A stretch of 64,000 nt of DNA from Sistotremastrum niveocremeum HHB9708. Lineage: Eukaryota; Basidiomycota; Agaricomycetes; Sistotremastrales; Sistotremastraceae. This document shows, piece after piece, positions 1-64,000 of the stretch. Each line of letters starts with the position of its first letter. The first letter of the stretch is position 1. The stretch spans positions 1,145,972 to 1,209,971 of the forward strand of contig KV419398.1 of NCBI GenBank assembly GCA_001630475.1. The letters run 5' to 3'. The notes beneath the pieces were generated by a model. That model was not told the origin of the DNA. It did not search any database and saw nothing but the letters and a program-made list of their open reading frames with translations. Position numbers and translations under genes: made by a program.

Positions 1-662
1 TAAGGGGCCAACGTCGCGTGGGCTTTCCGTTTGGGATTATCTGATTGGTGATTGTCATTGACCACCACTCAACTGAAGGGGGCTGAGATACCTTTCTGCG
101 GGGCCTTGGGATTGGATGTGATACCATGAATGATGGTCTTCATCAAAGTTGTTAAGCTGGAGCATTCTGATATCGACAAGCAGACAATGAGCGCATCCAC
201 TCGATTGACGACTTCTTCCAGACAGTTGTTCAGAAGTGAGCTGTCCAGTCCTACTATTGTCAACACGTCCTGTGACTAAAAGGCGAGCTGGTACCTGAGA
301 GTTGGACTGTAGGGAGTTCTTTGAATGGAATGAGAGGATTGATATTCTTATACGCGTCTTCGACATAAGAAATGCATTCGTCGGCCGCGGCCCCTTGGAT
401 TTGTTCCAACAGTTCCTGCAAAGGTTGAGTGGCTTTTCAAGCAAAGCTCGGCCTGACGTACTTTGATTCGCGAAAGACACTTATTCCAAGCTTGACGATA
501 GGCGGCCAGACGTAATATGGGACCTTCGGGGATGTCTGGGAGATATGACACTGCAGGTATACCAACATCTTCGGAAGTTTCGTCGTCTGTACGCGTTCTT
601 AGAGGTGTATCGGAGATATAGAATTCATAAAGCTGACCTCCCGTATACTCTATGCAGATCAC
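1..662 (-). CDS. ORC3: Origin recognition complex subunit 3-like protein, 5' part (cut by window start)
   Basis: N-terminal part of a gene that runs off the left edge. Splicing by eye gives an exon with LRLAAYRQAWNKCLSRIK, an intron (gtacgtcagg...tttgcag), an exon starting ELLEQIQGAAADE and running to KELPTVQLS, a short intron ending in caatag, an exon VGLDSSLLNNCLEEVV to KAPQK, an intron ending aatcag, and then DNPKRKAHATLAPY at the edge. The order fits ORC3: a YxxxW helix near the N terminus, a 'PFKELPT' strand entering the AAA+-like core, and a 'SSLTTLMKTII' helix before the linker. ORC3 is an ORC subunit that helps load MCM helicases at origins. The start at 662 (MICIEYTGG) is the first in-frame Met and is tentative. 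The gene is divergent from SCC3 with about 200 bp between starts. Identification is from motif layout, not a database search. Confidence 0.65.
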
Positions 663-863
663 GCTCTAAATATTCGTCAGAACTGCTCCATTGCGAAGGC
701 TTGCCAGGTACCTCTGCCATCCTGCTCGTCCACGCGGAATGCAAGCGCCCGAGCTTGTCCCAATTGGGAGGAAGACCACGGGCCACGTGACTGCGGAGTT
801 CGAACCCGAGATGTCCACGGGAGCAACGAGACGCGCTCAGACGCGCTGCACCCCTTGTCCCCC
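663..863. promoter_or_regulatory. Divergent ORC3/SCC3 promoter with two ACGCG boxes and an E-box
   Basis: About 200 bp separate the two start codons. It contains two ACGCG cores exactly 10 bp apart (831-835 and 841-845), about 20-30 bp upstream of the SCC3 ATG, and a CACGTG E-box near 785. ACGCG is the core of the MluI cell-cycle box bound by MBF-type G1/S regulators in ascomycete yeasts. Both flanking genes act around S phase, so a shared G1/S control element is plausible. That role is inference. Confidence 0.4.
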
Positions 864-3800
864 ATGAGTGACAGCGAGAACACTCCACGACCTCGTCGTT
901 CCGGAAGGGAGAGGAAGATTATAAGTAGATTGGGTGAAGGTATGCTCGAAATGCCTAATCGTTATCGCGAGTCTCATCCTAAATTCAGACGGTGGCCTTT
1001 CCGATTCTCAGACTAGAAAGAGGAAACGATCCGTGCTCAGTGACACGGACGCCACGGGAGATGAAAGCGAGCTTACCGCGCTATCTGAGATAGACAATGA
1101 AGAGCCAGAAGAAGAGCCAGAGCCGGAAATCGAGAGCGACCGCGACGATGCCTATAAAGCACCAACTTACAAGGCAGCTCACACTAATGGCAAGCGCGTA
1201 CCGAAACAAAAGGCTCCCAAGAAACCGCGTCTTGTGGCACCCAAAGAGCGCAAGCGGAAATCGAAGAAAGCCGTTCCCTTCGATATCACCCAAGTCGCCG
1301 CCGATATGACCATCAAGAATGATAATGCTTTATTCAGTAAGTCAATGGCAACGACCACGCGGAATATTTCTAACCACCTATCAATGTATTCAGACGCTAT
1401 ATTAAATCCGGCATCCGCTCTTCAAACAACTGTCGAAGATTTCCTCTCGTCCTTCGCCCAAACCCCAAATCATTCATTAGCCGATCTTATGAACTGTGTA
1501 CTACGGTGCTGTGGTTGCAATGATTCTGTCGATCAAGATCAGGTGGTCGATTATGATGGCATTGTGGACGCGTTAGAGACTTTCACTGAAGGGATGCGCA
1601 ACGTGAGTTATGTTCGCTATAATGCCCGCTTATTAGATTCACACACATCTATTGCTGTCTACAGGATGACTCTCCTGTATATCCCTTAACTTCCAAATTG
1701 CCTGCTTTTAAGCGATTCCGGAAGTCCATGGGAGAATTTCTCGAGCGGCTCGTGAAGTCAGCGGCAGAAGCAGGCGTTCTGCACGATTCTGATCTCCTAC
1801 CTACCATCCTGCCTTGGGTGGTTGCCATGTCTTCTTCGGCCCTCAGAAACTTCCGGCATACGGCCACCAGCATTGCATTGGAGATCGAGACTGCTCTCTG
1901 TGATGTGGCATCAGCAGTGGACCAAGAAGTAGAGATCGTCCAGAGACAAATTGACGGAGAGCGCAAGAAGAAGGGCAAAGCGGCCGGGGCTGGAAGGGAC
2001 AAAGTTCTCGAAGCGAAGCGCAATGAAGTCAAGGAGCGGAAGGCGAAAATCGTGGAATTTATCAAGGAATTCTTTGACTCGTAGGTGTCCCATTTATAGG
2101 AATGGTTCAATTCTCATCCTGCTTTTTAGCGTCTTTGTTCATCGTTACCGAGATCTCGATCCTTCGATTCGATCTGATTGCGTACAGGCTCTCGGACAAT
2201 GGTTTCTCAAATACTCGGCTTATTTCCTCGATGGCTTAAACCTACGATACATCGGATGGCTACTCAATGACTCTGTCACCACTGTCCGATTGGCTGCTGT
2301 CAAAGCTTTGGGTGCTCTCTACGCCAAGAAAGACTTCTCCATCTCCCTTAGTCATTTCACAGACAGATTCAAGTCTCGCCTCGTCGAAATGGCCATAGGA
2401 GACATCGATATTGGCGTTCGCGTCGCCACAATTGGCCTCCTCCGCAACATCGACAGGCTTGAGGAGCATGAGAAGGACAAGCTATGTCTAATGGCCTTCT
2501 CGGGCGAACCTCGAGTTCGCAAAGCCATCAGCATCTTCGTGAAGGGGATCTGGGAAGAGGAAGTCGAAGAGCGCATGGTCGGGCAGCCTAATACTGCCAG
2601 AATGTTGAAACGGGTTGGAATCAAGGTCTTGGCGTCTCTCTTGGTCAAATGGTCGCAAGCCCTGGATCAGGTGGCCAGCGATCCAGATAGCCAATCTCAA
2701 TCTCAGTCTCAAGGCGACAGTCACGGACAGATCAAAGAGATTAGCTGGCTCGTAAATGCCGCCGATCAACGTGGCCGCATGGCAATGATCGTCGAGGCTC
2801 TATCTGATGAAATTGACGTGATTGGCGATTGGAAATCCTTACTCGAGCACTTGCTGCTGGATCACTCCGCTGAAGGTGAAACTACGGTACAAAAAAAGGG
2901 AAAGAAGAAGCAGGCCCCATCGAACACCAATTCAGACGAGACCGCAGAAGAGGTTTCTCGACTCACCGAAGAAGAAGAAGGTGTAATGCTAGAGGTTCTC
3001 ACGGCGGTCCTACGCATAGAATCTGGTGACGCAAAGGTTGGTATCAGTTGACTCGCCCTGCTCAGTTCTGACCAGTCGACTGCAGAACAACAAGGAGGGC
3101 GACGAAGCAGTCAATGCGGAAATCACTCGAGCATTAATTGAAGCCTTGCCCAAACTGTTTGCTAAACACCAGACAGATGAGGGGCGGATATCCGAAGTAC
3201 TGCTGATTCCGCAATGCATGGCTCTGGATATGTATCTCGAAATGAGACTGGTACCCGTAAGTCTCGTGACTTTTGGCCGGACTGTGGCTCATCAAACTTA
3301 GGCATACGAAGCCCTTTGGGATGCCGTGCAGAAACAGTTTGTCACCCACTCTTCTCCGACAACGTTAGCACATGCAGCAGCAACGATTCATCACATGCTC
3401 AACGTGACTGCGCTTTCAAAAACGAATGCTACCAAGATTGCAGAACTCGAAGACGACTTGTCCTCGTCTTTGCGGGATGTTGTGTCCTCAAAAGAGGAGC
3501 TTGAAGTTACAACGTTTGACGACGACGAGCTCATCGCCTTGACCGGCGTATGCTCAAGACTAGCAGTACTCATTCAATATAAGGACATGGTATCATGGAT
3601 GGAAGAAAACGAAGATGGCAAGCAGGCATCGATTTGGGAGATATTGCGTGCCATCGCAGAACGAGGAAAGCTTGGGTATAAAGAGGAAGAATACGTAAGC
3701 TCTCGCTACCCTCCAACAAGTCCTTGACCATAATGGCTGCTTCAGTTGATTGTTCAAATCCTTGATGTCCTTGTGATGCACGTCACCTGGAAAGTTGACG

Positions 3801-5654
3801 CGATTCCACAAGGGACGACCTACAGCCAGGACGACGACCGTTTCTGTGAACGCTTGCGACAGCAGCGTGATGCGCTCATCGAAATTTTCACTGAATATGT
3901 GGTCGGGAACAGCTCCAATGCGTGTGAAAGCGTCAAGCGAACGGTGCGTGAACATGTCTATACATATACAAATGGGTCGCTAATACAGCAGCAGGCATTT
4001 CATCATCTATTGAACTTCCACATTCTGTTCTCGTCTCCAGAAGAATCTGGGCCATACCACATCCTACTGACAAGGTCTGACTTGAAACTGTCCTTAACGG
4101 ACGAAGCACAATATCGGCTGGCTGGTTTCGTTCAATCTGAAATAGAGCGATACGCAGAAGAATTGGCTGACGAACGACCTCGTACCACGAAGGAAAATCT
4201 GGCTGACACTGATAACTCTGACGACGAAGTGGTCTCTGTTCCTAAGAAAGGGAAAGGCAAGGGGAAGAAATCTCAAAAGAATGCTGATGGGAAGGGCAAA
4301 CCAGCTGCCGAGAGCGCTGGTATGTTCACCATCAATTCGACCTTCATTTCAATCTCACTTTACCCGCAGACCTTCCTCGCCTGACCCGTGCCAGCTTGGA
4401 AAGAGAATATGCATTCAATTCTATCTCCAGCACCTTCTTGAGAGCAGTGCGCGGCCACACCTTCAATGTCCGGCACTGCGGAATCCTGCTCGCTCACTAT
4501 GGGCGTTTGGATCCGATCTTCGACAGCTGTATGAAACTCATAGTCGACGTTCTCAAAGAGGAGGGCATGTTCAAAGGAAATGGTGAAGTTGTGGTTTCGG
4601 TCGTTTTGCAGGCACTTCGAGATGTGAGTGTTTTCCTTTCGACGATCTACAACCGACTTAACGTTGTGACAGTCCTTCACCCTCTTTTTGGACGATATAG
4701 AGCCAGATGAAACCCACACTCTTGCATTAGCCAAGATCTTGGCTGGCTGTTTCGTCATCCGGGGTCCTCAGCTATCAATCATTCGGCGTCTGGATGCCAA
4801 ATTCGTGGTCGATCTGCATCTCACAGCGCTCTCATGGGTCGTGAAACAGATTGCCTCATATCAAACGTCTTCCAACAAGCGAATGAGGAACAAAACCATC
4901 ATCTATTTCCGTGTCCTTATCCCGTTCTTGGCAACGATCAAAAGCCAAGACGCCCTTAAAATGTACGACAATGATGATTTTATCTTCACCACTGTGTTCT
5001 AATCTCTGAACAGCAAAGCGCATTTGGATCAGATCATTGCTCAGGCCAAATTCGAGATTCCGCCTAACAGCAAAATTTGGGAGCCATATAGAGCGTATGA
5101 GAAAAGATTAACAGCGGCGCTCATGAAAGATAAATGTGGGTTCTTGTATTTATACTCACTGCACAATCTGACCTGTCCCAGCAGCTCGGGCCACAAAGCA
5201 ACGGAAAGAGCCTGGCGTGAATGGAGTTTCGGACGCCGAGCAAACGGAAGCCACCGGGCTTTCAGCGAGCGAAAATGAGGCGGATCGACCACCTCCCTCT
5301 CAACGGCGTGGGCCACATCCTCGCCCTCGTCCTACTCAACGTAGCAATGCACCTGCCAATGGCATCTCGCTTCCAGACGATGATTTCAGTCTCAATTTCG
5401 ACCCGAATGCACCACCTCCCCAACTTTTCTCTCCCACCGCCCTATCCGAATTGACTCCAAGTGTTGCTGGGTCCAATCAGGAATTCGAAGACGATAAGCC
5501 TCCCACGACCACCCAGGATGACACTAATGATGCAATGGAGGTAGATCAGGAACTTGCCCAGATCAATAATACCCCGACACAAAAACGTGTGTCAGACGTC
5601 GCAGAACCCTCATCCGATCTTCCTACTTTCAAGAGTCGGCGAAAGCGATTCTGA
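864..5654 (+). CDS. SCC3: Cohesin subunit SCC3/STAG (stromalin)
   Basis: HEAT-repeat subunit of cohesin that binds the kleisin and DNA and is needed for sister-chromatid cohesion. Exon 1 starts at the ATG at 864 (MSDSENTPRPRRSGRERK) and is joined across an intron at 940-988 to an acidic, Lys-rich tail typical of the family. Key landmarks are AVPFDITQVAADM, an Ala/Ser-rich helical region (SMGEFLERLVKSA, about 1715-2080), and the stromalin conservative domain around 2130-2330 (FVHRYRDLDPSIRSDCVQAL, then LRYIGWLLNDSVTTVRLAAV). HEAT-like helices follow to about 5130, and a disordered basic C-terminal tail ends FKSRRKRF. About a dozen short introns interrupt the gene, for example 940-988, near 1602-1663, 2083-2130, 3037-3090 and 3262-3302. 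A KGKGKGKKSQK linker lies near 4245. Family assignment is secure; some junctions are approximate. Confidence 0.93.
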
Positions 5655-5957
5655 TCTGACTGTTCATATACCTGTAACGTTTCCTTATTCTTTCCTTTGA
5701 TCTCTTATTTTTATGATATTGTCTCGGGGCTTTTTTTTCTCCTAACCTGCTCTGCTCTGTTTGTGTTGCACGCTGTGTGTTTATGATTGTAACGACAATG
5801 CTAATAATAATGTTAATGCGATTCTGACTCTCAAAGATACCAAGAAAAATATGCAAGAAAACGAATGACGCTGGACTACAGCACAAGAAAGAATAATACG
5901 ACAGTAAATAAGTTAGACCTCGATGAGAACATCGAGAAACATAATAAGATAATAGGC

Positions 5958-8900
5958 TCATCGCAAAGTAAGTAATTCGAGCTTTGGCTCAGACTATGAA
6001 AAAGGGTTAGACTGGTTGAGACACGGGATTAGAAAGAGTCTCACCTGATCTCCTGCATTCTGAGCTGGCGAGTAAAGAGGAGCCTGCGATGGCATCGAAG
6101 ATATAGAATGTCTGCGTACGCGCAGCGGCGCAAACCCATCAGACGAAGGTCTCGAAACCCTCGATCCCGGACTCTCAAAATAATAAGAAAATGAAGACGG
6201 GGGATTCGATTCAACAGGAGTAGTCTGCGATTGCGATACGCTCTGCGAACGTCCTCTACCATGACCGAGTTCATGTAGTGTGATGCCGAGCATTTCCATG
6301 ACGTCGTCTTGGGCGCGGGATAGGGCGTGGTTTGATGTGGAGGGGGTCATCATTAGGGAACTTTGAGTCGTGAGTGGCCAGTCGTGGGAGACGAAACGGC
6401 CGGGCATGGGCATGGGTGGTACGGGAGGAATGATGTCTGCTGTATGACCATGGGTGACGAATGCGGAAGGAGGGGTGCGTAGGAGGGAAGTGCTACTTGC
6501 GCGACGCATACTACTCGCCATAGAAGACCTCACGCTCTTCTTCGACGTAGAAAGGCGTAGCGAAGCTTTCGATGCACGCATCGAAGTCTTGCGAGCTGCC
6601 GAAACACGACTGGATGGTCTGCTATTCGTAAGACCCGATGAAGAAGGCGTCGACACGCCATCGCGTTCAAGTTTGAATTCCAACTCTTGCATCTCCGAAG
6701 CAAGCGATTCAGCCATTCCCCAAGCTTCCTCTCTCTCCGCTTCAAGCGAAGCGATCTTCGTCTTGAGATCATTATTCTCCGCCGTCTGTCTGAGCAGACT
6801 CTTGTTAAGCTTCTGAAGCGACATTGCGAGTGCACTCGCATAATGTACGTCTCGCAGCCTATTGATCTGAGCCAGCTGATCCGTAGCTTGAAAGATCTCC
6901 TCAGCAAGCTTATCACAGCTCGCCGTGACCTCCGCCAGATCCTCCGTATATCGCACAGCAGCAGCCGCATCAGACCCATCACAATAAAGACTCAAACTCC
7001 TCAAAAGCACTCTCCGTCTCCTAACCTGCGCTTTATACTTCTGCTTCGCTTCCTCCCTCATCTGTTCCAATTTCTCAACTTCCATCGGTAAATCCTGATT
7101 ATACACTTTCGGAGGAAGAATTCGGATCGAAGACGGTCCTGCGGATTTTCGAATCGCGGCGCGAGCGATGTCTTGGAGTTCTGAGGAGGTGAGTGTCCAT
7201 TGGGCGGCTTCGTAGGTGAGACCTTTCCAGCGGACTGAGAGGGGGAGGAAGCGAGGTGAGGAAGGAGTGACGAGACGGGTGTTGAGAGATGATGCGTCTG
7301 ATGTGGCCTTTTTATGACTCATCGCAGGGGACGAAGACGCCATCGACGCTCTCTCAAATGTCGACGGAGGCCGTGGTCTAGGACCCGATATCCTCGATCC
7401 CTGCCCGTACTGACTTTGAGTCTGACCCTGACTCCCACTTTGCATCTGAGACTGAGACTGAGACTGAGAAGTAGGAAACCGATTCGGCAAAGGCGGGTGC
7501 TGATCCAAAACACTCGAAGTGGGAAAATCACCCATAAGCACCTGTTCCATCCCCCCTCCCATTCCCTCAGAGTGCGATCGATGCATCTGCACGTCCGCCG
7601 AAAAAAGCGGTGAAAAAGACCTCGGAGTCTCCGGAAACAGCGTCTCACGCTTATTCTCCCTCTTAGTCCACGTCAATACCATCCTGGCTGGAGGCCTTCG
7701 TTGATTCGCACTGGGGATCGGTGAACTGCCCGAACGCTGCCTTTGGAGTTTTCCGAGGATTGTGGGTTTTGCGCTGGGTGGAGGAAGATTCGAGGGCTTG
7801 GGGTTTGGGGAGGGGGTGGTGGCATTTGTGGATAGGGATGCTAGAGATGCGTTGGACGAGTTTGAGCCGATGGTCGACGCTGTGCCTTGGGGTTGTGAGT
7901 AGTTCGATGAACTGGTGGACGCAGCCAAGGAAGAGGATTTCAGATCCGGCATGGATGGTTTGGCATGTACACCAGTGGCTCGGGCAGTCGATCCACTAGC
8001 AGTCGTACTAGTCCCCGTACTCGATGCACTTGGATTTCGACGATGTCCGTTCACGAGCGACTCAGAGCTCTTCTTCCCTTTCTTCACCAGCTTCCTCGGC
8101 GCCGAATTCGAGTTCAAGTTCGAGGTCGAGGTCGAAGGACCAGGTGCCGATCCGTTATAATTGTTCAAAGTGCTAGGTAAGGAAGGTCTTCGTTCCTCTG
8201 AGGAGAGTTCAGAAGCTCTCTCATTCCTAAGAATCGGTTCACTAGGTCTTCGCTCTGGCATCCCCATCCCCATCCCGGTTCCAGTACCAGTGGCAGGAGT
8301 AACAGCAGAAAAAGGCCCAGGAGTCCCTGCAAATCCAATAGGAATCATCGCACTCGTCGGTAGTCCATTCACCATCGCAGACCCATATGCAGACCCAAGA
8401 CCACCTTGTACTTCACTCGCGAAAACGGGCGGTTTGAGAGGTTGTATACCCGCTCTCCCAGTTGCATAGTTCCTCATTGCTCCTGTGTTTCCTGAGGATA
8501 TACTCGTACCGCTGGTACTTCCACTTCGTTCTCGAGAGTGTAATCTCAGCGGCCCTCCACCTCCAGGAAGACCGGAAAGACTTGATGAAGGGATAGGTGG
8601 AACGGCAGGAACAGCGGGAACAGGGACAGGAGGAGGCGTATAAGGCAACACACTACCTTCCTCCTCCCCACCATCCCCCACCGCACCCGTCAGAGGAAGA
8701 GGAAGAGCAGGAGTCATACTCATCGTCGTTCTGGCACTATGAATTCCCGGTCCTATATAATCCCATATCTGATCAATGACAGGATCATATTCTCTTCCTT
8801 CGCCTTCCCCTGAAGGCGAGATGGAGTATGATGGCGAGTGAGGAAGGGATATAGCTGAGCGAGGAGCTGAGCTAGTAGATACTTTCGACCGGTGGGAAAA

Positions 8901-11785
8901 ACCAGAGCGCGAACGCGAGTGAGAGTGAGAGTGCGAGGCAGAGGACCGAGATGCAGAAGTCGTAGAAGTGGAAGTAGAGCTCGTCGAAAGCCCACTCGAG
9001 AGCGAAGGCGAAGGTTTGCCCGTAATAAGCGGTCCTAAATCCAAGATGATCTCTTCTCCTTCTCCTTCTCCTTCACCCTCCTCTTCGCCGTTCCCTTCCT
9101 CGAAGGAGGTCTGGGTGAGTATTTCTCCTGTAATACTCGGTTCGTCTCTCCCCATCAGCATAGGAGGAGAATGAGAAAGATCAAAAGATCCTTGACCAGT
9201 CTTCGAATATTGTCTCCGATGTCCCCACCCCATCTTCCTCGCAGGCACACGATCTTTCTCCGTCGCCACATCAGTGCGAGCAAAAAATTGCTCGTCTCTC
9301 ATCCGCTGTGCGAGTAAAGGACTCGAAATTTTCACCGGTGAACCAGGCGGACTCGGATCTTCAGGAATCAAACTGATCCTATGTCCCTCCCTCTCCCTCT
9401 CCCTCTCCCTCAATCCTCCTCCAATCGAATAATTCGACCCCGAGGCATTCGAAGGCGGCGTCTTCTCCGCACTTCCAAAAGATCCCGTAGATCCACTCCC
9501 AGATTTACTTCCACTGCCAGAGCTCTTCACACTTCCCTCTCCTCGAGTTCTTATTGACATAGACCCATTAGAGAGTGAATCGACTTCTGTGATTCGGGAT
9601 ATACGGTGTGGGTAGGGAGTTACGAGGGACGGTAATATTATAGGAGGGGAGCCATCGGAGGGATGGGATGATTGAGAATATTGTGAGGAGGGAGCAGACA
9701 ATTGTGATGGAGGAGCGGAAGATTGGGAGGAAGGAGCTGAGGAGTGATTTTGGGAGGCAGGAGATATGGAGTGAAAAGGACGGGAGGGAGATAGGGCGGA
9801 TCCAGAAGGACCCGGGGGAGAGGGGAATTGAGAAAGATCAACTGATTCAGTGGCACTGAGCGGTGTAGGCGGCGGTCTTTCGCTCGAAACCTGATTTTGA
9901 GAGGCATTGCGCGAATGCGATTGAGACTGTGGGTGAGGGTGAGAGGGGAGGTGAGAAGTGGGCGGACCACTCTGTATCACAACATCCCTCAATCCAGCCG
10001 AAGGCAAAGGCGGACGAATAGGTGGTAAAGGCCTCTTCACCTTCCCTATGCCTCCCCCTATGCCTCCCCCTATGCCTCCCCCTCCTCCTAATGATCTATC
10101 CACTCCCTTCCCTTTCTCTCCCGTCGATGCCACGGCTAAGGGAGGACGCGAAGGAGAGTAGAGAGAAGGCGAATAAGGAGAATGAGGCGAACTCAAAGCC
10201 CCATCACTCCTACTCCTTTTCATACCCCCATGACCAGCTTCTTCAAGGAGAAGTTCTTTCTCCTCTCGAGTGGCTGATACGGGTGAATGTTGCGTTGATC
10301 TCGAGCGGGAGATACCGAGGTCGACGGAGAGAGTGGCATTTGAACCTGAGGGATTGGAGGGATCCGGATTGGGATTGGGTAAAGGACGGAAGTAAGGAGG
10401 GGAAGTGGCTACGGTGAGATTCATCCCTGGCTTCTTCCGTGGTTTTAACGCTTTAGTGCCTTGCAATGAAACTGAAAGTCCAGGGCCCGGTCCAGGTTCA
10501 TCCATCGCTATCGCAGGCATCGTCGCAGGGCCGTCATCTTTACTCTCATCGCTCCCAACGCTCGCTCTCTTCTTCCCTCTCCCACTCCCAACGGCACCGC
10601 TCGCACTAGCATCCCCACTCGCAGCAGCAGCCCTCAAATCCTCAACCCTCTCATTCAAAGCATCACTCATCAAATCCACCGGCAACGTCGCACTATCCTG
10701 TCTCACCAATCCCCCCTCCCCAACTCTCGAATACTGACTCCATCTCAACCCACCAGAAATATTCCCATTCTCATTAGGATCTCCGCCTCCTCCTAGAATT
10801 TCTCGGACTGCTATAAGGGACGAGGTCCGATTCGATGAGGGGGTGGGGAATGATGATGGGGGGTGGGATGAGCCACTTGAGGCGTGTGAGGCGTTCGAAG
10901 GAAGGGGAAGGAGAGATTGCGAGGGTAGTGTTAGAGTAGGGAGTTGAGGAGCCTGCGTTTGAGTCTGAGTCTGAGCCTGCTAAACGAGAATTAGACGCGC
11001 ATATAATCAAAGATTCAAGCTAGGCGCGTACCGATGATGAGGAACTCGCGACTCGGATATGCAGTTGGGGAACTTTGATAGGAGGTGGAGGAGGACGGCG
11101 GGTAGGAGCCGATAATACCGGTGCAGGGGGTCTCGACTGGATTGATGATGCGATTCAGAAAAAGATGGAAAAGATGGCAAGATGATCAGTCACGCCAGCA
11201 CCAGCACGAAACTTGGAAACTAAGACGTACGGATGAGCTGGGGTTTGATGTTGAGCGATATTTGACGACGGGGACTATATCTTCAATTACACTCGGAAGG
11301 ATCTGTAGAAGATTAATGAGAGCTGATTTGGGTGGATGGGGACTGACGACTGCTGGTGCGCGACGCGTTCGATCTGATTTTTGGATACTCCGTCTGTTGG
11401 AGTTTCGTTTATCTGCTCGTTGGGGGTTCCGCGAATGAAGCATGTCCTGTGAAAAGTTGTCTGTGAATGATCCATCTGGGATGTCGAGGATGAGTTCTGG
11501 AGAAGTAGCTGGTACACGAGCGAGTGGTTGACTTGGTGATCTTTTGTGAGGGGCAGGTCCAGGAGTGGCTGTAGGATAGTAAGGAGAGTCTTGAGTATGT
11601 CTCGGTGAAGGAAAGAAATTGCTTGATTGCAGCGCAGAGTAACCAGACGGAAAGTCTGAATCTTTGAATGTTGGAGATGTGTGGCCGGGCGAGTAGAACG
11701 ACGCAGGTGAATGGGGTGGAGATGGACCAGGTGTGGTGGATGGACGTAGAGACTTGCGAAGACGGTTGAAGTTGAACATGGACAT
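5958..11785 (-). CDS. Very large Ser/Pro-rich coiled-coil protein with Uds1-like region
   Basis: About 1,900 residues, mostly one giant exon. The start is MSMFNFNRLRKS at 11785. Exon 1 ends near 11199, a short exon follows (SRPPAPVLSAPTRRPPPPP, up to about 11030), and a third exon enters at about 10983 (AQTQTQTQAPQLPTL) and runs in frame through IAVREILGGGGDP into the 4.7 kb open stretch. The first ~1,150 residues are low complexity (Ser, Pro and Gly runs, SQSQSQ, GGIGGGIG). The conserved part is near the C terminus: RWKGLTYEAAQWTL, then QVRRRRVLLRSLSLYCDG and a coiled coil rich in EDLAEVTASCDKLAEEI. I recognise this as the fungal 'up-regulated during septation' (Uds1) type region. The coding sequence probably ends with a tiny exon: a donor at AGDQ|gtgaga (about 6044) and an acceptor near 5994 give SEPKLELLTLR and a stop at 5958. 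A role in septum or cell-division biology is inferred from the family name only. Confidence 0.75.
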
Positions 11786-13802
11786 GGTCGAGGAGAGGGA
11801 GAGAGGGAGAGAGGAGGAGGCACAGCAATAAAAGAATAATGATATGATGGAATGGAGATGGCGGGCAAGTCGGGCAGTCGGGCCACTCACTCTGACGCGA
11901 TGAGCGGGGAATGATCAACTCTCGCGTTCATCCCGACGCAGAGAGAGAGGATAAGTGCATGTTCCCCTGTCAACGCTTCGTTCCTGATGGATATGCTTCC
12001 GCTTCCGACCCGACTTCCTCGAAAACTCCCTCATGGACTTTTCCTTTCTCAGCAACTATCCCCAATGCGTCCTCTCCGACTCGTCATCCTCAGCCCAGCC
12101 TCAGCTCACCCTCCTAGCAACAGAACAATCATGATCCCGTCTGAATCTGCATCATCCCCCAACTGATTATTTGATCCATGATTACAGTTCTCAAATGACG
12201 TTATACATATTCCCACGATAAACCTTATTTCACCACGTGCTCGCAACCGGCGTCGTGTCCTCCGATTCTTCCCTTCCTTCTCCTCGTGAGCTTCTGATCT
12301 CGCCCTCGTTCCTAGGTTATTTCCTCAGAGACGCTCCCTGATCGTCCTTGACGCCCATCTCGTTTCCATTAATATACTAGAAGGCTCAACGCAAAATGAA
12401 TCGTCGCAAGGTACAGACGCTTATACCCCTCATCCCCTCCCTTTTCCCCATCGCGAATGAGTCGTGAATGAAGAGCCTGATAGAGCACAAGGTCCGGAAT
12501 GCACGAATGCTTATCGGAATTCTCGTTGCTAGATGTAGCACATGCTCTATCCCTACTCCGTGATTATGATTCTCTGATCGTCCTCGAGTATCCACACGAT
12601 CACGATCACGATCCCGCCCCGTTCGCTCATCCAGCATAATGGCACGTTCTCCCATCCTCTGGGTCTCATTTCGTTATCGTCCTCAACGTTCCGTCAATAC
12701 AATTCGTTCTTTACATTCAGTTGGATGTGAAATTGACATTTAGAATGACCGCTATACTGAACCCCGATGATTGATCAAAATCAACTCAGCCTCTGTCAAT
12801 GGCAGTCAAATTCGGACACTCGGGAGCGGTGACATGTCCGGCGAGTCAACCGTGCCATCATCTTCCATGTCTCCATGCCCGGCTTTGTGAAACTGACATT
12901 GACACTGACAGCGAGGCCGGCTTCTTGCAATCTTAAGATCTTGCATCGCCGAGTCTTCTTGAAATTTTGCAATCCGCAATTCTGAAACCTAGTCGAGCGA
13001 CTTTCGTCGTGATCGGGGTTGGAGTGTTGACTTTTAGTTACCGGCGACTGGGTTATGATAGTCATAGCTTTCAGAAACAAATAGACAGGAATAGACAGAC
13101 AGGACGAACAGACGGGTGGATTGGCCGAACGGGAGATAGAATCAGAATGTCCCACTTTTTTTCCTCTAAGGTATGAGTCGCCAGGAACAAGCCGTTCATA
13201 GCCTTAGGAATCACCAGAATACAGCGCCGTAGAATCCGCCTAAATATTCCCGAGGCTCGATCATTATGTTCAGTTTCAGTCTTCCGTTGTCAGTAGCTGT
13301 GCCGTGGCGCTCCTGTTTAATGGTTCTTCGCAGGAGTCCTAACCTCAGAGAGAAGAAGAGCAGGACCAACGTTCCGTTCTGTTCAATTGTCTGATCAGAT
13401 CATATAACGACGGTACATCGCCACTACCACGATTCCGCATCACTTTTCCAGGGGAAAGAAATCCAGAGAAAGCCGAATAGATGAAAAAGGTGCCAAGGAC
13501 TCACGAAGAACCGATCCTAAGTGAGAGCATTTACTCCGGTTGTTAAGTGCGGTCTCAAATTCAATTGTGGCGACGTATCACCTAAAGCACGACGGCGTTC
13601 CTGACTCGATCAATCAACCAGCACTTCGACTCGCCGACTAGGAATCACCGCACCGGCGAAGTATTCGTCCAGATGAAATAGAGCTCCGAGTCTATAGTCC
13701 GAGAGGACATCTTAAGAACATAAAACCGGGCTTCGGAGCGATTCTAGCGCGGGTTCGGGAAGTGATTCGCAAGACCGTTTGCACTGCTGGAGAAGTGAGA
13801 TC

Positions 13803-14252
13803 TTATCTCTTGATATGATGGGATCTGAATTCTAGTACGTACTGTACAGAAACCCGGGAGGGTTGAGAGCATCCATTCGTGCCAATTGCGTGGATCTCAA
13901 GGAAGTATCGTATGCTTGGGAGTGGGATATCTGGGTGCTTCTGCACCAGGGTTGAATAGGCCGGAGGGATGAGAGCTGTTCCTAAATTGATAAGATAAGT
14001 CACTAGACGGGCATTGTTGCTGTTAGGGTTAGGAGTTGAGTTGAGTCGATCCGAAGGATTGAGGTCTAGGATTTCTGGATCGCAATGACGATTTCCATCA
14101 GTTTGATAGATCACGGGGTGAGAGACAGCTTCGGAAAACATCCCGAGTGGAAGTTCGCAGGAATTTATAATAGGAGCTGATGATTTCGTCTGTATTTCTG
14201 TTCCTGAATGATTGTGATAAGATGTGCCCGAAGGATTTGAACGATATTGCAC
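13803..14252 (-). CDS. Possible hypothetical protein (149 codons), unsupported
   Basis: Open frame starting MQYRSNPSGTSYHNH and containing a stretch with balanced composition (ARLVTYLINLGTALIPPAY, then PDIPLPSIRYFLEIHAIG). No family is recognised. The upstream sequence also stays open in another frame, so a spliced gene with this as an exon is possible, as is chance. It is listed only because it is the sole protein-like stretch in the 3.3 kb gap. Confidence 0.15.
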   Translation of the reverse strand: MQYRSNPSGTSYHNHSGTEIQTKSSAPIINSCELPLGMFSEAVSHPVIYQTDGNRHCDPEILDLNPSDRLNSTPNPNSNNARLVTYLINLGTALIPPAYSTLVQKHPDIPLPSIRYFLEIHAIGTNGCSQPSRVSVQYVLEFRSHHIKR

Positions 14253-14503
14253 TTACGAGTGGCTCAGATGAGATTTGAAGATTAGAGATGTGTAGACTGA
14301 CAATCTCATCAGTGTTGATGGATGTTGGCTTGAGATACGATATGAATCACTTTCTCATTGCCTAGAAAAAAATTGTCGTGAGATGGTGGATGGTCAAGGG
14401 GCGATAGGGAACTCGATTCTCTTAGGCACTCCCACAATACTGAAGAACACTTGCCGACGACGGATCGAAACGGGCAAAAGAACTGGAACTTTGATTGAGA
14501 GCT

Positions 14504-14525
14504 TCACCACCACCACCACCACCAT
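14504..14525 (+). repeat. CAC trinucleotide microsatellite
   Basis: Seven or so uninterrupted CAC/ACC units in non-coding sequence upstream of the F-box-like gene. Length is likely to vary between strains. Confidence 0.9.
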
Positions 14526-15061
14526 TGCAGATGATAACGATAAAAACGATGTCGATATGTTAGGCTGGCTCAGATAAGGCGACCTCGATTGAGGACGCTC
14601 TATTTAAGTCAGCGACATTGCCTCGTCGTCTGTGCAGAGAAATGAAATATAAGTTCGTAGATAGCATATATCCCTGAGATTCTGGACATAGGTCTGAAGA
14701 AGCGAGCAAGTTGACTCAAACGAGCTCAGGCCTCCGAATGATAGGGAATCACGAAGAGACTCCAGGTCCAGCTCGCAGGGAGACCCCGAAGAGCAACTCG
14801 TGAGTAGCATCATCAGCAAGTACCCATGTCCAAAATGTTCCACCCGAACCAGCTAGAAGGCTCGGTTCACCGCTATGCCATCCAAATTCGAATGTGCGGA
14901 AGCAAGAGCCAAAACGGGCATCGGATCCGGATCCCACCAATTTTGGCCACCGCGTTGAAGCCACGGTACGGGTGCCACAAGTCAAGCTCCCTCCGTCTCA
15001 CACGACCCCTACCCCCTCTCCCCTGCACTAATACTCCCCCACCACCTCTAAAAAATCAAAG

Positions 15062-16852
15062 ATGGGTACCCGAGGATATAAAGCCTGGCGCCACAAAGGG
15101 AAGTACATCGTGCGGTTCAACCGCTATGACTCGTACCCTTCTCATCTCGGTCTTGCGTTGCTTCGACTCGTTCCTCGACGGAAGGATGAATTTGAGAGAT
15201 GGCTCGTTGTGCAGAGGTCGATTCTTGATGAGGAACTTGGGAATTTGAAAGATGTTGTTAAGAATGATGGTGATGAGGCTTTTTTGTCGGACAAGATGGT
15301 GAGTCATTCCTAGAAAAACATTATCCAGTTTGAGGGGTTAATGCTGCGTATGAGGAAGCCGACGAATGATCTGATGATTGAATGGTATTTTATTCTTCTT
15401 ATGATGAGAAGAGAAGACGTTGACGACCTTGGCAGGACATATTGCATAGATCTTGATCGATTGGTTTTCCACGTGGATGGCATGCCTCTCTTCGACCTCC
15501 AAAATCTGCCCACAGAATCAGAATTCATGAAATTCATCTCATTCGATTTCTACGGGCATCGTGCATTCGACTACGACACTCCCGAAGAAAATCGATACAA
15601 ATGGAAAGCTCTACCACCCCCAATCGACGAGTCCGCATTGGCGGCTTATAATGGATGTCCACACCGAGATGTCCCTCAGCCGATCCACGAAATTCTAGGC
15701 GTCTCAGAGACGCTTGGAGAACGTGAACAAATACGCGTGCAGCTGTTACAAGTGCTCGTGGGGAATGTTCTTCGAGGATGGGCGATGGGATGTATGATGA
15801 CTGAATTGGAGACTCTTTCTGTTGCCGAACATATCTCGAAAGAAATTCGAACGCTCGCACAGGACATTGTCTACTTTGCCACAGGACCAATGTTCGCTCC
15901 GAAAGAGACTCATCGTTATGACGAAGTGTTCGATCACTCGTATACCTTCTTCAGTGGTGTACATCGATACTGGGATAATCTGCTTGTCTGCGTTACTCTT
16001 CATCTTGACGATGAACGTAATCGCAAAGCTGCTATCTCTAAGCTTGTAGCTGCTGCTGTGCAGCGGTCACAGAGGGGAGACAAAAAACCTGAAGGCGCCG
16101 CGTATGGAATCGCGGTGTCGATGTTCCACGTCGTCATCGTCAAAATCGACAATAAAACCGGCTCATTCCAATACACCGACGCACTCCAATTCTTCCCATC
16201 GCGCTATGCCACCACACCATGCACACCAGGAATAACAGCTCTCGCACGACTGGGCGACGTCTGTGTTCCAGACGACGACGTTGTCAACATCGCCTGCTCA
16301 TTATATTCTCCCATCGTCGAAGAGCTCTTAGATTACATCCCCGAGCCTCTCCCAGAAACACACAAAATCCATCGAATACCCCTCGAGATCTGGATCGAAA
16401 TCGCCCTCCACCTCCCACCCACCGATCTAGGACATCTCGCCGTCTCCGCACCCACTCCCCAAGCCGTCCTCGCATCCCGTCAAGTTCTCCGATTCCCCCA
16501 TCTCGGGGATATCCGTCTTGATAAAGCTCTCCCCTCTGTTAAATTCAGAAGACGGACTTCGAATCGGACTCAGCCTTATGAGAGTCTTCATTGTGCCTCT
16601 TTTGTCGTTGATTCGCCAGAGGGGGGCATAATGAAAGTTGGTCCTGTGCAAGGAGCGGCTGCTAAGAAGTCTGCGGATTCGAGAGTGGGTCTTGCGGAGT
16701 TGGATGTGTTGACGCATTCGAGGGCGCCGAAGAAGAAACCTTATTCGAGGAGGGCGTATCCTTATGGTGTTGTTGCTGGGTCGACTGTGGGAGCTTATAT
16801 GGAGAGGTTGCGCCAGGATGATGCGAGGGGTGAAGACGAGGAGAGTGACTAG
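15062..16852 (+). CDS. F-box-like hypothetical protein (MGTRGxxxxRxKGKY family)
   Basis: Start MGTRGYKAWRHKGKYIVRFN, a 30 nt-scale intron at 15299-15330 (gtgagtc...atccag), then one long exon to the stop at 16852, about 580 residues. The N-terminal 'MGTRG...R.KG.Y...YNR.D.YP..LG' signature is shared by an expanded family of uncharacterised Agaricomycete proteins that I recognise by pattern only. The C-terminal half has an F-box-like helix, IHRIPLEIWIEIALHLPPTD (about residues 415-435), followed by a basic, Lys/Arg-rich tail. If the F-box is real, the protein would be an SCF-type substrate receptor; this is inference. No membrane segment or signal peptide is seen. It converges on JIP5. Confidence 0.75.
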
Positions 16853-17284
16853 TAGATTTGACTGAGAAATAATGGTGCGTTTCTGTCAGATAATGTCCCC
16901 TGTCTTTGGTTCACTGAATTCATCTTCTGTGTAGTTTTCTTTCTTGCTCAAAATTTGGCTCGAGCGTGCGCAAATTTGCTCGGGTATGATATTCGCATTT
17001 CTATACTCATCTCTTCCCAATGTTTCTTCAATTTCCGTCTCCCTGTCTGTGGAGATCACATCATCTAATCTCGTTCCATCATCATTCATTTCAACGTACA
17101 TAGCTATCAGTGTCCAAGTCTAATCCTTGTATCCTCACCTTCCCTTTCATCTCGAACGATCGAACGATCATTTGTAGCATTCCGCATCTAAATTGACACT
17201 GATAAACAATTTGTGCAAAATATATGATCATTGAAACCAAAATTATCCAAAGAAATGTCAAGACAGATGTAAAATAAGGTCGAA
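16853..17284. other. Convergent intergenic region
   Basis: AT-rich 3' flanks of the F-box-like gene and JIP5. An AACGATCGAACGATCATT palindromic motif lies near 17155-17171. No gene is seen. Confidence 0.5.
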
Positions 17285-18723
17285 TCAAAGACCCGCGAAG
17301 AACGAGGGATCTCCTGTCCCCTCTAATGGATTCTTTTTCTTCTTTGTACCCAGCGGATCTGGATTTTTCTTCTTTTTCCGTTTCTTCGACTCTTTCACGG
17401 GTTCGTCCTCGCTATCAGAGCCTGAATCCGACTCTTTCTCTTCGGCTTCTTCTCCTTCGTTCTGCAGCTCGTCGTCCGAGCTGTCTTTATCAAGTGCATC
17501 TTCAGCATCCAGGTCGACTCCCTTCCCCTTCCCCTCTTCCTCTCCTTCACCGTCACTTTCCTCCAATGCATCCTTCACGTCAGTCATCTTCAGTATATTG
17601 TCATGACTGACGCTTCCGAGCCATCTGGATTCACGATCCAATTTTAATCGTTCGATAGGGAATTCTCCATGATCTGCAATGACGCCGAGGAGTTTTGTAG
17701 GATATAGCTGGAGTGCACGGATCATTCCATCCGAGGATCCTGTCAGGATAACATTGTCGGCGCCTGGGAATGGACAGAGTGCTTCTACTGAAGAAGGGTG
17801 ACTAGAAGATCATCAGATAGATTATCAAAATTGCATGAGAGTCACGTACCCAGGCACACGATCAACAGAATCTGCCCATCCTTTTGCTTGATTGAACACT
17901 AACAGCGTTCCAAGCTGTGTTCCAACGACGAATCTGCTGGCTCTACATCTGTGATTCAGCATCTCATCATAGAAAACAAGACGTAGCGCTCACTTTTTGA
18001 TAGGGACGATCGAAAGAAGTTCGTCTTCTTGATCTTCGGAGTGTGCCAGAGGACCTTTTTTGTTCGAGCGAATGTCGATGACGGATACGGTAGCGTCTCC
18101 ACTCGTGGTTATGAGTTGTTTCTTCACGGGGAGGAAGTGAAAGTCGGATATGAAGTCGAAGTGATGTTCAAACGAACGGATAGCTTCTGGTTTTCGAGGA
18201 TCCCAGAACTAGGAGTGATTTTCCATCAACACAACAGGCTGGGATGTGGCACAGCGAAGCTTACCTTGATGACACCCTCATCGTCTCCTGTGACGACAGT
18301 ATTTTCATTGAGAGTAGCTATTCGGTTGATGGAAGACCTTCGTGAGATATAGGTCAGGTCTTCAGAACACTAATCAATGGGATGAACGCACTCGTGAGCG
18401 TTTGCCCTTTGCTCGACAGTTTTGCCAGTCTCTGCATCAAGAATACTGAACACCCTCAGGACTTCAAGTCATAAGTCAAGAACGATTACGCACTGGAAAA
18501 TCTTGTCCTTCCCAACGCTATACAGCTTCGATCCGTCCACCGCCATATCCAATCCCCTACACGACCTCATCGTCGGTCGAATGCTCAATTTTTCTTGATA
18601 TTCCCCCTCAGCATCGTATGAAAATCCTTTGATTTCGCCAGCGACGGTTCCCACATATACGAAATCTTGCTTAGGGTGGAACACGAGGTCAAAGACCTGA
18701 TTCCCGATGGGAATGTCAGGCAT
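17285..18723 (-). CDS. JIP5: WD40 repeat protein JIP5 (WDR55 homologue), nucleolar
   Basis: The start MPDIPIGNQVFDLVFHPKQD is the standard JIP5 N terminus: an IPIGxQVFDLxFHP strand entering the first WD40 blade (FVYVGTVAGEIKGF). Blades 2-7 are spread over several exons separated by ~50 nt introns; SYDAEGEYQEKL and RSCRGLDMAVDGSKLYSVGKD are visible in exon 1. The C terminus is an acidic stretch (DSDSGSDSEDEP) followed by a Lys-rich nuclear/nucleolar tail and the family ending GDPSFFAGL. Yeast Jip5 and human WDR55 act in ribosome biogenesis. The gene is divergent from the Asterix gene; only 108 bp separate the starts, so they share a promoter. Confidence 0.88.
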
Positions 18724-18831
18724 GTGTAGATGGACAAGAGCCTGAGAATTTTAGGCGTAGTGTTCAGAAAAATATTGATGTTGGCGCTAGGAGTTTCTCT
18801 TTAGCGCCCGTCTCTTCCTCCGAAAGCACTC

Positions 18832-19335
18832 ATGTCCCAACTCGATGATCCTCGAGATGCCAGCTTGGAGGTTCCTTTGACTCCTCCTAGGTCATGGAAG
18901 ACCACCGAAGGTGACTTGATTATTCAACATCCACTCATCGACCGCGGAAATTGATGGAGGGCTCAGATTCAGGGACCGGTGGTTCAGCTATGTTCTTGTC
19001 TGCGGCGGTGATGGTCACTCGTAATCGGTACTGAACATGCTGCTGTATTTCAATGCGTGTTCTGATTTCATGGCAGCTATCTTGCTTGGCCAGCTTTGTT
19101 TATGGCTTTGAGCAATCACTTCAACCAGCAGCCCATGAGATCGAAGGACAACAACAACACCCTCATCAGCATCATGTGAGTCCCATCCCATCTCAACGAC
19201 GACAGGAAGCTCATGTCCAATCTCAGGGTGTCGTTCTTCGCTCTCCTTACGAGTTATCTTGCGACCTTCGTCGTCCCGCCCGATGGAACCCCTGTACCCC
19301 TCCAATACGCCGACACCAAGACGACTCCCTTGTAA
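18832..19335 (+). CDS. Asterix/PAT10 (WDR83OS) homologue, small ER membrane protein
   Basis: A small gene of about 115 codons, found by joining four exons: 18832-18910, 18967-19027, 19077-19175 and 19227-19335. All introns are GT-AG and 49-56 nt long, and the frame stays open throughout. The protein begins MSQLDDPRDASLEVP; the middle has the hallmark GSAMFLSAAVMVTRNRYLAW, then ALSNHFNQQPMRSKD and a hydrophobic segment VSFFALLTSYLATFVVPP. This is the fungal pattern for the Asterix family: three short hydrophobic segments and a conserved MxxRNR/W..A module. Human Asterix pairs with CCDC47 in the PAT complex, an intramembrane chaperone at the ER translocon. The stop lies 47 bp from the converging threonine synthase stop. 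Confidence 0.82.
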
Positions 19336-19382
19336 TATATCCGGAGACAAAAAACCGTACATATCTGCAATTATACTATTTA

Positions 19383-21213
19383 TTACACACTAGCTGAGGC
19401 CGCATGGTCCGGTCGTGTTTCCGACGCTGACGTTTTGGTTATCACTTCCTTCAAGAGCTCGGGATCGGGTCGTTCCACGTCGATAACTCTTCTTGGTTTA
19501 CTGAGGAGGTCTCTGAAATCTTCTGGAAGGACGTCCCTGTTGAAGTTGAAGGCGGAATGAGATTGCAAGGCCCGCTCAACGGCTTCAGAGAACTTCGCGG
19601 GATGTGCAGTTGAGAGGGTAATCTGCACCACATCCGAGGGGCTTTCACGGACTGTCAGAGAATGCTTCGGCCTTTCAACAGAGTTAACATACTTTTGAGG
19701 GGTAACGACTTGAGCAGCTTTGATCCCCACCGCAGTATGCGGATCCGCGACATATGAATATTTCGAATAGGTTGATTCAATAGTTGCAAGGGTCTGAGTA
19801 GCGTCGTCAGATGATTCTTCAGACGAGCATCATTACCTACCTGAGGGTCTGAAACACGTTCTGCAACAAAATCACGTCTCGCCAACTCCAGCACTTCGAC
19901 GGGAACCTGCACGCGCCCGTTCTGTTTCGTTTGCTTCATCCAAGAATTCACGATTTGGCCTGCGGTCTGGCCCTCGACCTGTTGGGGATGATTGCTAGCA
20001 TATTCATGGGCTAGATACCACAGCAATCGTTCAAAATTGCTGGATATCAGAATATCCATGGCTGGGCTGACAGTCGCTTTGACTCCTGAGGCATCGGTCG
20101 CTTGCTTGCCATCTGAACCTCCAGAAGCTGGTTCGGCAGCTCCATTAGAGGCAGGACCCTCGGAAGAAATCTTCTCGTATTTTCCAGATGCCCAGAATCT
20201 TGCCAGGATGTCGTTGGAATTGGTAGCCACAACCAACTTCTCTATTGGCAGACCCATCCGTTTGGCATAATATCCTGCGAGGACGTCTCCGAAATTGCCT
20301 GTGGGCACGACGTATTGCAGTTTTGTGCCGGGCGCCAACTGCTTCACAGCTGCGAAATAAGATGAGAAGTAATAGACGGTTTGAGCCAGGATCCTGGCCC
20401 AGTTTATGGAGTTGATGGCACCAAGGTTGTGGGTGGAGTTGAAAGCCTTGTCCCCGAAAAGAGCCTTGACGATATCCTGACAGTCATCGAAAGTTCCGGA
20501 CACGGCAACGTTATGCACGTTGGCATCCAGTACGGTGGTCATCTGGGCTTCTTGGATGGGAGAGACCCGCCCTTTTGGATGAAGGATGAATACTGAGATG
20601 TCTGCCTTGCTTCGTAAACCGTAAATGGCAGCGCTACGATATCCATTGAATCAGACGAATATCATGAAACAGAGATCATTGCCTCACCTCCCTGTATCAC
20701 CACTGGTCGCCCCAACTACGGTTATTCGATGCCGCTCTGATCCTGTCTTGCCCTTGTTTCGGCGCTGCAGGAAGTACTCGAAGAGTTTGCCCAATAATTG
20801 CAGAGCAACGTCCTTGAAAGCATACGTCGGGCCATGGAATAGTTCCAAGATATAGTTCTTGTCATCTAATTTCCGTAGTGGAGAGATTTCTGGAGCTCGG
20901 AACGTGCTATACGCCTCGCGGACGATCTCTCGAAGATCCTCAGCTGGAATCTCCTCAGGAGCGATGTATAACGACAGGATTTGATATGATAGCTCTTGAA
21001 ATGATAGATCAGCCCAAGTAGTTTGCCAATCCGCTGGCAGAGATGGAATGGAACATGGAATATAGAGGCCGCCATCTGAGGCTAAACCTGCGAGGACTGC
21101 CTAAGAGCAAAAAGGACACTGATTTCGTTGAATTGAATGTGATTGACAAGATATCGTCCCACCTCTTCGAAAGAGAGCTCTTGAGGTGCACCGCGGGTCG
21201 AGATGTACTTCAT
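19383..21213 (-). CDS. THR4: Threonine synthase
   Basis: PLP enzyme converting O-phosphohomoserine to threonine plus phosphate, the last step of threonine synthesis. The start is MKYISTRGAPQELSFEE at 21213. An intron after FEE (gtgggacg...ctcttag) leads to AVLAGLASDGGLYIP. The PLP-lysine motif is intact in HGPTYAFKDVALQLLG, followed by VVGATSGDTGSAAIYGLR, AQMTTVLDANVHNVAV, NSINWARILAQTVYYF and the VPTGNFGDVLAGYYAKRMG phosphate loop. A Ser/Ala/Gly-rich insertion (GPASNGAAEPASGG) lies near the middle and is variable in fungi. The C terminus is ASETRPDHAASASV. Introns fall near 19735-19850 and 20590-20690. The length (~560 aa) fits fungal enzymes. Confidence 0.95.
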
Positions 21214-22527
21214 CGTGGCAGAGAGGAGAGATTTTTGTGACTCGGCCGAAGATTTCGCGACAGGAACATTTGGCGCTGGCCGGCCGGGGCGCCTATAAAC
21301 GGTTAGATCTCAGATCTCAACTTACAGCAACCATCCGAGAAGCTGGCTCAATTTGTTCAAGTCGCTCGACACGAGAAAGAAATAATACGCTGGATACGCT
21401 CTTGCTTGCTCGTATTGACTACTACTAACCGGAATGTCCGGTGAACTCGAGGCGCTGGCGTAAGAAATTCGCTATAGCGCTAGGCCGCTAGCTACACTGG
21501 GTTCGGGCGTATGCTCTCCACGAATTCTGCCTTTCTGTTCTTCGGCAACTTCTGCCCACCCAGAACGCCTGACGTCTCAAAAATAGCCCTCGTTCTCAGT
21601 ATCGTCTTCCTGACTTCGTATTTGAAAAAAGTTCAGGACCGACGTTGCGATTCCAAGTCATCGGTTCGCGCGCGAACATTCGCAGACGGGTTGATCGTCC
21701 AGTACGTCAGTAGACCACACTACATCAATTCGACTGCACTGAATTTCACACGTATATATTAACTCCAGAATTGTAGAACACCCTTCGAAGATGGGTGCAT
21801 TATAATTCTCATGCCTCGGCCCCTTCCTCTTGGAAATTGTCTGCCGCACCCCCAAAGATAGGTTTATTAGTATCTACTCGTCCCTAGAATTGATAATTAA
21901 ACGGTCTCCCTTCTGTGGAAGAATAGCAAACCAAGTGGTGCTCGACATTGTCAATGCCAAAACCAGGTATTCCGATGCATCTACTGGTCAAGACCTTGGT
22001 AATAACCGGGCTGTATCAGCTTCCATTTGTGGCGAAAAAAAATAATTCTGACTCCTGGATCCCTTCGACGTCAACTCGACCGTTTAGTGGTGCATCTCTG
22101 ATGGATGCAAGAGTTGAGTCATCTCGATTTATAGGCAACGGCTATAGGTCATCGGCTACGAGCAGCGGCTAGCAAGCGATCGGGATACCCCGGCTAGTTT
22201 GTTCCCGGTTGCGTTCGACCTGGACGCTTCTGCAACTTGGACAACGGTTCGTTGTCATGTCTATGCCATTAATTTTTTCCATCGTCTTGGTACCAATGAA
22301 TGCCATTATGACCGCTTCGATCTCCCACCCGTCATAGTCTTTGCCCGACTGAATTGTCTGTTCTCGACAGCCCCCGTTCTTTGATGTCACATCCCTCCTA
22401 TGCACGACTTTAGATCTCCCCGCCTCTTTATCTAACTGCCTTTGCTGGTCAATATTAACTTCATTTCGTTCGCTACTGACCGCCTTCTTTCTATCCCCCT
22501 TTTTTTTTACACACTGGTCATTTCCTC
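21214..22527. other. Intergenic region between divergent genes (1.3 kb)
   Basis: Upstream of both threonine synthase and the unknown gene at 22528. Only short, unconvincing open frames are present. A pyrimidine tract (tctatcccccttttttttta) directly precedes the ATG at 22528, as is common at basidiomycete transcription starts. No RNA gene is recognised. Confidence 0.5.
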
Positions 22528-23961
22528 ATGGCGCCAGTATCTCCGGACTCAGAGCGAAGGCCCATGATTCGGGTTAATAGTGTCAGGCATTCATATTCCG
22601 GAACACCTCGTCACTTCAAGGAGGGAGCAGACGAGAGACCTATGAGCCCTTCCTCCGATGTTTCTACGTTTTCTTACCTCCTCGCCCAATTTCCCATGTC
22701 GCGCAGATCGCCGTTTCGAACTTCTGGCTTTTCAGCTCGAGCCGAATCAGACATCCTTGGGCAATTGGAGGATCTGACTCCAGACCCAACTGAAGAGGCC
22801 TTGATTGATACTTCACCCCTACCCACTCCTTTACGTCCCCACTCTCTCTCCGGGTCGGCTAGGTCCGCACTTTTGTTGCCTCTGGCGCCTGAAAGTCCCA
22901 TGTTGTCTCCTTGGCTTGAGATGACCACCTTGAAAGACCTGAACAAGCCTTCAGATCCTATCCACGCTTTAAAATCTGTTCAGAATGAAACGCAATATAT
23001 AATTCCTAGTGAGTACAATATGCTGTTGGTTATTGTCTCGTACTAACGATTTTTTTTCCAAGATTTCTTGGGCGTTGGAGATTGTTTGATATATCCCAAC
23101 ATGAAGCGATCGGCCACTTCTCCTGCGAGAATGATGAACGCTCGGCACCCTCCTTCTCGTACTAGACGATGGTCTTCGCCTGTCAGTGCCAATTTCGCCA
23201 ATCTCGGACACAGCAGGAAGCCATCGAGCTCCGACATCGTATCCTCTGAGAAAGAGTTGAAGTCGGACCCTCCCCGAGAAGAGACAGAGACGATTGTTCC
23301 ACGCATACGTCTCCGGCGACATCGCACGTTCGAGAATCTCCCTGACGCAGCGAACGAGAAACGCTCTCGACGGGCTAGCTTCACTTCAGAGAGCATGGAA
23401 CTGGATGAAGAATTCAGACGTTTATCGCTTGATGTGAAACGCGTCCGAAGAAAAAACACCTTGCAGTCCGCTCCTCCACGGTGGTCCCGCGACGGCCACA
23501 AAATGGTGGCGATCCCGCAGTCACCTGCTGTTCCAGATGTAGCCCGGTCTACCTCTCCATCGCGGTCACATCCCATGGTTCCAATGCAATTCATTGTCTT
23601 CATGCTAGTGCTGTTTGTGCCCTGGTGGGCACAACTGGGAACATGGGCAGGAAGGTGGGACACAGTGACCTTGATTCAGCATTCCCCGATCGTCGCTACG
23701 GGTCCAAAGCGAACGCCCACAAGGAGATTTCCATCCTTATTGGCGTCGTATATGGCCATGCGATCGGCGCTGTCGTCTTCAATGGTACTCCTACTTGACT
23801 CCAATGCGACGTTACCAATCAGTACACCGAACAGAAATTCGACTCGGCGGAATCTGTCGCGGCGGCAGAGGCGGCGGTTCGTGGTGCTGGGCACCGCATT
23901 ATCTCTTATTTCGATTTCTGGTATTTCAGTGGCAGTCTGGGCATCTCTAAAACATAATTGA
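22528..23961 (+). CDS. Unknown Ser/Arg-rich basic protein, possible C-terminal membrane segments
   Basis: Not recognised. Start MAPVSPDSERRPMIRV after a pyrimidine tract. One clear intron (23008-23061) has an ideal branch site (actaac) and a poly-T tract before AAG. The protein is disordered and rich in Ser, Pro and Arg over the first ~330 residues. Short motifs include the hydrophobic stretch FLGVGDCLIYPNMKR, present in several fungal proteins of unknown role, and RIRLRRHRTFENLPD. In the frame shown, two hydrophobic segments follow (FIVFMLVLFVPWWAQLG and VVLGTALSLISISGISVAVW). From about 23480 a second frame is also open and protein-like, so the C-terminal exon structure is uncertain. Hydrophobicity could therefore be misleading. 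Confidence 0.55.
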
Positions 23962-24157
23962 ATCATGTAACATATTGTACATCAGAGTCTATACAATCAA
24001 GTGCATAAAGTGCTATAGCGCTCACTAAAGCTAAATGCCAGAACCGGCACGGAAGTAACCGGAAGCCCGATTTGGGAGAAGGCTCAGAGCAGCGGCTTTC
24101 GTCCAACCAGCATATGATTTGGCTGTTCGTTCTCCGAACCCTCGGTGTCTCCATCTG

Positions 24158-26269
24158 ATGACCACCTTGATAAACTCTCTGACTCGGAGCAGGAGCTTTC
24201 TCCGCTCTCCCATCATGGCCACACGATCTGCTCACTGGAAGTCTCTCGCTCCCTTCCCGCCAGCGGGGACCCCAACTTTCGCACAGCAACAAAGTTTGGA
24301 GAAACTGCCTGTGCCCCGTCTTGATGCAACATTCGACAAATTGAAGAAGTCGTTAAGACCACTTGCTTGGTCAGATGAGGAGTACAACTCTACGATCAAG
24401 AAAGTCGACGAGTTTGGGAATGGACTTGCGTCGGAACTTCAGAAAAGGTTGGAAGCCAGACGGAATGAGGAAGGCCGAGATCATTGGCTTGAGGAGTGGT
24501 GGGATGATGCAGCCTATCTTTCATATCGAGATTCCGTGAGCTTAAATGTTTAATCTGTGTTATTGATCTCATTCCCTTCCCAAGGTTGTAGTGAACGTGT
24601 CTTACTACTGTGAGCGCGTAGCGCAATTTCGAAGCCTTCCACAAACTAAAATATTGCAGATGGGTTCACTCCTCATCCTGAACACTTGCCACAAGGCCAG
24701 GTCAACCGTGCAGCTGCTCTGACGCGGTCAGCCCTTCTGTTCCGACAGAACTACAAGCAGGGTCTCATGGAGCCAGATATGGTGAAAGAAGGTCCGCTAT
24801 GTATGGATACGTGGCGTTGGATGTTTGACTGCTGTCGTATTCCGGGCCTTGATTCCAAGGATTTCAGTGTTAGCTACGCATCTGAAGATCCACAAGGAAC
24901 AGGAGGTTCCGTTATCGTTCTCCGCAAAGGACGAATATGGAAAATCAACGCCGGCACCAACGGATCCCTTCTCAGCACGGCACAACTGAAGCAACAATTC
25001 CAATATATCATCGATCACACATCCCAGAACTATCCCGACATCGGCGTCTTCACGGCTTGGAACAGAGATGAATGGGCAAACGCGTATGCCGAGCTCATAT
25101 CCGACTCACATAATGAGGAGATATCACGCGAGATCCATCGATCTGCCTTCATTGTCTGTCTGGATAGTGGAAAACCTGAGGATATCATTGATTTCAGTCG
25201 TGCACTGTGGCATGGCGGCGTCCATGGAGAAGAATTGGGTAACCGATGGTGCGACAAGCCGTGTCAATTCATCGTCTTCGAGAACGGAAAGGCTGGGATT
25301 ATGGGCGAACATTCTATTATGGATGGCACACCCGTCGTGAGACTGACAGACAACGTCGTCGAGTCCTTACACGATCCCAATTTCGATCATGGTGCTGCTT
25401 CCTCTACCCTGCCACCTCCCACGCCCCTGGATTGGAACGTTTCTGACAAGACTCAGAAGGCCATCGGCGTCGCGAAAGAGTATACCGACGATCTCGTGAA
25501 CAGTCAGACGATGGGATACGTGCTGACAGACTACGGGAAAGATGCCATCAAGGCTTTTGGCGTTTCTCCTGATTCATGGACGCAAATGATCATCCAATTG
25601 GCGTTCTGGCGTCTAAATGGAGGTGACAAGAAAAAGCGTCTAGGTGGCACCTATGAAGCTGCAACTACTCGACGCTTCCTCAAAGGTCGTACCGAATGTG
25701 TTAGAATTGTCACTTCGGAGCCGGATGCTTTTTGCATGGGAATGGATGACAAGTCCTTGACGGACGATGAACGGAAGAAAAGGCTGCAAACGGCGGCTAA
25801 ACTTCATATCCAACATGCTAAAGAAGCGGGCAAGGGGCAGGGTGTGGATCGACATTTAATGGGTGCGTACGAATCATACAATGCTCGGATTTGGTTCAAG
25901 CTTTCATCTCAGGTTTGAGAAAATCTTTGAAGGACGGAGAGGAGCTTCCTGCACTTTACTCAGACCCCCTTTTCCAGCGGTCGAGCAAATGGGTCTTAAG
26001 CACGTCAGCAATCTGGTCCAAACACTTCCCTTCTTATGGCTGGGGTGAAGTTGTGCCTGACGGGTTCGGTGTTGCCTATATGACTGGTTATCCCGGTGCG
26101 TTGACAACTCCCTCCTTCTTTCTGACTAATATCTCATTATCACGCAGATCGGCTACAATTTACGATCACTTCACGGAAAGAGATGCCCAACGCACGATTC
26201 TGCGAAGAATTAACTCGTGCGGCTAACGATATGCGCGCTCTGTTTGTAGAACAGAAATCCCGGCTTTAG
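24158..26269 (+). CDS. CAT2: Carnitine O-acetyltransferase, probably dual-targeted
   Basis: Transfers acetyl groups between CoA and carnitine so acetyl units can cross mitochondrial and peroxisomal membranes. The start at 24158 gives MTTLINSLTRSRSFLRSPI, a basic Ser/Arg leader, followed in frame by a second Met at 24215 (MATRSAHWKSLAP). The choline/carnitine acyltransferase fold is complete: LPVPRLDATFDKLKKSLRPL, GPLCMDTWRWMFDCCRIPG, the catalytic His in GEHSIMDGTPVVRL, TYEAATTRRFLKGRTECVR and SKHFPSYGWGEVVPDGFGVAYM. The protein ends in SRL, a peroxisomal PTS1-type tripeptide. Four introns are visible, at about 24536-24585, 24610-24660, 25862-25911 and 26097-26146. The length is about 640 aa. 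Confidence 0.93.
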
Positions 26270-26391
26270 TTTTCGATCTCTAAATTCAGTCGTATATGTT
26301 TTAGATGCAGGTACATCGTGGGTTAATTGTGAATACAGATTCAAAATTTCTACACTGAAATATCTGTGGTACACGAACATTACAAGAATGT

Positions 26392-28168
26392 CTAAGCCTT
26401 CTTCTTCTGCAGGCCCTTGGGAAGTTCTTTAACGAACGGTAGGAAATCACGACCCTGCATATACGGTTGCAGAACCTCAGGAATGCGTAAACCCTAAAGG
26501 GTGACACTTGAGAAATGAAGCCATTAATCAGTTGAAAGTAGCGCACCTCCTCTGTTTGGTAGTTCTCCACGATACAGCAAAGAGCCCGCTCTGTTGCGCA
26601 CAAAGTTCCATTCAACATATGGACGTAGACTTTGCGTTTCTGGTCTTTGCTCGCCAACCCACACCGAACTTCCAGTCGTCGGGATTCTTTAATGCTATGT
26701 TAGCTCGGCAATAGGCCTGACTAAAGCTGGACTTACGATAGTCAGTACAATTAGAGCAGGATACTAGCTCCTTATATTCTCCCTGGAAAGGGAACCAGGC
26801 TTCCAAATCGTATTTCTGAGCAGCAGCCAAATTCAAGGCTCCGGAGACGATCGCAACGACTCGGTAAGGAATTCCGAGAGATTGGTAGAATGCTTCTGAA
26901 TTGGCAATCATGGTGTCAAACACTTCCCAAGACTTTTCGGGCTCAGTGATGCAGAACTGGTCATGAGAAATCAGTTTTGGGACCTGTCTGGATGATGTCA
27001 TTGTCGTGCATTACCTGCTCTACTTTCTCGAACTGATGAACTCTGAATATACCCCACATATCTCGACCAGCGGAACCAGCTTCTTTACGGAAGCATGTTG
27101 AATAACCAGCATATCGGATAGGGAGTTGGGTCTTGGGATCTTCAAACCATTCGCCGGAGTGGAAGGCAGAGATAGGCTGTTCTGACGTTGCGATGAGATA
27201 TTTATCATCATCGCTTCCGGTGACCTGAACACGGCTGAGTTACAAGCATACAACAGATGACTGTGGAAGCCTACTTTGTACAACTCCTCATCGAATTGAT
27301 CCAGCTGAGCCGTCTTGGCCATCACATCTTTGTTCATGAAGAAAGGAGCCTGGACCTTCTTGTAATTTCTCCGGCGCAGGAAATCGAGGCCATATGAAAT
27401 AAGGGCTTGGTTGAGGTCGACACCATCGCCGGTCAAAAAGTATCCTCGGTGGCCTGCAATTTTGGAACCTGCGCTCACAAACTGAATATAACGGAACGGA
27501 TAGGCTGAATCGATGTATCTGACCTCGATCCAGATCCATAGCATCCAGTCGCAGTAGAACTTCGTGATGAGGGAGAATGGTAGGTTTTTTCTGGACCTCG
27601 ACATCTCCTTCTGGATGCCACGTTCGCAGAGTTTTGTTGTCATCCTAGGTGCACACAATCAACGATTGACCGCCTGATATCAGAAATAGTGAAGCGTACC
27701 TCCGTCAAGCTCACTGGCACATCTTTGCCAACAATGTTGCCAACCGTGGCAGCTTTGCTACGCATATACTCCTCAGCTTCTTTAGATTTGAGTTTGAGTT
27801 TGGCTTGTTCTTCATCGAGCTCTTTCTTTTTGGCAACAAGATCATCTGCGTTCTCTTTCGCCTGTTACGACGGAGGTTGGATGGGCTGATGCTTATGAGG
27901 TGGCAATCGATTACCTTCTTCTTAGCTCCGATTTCTTTCTGGATCACATTGATCTTCTTGCTCAGAATGTTGAGCTCGAAATCAACTGGAACGGTATCAG
28001 CAGTGTTAATGGCGTGCCAAGATAACTCATACTATGAGTCCACGCCTTGTACAGAGCGATGATCTCGTCCACGAGCTCGACAGAATGCCCTCGCTTCCTT
28101 TGAGACTCTCGAATGGCCTCAGGATCGCCGTCTTTTTCGGTAATAAAGGTTGTAACGTCTAGTGTCAT
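26392..28168 (-). CDS. SES1: Seryl-tRNA synthetase, cytosolic
   Basis: Class II synthetase charging tRNA-Ser. N terminus [21 protein letters not shown], then the long antiparallel coiled-coil arm ([17 protein letters not shown] onward) with Lys/Glu-rich helices around 27700-27960. The catalytic part shows [20 protein letters not shown], motif 2 as [20 protein letters not shown], the serine-binding [15 protein letters not shown], and motif 3 as [20 protein letters not shown]. The C-terminal tail is [16 protein letters not shown] ending KGLQKKKA, a basic extension common in fungal cytosolic enzymes. About eight introns are present. No mitochondrial leader is seen. Confidence 0.95.
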
Positions 28169-29575
28169 TTTTGGATCGCTGAAGAATGGAGATGGGTGTA
28201 AGGGTCAAGTTGAAATGGTGCTTTCGATGACTCGTGTCGACAAGGTACTTTTTATCACCTGTCACGTGGCAAGATCTATCTATGCGAAATCAGGAAGGGC
28301 AAGAATCAAATTTAGCACTTTGACTCATACATGGGCAAAGGGCAATGCTACATTATATCTCTTGCTATGTGTATATGTATATACTCCACTATAAGGGAGC
28401 ATTGGCTGCCGATGGCACATGCTGTCAAAAATTCGGCATCCATACATGCCTATATGCGACAACAAACGGAATGTTCGATTCAATCGTTCAAAGTCCCAAT
28501 GCTTTGATTGCTTGGATTGCTTCAAACTCATCGCGTTGGCTGTGACTGGATCTGCGAATAAACGGGTTGAACAAAAGTCGAGTGACTTCATAAAGATAAA
28601 TTCGACGGTGACACTCGCACTGCATGACAGCTTGATGACAAATCCAGAGATTCAGCAATCAGAATAGCCAAATGCACCTCGAGGCACGGAGCACATGCCG
28701 GAAGACTGAGAGGGGGTAGACAGCTGACACGGTGTGTTGGAGACTACATGAGCCCTCCGCTATCGGACAGTTGTGCACAGAAGGCCCTCGAGTCTTAGAC
28801 AAGTCGTTTGTTCGGCGTTGATCAACAGAGTACTTCGCAGAAAAGACCATCTCCTGCAGAGGGCAAATATTTCGGCACCTCGGCAGAAAATCAAATGAAT
28901 GACAAGCCTGCGAGTTGCCAGCGATGATATAGCATCGAGGAGAGTTCCATAACGTAGATTGGGATGGTCTTTCGCTCTTCGGCGAAGGAGTGGTCACTGG
29001 GAGAATCAAAGAAAGTCTGGGGCGCAGCGTTTCGGCCCATTTATAAGTCATCTGTGGCGACGGGTATCTAATACGACCTAAAAGAGTGTTCAGCCTGCGA
29101 TTATCAGCAGACGAGGATGTCTACGCGCTGGTGAAAGCGTGTTCCGTGGCAGTGCGAGCAGATTGGACGATGCGAAAAATATGTTCGACCTGGGTACGAC
29201 TCGTGTTCTCGTGCTAATTGATCAAATGGAGGAAGAATGTCGGCGCATCATAGACCAAAGAACACAGGTACAGTAGCTTACCCGCTTTAGTTCAGGGGAG
29301 GAAGCGCAGCAAGACCGAAGGCGTCCGGCAATTCTGCGTCGCGTCTAAACAACTCAAACTTGATAGTCAAGCACGACGTGGGATGGAGTAAAGATAACGT
29401 TGCAATGAGCGGAAGTTGGTATGGCATGACTAGGCTATTGTAGGCGGAATGTAGAGAGAATAGGCTAGTGTTAGCAGGACCATCAGTTGGTTACCGTGAA
29501 ACAAAGAACGGCGTGGCTATGCACCTTTGATCCCTAATATCATGCGCTGACCTGAGTTCGCCCCTCCCTCCCGCC
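28169..29575. other. Divergent intergenic region (1.4 kb)
   Basis: Between the starts of seryl-tRNA synthetase and the membrane protein at 29576. Open frames at 28659-29051 (minus) and 28419-28667 (plus) have no recognisable motifs or splice support. A CT-rich tract (cgcccctccctcccgcc) directly precedes the ATG at 29576. Confidence 0.45.
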
Positions 29576-31328
29576 ATGTCCTCTTTTCTTTATTTCGTTG
29601 GGTTCTCTGGTTTCTCTCTTGTACATGCTGCCCCTTCCATTCAACGTCGTCAGTCTGGTAGCGATGGAAGTGGGATACAATCCTCTGTCTATGTGATTAC
29701 CTTCAACTTCCTTTGTTCCAAAATGGTCTCATTTTTTCCAATCAGATTCCTGTCATTGTAATTTTGGCTGCCTTGTTTGCTATCATCCTAGCAGGCGTTT
29801 TGCGAAGGAAATGGAAAGCGCGACAGGCGTCGCAAAGAGGAGCCAACTCGAACTCGGAAACCACCAGCACCCGCCAACTTACCGCAGAACAACTGACAAG
29901 CGGTAATCGTCAACAGACAAATGCTCAAAATACGACATCTAATGCCAATGCCACTCGTCCATCGCGTCCAAGACGAACCCGACGAACCCCCAGTCAGATG
30001 TCAGTGACGTCTTTGCCCTTGTATATGGAGGACCCCGGCGACACCGAACTCGTGCTCGTCAGGTCAGTGCTTTTTAATATATTCAAAATGCCTATTCACA
30101 CACAAACATCAGGAGTGAGAGAGAAATGGAGGATGAACCGGATTCATTACATCGTACAGAAAGTTATCCAGACAGTCAAAATTCCGGAAACGACGCCATG
30201 CCGCATTCAATGTCCTCTCAGACGTTGGGGACTATGGATCCCGATCACTCTAGACAGAGCTTTGAAACGCATATGACGGGTTCTGATGAGAGTGGAGCGC
30301 GTTTGATGCCCACTCCTCAACCTGAAGATCCTCGAGGCGAAGCACCAGCCTACTTTGAAGTGGTGGACCAGGATCACGACTCTAGACGCTCCCCGGGACC
30401 GGCACCCACGTCTCCCAATCGTTCTAGCGCTTCGAATCCTCGACATTCTCAGCAACCAGCATCGAGCTCTGAAGGCACAGGATTAATGCCGACTCTGCGA
30501 TCATTCTTTAGTCGAATTCCTGGCCCACCGACAATCTCAACCGCCCCTTCGTCATCGGGCCCTGCCTCACGGCATCGCTCAAACACGTCTGCCTCAGGTT
30601 CAACAGCTAATCTGTTGTCCTCTTCCAGCCCATCATCTTTGTTGACCCGGTCGCGATCGCGTCTGAATTCCCATCAGCGCTCTACGTCCGCGTTCTCTTC
30701 GACTTCGTCGTTAACCGGAAATCACAACCTTACATCACCCTCCATGATATCTCTGACTTCTATTTCTGCCCCTCTGCCCCATACACTCGTCCGCACCGAG
30801 TTCACTTACCCGAAGAACGGTCCGACTCCTGAGCAGATTAAGTTCATCGCAAGTCGAGAAAGTCTGGGTCGATTTGGAGTTCCTTGGGGCGACCTTGCTG
30901 TTGCGCACGCGAGAGAGCGAGAAAGAGACGGAGTCGAACCACCTTCCTTTGATAGTGTGGCTTCCGCAGACGTATCACCGAGTCGGCAGGCAGACGAGGA
31001 AGAAGTAGAGCCCGAACTTGAAGGAAGCGGACGAAGTCTTCCTCCTGTTGGTGAAGAATCGCACCCTTCGAGGCCTGTGAGCATTCGAGTGGTCAGTGCG
31101 AGCACCGTGCAGACCTTTGAAACGGCCCCTGAAATTGAGCGCGAGGTGGAAACTCCTACGCCTGGCGAAGCATCGACATCAGATCCATCCATTCGTCCGT
31201 CATCTCCCATGACATTAACACCGCCCCCTACACCCCCGCGAACAGCTATCCCTATCACAGTAGAACTGGCGTCGCAGCATGGGGCTGAAGCTTCTCCGCC
31301 GACGATAGTCGTGGACACGTCAGCTTAA
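29576..31328 (+). CDS. Single-pass membrane protein with signal peptide and long Ser/Pro-rich cytosolic tail
   Basis: Not assigned to a named family. The start MSSFLYFVGFSGFSLVHA looks like a signal peptide with cleavage near HAAPS; a very short luminal part (IQRRQSGSDGSG) follows. An intron (29686-29750) precedes the membrane segment IPVIVILAALFAIILAGVL, which is followed by stop-transfer residues RRKWKARQ. The remaining ~480 residues are disordered: polar Gln/Asn/Thr, then Ser/Pro-rich with GLMPTLRSFFSRIPGPP. A folded-looking island, RTEFTYPKNGPTPEQIKFIASRESLGRFG, lies near 30800-30880. A second intron is at 30065-30113. The topology resembles fungal plasma-membrane sensor or anchor proteins; this is inference. 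Confidence 0.75.
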
Positions 31329-31469
31329 TTCTCATTTTCTCACCCATTGGTTTTCATTTCCTCCCTTCTGTGGATTTTTTGATTCAAGGACTGCCCATGA
31401 TCTTCCGACTTGCATCAATATTGCTATCATAACGACCACTGACGATAATGACGTTGAAAATTCTGTGCA

Positions 31470-32663
31470 TACACGGCCAGACATCCCAGAAAAAGAAACC
31501 CGTGAAGTGAATTATGAGACTTTCTTGCGGCCGAAAGTCTTTCTTTCGAGTTGATATCCTTGTAAATCAGGGTCTCGGAGCCTCCGTCCATTTCGAGAGG
31601 GCATAAAGGATAGCTAAGCGAGTCTTAGCGAGACTGTCATTACTCGACATTTAATATGAGTCACAAATGTCATTTCTTGAGTGCCAAATTCACTTTTGCA
31701 AGTCTAAAACGTTGAAACCGAAACCAACTTGTTGTCGGAGCCTCAAACTCTTCTCATCCCAAACCCTCATCTCTGCCTCATCTTCAACTTACGCATTGCG
31801 CCTCCAGGTCCTCCATCCCTGCCTCCGCTGATGCATCCACTCTCGTTCATGCTCCCAAGACTACTCCTCAACGCGTGTCTTTGTCCTTTCGGCATCTGTC
31901 GCACTGGAGCTCCAATCCCTCACCTTTCGATTCTCGCGCAGGACGTGTCTCGGTTCAGGTTGTTCGGATAGTTTATTGTTCTGGTCGGGCCCGCTGTTCG
32001 TACTGCGTGCTTTTAACTTCTCTCGCGTTCTTGCCGTCGTCAACTCATTGTCTGGGGGCCTTATTACTCATCTCAATCATCTTGCTCAATTCTCAAAATT
32101 CTTTCCCTATCGGCCCGTCAGCTGCACGATCTCGTGTCCTGGCCTTTCACCCACAGGCTCATGGGGGGATGAGTTAAAAGAGTACCGTATGTCACGACGT
32201 CGCAAGGTTGTATTGCGTTATCGAAGCTGGACGAGCCGTTTGGGTATGGTGATATGGCGAGTTAAAGGTAGTTCTGGAGAGGTGGGGTTTGAGCTGTATG
32301 CAGAGAGAGAGCAAGTACACCGTCTTCAGGGAGGATCAGTAGACATAGACTAAGACCAATGTGTAGGACGATAGCCTGTATCTCGTGGGGTAGCTTCTAG
32401 TCACATATTTATCATTTACATTGATTTTCTTCTGCCATAGTAAGGACCAAAAAAGGAATTATCTGCAAGAAGCGAGCCGCGGAACAGCTGCCGACTGGAT
32501 TAAACTAGATTTCTTTGGAATTTTTTGGATTTAAAGATCCAGAAATGTCGGAATTCATGTTAGCAAATCGGTTACTTCTGTGCGAAAATTTTATGTTTTC
32601 TATGCTATCCGTATGGTTCCCCAAAAGATACGCTTATCTTTTTTCGGGATGTCCGCCTGTGTA
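31470..32663 (+). mobile_element. Non-autonomous TIR element, copy 1 (TA-flanked)
   Basis: This arm has its own terminal inverted repeats. It begins TACACGGCCAGACATCCC-AGAAAAAGA and ends, read from the other strand, TACACAGGCGGACATCCC-GAAAAAAGA: about 28 nt, imperfect. Both ends are bounded by TA (31470-31471 and 32662-32663), matching a TA target-site duplication as made by Tc1/mariner-type transposases. The 1.19 kb interior holds no transposase, only short open frames, so the element would need a transposase supplied elsewhere. Superfamily assignment rests on the TA flanks alone. Confidence 0.7.
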
Positions 32664-32701
32664 AAACAAAATAAAAGAAAGAAAGAAAAGAGAGAACACA
32701 G

Positions 32702-33895
32702 TACACAGGCGGACATCCCGAAAAAAGATAAGCGTATCTTTTGGGGAACCATACGGATAGCATAGAAAACATAAAATTTTCGCACAGAAGTAACCGATTT
32801 GCTAACATGAATTCCGACATTTCTGGATCTTTAAATCCAAAAAATTCCAAAGAAATCTAGTTTAATCCAGTCGGCAGCTGTTCCGCGGCTCGCTTCTTGC
32901 AGATAATTCCTTTTTTGGTCCTTACTATGGCAGAAGAAAATCAATGTAAATGATAAATATGTGACTAGAAGCTACCCCACGAGATACAGGCTATCGTCCT
33001 ACACATTGGTCTTAGTCTATGTCTACTGATCCTCCCTGAAGACGGTGTACTTGCTCTCTCTCTGCATACAGCTCAAACCCCACCTCTCCAGAACTACCTT
33101 TAACTCGCCATATCACCATACCCAAACGGCTCGTCCAGCTTCGATAACGCAATACAACCTTGCGACGTCGTGACATACGGTACTCTTTTAACTCATCCCC
33201 CCATGAGCCTGTGGGTGAAAGGCCAGGACACGAGATCGTGCAGCTGACGGGCCGATAGGGAAAGAATTTTGAGAATTGAGCAAGATGATTGAGATGAGTA
33301 ATAAGGCCCCCAGACAATGAGTTGACGACGGCAAGAACGCGAGAGAAGTTAAAAGCACGCAGTACGAACAGCGGGCCCGACCAGAACAATAAACTATCCG
33401 AACAACCTGAACCGAGACACGTCCTGCGCGAGAATCGAAAGGTGAGGGATTGGAGCTCCAGTGCGACAGATGCCGAAAGGACAAAGACACGCGTTGAGGA
33501 GTAGTCTTGGGAGCATGAACGAGAGTGGATGCATCAGCGGAGGCAGGGATGGAGGACCTGGAGGCGCAATGCGTAAGTTGAAGATGAGGCAGAGATGAGG
33601 GTTTGGGATGAGAAGAGTTTGAGGCTCCGACAACAAGTTGGTTTCGGTTTCAACGTTTTAGACTTGCAAAAGTGAATTTGGCACTCAAGAAATGACATTT
33701 GTGACTCATATTAAATGTCGAGTAATGACAGTCTCGCTAAGACTCGCTTAGCTATCCTTTATGCCCTCTCGAAATGGACGGAGGCTCCGAGACCCTGATT
33801 TACAAGGATATCAACTCGAAAGAAAGACTTTCGGCCGCAAGAAAGTCTCATAATTCACTTCACGGGTTTCTTTTTCTGGGATGTCTGGCCGTGTA
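32702..33895 (-). mobile_element. Non-autonomous TIR element, copy 2, inverted
   Basis: Apparently identical to copy 1 but reversed. It has the same ~28 nt imperfect TIRs and TA at both ends (32702-32703 and 33894-33895). Its inner end faces the inner end of copy 1 across 38 nt. Identity of the two copies implies a very recent origin, gene conversion, or an assembly artefact. Confidence 0.7.
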
Positions 33896-34431
33896 GAGTC
33901 TTACACAGCTGATTTCATGGAAAAGCCTCGAATAATCAAACTCTTCACCTTGCCCCGGGGGTGAACTCTTCCAGAATTGCTTCGTTGTCTCGCCTGCAAC
34001 CACGACCCCTTTTGGGACCGCCCTGAAACGATGAGAATGGAACTCTAGGACATTAGTCACTTCAACGTTGTCTGACCGGACTGGCCTATACTGGGCTGAG
34101 AGTCATGAGATATCTGAATTGACAGGAAGAGTGCGTGGTTAATCTACCTGAGTCGCGGAGCCCCTCTGACTGTCTCAATTTGCATCCAACAGACGAGCTC
34201 GGCGTGAACGACCCCCCTCCTCCTCGAACATTGCAAAAAGGTCGCCGAGCTGAACGACGGACACGAGCAGGCTTGAGGGATATCAGGATTAGATAACTGC
34301 ATATTAGACAAAATTGAAGGGAAGGAATGACCGATACAGATGAGTAGGTCGAAGAACAGAAGAGAGTTGTGCACGCTTTGTCGGCGTCCAGCGTCGTGTC
34401 CCTCTCCGCTCGACAGTCACCACTTGGGACG
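33896..34431 (+). other. SET1 upstream region
   Basis: About 540 bp between the palindrome and the SET1 start. It contains a C-rich run (acgaccccccctcctcctcg) near 34207-34227. No independent gene is seen. Confidence 0.45.
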
Positions 34432-37400
34432 ATGTCGAGCGGTCCCGGCACCGCCAAAATACCTCCCACTGGGCCTCGCGCCCTTCTTCACAAGCAACCT
34501 CCCCACGGTCCTCTTGCGTCCACGTTGTCCTCGTCGTCGTCGATTGCTTCGACTTCGGCGGTCCACACGTCGTCGCCAACGGTTGCAAATTCATTTCCTA
34601 CGAGTACATACAATGCCCCCACCGCTCCTCGCGGATCAGTACCCTACAGACCTCCCGTTGTTCATGCTCTCCCTCCTTTGCCGACAGGTCCAAAAAATGG
34701 ACGCGTTCGAGGAGCAGGCGCGATCCCGTCGGGCCCTCGAAACAAGGTCAGTATACCTTTGGCACGCTCGGGCGCGTCGAGCAATCCCGAGGCTCAACCT
34801 ATAGCTTCTTCCTCTCGACAACCACCACCACCACCACCACCACCTCCTCCTCCTCCGTCTCGTCCCCGAAGTATTTCTCCTCAACCGCCGCCACCGCCGC
34901 CACCAACTCTTCCTTTTCCACCGTCTTCCTCGCAACATGAGTCTCCATCTCCTCCTCCTCCGCCACCACCACCATTGCCAGGCACTTCTCTCTCATCGCC
35001 GTCTGGCATAAAAATCGCATTTCCACGTAACAGGTTACCTTCGCCTGTGCCTCCACCTCCACCCTCTCCTCCACCTCCAGCCTATACTGTGTATTCGTGG
35101 CCTCCTCCAGCTCGAAAGGAATCAGACAGAAATTATAGGGTTATTTCTGAGATCCCTGACGATAAGAACCGGGACAGGGATAAGCCAAAGGTGAAAGAGA
35201 AGCTTGCCCATCGATACGATGGAGAGGGCGTACAGACACCAATCAACGATCCGAGACGTGCCATTAATTTCCCAAAAGAGTTCAAGAATCGAAAATATCG
35301 CGAACAACTGTATGAGCTTCCAATGTACGATGTGAGTAACGATCGCCAACAGCGTCTACCCAATTCTCTCTGTTTATTCACATCCTGTTCACAGTATGAC
35401 GATAATTCTTGTGGGCCTCCTCCTGCTAAGGCCGTTCTTGTCACCGGCTTGTCACCGTTGACGTCTGCGGCTCTCATTCGACGGCAGTTCTCTATGTACG
35501 GTGTCTTGCAAAATTTTGAAATGCAGAAAGAGAAAGCGACTGGAGCCTCTCTAGGGATCTGCTGGATCGAGTTCGAGACACACGAGATTGCCGTCAAGTG
35601 TGTAAAGGGCACCAACGGTCAGAGAGTTGGTGGACCCGGAGCGAACTTCGTCAAAGTCGTTCTCGACGGAGAGCAGAAGATGCTTCGGAAATCCCTGATC
35701 GATCACGAGAAAGAAAAGGAACGACAACGACAGCTGAGATTGGAAGCTTTGAAGCCGAAACCACCCCCTTCTCCACAACCTCCGGCAAACTCCCTCCCAC
35801 CTAACCCGATCCACGCTTCACTTCCTGCTAAACCTCCTCCCCAAGCAGTCCCTCTTCCTGAGGCTTTGTTGGCCAAGAAACTCGAGGTTGAAGAATCTCA
35901 ATCGGACGGTATTCATGGCAAACAATCTGTACGAAAAGCTGCCCCTGCGGCTCGCGAGCGCCGCGGTGCGTTCAAGAAAGATGCCGTCGCTGCCTTATGG
36001 GATCGTGACCACTATTCACCTCCGCGTGGAAGAAGTTGGTCACGGTCGCCGTCACCAGACGCACGTTATAGACGATCCGCCGTTTCGCAAGAGGAAAAAC
36101 GGAGAAATCATGAAAAGATTCTTGATCAGCTTTCGAGCAACGGCTTCAATCACGTCGTCATCGACAATTCAGCGACGATGGGTTTGGGCTTTACAGAAGA
36201 TGACGTGTATAAATGGTTCGACGAGTTCAAGGTTGATAGGGTAAGTGCGCGCACGTTAGTCTTATATGCCATCCCTGAGCAACCCATCAGATATTGCATG
36301 ACCATCTGGCGTGGTACATATCCTTCGAGGGTCCTGACGAGGCTCGGCGGTCAGTTCTATACCTGACGTCGCAACCAGCCACGCAATCGATTACAGTGTC
36401 GGTGCAGCCACCTCCGCCGGCATCCAAATACCGCGGACGTGATCCTGATTCTGTGAGCCGTCTCACCTTGCAAAGCACTGTTTCTCATCGATCTCTAGCG
36501 GAACGATTGGAACGATGACGAGCTCGTACGACGTGCGGGGAAGATCATTATGAGCGAGCTTGTGGCACTCGTGAAGAAGGATATTCGGGAAAGAGTGGTA
36601 GCGAAAGCCTTGAGAACTCTGGTTGATGAAGAAAGTCATGTTGCTGTGGCCTCTCGCCCTTCAGCACCTATCTTGCCCACCACTGGATCGCTGCCTCCTG
36701 CTTCCGCCGTCAATGGAGTGCGTAAGGAGGGTTTGAAAGGCCTTTCTTTCCGGAAACGTAAAGAGAAGATGGCCGACAGCGTCGTCAGGTCCGATCTGAT
36801 CGCCGAACGGGCTGCTGAACGGGACGAGGAGGTTGACCAGCTTGCTCCAGCACCCAAGCGTCGCAGACTGTCCTCAGAGTATGAGAGTGAGGACGATGAT
36901 CCGACGGAAGCAATCACCCCCGTATCTGCAGAGTTGCCTCCACCCGATGAGCCACATGGAGTCAAGCGACCTTTGGATGAGGTGGTTATAGATGAGCCAG
37001 TGGATGGGAGGAAAGCCAAGAAACAGAAGACTGCACCCAAGCCGAAACCTGCCAAGAAGGAGAAGAAGCCTGCGAAGGGTAAAACGAAGCAAGCTAAGGC
37101 AGAGCAGCCTGTGGATATCGAGATTGATGTTCCTCCAAGTCGACCGCCAACTGTCGAATTATCCGAGCCCAGTACTCCTATTGTTCCCCGTTCGCCCACC
37201 CCACCGCCGCCCTTACAAGCTATTGACCTTCAAAGAGAAGGCGTCGCTATTGACGGGGAGGATTTCTTCTTTCTCAAGTTGGCCATTAGTGGCCAGGACA
37301 CTCCTGAAGTCGAGGAAGCTCCAGAGACGGCCGACACTGACTCTACAACTACTCCCAGCGGCAACCCGAGCGGATCAGCGCGTACTGAGCGTGCCCGACG

Positions 37401-38213
37401 CGTCCCCCACTCGGAGAAAGCAGCCTATGTCGCCCAGTATACAGCGAGAGGCGCTGCGCCTGTTGAAGTCGAGGCCGTACCTGAACCTGTCCAGGTCACT
37501 TCGTCCAGATCCAACCGCGCCAATAACCGTCGGCGTGCCCAAGGGTTGGATGAAATCAATGCCATCAATCTGGCAATGGCGATGTCGAAGGGCGAGATTG
37601 GTTCTGATGTCACAGTCAAGTTCAATCAACTGCAGAGCCGCAAGAAGAACCTCAAGTTCGACCGGTCACCCATTCATGACTGGGGTTTGTATGCTATGGA
37701 GAGGATCGGCAAGGGAGAGATGGTGATTGAATACGTCGGAGAAGTTATCCGTGCACAGGTTGCGGATAAGAGAGAAAAGACGTATGAGAGACAGGGCATC
37801 GGAAGCAGTTATCTTTTCAGAATTGATGACGATCTTGTGGTTGATGCCACGAAGAAAGGCAATCTGGGGTGAGTCGATAATATCTTGGAAGTGACTGAAT
37901 CTAACATTCTCTGCAGGCGGTTGATCAACCACTCTTGTGATCCTAATTGTACTGCTAAAATTATTACGATCAATGGAGAGAAGAAGATTGTCATATACGC
38001 CAAGCAGGAGATATTACTGGGCGATGAAATCACTTATGGTGCGCAATTAGTTCATCTGCAATCTCTTATTCTCATGCTCTCTGCAGATTATCATTTCCCT
38101 CTCGAGGCTGAGAAGGTGAGCTTGCTTTTTTCTTCTTCAGGAGTACAAACTGATCGAGCACCTAGATTCCATGTCTTTGCGGTTCTGCTAAATGTCGCGG
38201 CTTCCTTAACTAA
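34432..38213 (+). CDS. SET1: Histone H3K4 methyltransferase SET1 (COMPASS catalytic subunit)
   Basis: Methylates histone H3 lysine 4. The preferred start is [19 protein letters not shown] (34432); an upstream in-frame Met exists at 34369. Order of parts: a disordered N terminus with long polyproline runs (about residues 135-225); SET1-type lead-in [21 protein letters not shown]; an RRM ([20 protein letters not shown], about residue 335); a second RNA-binding-like part ([20 protein letters not shown]); an nSET region with a Lys-rich stretch; the SET domain starting [20 protein letters not shown] with [28 protein letters not shown] and LGDEITYDYHF; and the post-SET cysteines in [13 protein letters not shown] at the stop. 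Introns include about 35332-35395, 36241-36290, 36454-36498, 37870-37917, 38040-38087 and 38116-38165. Catalytic motifs are intact. Confidence 0.95.
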
Positions 38214-39007
38214 TCGGGTTTATTTTATCTGTATCTTTGCATTGCACGTTCTGAACCTCCTGCACATCTATCCTGCATCACTGTTTTTCCTTGCATATTG
38301 TCATTTTTATAATCCATTCTGTTGTCGCTTTCCTACCCCTGTCTTCTGTGAATTTAATAACAGCTTCTGTTCAAGGATGTCACTGATTGAGCTTGAGAGT
38401 CACTATCGAATGTCATCCCCAGTATACAATCGAGAAGAGAGGCTTTTGGAAGCTCCAAAGGTTTTTGTGTCGGCGAGGAAGCATCCGAGAATGGTCGAGG
38501 TGATCGGGAAGAAATTGGCACCGCTTCTCGTGACGGAATCTCGTCTGAAGCCTTGGCTCGCCAAGCACAACGACAAACGTTCTATAAACCTCGATGGGCC
38601 GATGGCGTTGATTTGTGCCTGAATCGTTGACCTGGCCGGCCGTCATGCGTGATCGTTGTTCTCCATGTGGTCGCTATGACTTGCAAGCTCAATTTTGGCG
38701 GAAACATATGACAGGCAGGGCAAACAGGTGCTAGAACGGTCGACGTATGCAGGCGATGCGCCGACGGACTCTTCGTCGTTCGGAGTGCAAGTCAGCTGGT
38801 CAAAGAGTCTGGGCAATTTATGCACGTTTTGGTTCAAATGATCGGTTGCTCGCTTCGTCGAATCAAGGTGGTGCGCTAGCTCAACGCGAAAGAAGTAGCG
38901 CATGTCATGGAGCACCATGTGCATCGTCCCCAGCCATGTGCCATCCCTGCTTTGCGACGGGATATATATCCGTCCACTCTGTCGATTATTGCTAGGAGTT
39001 TGCCACC
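38214..39007 (+). other. SET1 3' flank and nucleotidase promoter
   Basis: About 800 bp. T-rich sequence follows the SET1 stop. Open frames on both strands around 38380-38640 lack splice support or motifs. A TATA-like stretch (gggatatatatc) lies at 38962-38973, about 40 bp upstream of the nucleotidase ATG. Confidence 0.4.
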
Positions 39008-41839
39008 ATGCACCGTTCTCTGTTGGCTTTGGGCTCTCTTGTTCTTCCGCTGGTCTTCGCTTGTGCAGACGGCGACGGGCACCACCACGAGAAGCGCGCG
39101 GCGGCGACGACCTCTGCCAGGATCGCAGCGCCTACCGCTCCTCTGGTGTGGGGAGATGTGAGTAAATCCCATAGGCTTCCTCACCTTTATCTGACTGCGC
39201 GCAAGGTTAACTTTATTCACACCACGGACAGTCATGGTAATAGAACTTGACATGAAGAGAATAGTCTACTCACGAGCATGTCCCAGGCTGGCTTTTGGGC
39301 CATCAAAAGCCATCCGCGCCGGAGCCAAATTACAGGTGAGAAATTCCGTCCTCGCGAGCTTGATGAGATGGCTTATTGGCTTGAGATAGCGGAGACCTGG
39401 GAACCTTTGCTTCGTTTGTCACGGCAATGAAGGAAGAGGCTATCGTGAGACAAATAAAAACGGCTCGCATATCTGACCTAAACAGAACCACAGCTGCGAA
39501 ATGTTGATCTCTTGCTTATCGACAGCGGTAAGCGTCAATTTATTGGCAACCTTTGACTTTCTCACACATCTCACAGGTGATCTTCATGATGGCAATGGGC
39601 TGACTGATGGATATCCAGCTGGCGGTGTGGATGCTCACGATGCCAACAAGTTTGTTGCGCAATTACCATACGACGTCATGGCGATAGGAAAGTGAGTGTA
39701 TGCGGTCTACTCATGCCTATCATCTTATTGATTATGGCTTCTTCCTAAGTCACGAACTCTACATCTATGCTAATACCCTGGACATGTATCAAAATTTTGT
39801 GCCGAAGTTGAATGGGCGTTACCTCAGTTCTAATGTGAATATCACTGTGTTTGACTCGCACGGCAAGCCAGTGAGCGTACCCGTTGGAGGTAAATCTATC
39901 ACTACCAGATAATTTATGCCCAGACTGACTCAGCTACAGAACGATTTGTGAAATTCAAAACTCGATTGTATGCGCTCTAGTTCATGCTCATAACATATCC
40001 TAACAAGCCCTAGGGGCCGCAAAGTCACCTCCTTGGGTGTGCTCTACAACTTCTCCGGCAACGATGTCAATACCGTAAGAAGACAAGTCGTATCTCGAAG
40101 AGTCCTCATTGATTATCATTTCCAGACGGTTCAACATGTCGCAGATATGGTCAAGGAACAATGGGTATGCTGCCTCTTTGAAAGGTGATATTGTTCATAG
40201 ACTCATTTTATCTCCAGTTTGCGGAAGCAATTGCTGAAGAACCCGACTTCTTCCTGCTTGTAGGGTAAGGTTCCGGCGTCTCTTCTTTTTGCCTCCGCTT
40301 ATATATATTGGTGTGAACTAGACACATGCCAGTCCAGAAAGACAACTGTGAGTGTTCTGTAATTCGTCCCCGTTGTCTCTAATATATTGGTACAGGGCCG
40401 GTTGTATTTAATGCCGTCCGTGCTGTTCACCCTACAACCCCCATTTACATCTTCGGAGGTTAGTAAATATGTATGAATATTTTCATTTTTGTTGACGCTG
40501 TTATATGAAGGCCACACGCACATCAGAGATTGCGGTATGCTGTTTCTCGAGCAGCGAGAATCATTCTCATCCTTCCACAGTACAGCTCGACGGTCGCTCA
40601 ATGTCTTTAGAGAGTGGCCGATATCTCGAAACTGTTGGTAAGTGCAATTGTTTTGACGATGTAGGACTCCGTTCACATTATCTCGCATATAGGATGGATG
40701 AGCGCCAAGCTTGATAAAAAGAATCCCAAGGCCAATATCACCTTCACCAGGCGATATCTTGATCCTAACAAAGTGACATATGCGGTATGAGTCATCTTTT
40801 TATATACGATTCGACTTTGAATTAATTATCCAATAGTATCACACTGGTTTGAGTGGATTCTTAGCCGACACTCCCCTTGGGCTCGAAGTCACCGCTGGCC
40901 TACAGGCCATAGCCAAGAAATACGACCTCACTCTCCAATACGGAACCGCTCCTCAAGATTATTACCTAAGTCGAGCTCCCTTCCCTTCCAATCAATCAAT
41001 CCTTTCCCTTTTGGCAGACCAGGTAGCTCAACTCTTTTTCGTCATTTTTTTCGACTAATTGGCCTAGGTCCTGCCCATCGGCTTGGCCGTCAATAACAGT
41101 CGGACTAACATCCCGAATATCATGATCACTAACTCCGGTTCATTACGATTCGACCTCTTCCAAGGTCCTTTCACCAAGAATGACCAACTTATTTCGTATG
41201 TAGTCTCTAAATGGCCAAATGTTAAATAACTAACACACTGCCAGCTCCCCGTTCACCGACTCTTTCCTCTATATCCCTAATGTCCCGCTTTCAACTGCCA
41301 TTCAGGTCCTGCCGGGTTTGAACAAAGCAGGAGCTTCTGACAAGCGTGATCTCGAGACAGAACATGAGCTGTATGCAAGAGGAGAAGTGAGCGCTAGATT
41401 CGACAATTGGAGACGAGATCAATGGGAAAGACGTGCATCTGCCCCTCAAAATTTGACCTTGGGATACGTAACACAAGACGTGAGTACAGCGGACAAGTGC
41501 TCCAAATGCCGAGGCTAATTGATACGTAAGGCGTGCCCTGGTGTTGGAGACGATACTCCTCATTCGCCATTACCGTTCTTCGGAAGCCCCGATTACATCG
41601 CCTCCCCCACTCCCAACCTCAACTCCAGTGCACTGATAGATTTGGTATTCGTTGACTTCATAGAATCGGTACGTTTGTGTCAGTTTATCAATCGACGAAA
41701 CTAATGAGTTCGACAGGATGTATTGTCGATCTTGAGCAAGATTCCTGGTGCGACATACAACTCGAGTAGCGTGCTGTCGTACACTCCAACTCTGGCCAGT
41801 GAGGTCTTCGGGGTGTTCGCGCAACAAGCCTGGAACTAG
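39008..41839 (+). CDS. Secreted 5'-nucleotidase/2',3'-cyclic phosphodiesterase-type metallophosphoesterase
   Basis: Calcineurin-like phosphoesterase of the fungal 5'-nucleotidase-like family (similar to yeast YHR202W). Signal peptide MHRSLLALGSLVLPLVFACA. Metal-binding motifs appear in the usual order after splicing: FIHTTDSHGWLLGH, LLLIDSGDLHDGNGLTDGYP, DVMAIGNHELYIY, LLVGHMPVQKD and YIFGGHTHIRDC. A C-terminal nucleotidase-type domain follows (PIGLAVNNSRTNIPNIMITN, then LRFDLFQGPFTKNDQL), with a Gly/Asn-containing region and the end FAQQAWN. More than ten introns of 45-60 nt split it, for example after DSHG at about 39237. It probably hydrolyses nucleotides or phosphate esters outside the cell or in the vacuole; the substrate is not predictable. 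It converges on the RdRP gene with a 225 bp gap. Confidence 0.88.
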
Positions 41840-42063
41840 GTTATCGCCCTGGGATCGATGGTGTACATGCATGTCATAGAATTATATTTACAATCAAAAT
41901 GCAATCCGTCGAGTGTTGCGTAAAACTCTGAATGAATGTCGATGACAAACCTCCACACTCCCTGCCCAGCTCAAAAGCTTGGGGATCCGGAGTAACATCT
42001 ACAAAGTACGGAAGCTCAGGACACGATACAACGGTCAAGAAGCAGGGCGCCGGGGCCTACCGT

Positions 42064-45000
42064 TTAGCTTTCATGCAAAGAATCCAAGATGTTAAACAGG
42101 GTACCCAGTGCAATCCAACCGAAGGACCTCGCTCCAAAAGTGGTGGTCAAGGATCGGGAAAGCCGCCACGCCGTCCACCACCGATCCAATTTCCAGAGTA
42201 ACGACAAGCGCTCGCCTTCATTCCATTCAGGGTTTAGTTTGGCATCCATATCGTCTCTCAGATTCTGGATGATATGTTGTGTGTCTTCTCGCAACCTGGC
42301 GATTTGTTTATCGCGTATACGATGATTGTATGCTTTCGCAATAATCGTGCCAATCAGAGCTTCTTCTTCCGTTAGAGGGCGACGACGATTCCCTGATAGG
42401 GTATGAACCTGACAGCTATACCGAAGCTGGGCAGCGTAGGAATTGAAGCTGGCAAGGATTTCGCTCCAAACAACCTCTGGAACCTCGTGCCACGGAACCA
42501 TAAACTCCTTAACCTCTGTTGCAAGGAAGAGCGATACCGGGTCGTCGAGTTGGTTATTTGACTCGATGTACAACCCACCAAGTTTCTCCACCACGTCATC
42601 ACCGGTATCCATTTGGGTGTCCCGGCCTTCTCGAGTCCGAATTGGAAGGGAAATATCACGGAATAATATACCTACTGCAGTCAGACTTTCGTAATACTTC
42701 GTGCTGGTTGATATATCGGTTCCCTCAGGAGCGCTCCAGTCTGGCAAGCGATTGTGCTGTGGTCGCGGGATTTTCATCAGATCCACAGGTGTCCCACTTT
42801 TCTGGAAATCAACGGCATCGCTGTGCAACTGTGCCAGTTTTAGACAGTCTTCGTGAAATATGTCGCGAGTCTGATCAGCAATCTTCAGCCAACTGGTTGC
42901 GATAATTCCGAGACGATCGTTCGCAATGAAGTCACAGACAAAATCAGCGATGTCGTTAATGCTAGCATCTGAATCAATCAGACGCTTAGGGGCGGGCAGG
43001 TAAGCTCCAGGATCGGCAACCTTTCTAGTAGGCATGAGATCGGGAAGAGGCGATATGATGTAGGTATCTCCATCCAAATCTCCTCCTCCTAAACACGAAG
43101 GCAAGGGGCGTCCACCTGCAGAAAATGTCATAAGACCGATAGAGCATTCAGATTCCCCTTACCTCGACAGGCGAATACGATACAGTTCAGCAATGGATGG
43201 CTTTCAAGGGGACTGCCAGGCGGAGGTCTGCCTATTGCAGTGACGAGTCGAACATCACCAGGGTGAATCTGAGGAGACCTCGAGATCAACATTTGTCCTT
43301 CCAAAAAAACAGGACCAGCGACATCAGGCTGCGTGATGCATGCTAGATATGGCATCAACTGATAGATTCAGCAGTCAGATCATCAATGCGTACCACAAAT
43401 CTGTCCTGGCTGCAATTGATCGTACTCATCCACAACCCCTACAAGATTCCAGCTTCCGGGTACCGGTATACGGGCACGATACTTCATTTCTCTCAGAGCA
43501 TGGTTCTCAGCAAAATCTAAAGCCCGCTGCAAAAAGGGATCATCAAGTGTTCGCACATCCGTATGACTTGTCTCTCGCTGAGGCACTTGAAAGCCTGCTT
43601 TTGCGAGTTTAATGAGGATGGAAGGCAACCGAAAAACTGCTCCTAAACCATGGGCCTCGAGCAGAGCAGCTGCGGCCGAAAGCGAGGATTTTGCATCTCG
43701 AACATCTTGCACGGCAGACCTTTGCAGGCGAAGGAACGATGAACATGGGACATCTAAACCCTCAAGGATCATGATCAAGAAGCGATTGAGGAACATGGGA
43801 CTGGGCTTCATGAAGACTCCGGCAATCTCCACTTCATTGCAGTTTGGTGCCTCGAATTTCTGCATTGAAGGACGTATACATAGTATATTACCGGGGAGGC
43901 CTTGCTTGATGGATATCATTCCCTTTGCCCCTCCGTAACGGACTGAAATTGATGTCAGTAGGCGGCGCAGCATCGCAGTGAAAGGAACTCACTTTGGTAG
44001 ACTGACGACTGAGCATTGTACATTTTCTGGTTCTTCTTCGCCGAGAGTGCTACCGAGATTCTCCTGCCTAGTTCAGGTGAACAGTATCCCACACCATCTG
44101 TGAACTCGTATGATTTTCCATGAGCGACACATTTGACATCTTCCACAGTGCATGCTTCTCCCGGTATCAGCTCGATGGCCGAATCAGTAGCGGTGAATGC
44201 TTGTGACATTCGAGCAGCATAACGTGCTGGGCAGCGCATCAAGTTTTTGTCGAAGACTCCGAGCTCCTTGCGAATGAGGCTGGTAGTCACAAGAGATGAA
44301 GTGCTATCGTCACGAAAGGGTGACATAAACCAGACTGTGTGTTCGTGCAATGCGGACATCGAGAATGCCAAAAACTCAAAGTGCCGTCCAGCTAAGGTCA
44401 AACCTTTCTTCAGAAAGCGCTCCCCTACTCTGTCAATGACACGTCGGTTGTCAACTTTGTGGTCAAATCGTAGATGGAGTCGAGCCTCGTCCTCGAAGCT
44501 GACTCGAAGGAAGTGTGATTGGTGTTTTTGATACAGGCGCAGAACCCGATTGGATCTGTCAGTGTATGGGCCATCAAACTTGAATGCAGTAGGGGTGATG
44601 ACAACGTGCCAGCACTGGAACAGGTTTGGATCTGCTCCCCTCATGGCTTTGGTATGTTCACTGATTTGCCGTTTGAGTGCTAGTGCTCGTGTGTGAGACC
44701 AAATTGAAGAGATATCACGCTCCTCTGAGCGTGAATCACAGACTTGCACACCGAACTGCTTCACGAGATCTTGAGTGAACGTGGTACCATGAGTTTGAAT
44801 GTCAGCCATGATGTTTCCGTGCAGGCTAAGCAGCTCTACAGTGTTCAATATGTGGTTGTGAAGCAATCCGAGACACTGAAAGGCTACAGGCCATGAGATT
44901 GTTGACAGCCACCGATCAATCAAGTTCAAATGTTGGGGGCTAAAGTAGCTCATTCTGCGCACCAAGAGCGAAGTGCGCTGAGGCATGGTGATACGAGCTA

Positions 45001-45901
45001 TCTTGGCCATTCTCGAAAACTGCTGTACGTCAGCTTCATGGCAGATGAGTCTTATGGCAAGCATGGCATATGGCGCCACGTTTGCATGCTTCTCGTCGAG
45101 CGCATGGATACGTGTTCGTTTGATCTGGTTGTCCAAGTCTACGGCTTTAAGAGGTCCAAATGGTAATGAACGCTCTTCTAGGCGGGGCGGGGTTTCGAGA
45201 GAGAGAAACAGGAAGCTGGAACTACCATCCAATTTGGCCCCGATCCACTGTATATAATTGTATGGGATCACAATCCAGTGGGTTGGTGATTGGATGGCAT
45301 CCTGGAGTCCGCTGAACGGATCGCTGTACAAGCGTTGAACGAGACTCGAAGTGTTGGCGGGATGCATCTCGATTTCTAGCTCTCGTTCAAGAGGGCGGAA
45401 TGTCAAGGAAAGTGACTCATGAGACCCCGACGAGTCCCATTCAGCTGAGAATTCATGAGACGATTCCCAGCCGAACTCTAACCCATCTACGGGTATCATA
45501 GTGGATAGATCATCGAGTAACTTCCTCTGTTTCTCCAAAAGAAGAGGGTTTTGATACGGGAAGCCAGTGATTTCCTTCAGGATGTGCTGTAATGGAGGCT
45601 TTCTGCTTGGCACACATTCAATGCGGTTTTCTTTGACAATGAAGCTCTGGCTTCCGCCGCGACCATAGAGACTCAGAAATAAAGTGCCGTCTCGTGCAGT
45701 GGGAAATGTGATGCACCCCATGCCTCTATGGCTGCGGAGGCCCCGTTTGTCTGGAAACAGGCGCAGATTGAAGTTTAGGAGATGAGGTTGATTGCGATCG
45801 GTGGAGATCGTGAAAGGCGGTTTATGCAGAATCCCCTCCAGAGCACGGACAATGTTAGCCTCCGAAACATTGGCAGGGACTTTCGGGAGATAGATTTCCA
45901 T
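42064..45901 (-). CDS. RNA-dependent RNA polymerase (eukaryotic RdRP, RNA silencing)
   Basis: Cellular RdRP of the QDE-1/RDR family, which makes double-stranded RNA for Dicer in quelling-type silencing. The start is MEIYLPKVPANVSEANIVRALEG (45901), an RRM-like N terminus. The conserved core begins near ARITMPQRTSLLVRRMSYF; DGVGYCSPELGRRISVAL, the intron-separated VRYGGAKGMISIKQGLPG and a QRSAVQDVRDAKSSL region follow. The catalytic loop is CLGGGDLDGDTYIISPLPDL, carrying the DxDGD metal-binding triad. Then come FVCDFIANDRLGIIATSWLK (RdRP C-terminal helix) and the end LFNILDSLHES. At least three introns are present, near 43960-44005, 43360-43410 and 43115-43160. Length is about 1,190 aa. Catalytic residues are intact, so the enzyme is likely active. 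Confidence 0.95.
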
Positions 45902-46615
45902 CTCGGCGGGACGATGGGCGGGCTGACTGTAGCGCTACAATACGCCCTGGTCAACGCTGGCTAAGCAACAGACACAAACATCGTATTCACCACGCCTTCT
46001 TGAGCAAGAGAGCGGAACGTAGCTCAGCGTGCTTCGCTAGTAAGCATTCGAGATTGACGGTATGTTACTCGGAGTCTCCGACATCCTGATCAAGGGAATG
46101 TTTGAGCGCATGGCTTGATTTTGTTAAGATGTGGACTGCACTTCATGCCCAAGGAATGATCTGAAGGAGATGATCATCCCATGCGCATATCGAGCTTTTG
46201 CAGAGGTATCAATCGTATCATTGGAGCCATAGAAACACCATTATACGTATCAAGAGAATGCTTTTGAATAGACGAGCGCCGATCGCGAACCAAGGTTGAG
46301 GCGTCGTAAAATAGCAACGCACAATCAAGATCGGCCCAACGTTGTATAGCGGAGGATTCGTCACTACTGACTGGAACATGCCACTCAGATCAGCGACTTG
46401 CCTGGCACTTCTCGGTGTTCAATTTAGAGCATTGACCATGAGTGAGCAAGAAGAGGTCATGGGATCCTGGCTTGTATGTGTCCGCAGCCGCACGACTTGC
46501 GCTCGGGGTGTTGAACCCGAAAAGCTCGACAGCATCCAGATTTGCACTCAGACTTGGAACCAGAAGTATCAGCATCGCGCCAGCATAGTGAGCTGCGACC
46601 GTTGCTTTTAGGGTG
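45902..46615. other. Divergent intergenic region between RdRP and the double zinc-cluster factor
   Basis: About 710 bp without a supported gene. The shared upstream region could couple the two genes, but no specific site is recognised. Confidence 0.4.
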
Positions 46616-48833
46616 ATGGCCTCGTTCCACCTGCCCCAGATGCGCAAAGCTTGTAATTCCTGTCGGTGCGTGAGTCAATAACGTATCGGGGAGTTCATTG
46701 CTCTGGAAGTCATTACTGAAACCGCTCCGAGACAGTGCTAAGAAGATTGTGCGTGTCGCTACACGGTTGATTGCGTTGAAGGTGCTAGCTCTTTCCAGAA
46801 ATGTGATGACAAGCAGCCTTGCCGGAATTGCTCGGAAAGCCAAGCAAGAGGCCGCGAGCTTTCTTGCATTCGCGAAAACGGCCCATATGTCCACCAAGAG
46901 GTCCAGGTACTAAAACGAGGGGCAGCGTGTATCCCCTGCAGGTAGATATTTTTCTGTCCTGTCTATCTGTCCATGGCCTTTCCTCATCAGTCCTTTTGGA
47001 ATTTGACAGATCCAAAAAACGCGTATGTTTTCTTGGAGTGGCATCAACAGAACATGAACTGCACTCATGCATCCGTCTAATTTTAGCGCTGTGATGCCAA
47101 TAGACCGATTTGCGCTCGGTGTGCTAAAGCCAATATCCCTGGAGACTGCCGCTGGGATGTCCCAGTAAATATTGACGAGGGTCGCGGTCTTCTCGAGTCT
47201 CCCATTCACCCATCAACAGCTGTATCGAAGTCCTTTTCAATCGTCACCTTGGACACTGTTACCATCGGCGCCGGCGAAGACCATACTATTGTGAGACAAG
47301 ATCCAGAACTTGCTTCGCACTCCAATCTGGGCTCTGCACGGGCCCAATCGTCAAATTCACTGGAGCTCTTCCATCACCATTTTACTAAATGGGCACCCAT
47401 AACGGCAGGTGTGTTCTCTATACGCGTATCCTAGCACAGCTCAGCGATGCGTGGATATCTAGGAGCTGAGTCTCCTTGCGACAATCGTGACACGTGCGTG
47501 AAATATTAAAGGCATTTTCTTACATTCGGGGCGTTCATGTAGAAGCAGACAGCGTCTATTTTGGGTACACAGAGAGCAGCTGGGGTTCCTTTCTCCTGTA
47601 TCTCTGGGAGCAGAATTACTAGTTGGGACGGGCGACAATCTACATCCAGTTCTCAGTCACGCCATACACCTTTGGGGTCTCTTCTTCGCTGAATCTGATC
47701 CGCTGAACCTAGAGGCTCAATTCGCTAACAGCGCCGCCCAGGTTTTCACAGATAGTATCAGAATATCGAGTTCTGACTTCTCTCAAGTGGTCCAAGCGAC
47801 TTGTTTGTTTGGCGTTTACTTTTCCGTTGTCGGCAGAATATTGGAAGGGAAATCATATTTGGATAAGGCCAATGCGTTTGTTCGTCGCGCATTGAGCTCA
47901 GATCCACGCCCACCCGCTGTCCATACTTCGCCGTCCGAACCGATACAGGTCACATTAAGCAAAGAGGCTGTAGCGTTTGCGTCCTACGTGGATGAAAGCA
48001 TCTCGGCTGCGACCGGCTTAGCGCCTTCGCTTGGCTCTCACGAGCTTGGATCTGAAGAGGGGACGGATCACTGGTGCAGAACTCGATCCGTCGGTCTCTT
48101 CAGACGATCGTGTCAACTTGCTTTGCAGTGGAATATTCGTGCGTAGCGACACTTGGCCAGTCAGTCGTTCGTACTTCTCATAATACTCCGTTTGTATCGC
48201 ATGCCAGGCGATATCCTTGATGATTGGTGGCCCCAAGTCTTTCAACTCGAATTTGAGGTGTTGGAATTTCTGCACACGCAACATCGCTCTCCAAGTGAAT
48301 CATGGGACAATTTTTCGCCCGAAAATCGACGGTCTTCTATCGTCGCACTCACATTGGCATGGTCGGCTTCGCTGAGGGTGCATCAATGTCTCTCGCGCAC
48401 TGGTGCAGACTCGTGTTTCAAGTGCCTACTAGCTATGCAAAATATTGTTGCACTGAACGAGCTTCTGCTTGAAACGGATTATTCCTTTCTTGATCCGATC
48501 CTGATTGTGAGTGAAGCTTATGGTTTGATTTATGGAATAGACCGCTCAAACGTCGTCCGCAGTGTTGTTGGGCGTGGGTGATAGACGCCGTTTATCGAGA
48601 GAGGCAACTTCAACCTTTCTTTCGAGGCGGCGGAAGGGACGGATCAGGAAAATTCACCGTGACTGAAATAATCGAGCGGCTTATTGCAGCCATTGCAAAA
48701 TTTAGACCGCTCTATCCGGTGTTGTACGGTAAGGAAGCATAATTTCGGAAGAACTTTCTTCTTGATATCTCTCATAGACAGTTTCATTGGGGAATTGAGG
48801 CTCTTGGGCGACCGTCCCATTCCAATCCAATAA
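46616..48833 (+). CDS. Transcription factor with two tandem Zn2Cys6 clusters and a fungal-TF middle region
   Basis: Start MASFHLPQMRKA at 46616. Cluster 1 is C-NS-C-RAKKIK-C-DDKQP-C-RN-C-(11)-C. It is built from exon 46616-46665, a 13 nt exon 46736-46748 and an exon from 46799. Cluster 2 follows about 30 residues later as C-IP-C-RSKKRR-C-DANRPI-C-AR-C-(8)-C, built from the same exon ending at 46941, another 13 nt exon 47010-47022 and an exon from 47087. Downstream, HPVLSHAIHLWGLFF and VVQATCLFGVYFSVVGRILE match the fungal-specific transcription factor region, as do SAATGLAPSL and LDPILI|CCWAWVIDAVYRER near the end. The reading frame changes between about 48060 and 48165 without an obvious intron, so that part is either misread splicing or a lesion. 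The C-terminal end is approximate. Confidence 0.72.
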
Positions 48834-48930
48834 GGAAAATTCTCGATGCGCGTAAAATGGGTGTCAAACTATCATTCATTGTTACATATACATTCTGAAT
48901 GAAACGGAGTAAACTTGAATCTCATCCAGT

Positions 48931-51046
48931 TCAAATCGAAAAATTGACGCCCTGCGCTAAAGGAGCATTGTCCGAAAAGTTGATAGTGCATGCACTCCAT
49001 CGAACATATTGCTTCCAGGCATCACCACCTGACTCCCGCCCCCAACCTGTACTCTGCGAAAGACACTTGTCTGCGTGATAATTCAATACACAGCAAGACG
49101 TACGAACCTTGTTTCCCCCGAAAGCGGCGCCTATCTCTGCACCACTTGTGCCAACGTTAACCTAATAAGGGTCAGCAACAACGACCAATCAACAGCTACA
49201 AGGTTTACATTCACGATGCCAGCATCGGAACCGCTGGGTCCAATCCACTTGCCGACGTTTCTAATGTCCCGGGTCCAGAGACTGCTGGATAAGCCTTGAG
49301 GGACAGCATTATTCCAGTTTATAGCGTCTTCAAGATGATCGAATATGGCGACGTTCAAAATGGGAACAAATAGCTCCTTATTCCACGGTTCTTTGAGGGG
49401 GTCGTGAGTCCTTGGAATGGCTATCACTGGCTTCACATAGTTGCCAGTCGCCAATGGAGCAGGCAATGGTTCGAGGTCATCTCCACCAGAGAGAATCTCC
49501 GCTCCAGACGCTCTGAGAGAGGTAAGAGCAGTTACGTATGTGTTAACAGCAGTCTTGCTATGCAAAGGTCCCAGTAGAGTGGTAGATTCTAGAGGATCGC
49601 CAGGTGAAATGGCCGAGTACAAGCCCGACAATGCTCGCAGAACCTTGTCTGATATAGAGCGATGTACATAGAGACGGCGCGTGGAAGTACATCTAGAAAT
49701 TATTAATTATTGCCGTTTGACGCGCGGATATGTAGAAGGACGGACCTTTGACCTGCGGTCCCTATAGCCCCGAAACCGATTGCGGGGACGGCAAGAGAAA
49801 GATCTGCGTCGGGCATGACAACAGCAGCTGTCTCTGATGTCAAAGACTCTGGACAAGCCGCTGAAAGTAAACCTCCCACCATTGTTACCCCCGAGCTCAA
49901 GAATAGTCTTTCCGAATCGAGACTGTACAGCACGTCCAACTTCTCTGCCCACTTTCTCGCTGCCAGTGAAGGAGACTATATGTAGATTAGGAAGAGCAGT
50001 TTTTATAGGCTAATAACACCGCACCCAAGTCAACTTCAGATGCTTGAACTATGGCCTCCCCGATATCGCTGCCGCCCACGACAAGACTCGCCGCAGCACC
50101 CGGGACATCGTTTGCTTCAAGGACTCGCGCGATCAGTTTCGTGACGGCAATGGCACATAAAGGTGTAGTTGGAGAGGGCTTCCATAACGTAGCATTTCCA
50201 GCGGCAAATGATAAAGCAAAGTTCCTGGATGAAGTTGGGCACTGCGTTGGCTCAAGGTAGGGGTTTCGTACCATCCGTATACCGCTACTGGGAAGTTGAA
50301 AGCAGATATTACCCCAACGACGCCTAGCGGATTGGGAACTACGACCACTGACATTATGGGAGTATCGCTCATCAGATGGCCGCTTACCTTCGAGGATCGA
50401 GTGGCCAGGCCGTTCAGAGTTTACAACACGGCCATTCATCATCCTGGAAAGACCCACAGCGGAATCACACTGACTGCCATCAAGATTTCATACATGCCAT
50501 GGGTCACAATGGAGCTTACAATGTCAACAAATTCTTGAACTTCACCGACGCCTTCTGTGCGAATCTTGCCCATTTCCAACGAGACCAAGGCTCCTAACGC
50601 TTCACGCTAGGCCAAGTTTAAGACTCAAATCAAAGAATGAAAGAGAAAGGACACCTTTGAAGCAATAGATTCTCGGATTTGTCTTAGAATCTCGCCTCTG
50701 CGAGGAGCTGGGAGAGCCCTGAGATGCTTATACGCATCTCTTGTTTTGTCCAGAGTTTCATGGAGCTCAGAGGGCGAAGCCTATTTTCATCGGATCTTCA
50801 AATGAAGAAGGACAGGGGAAAACTGGTCCGTACAGTTCGAATCCGAGCAATGATTTCTCCTGTAGACGGGCAGACTGACTCTAGAATATCACCAGACCCT
50901 TTCCAGGAGCCATCGTAAGCTCCCGCTATCTCGCCACTGAGAGGAATGTCGAGGGGTCGGAGAATAGCCGACGCTCTGCTAGACAGAGACCGGGAAACTG
51001 GGAGAATGCGCACAGAGGGTAGCTTGGGGGTCAAGAATGAAAGCAT
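48931..51046 (-). CDS. Aldehyde dehydrogenase, ALDH7 (antiquitin-like) family
   Basis: NAD-dependent semialdehyde dehydrogenase; ALDH7 enzymes oxidise alpha-aminoadipic semialdehyde from lysine breakdown and other aldehydes. The start [20 protein letters not shown] (51046) is an Arg/Ser-rich leader that fits mitochondrial import. Visible motifs: [76 protein letters not shown], the cofactor-loop glutamate in ILELGGNN, the catalytic cysteine in [19 protein letters not shown] (formed across an intron after GQR), [28 protein letters not shown], and the family-specific end [20 protein letters not shown]. About nine introns. It is divergent from RSC7 with a ~110 bp gap and convergent with the zinc-cluster gene. 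Confidence 0.92.
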
Positions 51047-51157
51047 AGTAGACCATGCATCTGGAGCGCCTGTTGATTGACCATGACCCGTGAAATGCTC
51101 ATGAGGTCTGTTTGGAGATCTCCGAGTTCCGAAACGCGTCGACCCTTGCGGAAGGTT

Positions 51158-53018
51158 ATGGCTCGCGGTCGACCGAAAATAAGGCTCTATGCTCGTCCTC
51201 CGTCTCTCGAAAAAGAAGAGTTCATCTCGGTCGACGAAAACGATGATATAGATCGTGGGTCTAACCCCTCGGAGGGGCTCGGTGACGAGGAAGATGTCGA
51301 GCAAGAAGAAGAAGAAGAGGGTGGAGGCGAGGACGACGAAGAGGGATCTAATCCTCCTGACGGTCAAGATGGAGAAGACGGCGAAGGCGAAGGCGACGTG
51401 GAGGGAGAGGGCGATGGCGAAGAGGAGGGAGATGAAGGCGACGGCGAAGGCTCTGGTTCAGAGAATGGACGAACACCCATGAAGAGAGGACGCGGCCGTC
51501 CAAGAGGATCCGGTGCAGGGCGCCCCAGAGGAAGACCACCAGGGACAGGGAGAGGTAGAGGACGCGGTAGAGGAAGAGGCAAGGGCAAGAATACTCTGAC
51601 GTCTCGACTTCCTGGGTTCCGGAGAGGCGACGGCGACGGGATAGACGGCCTAGCCAACGATGACGGCGTGCCTCTTGGTAGTGACGGTGAGTGTAGCCTC
51701 TCTACAACCTATTTGAACGGTCTTCTCATTTTCTACAGGTCCGTATCCAAAGGGTGGCGCGAAACCATATCGCAAAATTGGCGACAAAATCTTTATCATC
51801 GACAACGACGAGCTGATTACAGAAGACGATCCAAAAGGAGACCTAAAGATTGATTCTGATGGGAATTTACTCGGTGGACGTCAATTCAAGGCAGCTACCT
51901 TCACAATCTCATTGCGACATCCGACTCGCAAATACATGTTGGCCATCGATGCAGCCCGCACAAGTGGCTTCAAAGACTCTCTATACTACTTCCGCAGAAA
52001 TCACTCAATGTGGAAGTTAACTCTGACCCAGGCAGAGAAGGACGCTTTGATAGACGAGGGCAAACTTAGCTCCCATCTTCGAACGCGCAGCGTCACTTTG
52101 GTGACTGCTCGGAGCGCGTACAAATTGCATGGTGCTAAGATGATCAAAGGTCCGTTGTCTCTGGATTATGTCACCACGTGAAGCCCTTAACCTCCGTCTA
52201 GACGGTCGCTGGGTCGTAGACGACTATCGTGAAGACCTTGTTCTCCAAGACATCACCTCCAGAGGTCTGAAAGCCGGCGATCCTGTTGGCGAACTTCCAG
52301 ATCCTCAGCCTTATCTGCAAGATCCTCTTCGGGCGGCCAAGACAGGCTCGACAGTTGCTCCTTCGACCGTCGGAGGTTCCACGCTCTATAAACCTGGTGG
52401 TCCATCAACATTTTTTGGAAGCAATGGTTTACATCCATTCAGCTCGGAACTTCTTGGAAATGGGAATTTTGCCACGAGCCGGAAAGCCACTTTTAGTCGT
52501 GAAAACGTTACCGAGGATAACTGGATGTTTGAAGCCGCGAAAAGGACTCTTCAAGCGAATGATGTGCTCAAAGCTACTCGGAACGCAGCCCGACGATTTC
52601 ATGAGCTGAATCACCCATCCAAAAAACACGCCATAGGAGTCGAAGACGAGTCACCACGAAAACGGCACAAGTCCGACTTCGGATTTAGTGGAGGTGTATA
52701 TGAACCTCATACAGCCACAGTGCATTGTCAGTATTGTCTTTTTGACGTCGTCCGCTGGATCTGACACTTGTATCGGCAGATCGAGTGGATACTCAACCGA
52801 AGCGCAGCCGCTGGGAAATCGTTCGTGATGCAGACGGCAAAGCTGAAGGCGTGAGAATTGGAGGCACTCGAGCAGGACAAGGAGCTTGGGGCGTCGCTGT
52901 TGTTGACACAATCCTTGAACTTGATCTGGTCGAGACTGAAGAGGAGCAGAAGAGGCAGGCGTTGCTCGAAGCCTATAAAGATTACTCTGCGACCCCTCAT
53001 GCAATGGACCTCGGTTGA
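51158..53018 (+). CDS. RSC7: RSC/SWI-SNF chromatin-remodelling subunit Rsc7/Npl6-like
   Basis: The preferred start is MARGRPKIRLYARPP (51158); an in-frame Met lies upstream at 51077, only 30 bp from the divergent ALDH7 start. The N terminus is strongly acidic (Glu/Asp/Gly runs, about residues 30-100). A basic RGRPRGSGAGRPRGRPPG stretch with two AT-hook-like GRP cores follows, then a GRGRGRGRG run. After an intron at 51687-51738 comes the conserved Rsc7/Swp82 domain: GDKIFIIDNDELITEDDPKG, GNLLGGRQFKAATFTI, RHPTRKYMLAIDAARTSGF, DSLYYFRRNHSMWKLTL and TARSAYKLHGAKMIK|DGRWVVDDY. The C-terminal exon ends SATPHAMDLG. Introns also near 52150-52202 and 52727-52780. The protein is predicted to sit in an RSC-type nucleosome remodeller in the nucleus. 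Confidence 0.88.
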
Positions 53019-53097
53019 CCTGCTGTACCTCGTTGATTATATCATACTCTGATATTCACCGCTTATCATTGGCTGTATTAATTACCATTCAACTACT

Positions 53098-54589
<1,492 letters not shown>

Positions 54590-55339
54590 ACCGTGTATGC
54601 TGAACTGCAATGATTGACTTCAGCCAAGCAAAGCTGAACCTTGGGCAACACCGGGGTACGTCCTGGGCTCATTTATAGTCGAGCATAAGAATAAAGATGA
54701 ACAAGATCATTCAGGCGGTCGGGCGGCCATCACTAATCGGGCGGCCAACGTGATCATTCGGACGAGGAGCGTAATAATCTTGACTCAGGAACAGAGATCT
54801 CGGGCGGTCAATGATACTTCGAGCATGAGGCATTTGATGCCGAGACAGCAAACATAGAGACCGGACAGAAGAAGCATAGGGCACGACTGGAGAGGGTGCA
54901 CGTGTCGGGAGTTCACACTAGGTTGTGGCAGCAAGACGACCTGTACCTGGGAAACGCAAGCGATGCAATGAGATTGTCATTGATCTACTGATGGACATGA
55001 CATGGGATACATAACGACATGAACATGCAGGGTGTATTAGGCTGAAAACATGGCTAGCACCGTAGTATACGGGACGCTGAGCGGCCGCAAAGGAGGAGTG
55101 AAGTATATGGTATTTTACTTCGATTCCGGGTTGGCATTCCTAACGTGGTAAGTCAGTATATGTGATCAAAAGGAAATCACGATGAAGATGGAGGAATCAG
55201 ATAGGAGCGAAAGACATGCAGTGATGTATCAACATGGAATGTTTCAGTGTGAACTATTCCTTGAAAACTAATCATCTTGAAGATTGGGTGGGGGCAGGAG
55301 AAAGGGAGAGAGGGCAATAGGGAACAAGTGTACGAATAC
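54590..55339. other. Upstream region of the aldo/keto reductase with repeated CGGGCGGYCA motif
   Basis: 750 bp without a gene. The motif GGGCGGYCA occurs at about 54720-54728, 54739-54747 and 54803-54811, with a weaker copy (aggcggtcg) at 54713. CGG-containing repeats are typical of Zn2Cys6 regulator sites, but no regulator can be named. Confidence 0.4.
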
Positions 55340-55662
55340 TCACATGCGTCGTTTCCCTCCTGGCAATGTGGTGACGTTGACGAATCTGCGGGGTATTAGA
55401 GGAGAATTGACATCTGAAAATAAAGCACTCACCGGCGGTTGTACAGTATCCGCTTCTTAGCACGTCCTTTGGGAGTCTTTTTCTTGTCGGCCTGAGGCTC
55501 GACTTTGGGAGTTTGTGACTTGACTTTACCCGCACGAGCGAGGGATCCGTGAACTGATACAAGGTCACGACAGGAGGAGAAATGCTAGACGGGATCGCGC
55601 ACCTACGCAACGATGAGAATGTGAACGCTGTGAGACGATCGTGAAATCAAACCTTTGCCCAT
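55340..55662 (-). CDS. RPS30: 40S ribosomal protein eS30
   Basis: A short, highly basic small-subunit ribosomal protein of about 60 residues. The first exon is only ATGGGCAAAG (55653-55662). A 99 nt intron (55554-55652) ends in gtatcag, and exon 2 continues in frame as [20 protein letters not shown], then [19 protein letters not shown] second intron splits R|F, and the last exon [14 protein letters not shown] closes the gene. There is no ubiquitin-like fusion at the N terminus, unlike animal FAU, in keeping with fungal genes. Intron placement right after the fourth codon start is typical of fungal ribosomal protein genes. Confidence 0.95.
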
Positions 55663-55912
55663 GTTCTTGAAGTGGTGGAGGAGAGAGCGATGAACTATAT
55701 AGTCGGAAAATCAAAGTTTGACCGGATGATGCCGATGATTGAAAGCCAGACACGTTTAGGCTCAGCGCGGTGATATCGGACTTGAGGGAGAGGCGCTGAA
55801 CGTTTCCCTGGTGAGATGCGATTGGTGGCCTGAGACGCACGTTCACTCTGGCACACGAGCAGCTCAGCCTCTCAAAGAGCAATGGTCCTTGTTCAGGTCG
55901 CCTTCATCCTCC

Positions 55913-56808
55913 ATGTCCTCCTCCGTAGACCCTCCCATGTCTGCCATCCATCTGGCATACTCTAACCCTCCGCGCAAAGCACGGCGCCCGTTGCCTTCGC
56001 ATCTCACTCATGATGAGTCTGATAATGCTGAGGACTCTGACGTGCCTGACGAGAGTGAGAATACGTCAGTATCTCTGTCTATGGCTACATCGACCGTCAG
56101 CTCATTGACGATATTCTCAGTTCTGCTACTGCCTCGTCGAAGAAATCGAAGAAGAGTCGCTTTCCTGCCTCTTCGCGCTCGGCACGCGACCAGGCTCGCA
56201 AGACGAACCACTCAAAGATTGAGAAGCGTCGGCGCGAAAAGATCAATACTGCTCTCTCTGAACTCCGCACTCTCGTCCCAGCCAAGTTCGCTCGCCAAAA
56301 TGTCCATGATGCCGACGACCCCGAATCAAGGCAGGCTGACAAGGAATTTAAGCTGGAGATTTTGGAGAGAACGGTTGCTTATGTAAAGCACCTTTCGGAC
56401 AGAGTTGCGGTTCTCGAGTCCGAGAACACATCTCCTTGTTCATGCGCTGGCGATCCCAAGCGCCGCAGAACCTCATCATACGAGTCGCATGACAGCCCAT
56501 CCATCCAAGGCATCTCCAACACTCCATCTCTTCCCTCCATTTCTTCGTGGTTGGTCCCGGAAATCGTTCAGCTTCCCTCTCCCCCTCGTTCAGGGCGTCT
56601 CCAGCCTGCACCTGAACACATCAGTCCTCCGGCTTTCACCCTTACGTCGCCCAGAGCCCTTCCTACAAGTAGCAGCGGCTCGAATTCCAATCACTGGACC
56701 CGGGCGGACGAAAGTGCTGCCTCGGTCTTGGTTCGCATCTCTTCTACCAGGAGTGTCGGCGAAATACAGACCCCATCATCCCTCTTAAAGATCAGGTCGC
56801 AGCAGTGA
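55913..56808 (+). CDS. bHLH transcription factor
   Basis: Start MSSSVDPPMSAIHLAYSNPP, an intron at about 56065-56119, then a Ser/Lys-rich linker and the DNA-binding region. The basic part ARKTNHSKIEKRRREKIN carries the H-x3-E-x3-R set that contacts CANNTG and favours CACGTG-type E-boxes. Helix 1 is TALSELRTLVP, the loop is long (KFARQNVHDADDPESRQAD), and helix 2 is EFKLEILERTVAYVKHLSDR, followed by a short leucine-containing extension. The C-terminal ~140 residues are Ser/Pro-rich and disordered. The general layout recalls fungal INO/Pho4-type bHLH factors, but the regulon cannot be inferred. It is divergent from eS30 (250 bp). Confidence 0.88.
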
Positions 56809-57058
56809 ACGGAATAATTGTGGAAACGGTAGATGGGCTCGGAGAAATGGGTTGTTTATGTAGCTTATTGTTTTGTACTTGTTCCTGGAATATGAATATT
56901 CGAATGTAGCAGAATCTGATTACCAAATGCTCGCGATCTCACCCACGGCTTTTGATCGCCACAGCCCGCGCACGCACGAGGTGGCCAGCTGTGACTAACC
57001 GTCTGATAGAATCTTCTTACCAGGAAGACCCATCCTTCCCTCTCAATGGCTAACTGAA

Positions 57059-58102
57059 ATGTCAAGGATTTCTTCCCTAGTGGCGCGCCAGTCGGCAGGT
57101 CAAAACGTCACAGTCACTGCGCGAGACCCTCGCATCGTCTACAGAGGCAACTGGACGGATCAAGATAACGGCGGTCACAAATTTGCGACAAGCGATGGCT
57201 CCGGTTTATCGTTCTCTTTCAATGGTAGAGCCTGTTGCCTTTAGTTCTCGATATTTGACTTTCAACTGACCGGGATGTTCACAGGGACGGCTATTTACTA
57301 TCATGCTACTGTCAACCCTTTGGCCGCCGCGATGCTGGCTTCGATCGACGGCAGACCTACGACGCCGATTGATGGCTCGAGCGCCGCAGTTCCATCTGCG
57401 AGCCCAATCCCTGCCATCCTCTTTGCTCAGACAGGCTTAGATCCTACCAAAACTCACAATCTCAATGTCACATATCTTGGAGCTGGGAGCGAAGGAGGCG
57501 TTTATGGCGAGATATATACACTAGAGTATGTCTTTGGTCAAACCAGCTGTTGAAAGAATGTCGCTCAGCTAATTTATTCCCCAGGTACACCCAAGATTCT
57601 GCCAGTCCAAATACCACAACATCCGCTAGCAGCGCTAGCAACACACCGTCCGCGACTTCGTCTAGTCATACTCTGGGAAGCACCACAACACATTCCTCCA
57701 AGGGACCGCTCATCGGTGGAGTTGTGGGCGGGATTCTTGGGGGGCTATTAGCTATTGCCTTTGTATTTTGGCTTGTGCGACGGATGCGTCACAGAGATGC
57801 CCACCCTACCCCAGTGACACGGGAGATTAGTACGCCCTCAGGTTGTGTATCGCGTATGATCCTTTCTGACTGCTGTTCCAGATACACACCCGTCTGTGGA
57901 CCCCTACCCGATCACAGCGCCAATTTCTTTGCCTCCCAGTCAAGACCATACTCGATCAAAACCGTCGATATCGTCCAACATTGTTAGTTCGAGCCCTCCC
58001 CCTACAAGTACCAGTGCCAGTACGGCGTTTGTCATTCCTTCAGCGCGCAGACTGTCAGTTTCGACTGAAGGTCCTCCTGCATATTGGGACTCCCGTGAAT
58101 GA
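57059..58102 (+). CDS. Mucin-like single-pass membrane protein
   Basis: The first supported exon begins MSRISSLVARQSAGQNVTVT and runs through a beta-rich ectodomain (RIVYRGNWTDQDNGGHKF; after an intron, GTAIYYHATVNP; TGLDPTKTHNLNVTYLG). A Ser/Thr/Asn-rich stalk (SASPNTTTSASSASNTPSA) precedes the membrane helix PLIGGVVGGILGGLLAIAFV with stop-transfer RRMRHRD and a Ser/Pro-rich cytosolic tail ending PPAYWDSRE. The design is common in Agaricomycete cell-surface proteins of unknown role. No signal peptide precedes the ectodomain, so an unseen upstream exon is likely. Introns near 57223-57283, 57524-57583 and 57827-57881. Confidence 0.7.
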
Positions 58103-58840
58103 GGTTTGTATATTTGTATATTCGATTTTCTCTCTCTTTCGGTGTGATTATCGTTGTGAAGTTTTCATTTGGACAATAATATGTTTATAATTTACAAGTG
58201 TAGCTGCTCGAGAGCGGACCGCTCGAGTTCAAATTGAGAAGCTCGGTCCATGATTTGTCCATGGTACTACATCAATCATCTTCACGTCAAACTTGAAACT
58301 CGTCGTGACCGAGGTTTATTGTTTAAACCTGCATGGCGCTATTGGAGGCTCCAGCATGTATCCAACAGTTTCCACATGGAAACAGAAGGCAAAGCAGTAT
58401 TATCTTGACGGCATAGCTCGTTGGCTGAGGGGAGACTCTATGAAAGCGAGATGCGACATCGGATATCAGCACTGGTGTGCGTGCTATAGACGATAACATA
58501 GGTGATCCCCGAATCTTGTTGTATGCGTAACTTTGAAGGCGTGGTGATCGAAAAATGCTCATTACAAACGGAGCCGTCATAAGTCTCGCACTGATCGGGG
58601 ATTGTAGGCAAAGCAAAGGACAGACACGCTTGCTTGTCATGCAGGTTACTAGGAGGGACCGACAGATGGTTGTCAGAGCGAGAAGGCGGGTCAAATCCAA
58701 GTTTCCGATGGCCCGACGAAGCAAGCTTACAGATCGCAAAAGCGTGGACGTAGTCGTGCGAGGCTGGAAGGACTCAAGTCGGGTGTCCACTGGGACTCCG
58801 ATTCGTTTCACCCTACTCAGTCGTTGCACACGACCAGTAT
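58103..58840 (+). other. Intergenic region
   Basis: 740 bp. Long open frames exist on both strands here (58323-58994 minus and 58555-59022 plus), but neither shows splice sites or motifs, and the minus one overlaps the MoaB-domain exon antisense. A short inverted repeat (gctcgagagcggaccgctcgagt) is seen at 58206-58228. Confidence 0.45.
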
Positions 58841-60149
58841 ATGCGCGTACCTCGCAAGATATTTCCTCAGTTCCAGCGCACACTTCGTCTGATGAGCTCT
58901 CAATCAACACCATCTCCCGTTGTCTCTTTTCCTCGCTCTCCAATCCCGTCCAATCCACTCGGAGATGGCAAGTATATTCGCACGGCTGCTGCACTTGTTA
59001 TAGGGCAGGTTCATTTCCATGATTTGACAACCGACCTGCCAGCTATCAGATAGGGACGAGATCTTGAATGGGAAGACGCATGACACTAATTCGCACAACT
59101 TTGCAAAATACTGCTTCGAATTAGGGATTGAATTGTACGCTCAGGTTGCTTGCGCCCGTTCCGGAAGCTTTATTTTGGTCACAGGAAACGCATCGAGGTG
59201 ATCCCGGATGAGGAGGACGAAATGTACGTCGCTGTCTCTTTTTTATATAAAAGCTGTTGCTAAAAATAAAACTAGCGTCGAGGCCAGTAGAAGATTGGTC
59301 GAAAATTATGATTTAGTCATTACGACAGGCGGTATTGGCCCTACTCATGATGGTGCACCTCGTTTTTTGTTGTTGTTTTCCAGAATAATTGACTCTGAGG
59401 CTCCTATAGACATAACTTATGCTTCTCTCGCAAAATCGTTCTCCCTCCCCTTGATACACCATGCAGAGACTCTCCACCGTATGGCAGCCTGGTCTAAAAA
59501 TCGACGCGATATTGCAGAACAAAGCGCTGAGCAGAAGACTGCACGAGAGAGAATGGCTTTGTTTCCTTCTGGTAGAGAGGCAGAGGTTATATTCACAGCG
59601 GAGGACCTTTGGGTGGTATGTGGCCGCAAATTACATGTTTGGTCAAATCACTGATTTATTCAGTAGCCAGTTGTGCGTCTGAAAGGAAAGCTCTGCGTTT
59701 TTCCAGGGATTCCATCATTATTTCAAAAGATGCTACACGGATTGACACCATATCTTCCACTTCCACCACCCAGTCTCCGCCCTTTCCGTCAACAGATTCA
59801 TACACTGTATGAATCTCCCACTCCATTGCTAATCTGTATGTTGACTTCAAAACTTGGAACAGCTTGCCTGAATCATCAATTGCCCCATTCTTAACAAGCT
59901 TGCAAGCACGTGTCAAGCAGGATGGCATACGCATAGGCAGCTATCCTCAACTCTCCAAAGGTGTCACAGTCTCCATCATTGGATCTGTACCTGCAAAAGT
60001 GAAAGAGCTGGCCAATGAGGTATGCTGCAACTTTGTTGCTGAAATACTATTATGCTGATGCTTTTGAAAAGGTTGCAACTGAGCTCAGTGGAACTGTGCT
60101 TGTTGATATGATGGGTAACTCTGATGAAGAAGCCAAACCCAACTTATGA
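58841..60149 (+). CDS. MoaB/Mog (molybdopterin-binding) domain protein
   Basis: Eukaryotic protein of the MoCF-biosynthesis fold, like the N-terminal part of human FLAD1 and bacterial CinA. Start MRVPRKIFPQFQRTLRLMSS, a possible organellar leader; an internal Met is at 58892. Motifs: YIRTAAALVIGDEILNGKTH joined over an intron at 59005-59048 whose donor reads GC, not GT; DTNSHNFAKYCFELGIEL; VENYDLVITTGGIGPTHD, the ligand-binding GGxGP loop; then ITYASLAKSFSLPLIHHAE, VFPGIPSLFQKMLHGLTPYL, and after a further intron SSIAPFLTSLQARVKQDGIR with IGSYPQLSKGVTVSIIG. It ends DMMGNSDEEAKPNL. The last ~215 bp lack CpG, unlike the rest of the gene. Fungal members have no proven substrate; pterin- or nucleotide-pyrophosphatase activity is a guess from relatives. 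Confidence 0.85.
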
Positions 60150-61440
60150 TTTTCTTCTGTCTCTGCTGACTAGATGATTATGTCCCCAGTAGGAATTAAA
60201 ATTTGAATGAATTCAAGTCAAATAGGGTGAGCTCTGTTACAAAGCTCCTCAATGCTCCAACTCCTATGCTCCTGCTGCCCAGGCCAATTGAATGCAGCAT
60301 GGCCATGCACTGATGCTTCTTAGAATACAATCTACAGTGCTGTGACCAATGTTGGGTTTTGTAACTAGGATATCTATAGATCACAAAATCATCCAATTTG
60401 CAGCCTGGGGACTGGCATAGACCATGTGCCTCAGGCTTCCAACTTGAAGTAGTGCTAGCTTGCCAGCCTATTCGGGCTTGTTCAATCATTGGCAAACTTT
60501 GGGAGTCTGGGGGCAGCATCTGAAAAATCAGGGATCCTTTTGGGACTGAATGCCTTTCAATCTCACAGGGGGAGCAGGGACACATTTTCAGAGTGATTGT
60601 ATGCTGATTGTACACTGAGTTCCTAATTATACCCTCAGAATATATACACTGATGGTGTGGGCACATGTTTGAGGGTGAAGAAGTTCACCTCAGTGACTCT
60701 GAATTGGAAGATGAACATGGCATGGGCTCTGATGCCATCCACAGTAATATGATGGGTGAAGAGAACATAGGTCTTACTGACCTGTCTGATGAGTCTGGGT
60801 ATGAAAGTTCTTTTATTGATGATACAGAAGAGAGAGAGCCAGGTATTGGTGATTATGGAGCTCAGCATACCATAGACCTTACCTCTGATGGGAGTGAGGA
60901 ACCTGATGGTGTTAGTGATATTGTATCTGAAGATGGTTTCCTGTGATGGCCTTTCTGAAGAAAACATCATTGTGGTGTGAAGCCTTTGCCTTATGTGGGA
61001 TGTAATGATACATCACAGTACTTGAGGTCACAGCCTTGGTCCTCAAGTTGTTGGTCCTTCAGAAAAAAATAGACATTCATCCAGTCAATCTGTGTGGCCC
61101 TGCTGAAAAACCAGGGATCCTTTTGGACTTTGAATAAAGATGAACACAAATATGGCCAAAAAAGGTACCCATGCCAGTGGATGTACCTGCTACTAGTAGG
61201 TTAAGGTTTATCACAGATACTAATCTGCCTAACTCAGGTACCTGTTGGCAGGTACCTACCACTGTTTTTTTTTTCCAAAGAAAAGGCCTAACCTGCCATC
61301 TGCCAAACACAGGGAGGTACCTGGCAGGTCAGGCAGGTCCCCTGCCAAACATGACACATTAACCTGCCTAAGGTACCTTAAAATGACAAAATTTTCCAGG
61401 AAAGCTGGCACCTGGCACCTGCTTACATAAGGAGGTACCA
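59932..61440. other. CpG-depleted block
   Basis: By eye only one CG dinucleotide occurs in about 1.5 kb (near 60473), while flanking gene sequence has dozens per kb. TG and CA are frequent. The left edge lies within the last exons of the MoaB-domain gene. The pattern suggests long-term CpG methylation with deamination, or a repeat-induced mutation process spreading from the adjacent repeats. Confidence 0.85.
60665..60946 (+). CDS. Possible acidic hypothetical ORF (93 codons)
   Basis: MFEGEEVHLSDSELEDEHGM onward, rich in Asp, Glu and Ser. It sits fully within the CpG-depleted block and has no recognisable domain or clear splice partners. It may be the remnant of a repeat-encoded protein or a chance frame caused by the skewed composition. 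Confidence 0.2.
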   Translation: MFEGEEVHLSDSELEDEHGMGSDAIHSNMMGEENIGLTDLSDESGYESSFIDDTEEREPGIGDYGAQHTIDLTSDGSEEPDGVSDIVSEDGFL

Positions 61441-61450
61441 CGGCAAGTTA
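61150..61450. repeat. Cluster of GGTACCTG/CAGGTACC-like short repeats
   Basis: The degenerate unit ggtacctg(c/g)caggt and its reverse complement recur many times in about 300 bp, giving overlapping short palindromes. Related units reappear at 63385-63660. No coding content is seen. Confidence 0.7.
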
Positions 61451-61499
61451 ACTCATAGTCACGGCGCCAGGTACCTGTAAAATGCCAATATTTGTGTTA

Positions 61500-61990
61500 A
61501 TAGGGTTTGAAAGTCCGGTTGCGACTGGACTTTTTCCGTTTTTGCCCATGACTGGTAACTGCCGGTCCGGTTGCCTGTCAAATTTTTGCATGACTGGCAA
61601 CTGCAACCGGTTGCAGGGTCCGGCAACCAGTCATAAAAAGACCAGTTGCCTGACCAGTCATGGCCAGCAACTGAGGTCATAACTGGGGTAAAGCATTATT
61701 TTAATCAATTATATATTGTTTTTGGGTCTTATTAGTGGTCATATGGTGTATATTAATGCATAGGAACACTATATGATTCAATATATGGTGAATACATGGC
61801 CATAATTACCCACTTGACACACAAAATACCCTGAGTATTCCCTTTCCCAGGGCCCTTAAGGGTCCTCAGTTGCGACTGGTCTTGACTGCTGTTGCCGGTT
61901 GCCTGAATTTCAGAAATCCAGATGACCGGCAACTGCAGTCCAGTCACAACCCCACCATGACCTTCGGTTGCCTGCAGCCACGTGGACTGG
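61500..61990. repeat. Cluster of GTTGC(C)GG / GACTGG short inverted repeats
   Basis: The words gttgcgactgg, gttgccggttgcc, actggcaactgcaaccggttgc and rearranged complements recur on both strands, mostly at 61505-61680 and 61868-61970. Unlike the block to its left, CpGs are kept inside these words. Function unknown. Confidence 0.65.
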
Positions 61991-62212
61991 ACCTTTGAAC
62001 TCTAATTTTGTCAATATATCTGTGATATACTTGTCTCTTAGGTATACTGCACTTGTATCACACAGATATTGCTCAAGTATTGCTCAAGTATAAGATAATT
62101 GCCTGTATCTTGCTCAATACAGCTTGTAGAGGTTGTATATTGACTCCATACACATAGATTTGATGGAATAAGGTCCATACATGGCAGAACCAGGCTGTAT
62201 ATTGATTTTATA

Positions 62213-62468
62213 GGAATATATTGTTGCATTGGTGATATTCTATATACCCAATGTATCTGGAACTCCCTTGATGAGTGCAACAGCTGAGGTTGCCCAAGGG
62301 AATTCCAAGTCCAATGAACTGCTGATTATATAAGCAGGACTCTGAGCATAGGGAGAGCAGAAATAAGGCTCTACAGCCTCAGACAAGATAAGGAAAGATA
62401 GGGAAATAATACCAGGCATAGGAATGACCATGTCAGGCATATTGGGATGCGCAGACAATATTCTAACA
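62213..62468 (-). mobile_element. LTR-like repeat, copy A (minus orientation)
   Basis: Read on the minus strand it starts TGTTAGAATATTGTCTGCGC and continues with the same ~250 bp as the copy at 63693, ending near ...ATATTCC. The TGTTAG start and unit length are typical of solo LTRs of Copia-type retrotransposons. No internal retrotransposon protein is present beside it. Confidence 0.6.
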
Positions 62469-63109
62469 TCTGCCTTATCCTTTATACCCATCCTGTATGT
62501 TGGCTGATGAGTCTGCAGGAACCTGAGGAAATGCCATGAGGTGAGCATTATTTTAGACTCTAAGAAAAGGTGGAAGTGCATTTGAGCTCCCACAAATTTC
62601 TTCATTGAACCACCATGACCATTGATGGATTCATGGGCTCTCAGCCTCAAGCTCAAGAGGGCAGCCAGCAGCCCCCAGAGCTTCCTTTGGCTCAACACTT
62701 GACAGGACAGTCCCTGTTCCCCCCTCAGCCGCTGAGTTGGGGGTTAACCCCAGCGTCTTTATCTAGTACCCCAAGCCTCACCTTTTCTCAAGCGTATGGT
62801 GGCTCGCAGGACGCTCATACACCTCAACCAACAGCTACCAGGCATCCTGTTGCAATCTAAGACACAGTGGAGGGTGATCTAGGATGCCTAGACAGACTCA
62901 GACACAAACACAGACACAGAGTGGGTGACAGCTGTAGTGGAAGACTGTACAAACAATAGTAAACATACATGAACTATGGATAACTACTGTGTACAAGGAA
63001 TATTTCTAACACATCCAATTCTCTGTAGTCACAACCTGCCCTCCCTCATCTGCAAGGTACTGTCATCACTTCTCACTTGATTATGTTTGTCTTCTAATGA
63101 CCATTCTTT

Positions 63110-63311
63110 CTAGGCTGAGAACATGTTGTTCCCTCTTCGCTTGAGTGCTCTCGCACACATGTTGAACTTCTTCAAGACTCTTGGGGAGCTCCCACTGACT
63201 GGCAATCCAAAGGGCCTGGGCATTTTGGATGATAACCCTGTCATTCTTGTTGGTGACACAATCATTGACTGGGAGTTTTTCTATGGATGGCTTTTCCGTC
63301 ACCCCACACTG
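63110..63311 (+). CDS. Exon of a BTB/POZ-domain-like protein (partial)
   Basis: An exon bounded by a splice acceptor (cattctttctag, ending about 63113) and a donor (CACT|gtaagctcc, about 63311). It encodes AENMLFPLRLSALAHMLNFF, then LDDNPVILVGDTIIDWEFF and YGWLFRHP. The order 'AEN.LF.L.L' helix, short linker, 'DNPVxL.DT..D.E.F' strand-helix matches the BTB/POZ pattern found in many Agaricomycete proteins. A preceding short exon ending TGCAAG|gtactg (about 63057) stays in frame. Upstream and downstream exons are not clear, so this may be a fragment. Confidence 0.35.
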
Positions 63312-63384
63312 TAAGCTCCATCATATGTCCCATGGAAAGAATCAGTGACTGATGACTAAGGGTTCCAACAAATATAGTTCATTT

Positions 63385-63660
63385 AAGGATATCTGCAAGT
63401 ATGCCTGCCAAGGGTACCTGCCTAATACACTGCAGGCAGGGATGGGATTAGCGGCTGGACATTTAGGCAGGTCCCTGCCTTCTATTTTTACTAGTAAATA
63501 GGGGTTATTTAGGCAAGTAAGTACCTGTACTAGCCAAGTACAAGTATGGGATTTTGGCTGAAAAAAACAGGCAGGTACCCAGGTAAGGCAAGTATATATT
63601 TGTTGGAGGCCTTAACCCAAAAGCACATAGGTACTTGAGTATGGGTGTTCAAATGGATAT
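63385..63660. repeat. Second cluster of GGTACCTGCC-like short repeats
   Basis: Words such as gggtacctgcctaa, ggcaggtccctgcct and aggtacccaggtaagg recur here as at 61150-61450, which points to a shared repeat family flanking the BTB-like exon. Confidence 0.6.
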
Positions 63661-63692
63661 TTTACCACACATTGGTACTCAGGTACAGATAA

Positions 63693-64000
63693 TGTTAGGA
63701 TATTGTCTGTGCATCCCAATATGCCTGACATGGTCATTCCTATGCCTGGTATTATTTCCCTATTTTTCCTTATTTTGTTTTGAGGCTGTAGAGCCTTGTT
63801 TCTGCTCCTCCTATGCTCGGAGTCCTGCTTACATAATCAGCAGTTTATCGGACTTGGAATTCCCTTGGGCAACCTCAGCTGTTGCACTCATCAAGGGAAT
63901 TCCAGGTCAGTAGTTGTACACTTTGTATTTAGCTGTTGCACTCATCAAGGGAATTCCAGATACATTGGGTATATAGAATATCACCACTGCAACATATTCA
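63693..64000 (+). mobile_element. LTR-like repeat, copy B (plus orientation)
   Basis: It starts TGTTAGGATATTGTCTGTGC and reaches at least the window end (...atattca). It matches copy A except for an internal duplication: the 29 bp word agctgttgcactcatcaaggg...ccag occurs at 63877-63905 and again at 63931-63959. The two copies are in opposite orientations, so they are not the paired LTRs of one element. Confidence 0.6.

Follow-up and report, generated by a model that had tools for sequence, protein, structure and literature searches.

A perfect 2.4-kb palindrome in Sistotremastrum niveocremeum, probably formed by linked insertions of a non-autonomous transposon of the CMCT clade

Local transposition of Ac/Ds and of the P element leaves identical copies nearby, which are often inverted and each of which carries its own target duplication. 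RAG1 is the recombinase of antibody genes; the ends of RAG and Transib begin with CAC, and their target duplications are about 5 bp long. A duplicated TA is a trait of Tc1/mariner elements and occurs beyond this group as well. The transposition behaviour of fungal RAG1-like elements of the CMCT clade has, to our knowledge, hardly been studied.

Members of the CMCT clade are recognised by the motifs D-D-C(2)C-H(3)H-E, a fold like that of RAG1 and Transib, CA..TG ends and duplications of 2-5 bp. According to the clade descriptions in PMC12730594, the ESTA lineage is EnSpm-like with TA duplications, and the three TET/JBP-carrying ESTA families given in the text of that paper are from rust fungi, with further ones in its supplement. 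The fungal EnSpm families described there have 3-bp duplications, PlavakaA ends in TGT..ACA and PlavakaB in CATCA..TGATG (PMC12730594). Mu killer of maize, as presented in PMC3440606, consists of transposon sequence duplicated in inverted orientation close to a gene of the host, and a read-through hairpin RNA was proposed for it.

The palindrome and its surroundings

Sistotremastrum niveocremeum HHB9708 is a mushroom-class fungus (Agaricomycetes) which is now listed in the taxonomy as Sertulicium niveocremeum. Its genome assembly comprises 34.7 Mb in 111 contigs, and the window, i.e. the whole stretch of 64,000 nt analysed here, is the end of contig C5. The features of the palindrome and of its neighbourhood are as follows.

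30126..31328, + strand: upstream neighbour ORF, ending ~140 bp ahead of the palindrome
31470..31471, no strand: TA left of arm A, putative target-site duplication, as the C1 sister copy with its empty site suggests
31472..32661, + strand: arm A, non-autonomous element running from its CACGGCC end to its CACAGGC end
31472..31487, + strand: L terminal inverted repeat of arm A, CACGGCCAGACATCCC
32646..32661, - strand: R terminal inverted repeat of arm A, CACAGGCGGACATCCC as read on the - strand
32662..32663, no strand: TA at the inner end of arm A
32664..32701, no strand: purine-rich 38-nt spacer, single copy in the genome, presumably target DNA that lay between two TAs before the insertions
32702..32703, no strand: TA at the inner end of arm B
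32704..33893, - strand: arm B, element identical to arm A but inverted
33894..33895, no strand: TA right of arm B
34369..37872, + strand: downstream neighbour, consisting of an RRM ORF (34369-36366) and a SET/N-SET ORF (36550-37872)

Compared with each other, the two arms of the palindrome (31470-33895) are 100% reverse-complementary with 0 mismatches and 0 gaps. With their TAs each is 1,194 nt long (A, 31470-32663; B, 32702-33895), and 38 nt lie in between, which agrees in full with the geometry given in the original prediction. The 30 bases outside each arm have no mutual complementarity, and the symmetry ends at the element ends. TA is present at all four element ends of the pair, and the R ends of both arms point toward each other across the spacer. 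When the two ends of an arm are set against each other, 15/18 positions including the TA are alike, and 22/28 over the first 28; the imperfect terminal repeats of ~28 nt bounded by TA, which had been predicted, are thus present. A genome search found the spacer at this one place, even at a tolerance of 3 mismatches. Its composition is skewed: 89% of the bases at 32664-32701 are purines on one strand, and equally strand-biased 38-mers make up only 0.15% of the window.

The central 271 nt fold with a z-score of -34.75, and 0/200 shuffles were equally good. A scan of the 64-kb window for inverted repeats (seeds of 14 nt, minimum of 30 nt) found in addition I2-I4, which are three pieces of one diverged repeat close to the contig end, and one 31-nt match of 77%. 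Because other inverted repeats are so few in the window, the palindrome is far beyond chance. The extreme end of the contig contains a diverged inverted repeat (window 62222-62469 / 63692-63994) with blocks of 64 to 125 nt that are 94-97% complementary and with 1.2-1.6 kb between its arms.

The upstream ORF has no Pfam match at E <= 0.1. On the other side ~470 bp separate the palindrome from the RRM and SET/N-SET ORFs, which are predicted to form together one gene for a SET1-type histone methyltransferase.

A non-coding family and its coding partners

The original prediction presupposed further copies of the arm in the genome, and a search with one arm indeed gives at least 23 matches. At least nine of them are full-length, namely both arms and the copies on C1, C10, C4, C21, C49, C11 and C47. 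The C1 copy is 99.8% identical to the arms over aligned sites (2 substitutions and 1 indel), and the identity of the other six ranges from 86.5 to 92.2%, again over aligned sites. Eight more elements with two ends have interiors which are different from or partly shared with the arms. Including the firm coding elements on C16 and C39 and a tentative one on C50, there are 20 two-ended elements in total. A search for the terminal repeat with TA, which had been suggested as a check, returned 32 hits at 2 mismatches versus 0 in controls, and 49 versus 11 at 3 mismatches; because of these 11 control hits, lone ends at the latter setting were left uncounted. For the exact L ends on C31, C98, C33 and C18 no partner end was found within the flanking stretch examined. 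A relative of 1,093 bp at C10:655877 (L029 1378-2470) is L-like at both ends, with 1 and 2 mismatches, and judging by this relative, L-L end pairs may be usable by the transposase.

As claimed for the interior, no transposase sequence was found in the arm with four query proteins (best E 4.1). The arm has no Rfam match at gathering score, and three of its ORFs have no Pfam match above the cut-off, with one below it at E 0.046. The arm is one member of a non-coding, non-autonomous TIR family.

In order to find empty sites, 70-base flanks of 17 insertion sites were joined and run against the genome, and 40/43 candidates were scored. Paralogs were found for 4/17 joined sites (C1, C16, C21 and C5b), and for the remaining 13/17 none was found. 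For C1 the paralog is an empty site, which is identical at 452/507 positions and has a single TA at the junction. Therefore TA is the duplicated target and not part of the element, which leaves CAC...GTG as the ends, and the claim of a non-autonomous TIR element with a TA duplication is supported by this sister copy. Two empty paralogs were found for the 7-kb element on C16; they contain no additional bases and support a 2-bp duplication, but TC stands at the junction. The paralog of C21 has a 6-bp gap and is ambiguous, and that of C5b matches one half only, so that a simple insertion is unlikely at this site. TA was found at both ends in 17/17 elements, a count which is partly circular since the search pattern started with TA; C24:107087, one of whose ends is decayed, was excluded from it.

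At the C5b site (C5:702308, L019), 320 bp of the flank correspond to C53 (L046) at 99.4% and are cut exactly at the TA. The matched unit on C53 is 585 bp long and has 26-bp inverted ends. Because the half-unit in the flank is cut at the TA and the other half is found only on C53, a deletion or rearrangement at the element end is suggested.

The ~7-kb elements on C16 and C39 have the same ends as the arms and code for a transposase. The C39 protein (P0047; P0051 is encoded on C12) contains D270/D271, D357, C376-x2-C379, H671-x3-H675 and E692/E695, and these motifs were found in 61/61 aligned relatives, a count covering partner-type transposases, as the arm itself has none. The catalytic roles of D and E residues among these are putative. 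In a fold search the structure model of the C39 protein matches RAG1, ProtoRAG and Transib, and the model has a BAH-like domain at its end. Neither the single open frames nor the whole transposase had a useful match in Pfam, and when PDB sequences were searched by profile, the sole hit (E 0.49) was unrelated.

Five more transposase loci, on C50, C12 (two), C24 and C23, were examined for a coding element that shares the subterminal sequence of the arm. C50 has a family-like end pair with 5 mismatches in 20, which is regarded as tentative only since 106/2,000 shuffles do equally well. Both C12 loci and C23 have no family-like ends. The best end pair at C24 (6 mismatches, 121/2,000 shuffles) was rejected as unlike the family. 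After these outcomes two firm coding elements are counted, C16 and C39. The arm is predicted to be mobilised in trans by the RAG1-like transposase of such ~7-kb elements with the same ends.

Origin of the palindrome

Under uniform random placement, the 20 two-ended elements are expected to form 4.2e-4 pairs no more than 38 bp apart, and the three young copies 6.6e-6. It follows that the insertions were linked events, except in the case of a strong hotspot at this locus. Furthermore, transposase-made ends are required, because the limits coincide with the element ends and TA is found at every junction. We consider two linked insertions of a trans-mobilised, non-autonomous CMCT element at TA sites 38 bp apart as the best explanation, with a probability of about 0.6, an estimate which rests on C16, C39 and the C1 empty site. 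The recent paired insertion proposed originally is in line with this.

One copy of the element would have resided at a TA; after replication an identical copy, most likely that of the sister chromatid, would have been excised and re-inserted 38 bp off at another TA in reversed orientation. As an alternative route, the same donor could have sent two copies to the locus. Re-insertion of the sister copy is the simplest single step, since arms without differences, a spacer present once and a TA at each of the four ends would all result from it. Local re-insertion from the sister chromatid is thus the probable route, and the event was probably a single, very recent short-range jump.

An artefact of the assembly or of haplotypes, with one true arm, or one arm per nucleus at different TAs, merged or duplicated, seems unlikely to us; we do not rate it lower because a near-identical third copy, that on C1, exists. 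The genome is a draft of 111 contigs, exact identity of arms is what a repeat consensus is expected to produce, and the perfect identity may partly be such an effect. However, all four junctions lie exactly at element ends, the window is without any N, and in the assembly no second locus was found for the spacer or for either outer flank, each of which is unique. Insertions in two haplotypes 38 bp apart would likewise require linked events. In the assembly neither an empty site of the palindrome itself nor a second haplotype was found.

The other origin considered in the original prediction, a foldback-like composite of two arms and spacer which was built elsewhere and inserted as one unit via the outer L ends, is rather improbable. 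Its movement by the outer ends is compatible with the sequence, TA is present at these ends too, and the C10 relative with its two L-like ends would fit. On the other hand, the spacer is single in the genome even with 3 mismatches, although cut-and-paste leaves no donor copy, and there is no second palindrome among the family matches listed.

Fold-back priming is known to yield inverted duplications with short spacers, and ACACAG is repeated near the junctions. Nevertheless it is very improbable that template switching or hairpin repair duplicated a single insertion in inverted orientation, as the copy halts exactly at the TA of the element with no flank included, and replication without a transposase cut would not respect element limits. 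The Tc1/mariner type, put forward originally and in agreement with the TA duplication at the C1 empty site, was set aside as lead and is very improbable, since the two firm coding elements with the same ends, C16 and C39, encode a RAG1/Transib-like transposase which has the C(2)C and H(3)H motifs in the interval from D2 to E.

Possible consequences and comparison with known systems

If the palindrome is real, it represents a snapshot of recent transposition in fungal RAG1-like CMCT elements, and a perfect palindrome of 2.4 kb located ~0.5 kb ahead of a putative SET1-type gene becomes a case for palindrome stability and for hairpin-RNA silencing in mushrooms. The RAG2 PHD finger reads chromatin for RAG; with the BAH-like end of the RAG1-like partner transposase, chromatin reading by such transposases becomes testable.

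A transcript across the palindrome would fold as a long perfect hairpin. By analogy with Mu killer the palindrome might even be a silencing locus, where read-through from upstream would produce a perfect hairpin RNA of 1.19 kb and small RNAs against the whole family, a role we consider quite doubtful. Piwi-domain matches are located on C14, C5 (two places), C3 and C51 (13 exon matches; 1/14 control genomes positive), and the genome has 3 Dicer-dimer matches (0/14 control genomes). Like Mu killer as presented in PMC3440606, the locus is an inverted transposon duplication near a host gene; unlike Mu killer, its arms are without transposase sequence and its hairpin RNA is a prediction from the DNA.

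Among the open-licence papers listed on local transposition, fungal CMC elements, ESTA and transposable elements of this species, we found neither the arm family nor a comparable palindrome in the CMCT clade, and among those on local transposition no paired insertion by this route in the clade. The suggestion that the element may be undescribed therefore holds among these papers for the family, but not for its parent: the CMCT clade is already described in PMC12730594.

The motifs of this clade are present in the C16/C39-type transposase, its model matches the RAG1/Transib-like fold, and the CAC...GTG ends together with the C1 empty site agree with the ends and duplications of CMCT elements. 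Compared by described features, the nearest lineage is ESTA, with which the elements share the TA duplication seen at the C1 empty site, the CAC...GTG ends and a RAG1-similar transposase; unlike the three rust-fungal families in the text of PMC12730594, they are from S. niveocremeum. CAC..GTG ends and motifs are shared with EnSpm/CACTA (PMC12730594) too, whereas in place of a 3-bp duplication the C1 empty site has a single TA and no further repeated base. KDZ/Plavaka as a first identity was dropped on the clade descriptions in PMC12730594. The likeness to Plavaka lies in shared motifs, and CAC...GTG corresponds to the ends of neither PlavakaA nor PlavakaB. In the fold of its model the transposase is like those of Transib, RAG1 and ProtoRAG, while the 2-bp TA duplication is unlike Transib and RAG. 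Finally, the palindrome resembles the paired insertions of Ac/Ds and the P element in consisting of two TA-bounded, identical, adjacent and inverted copies.
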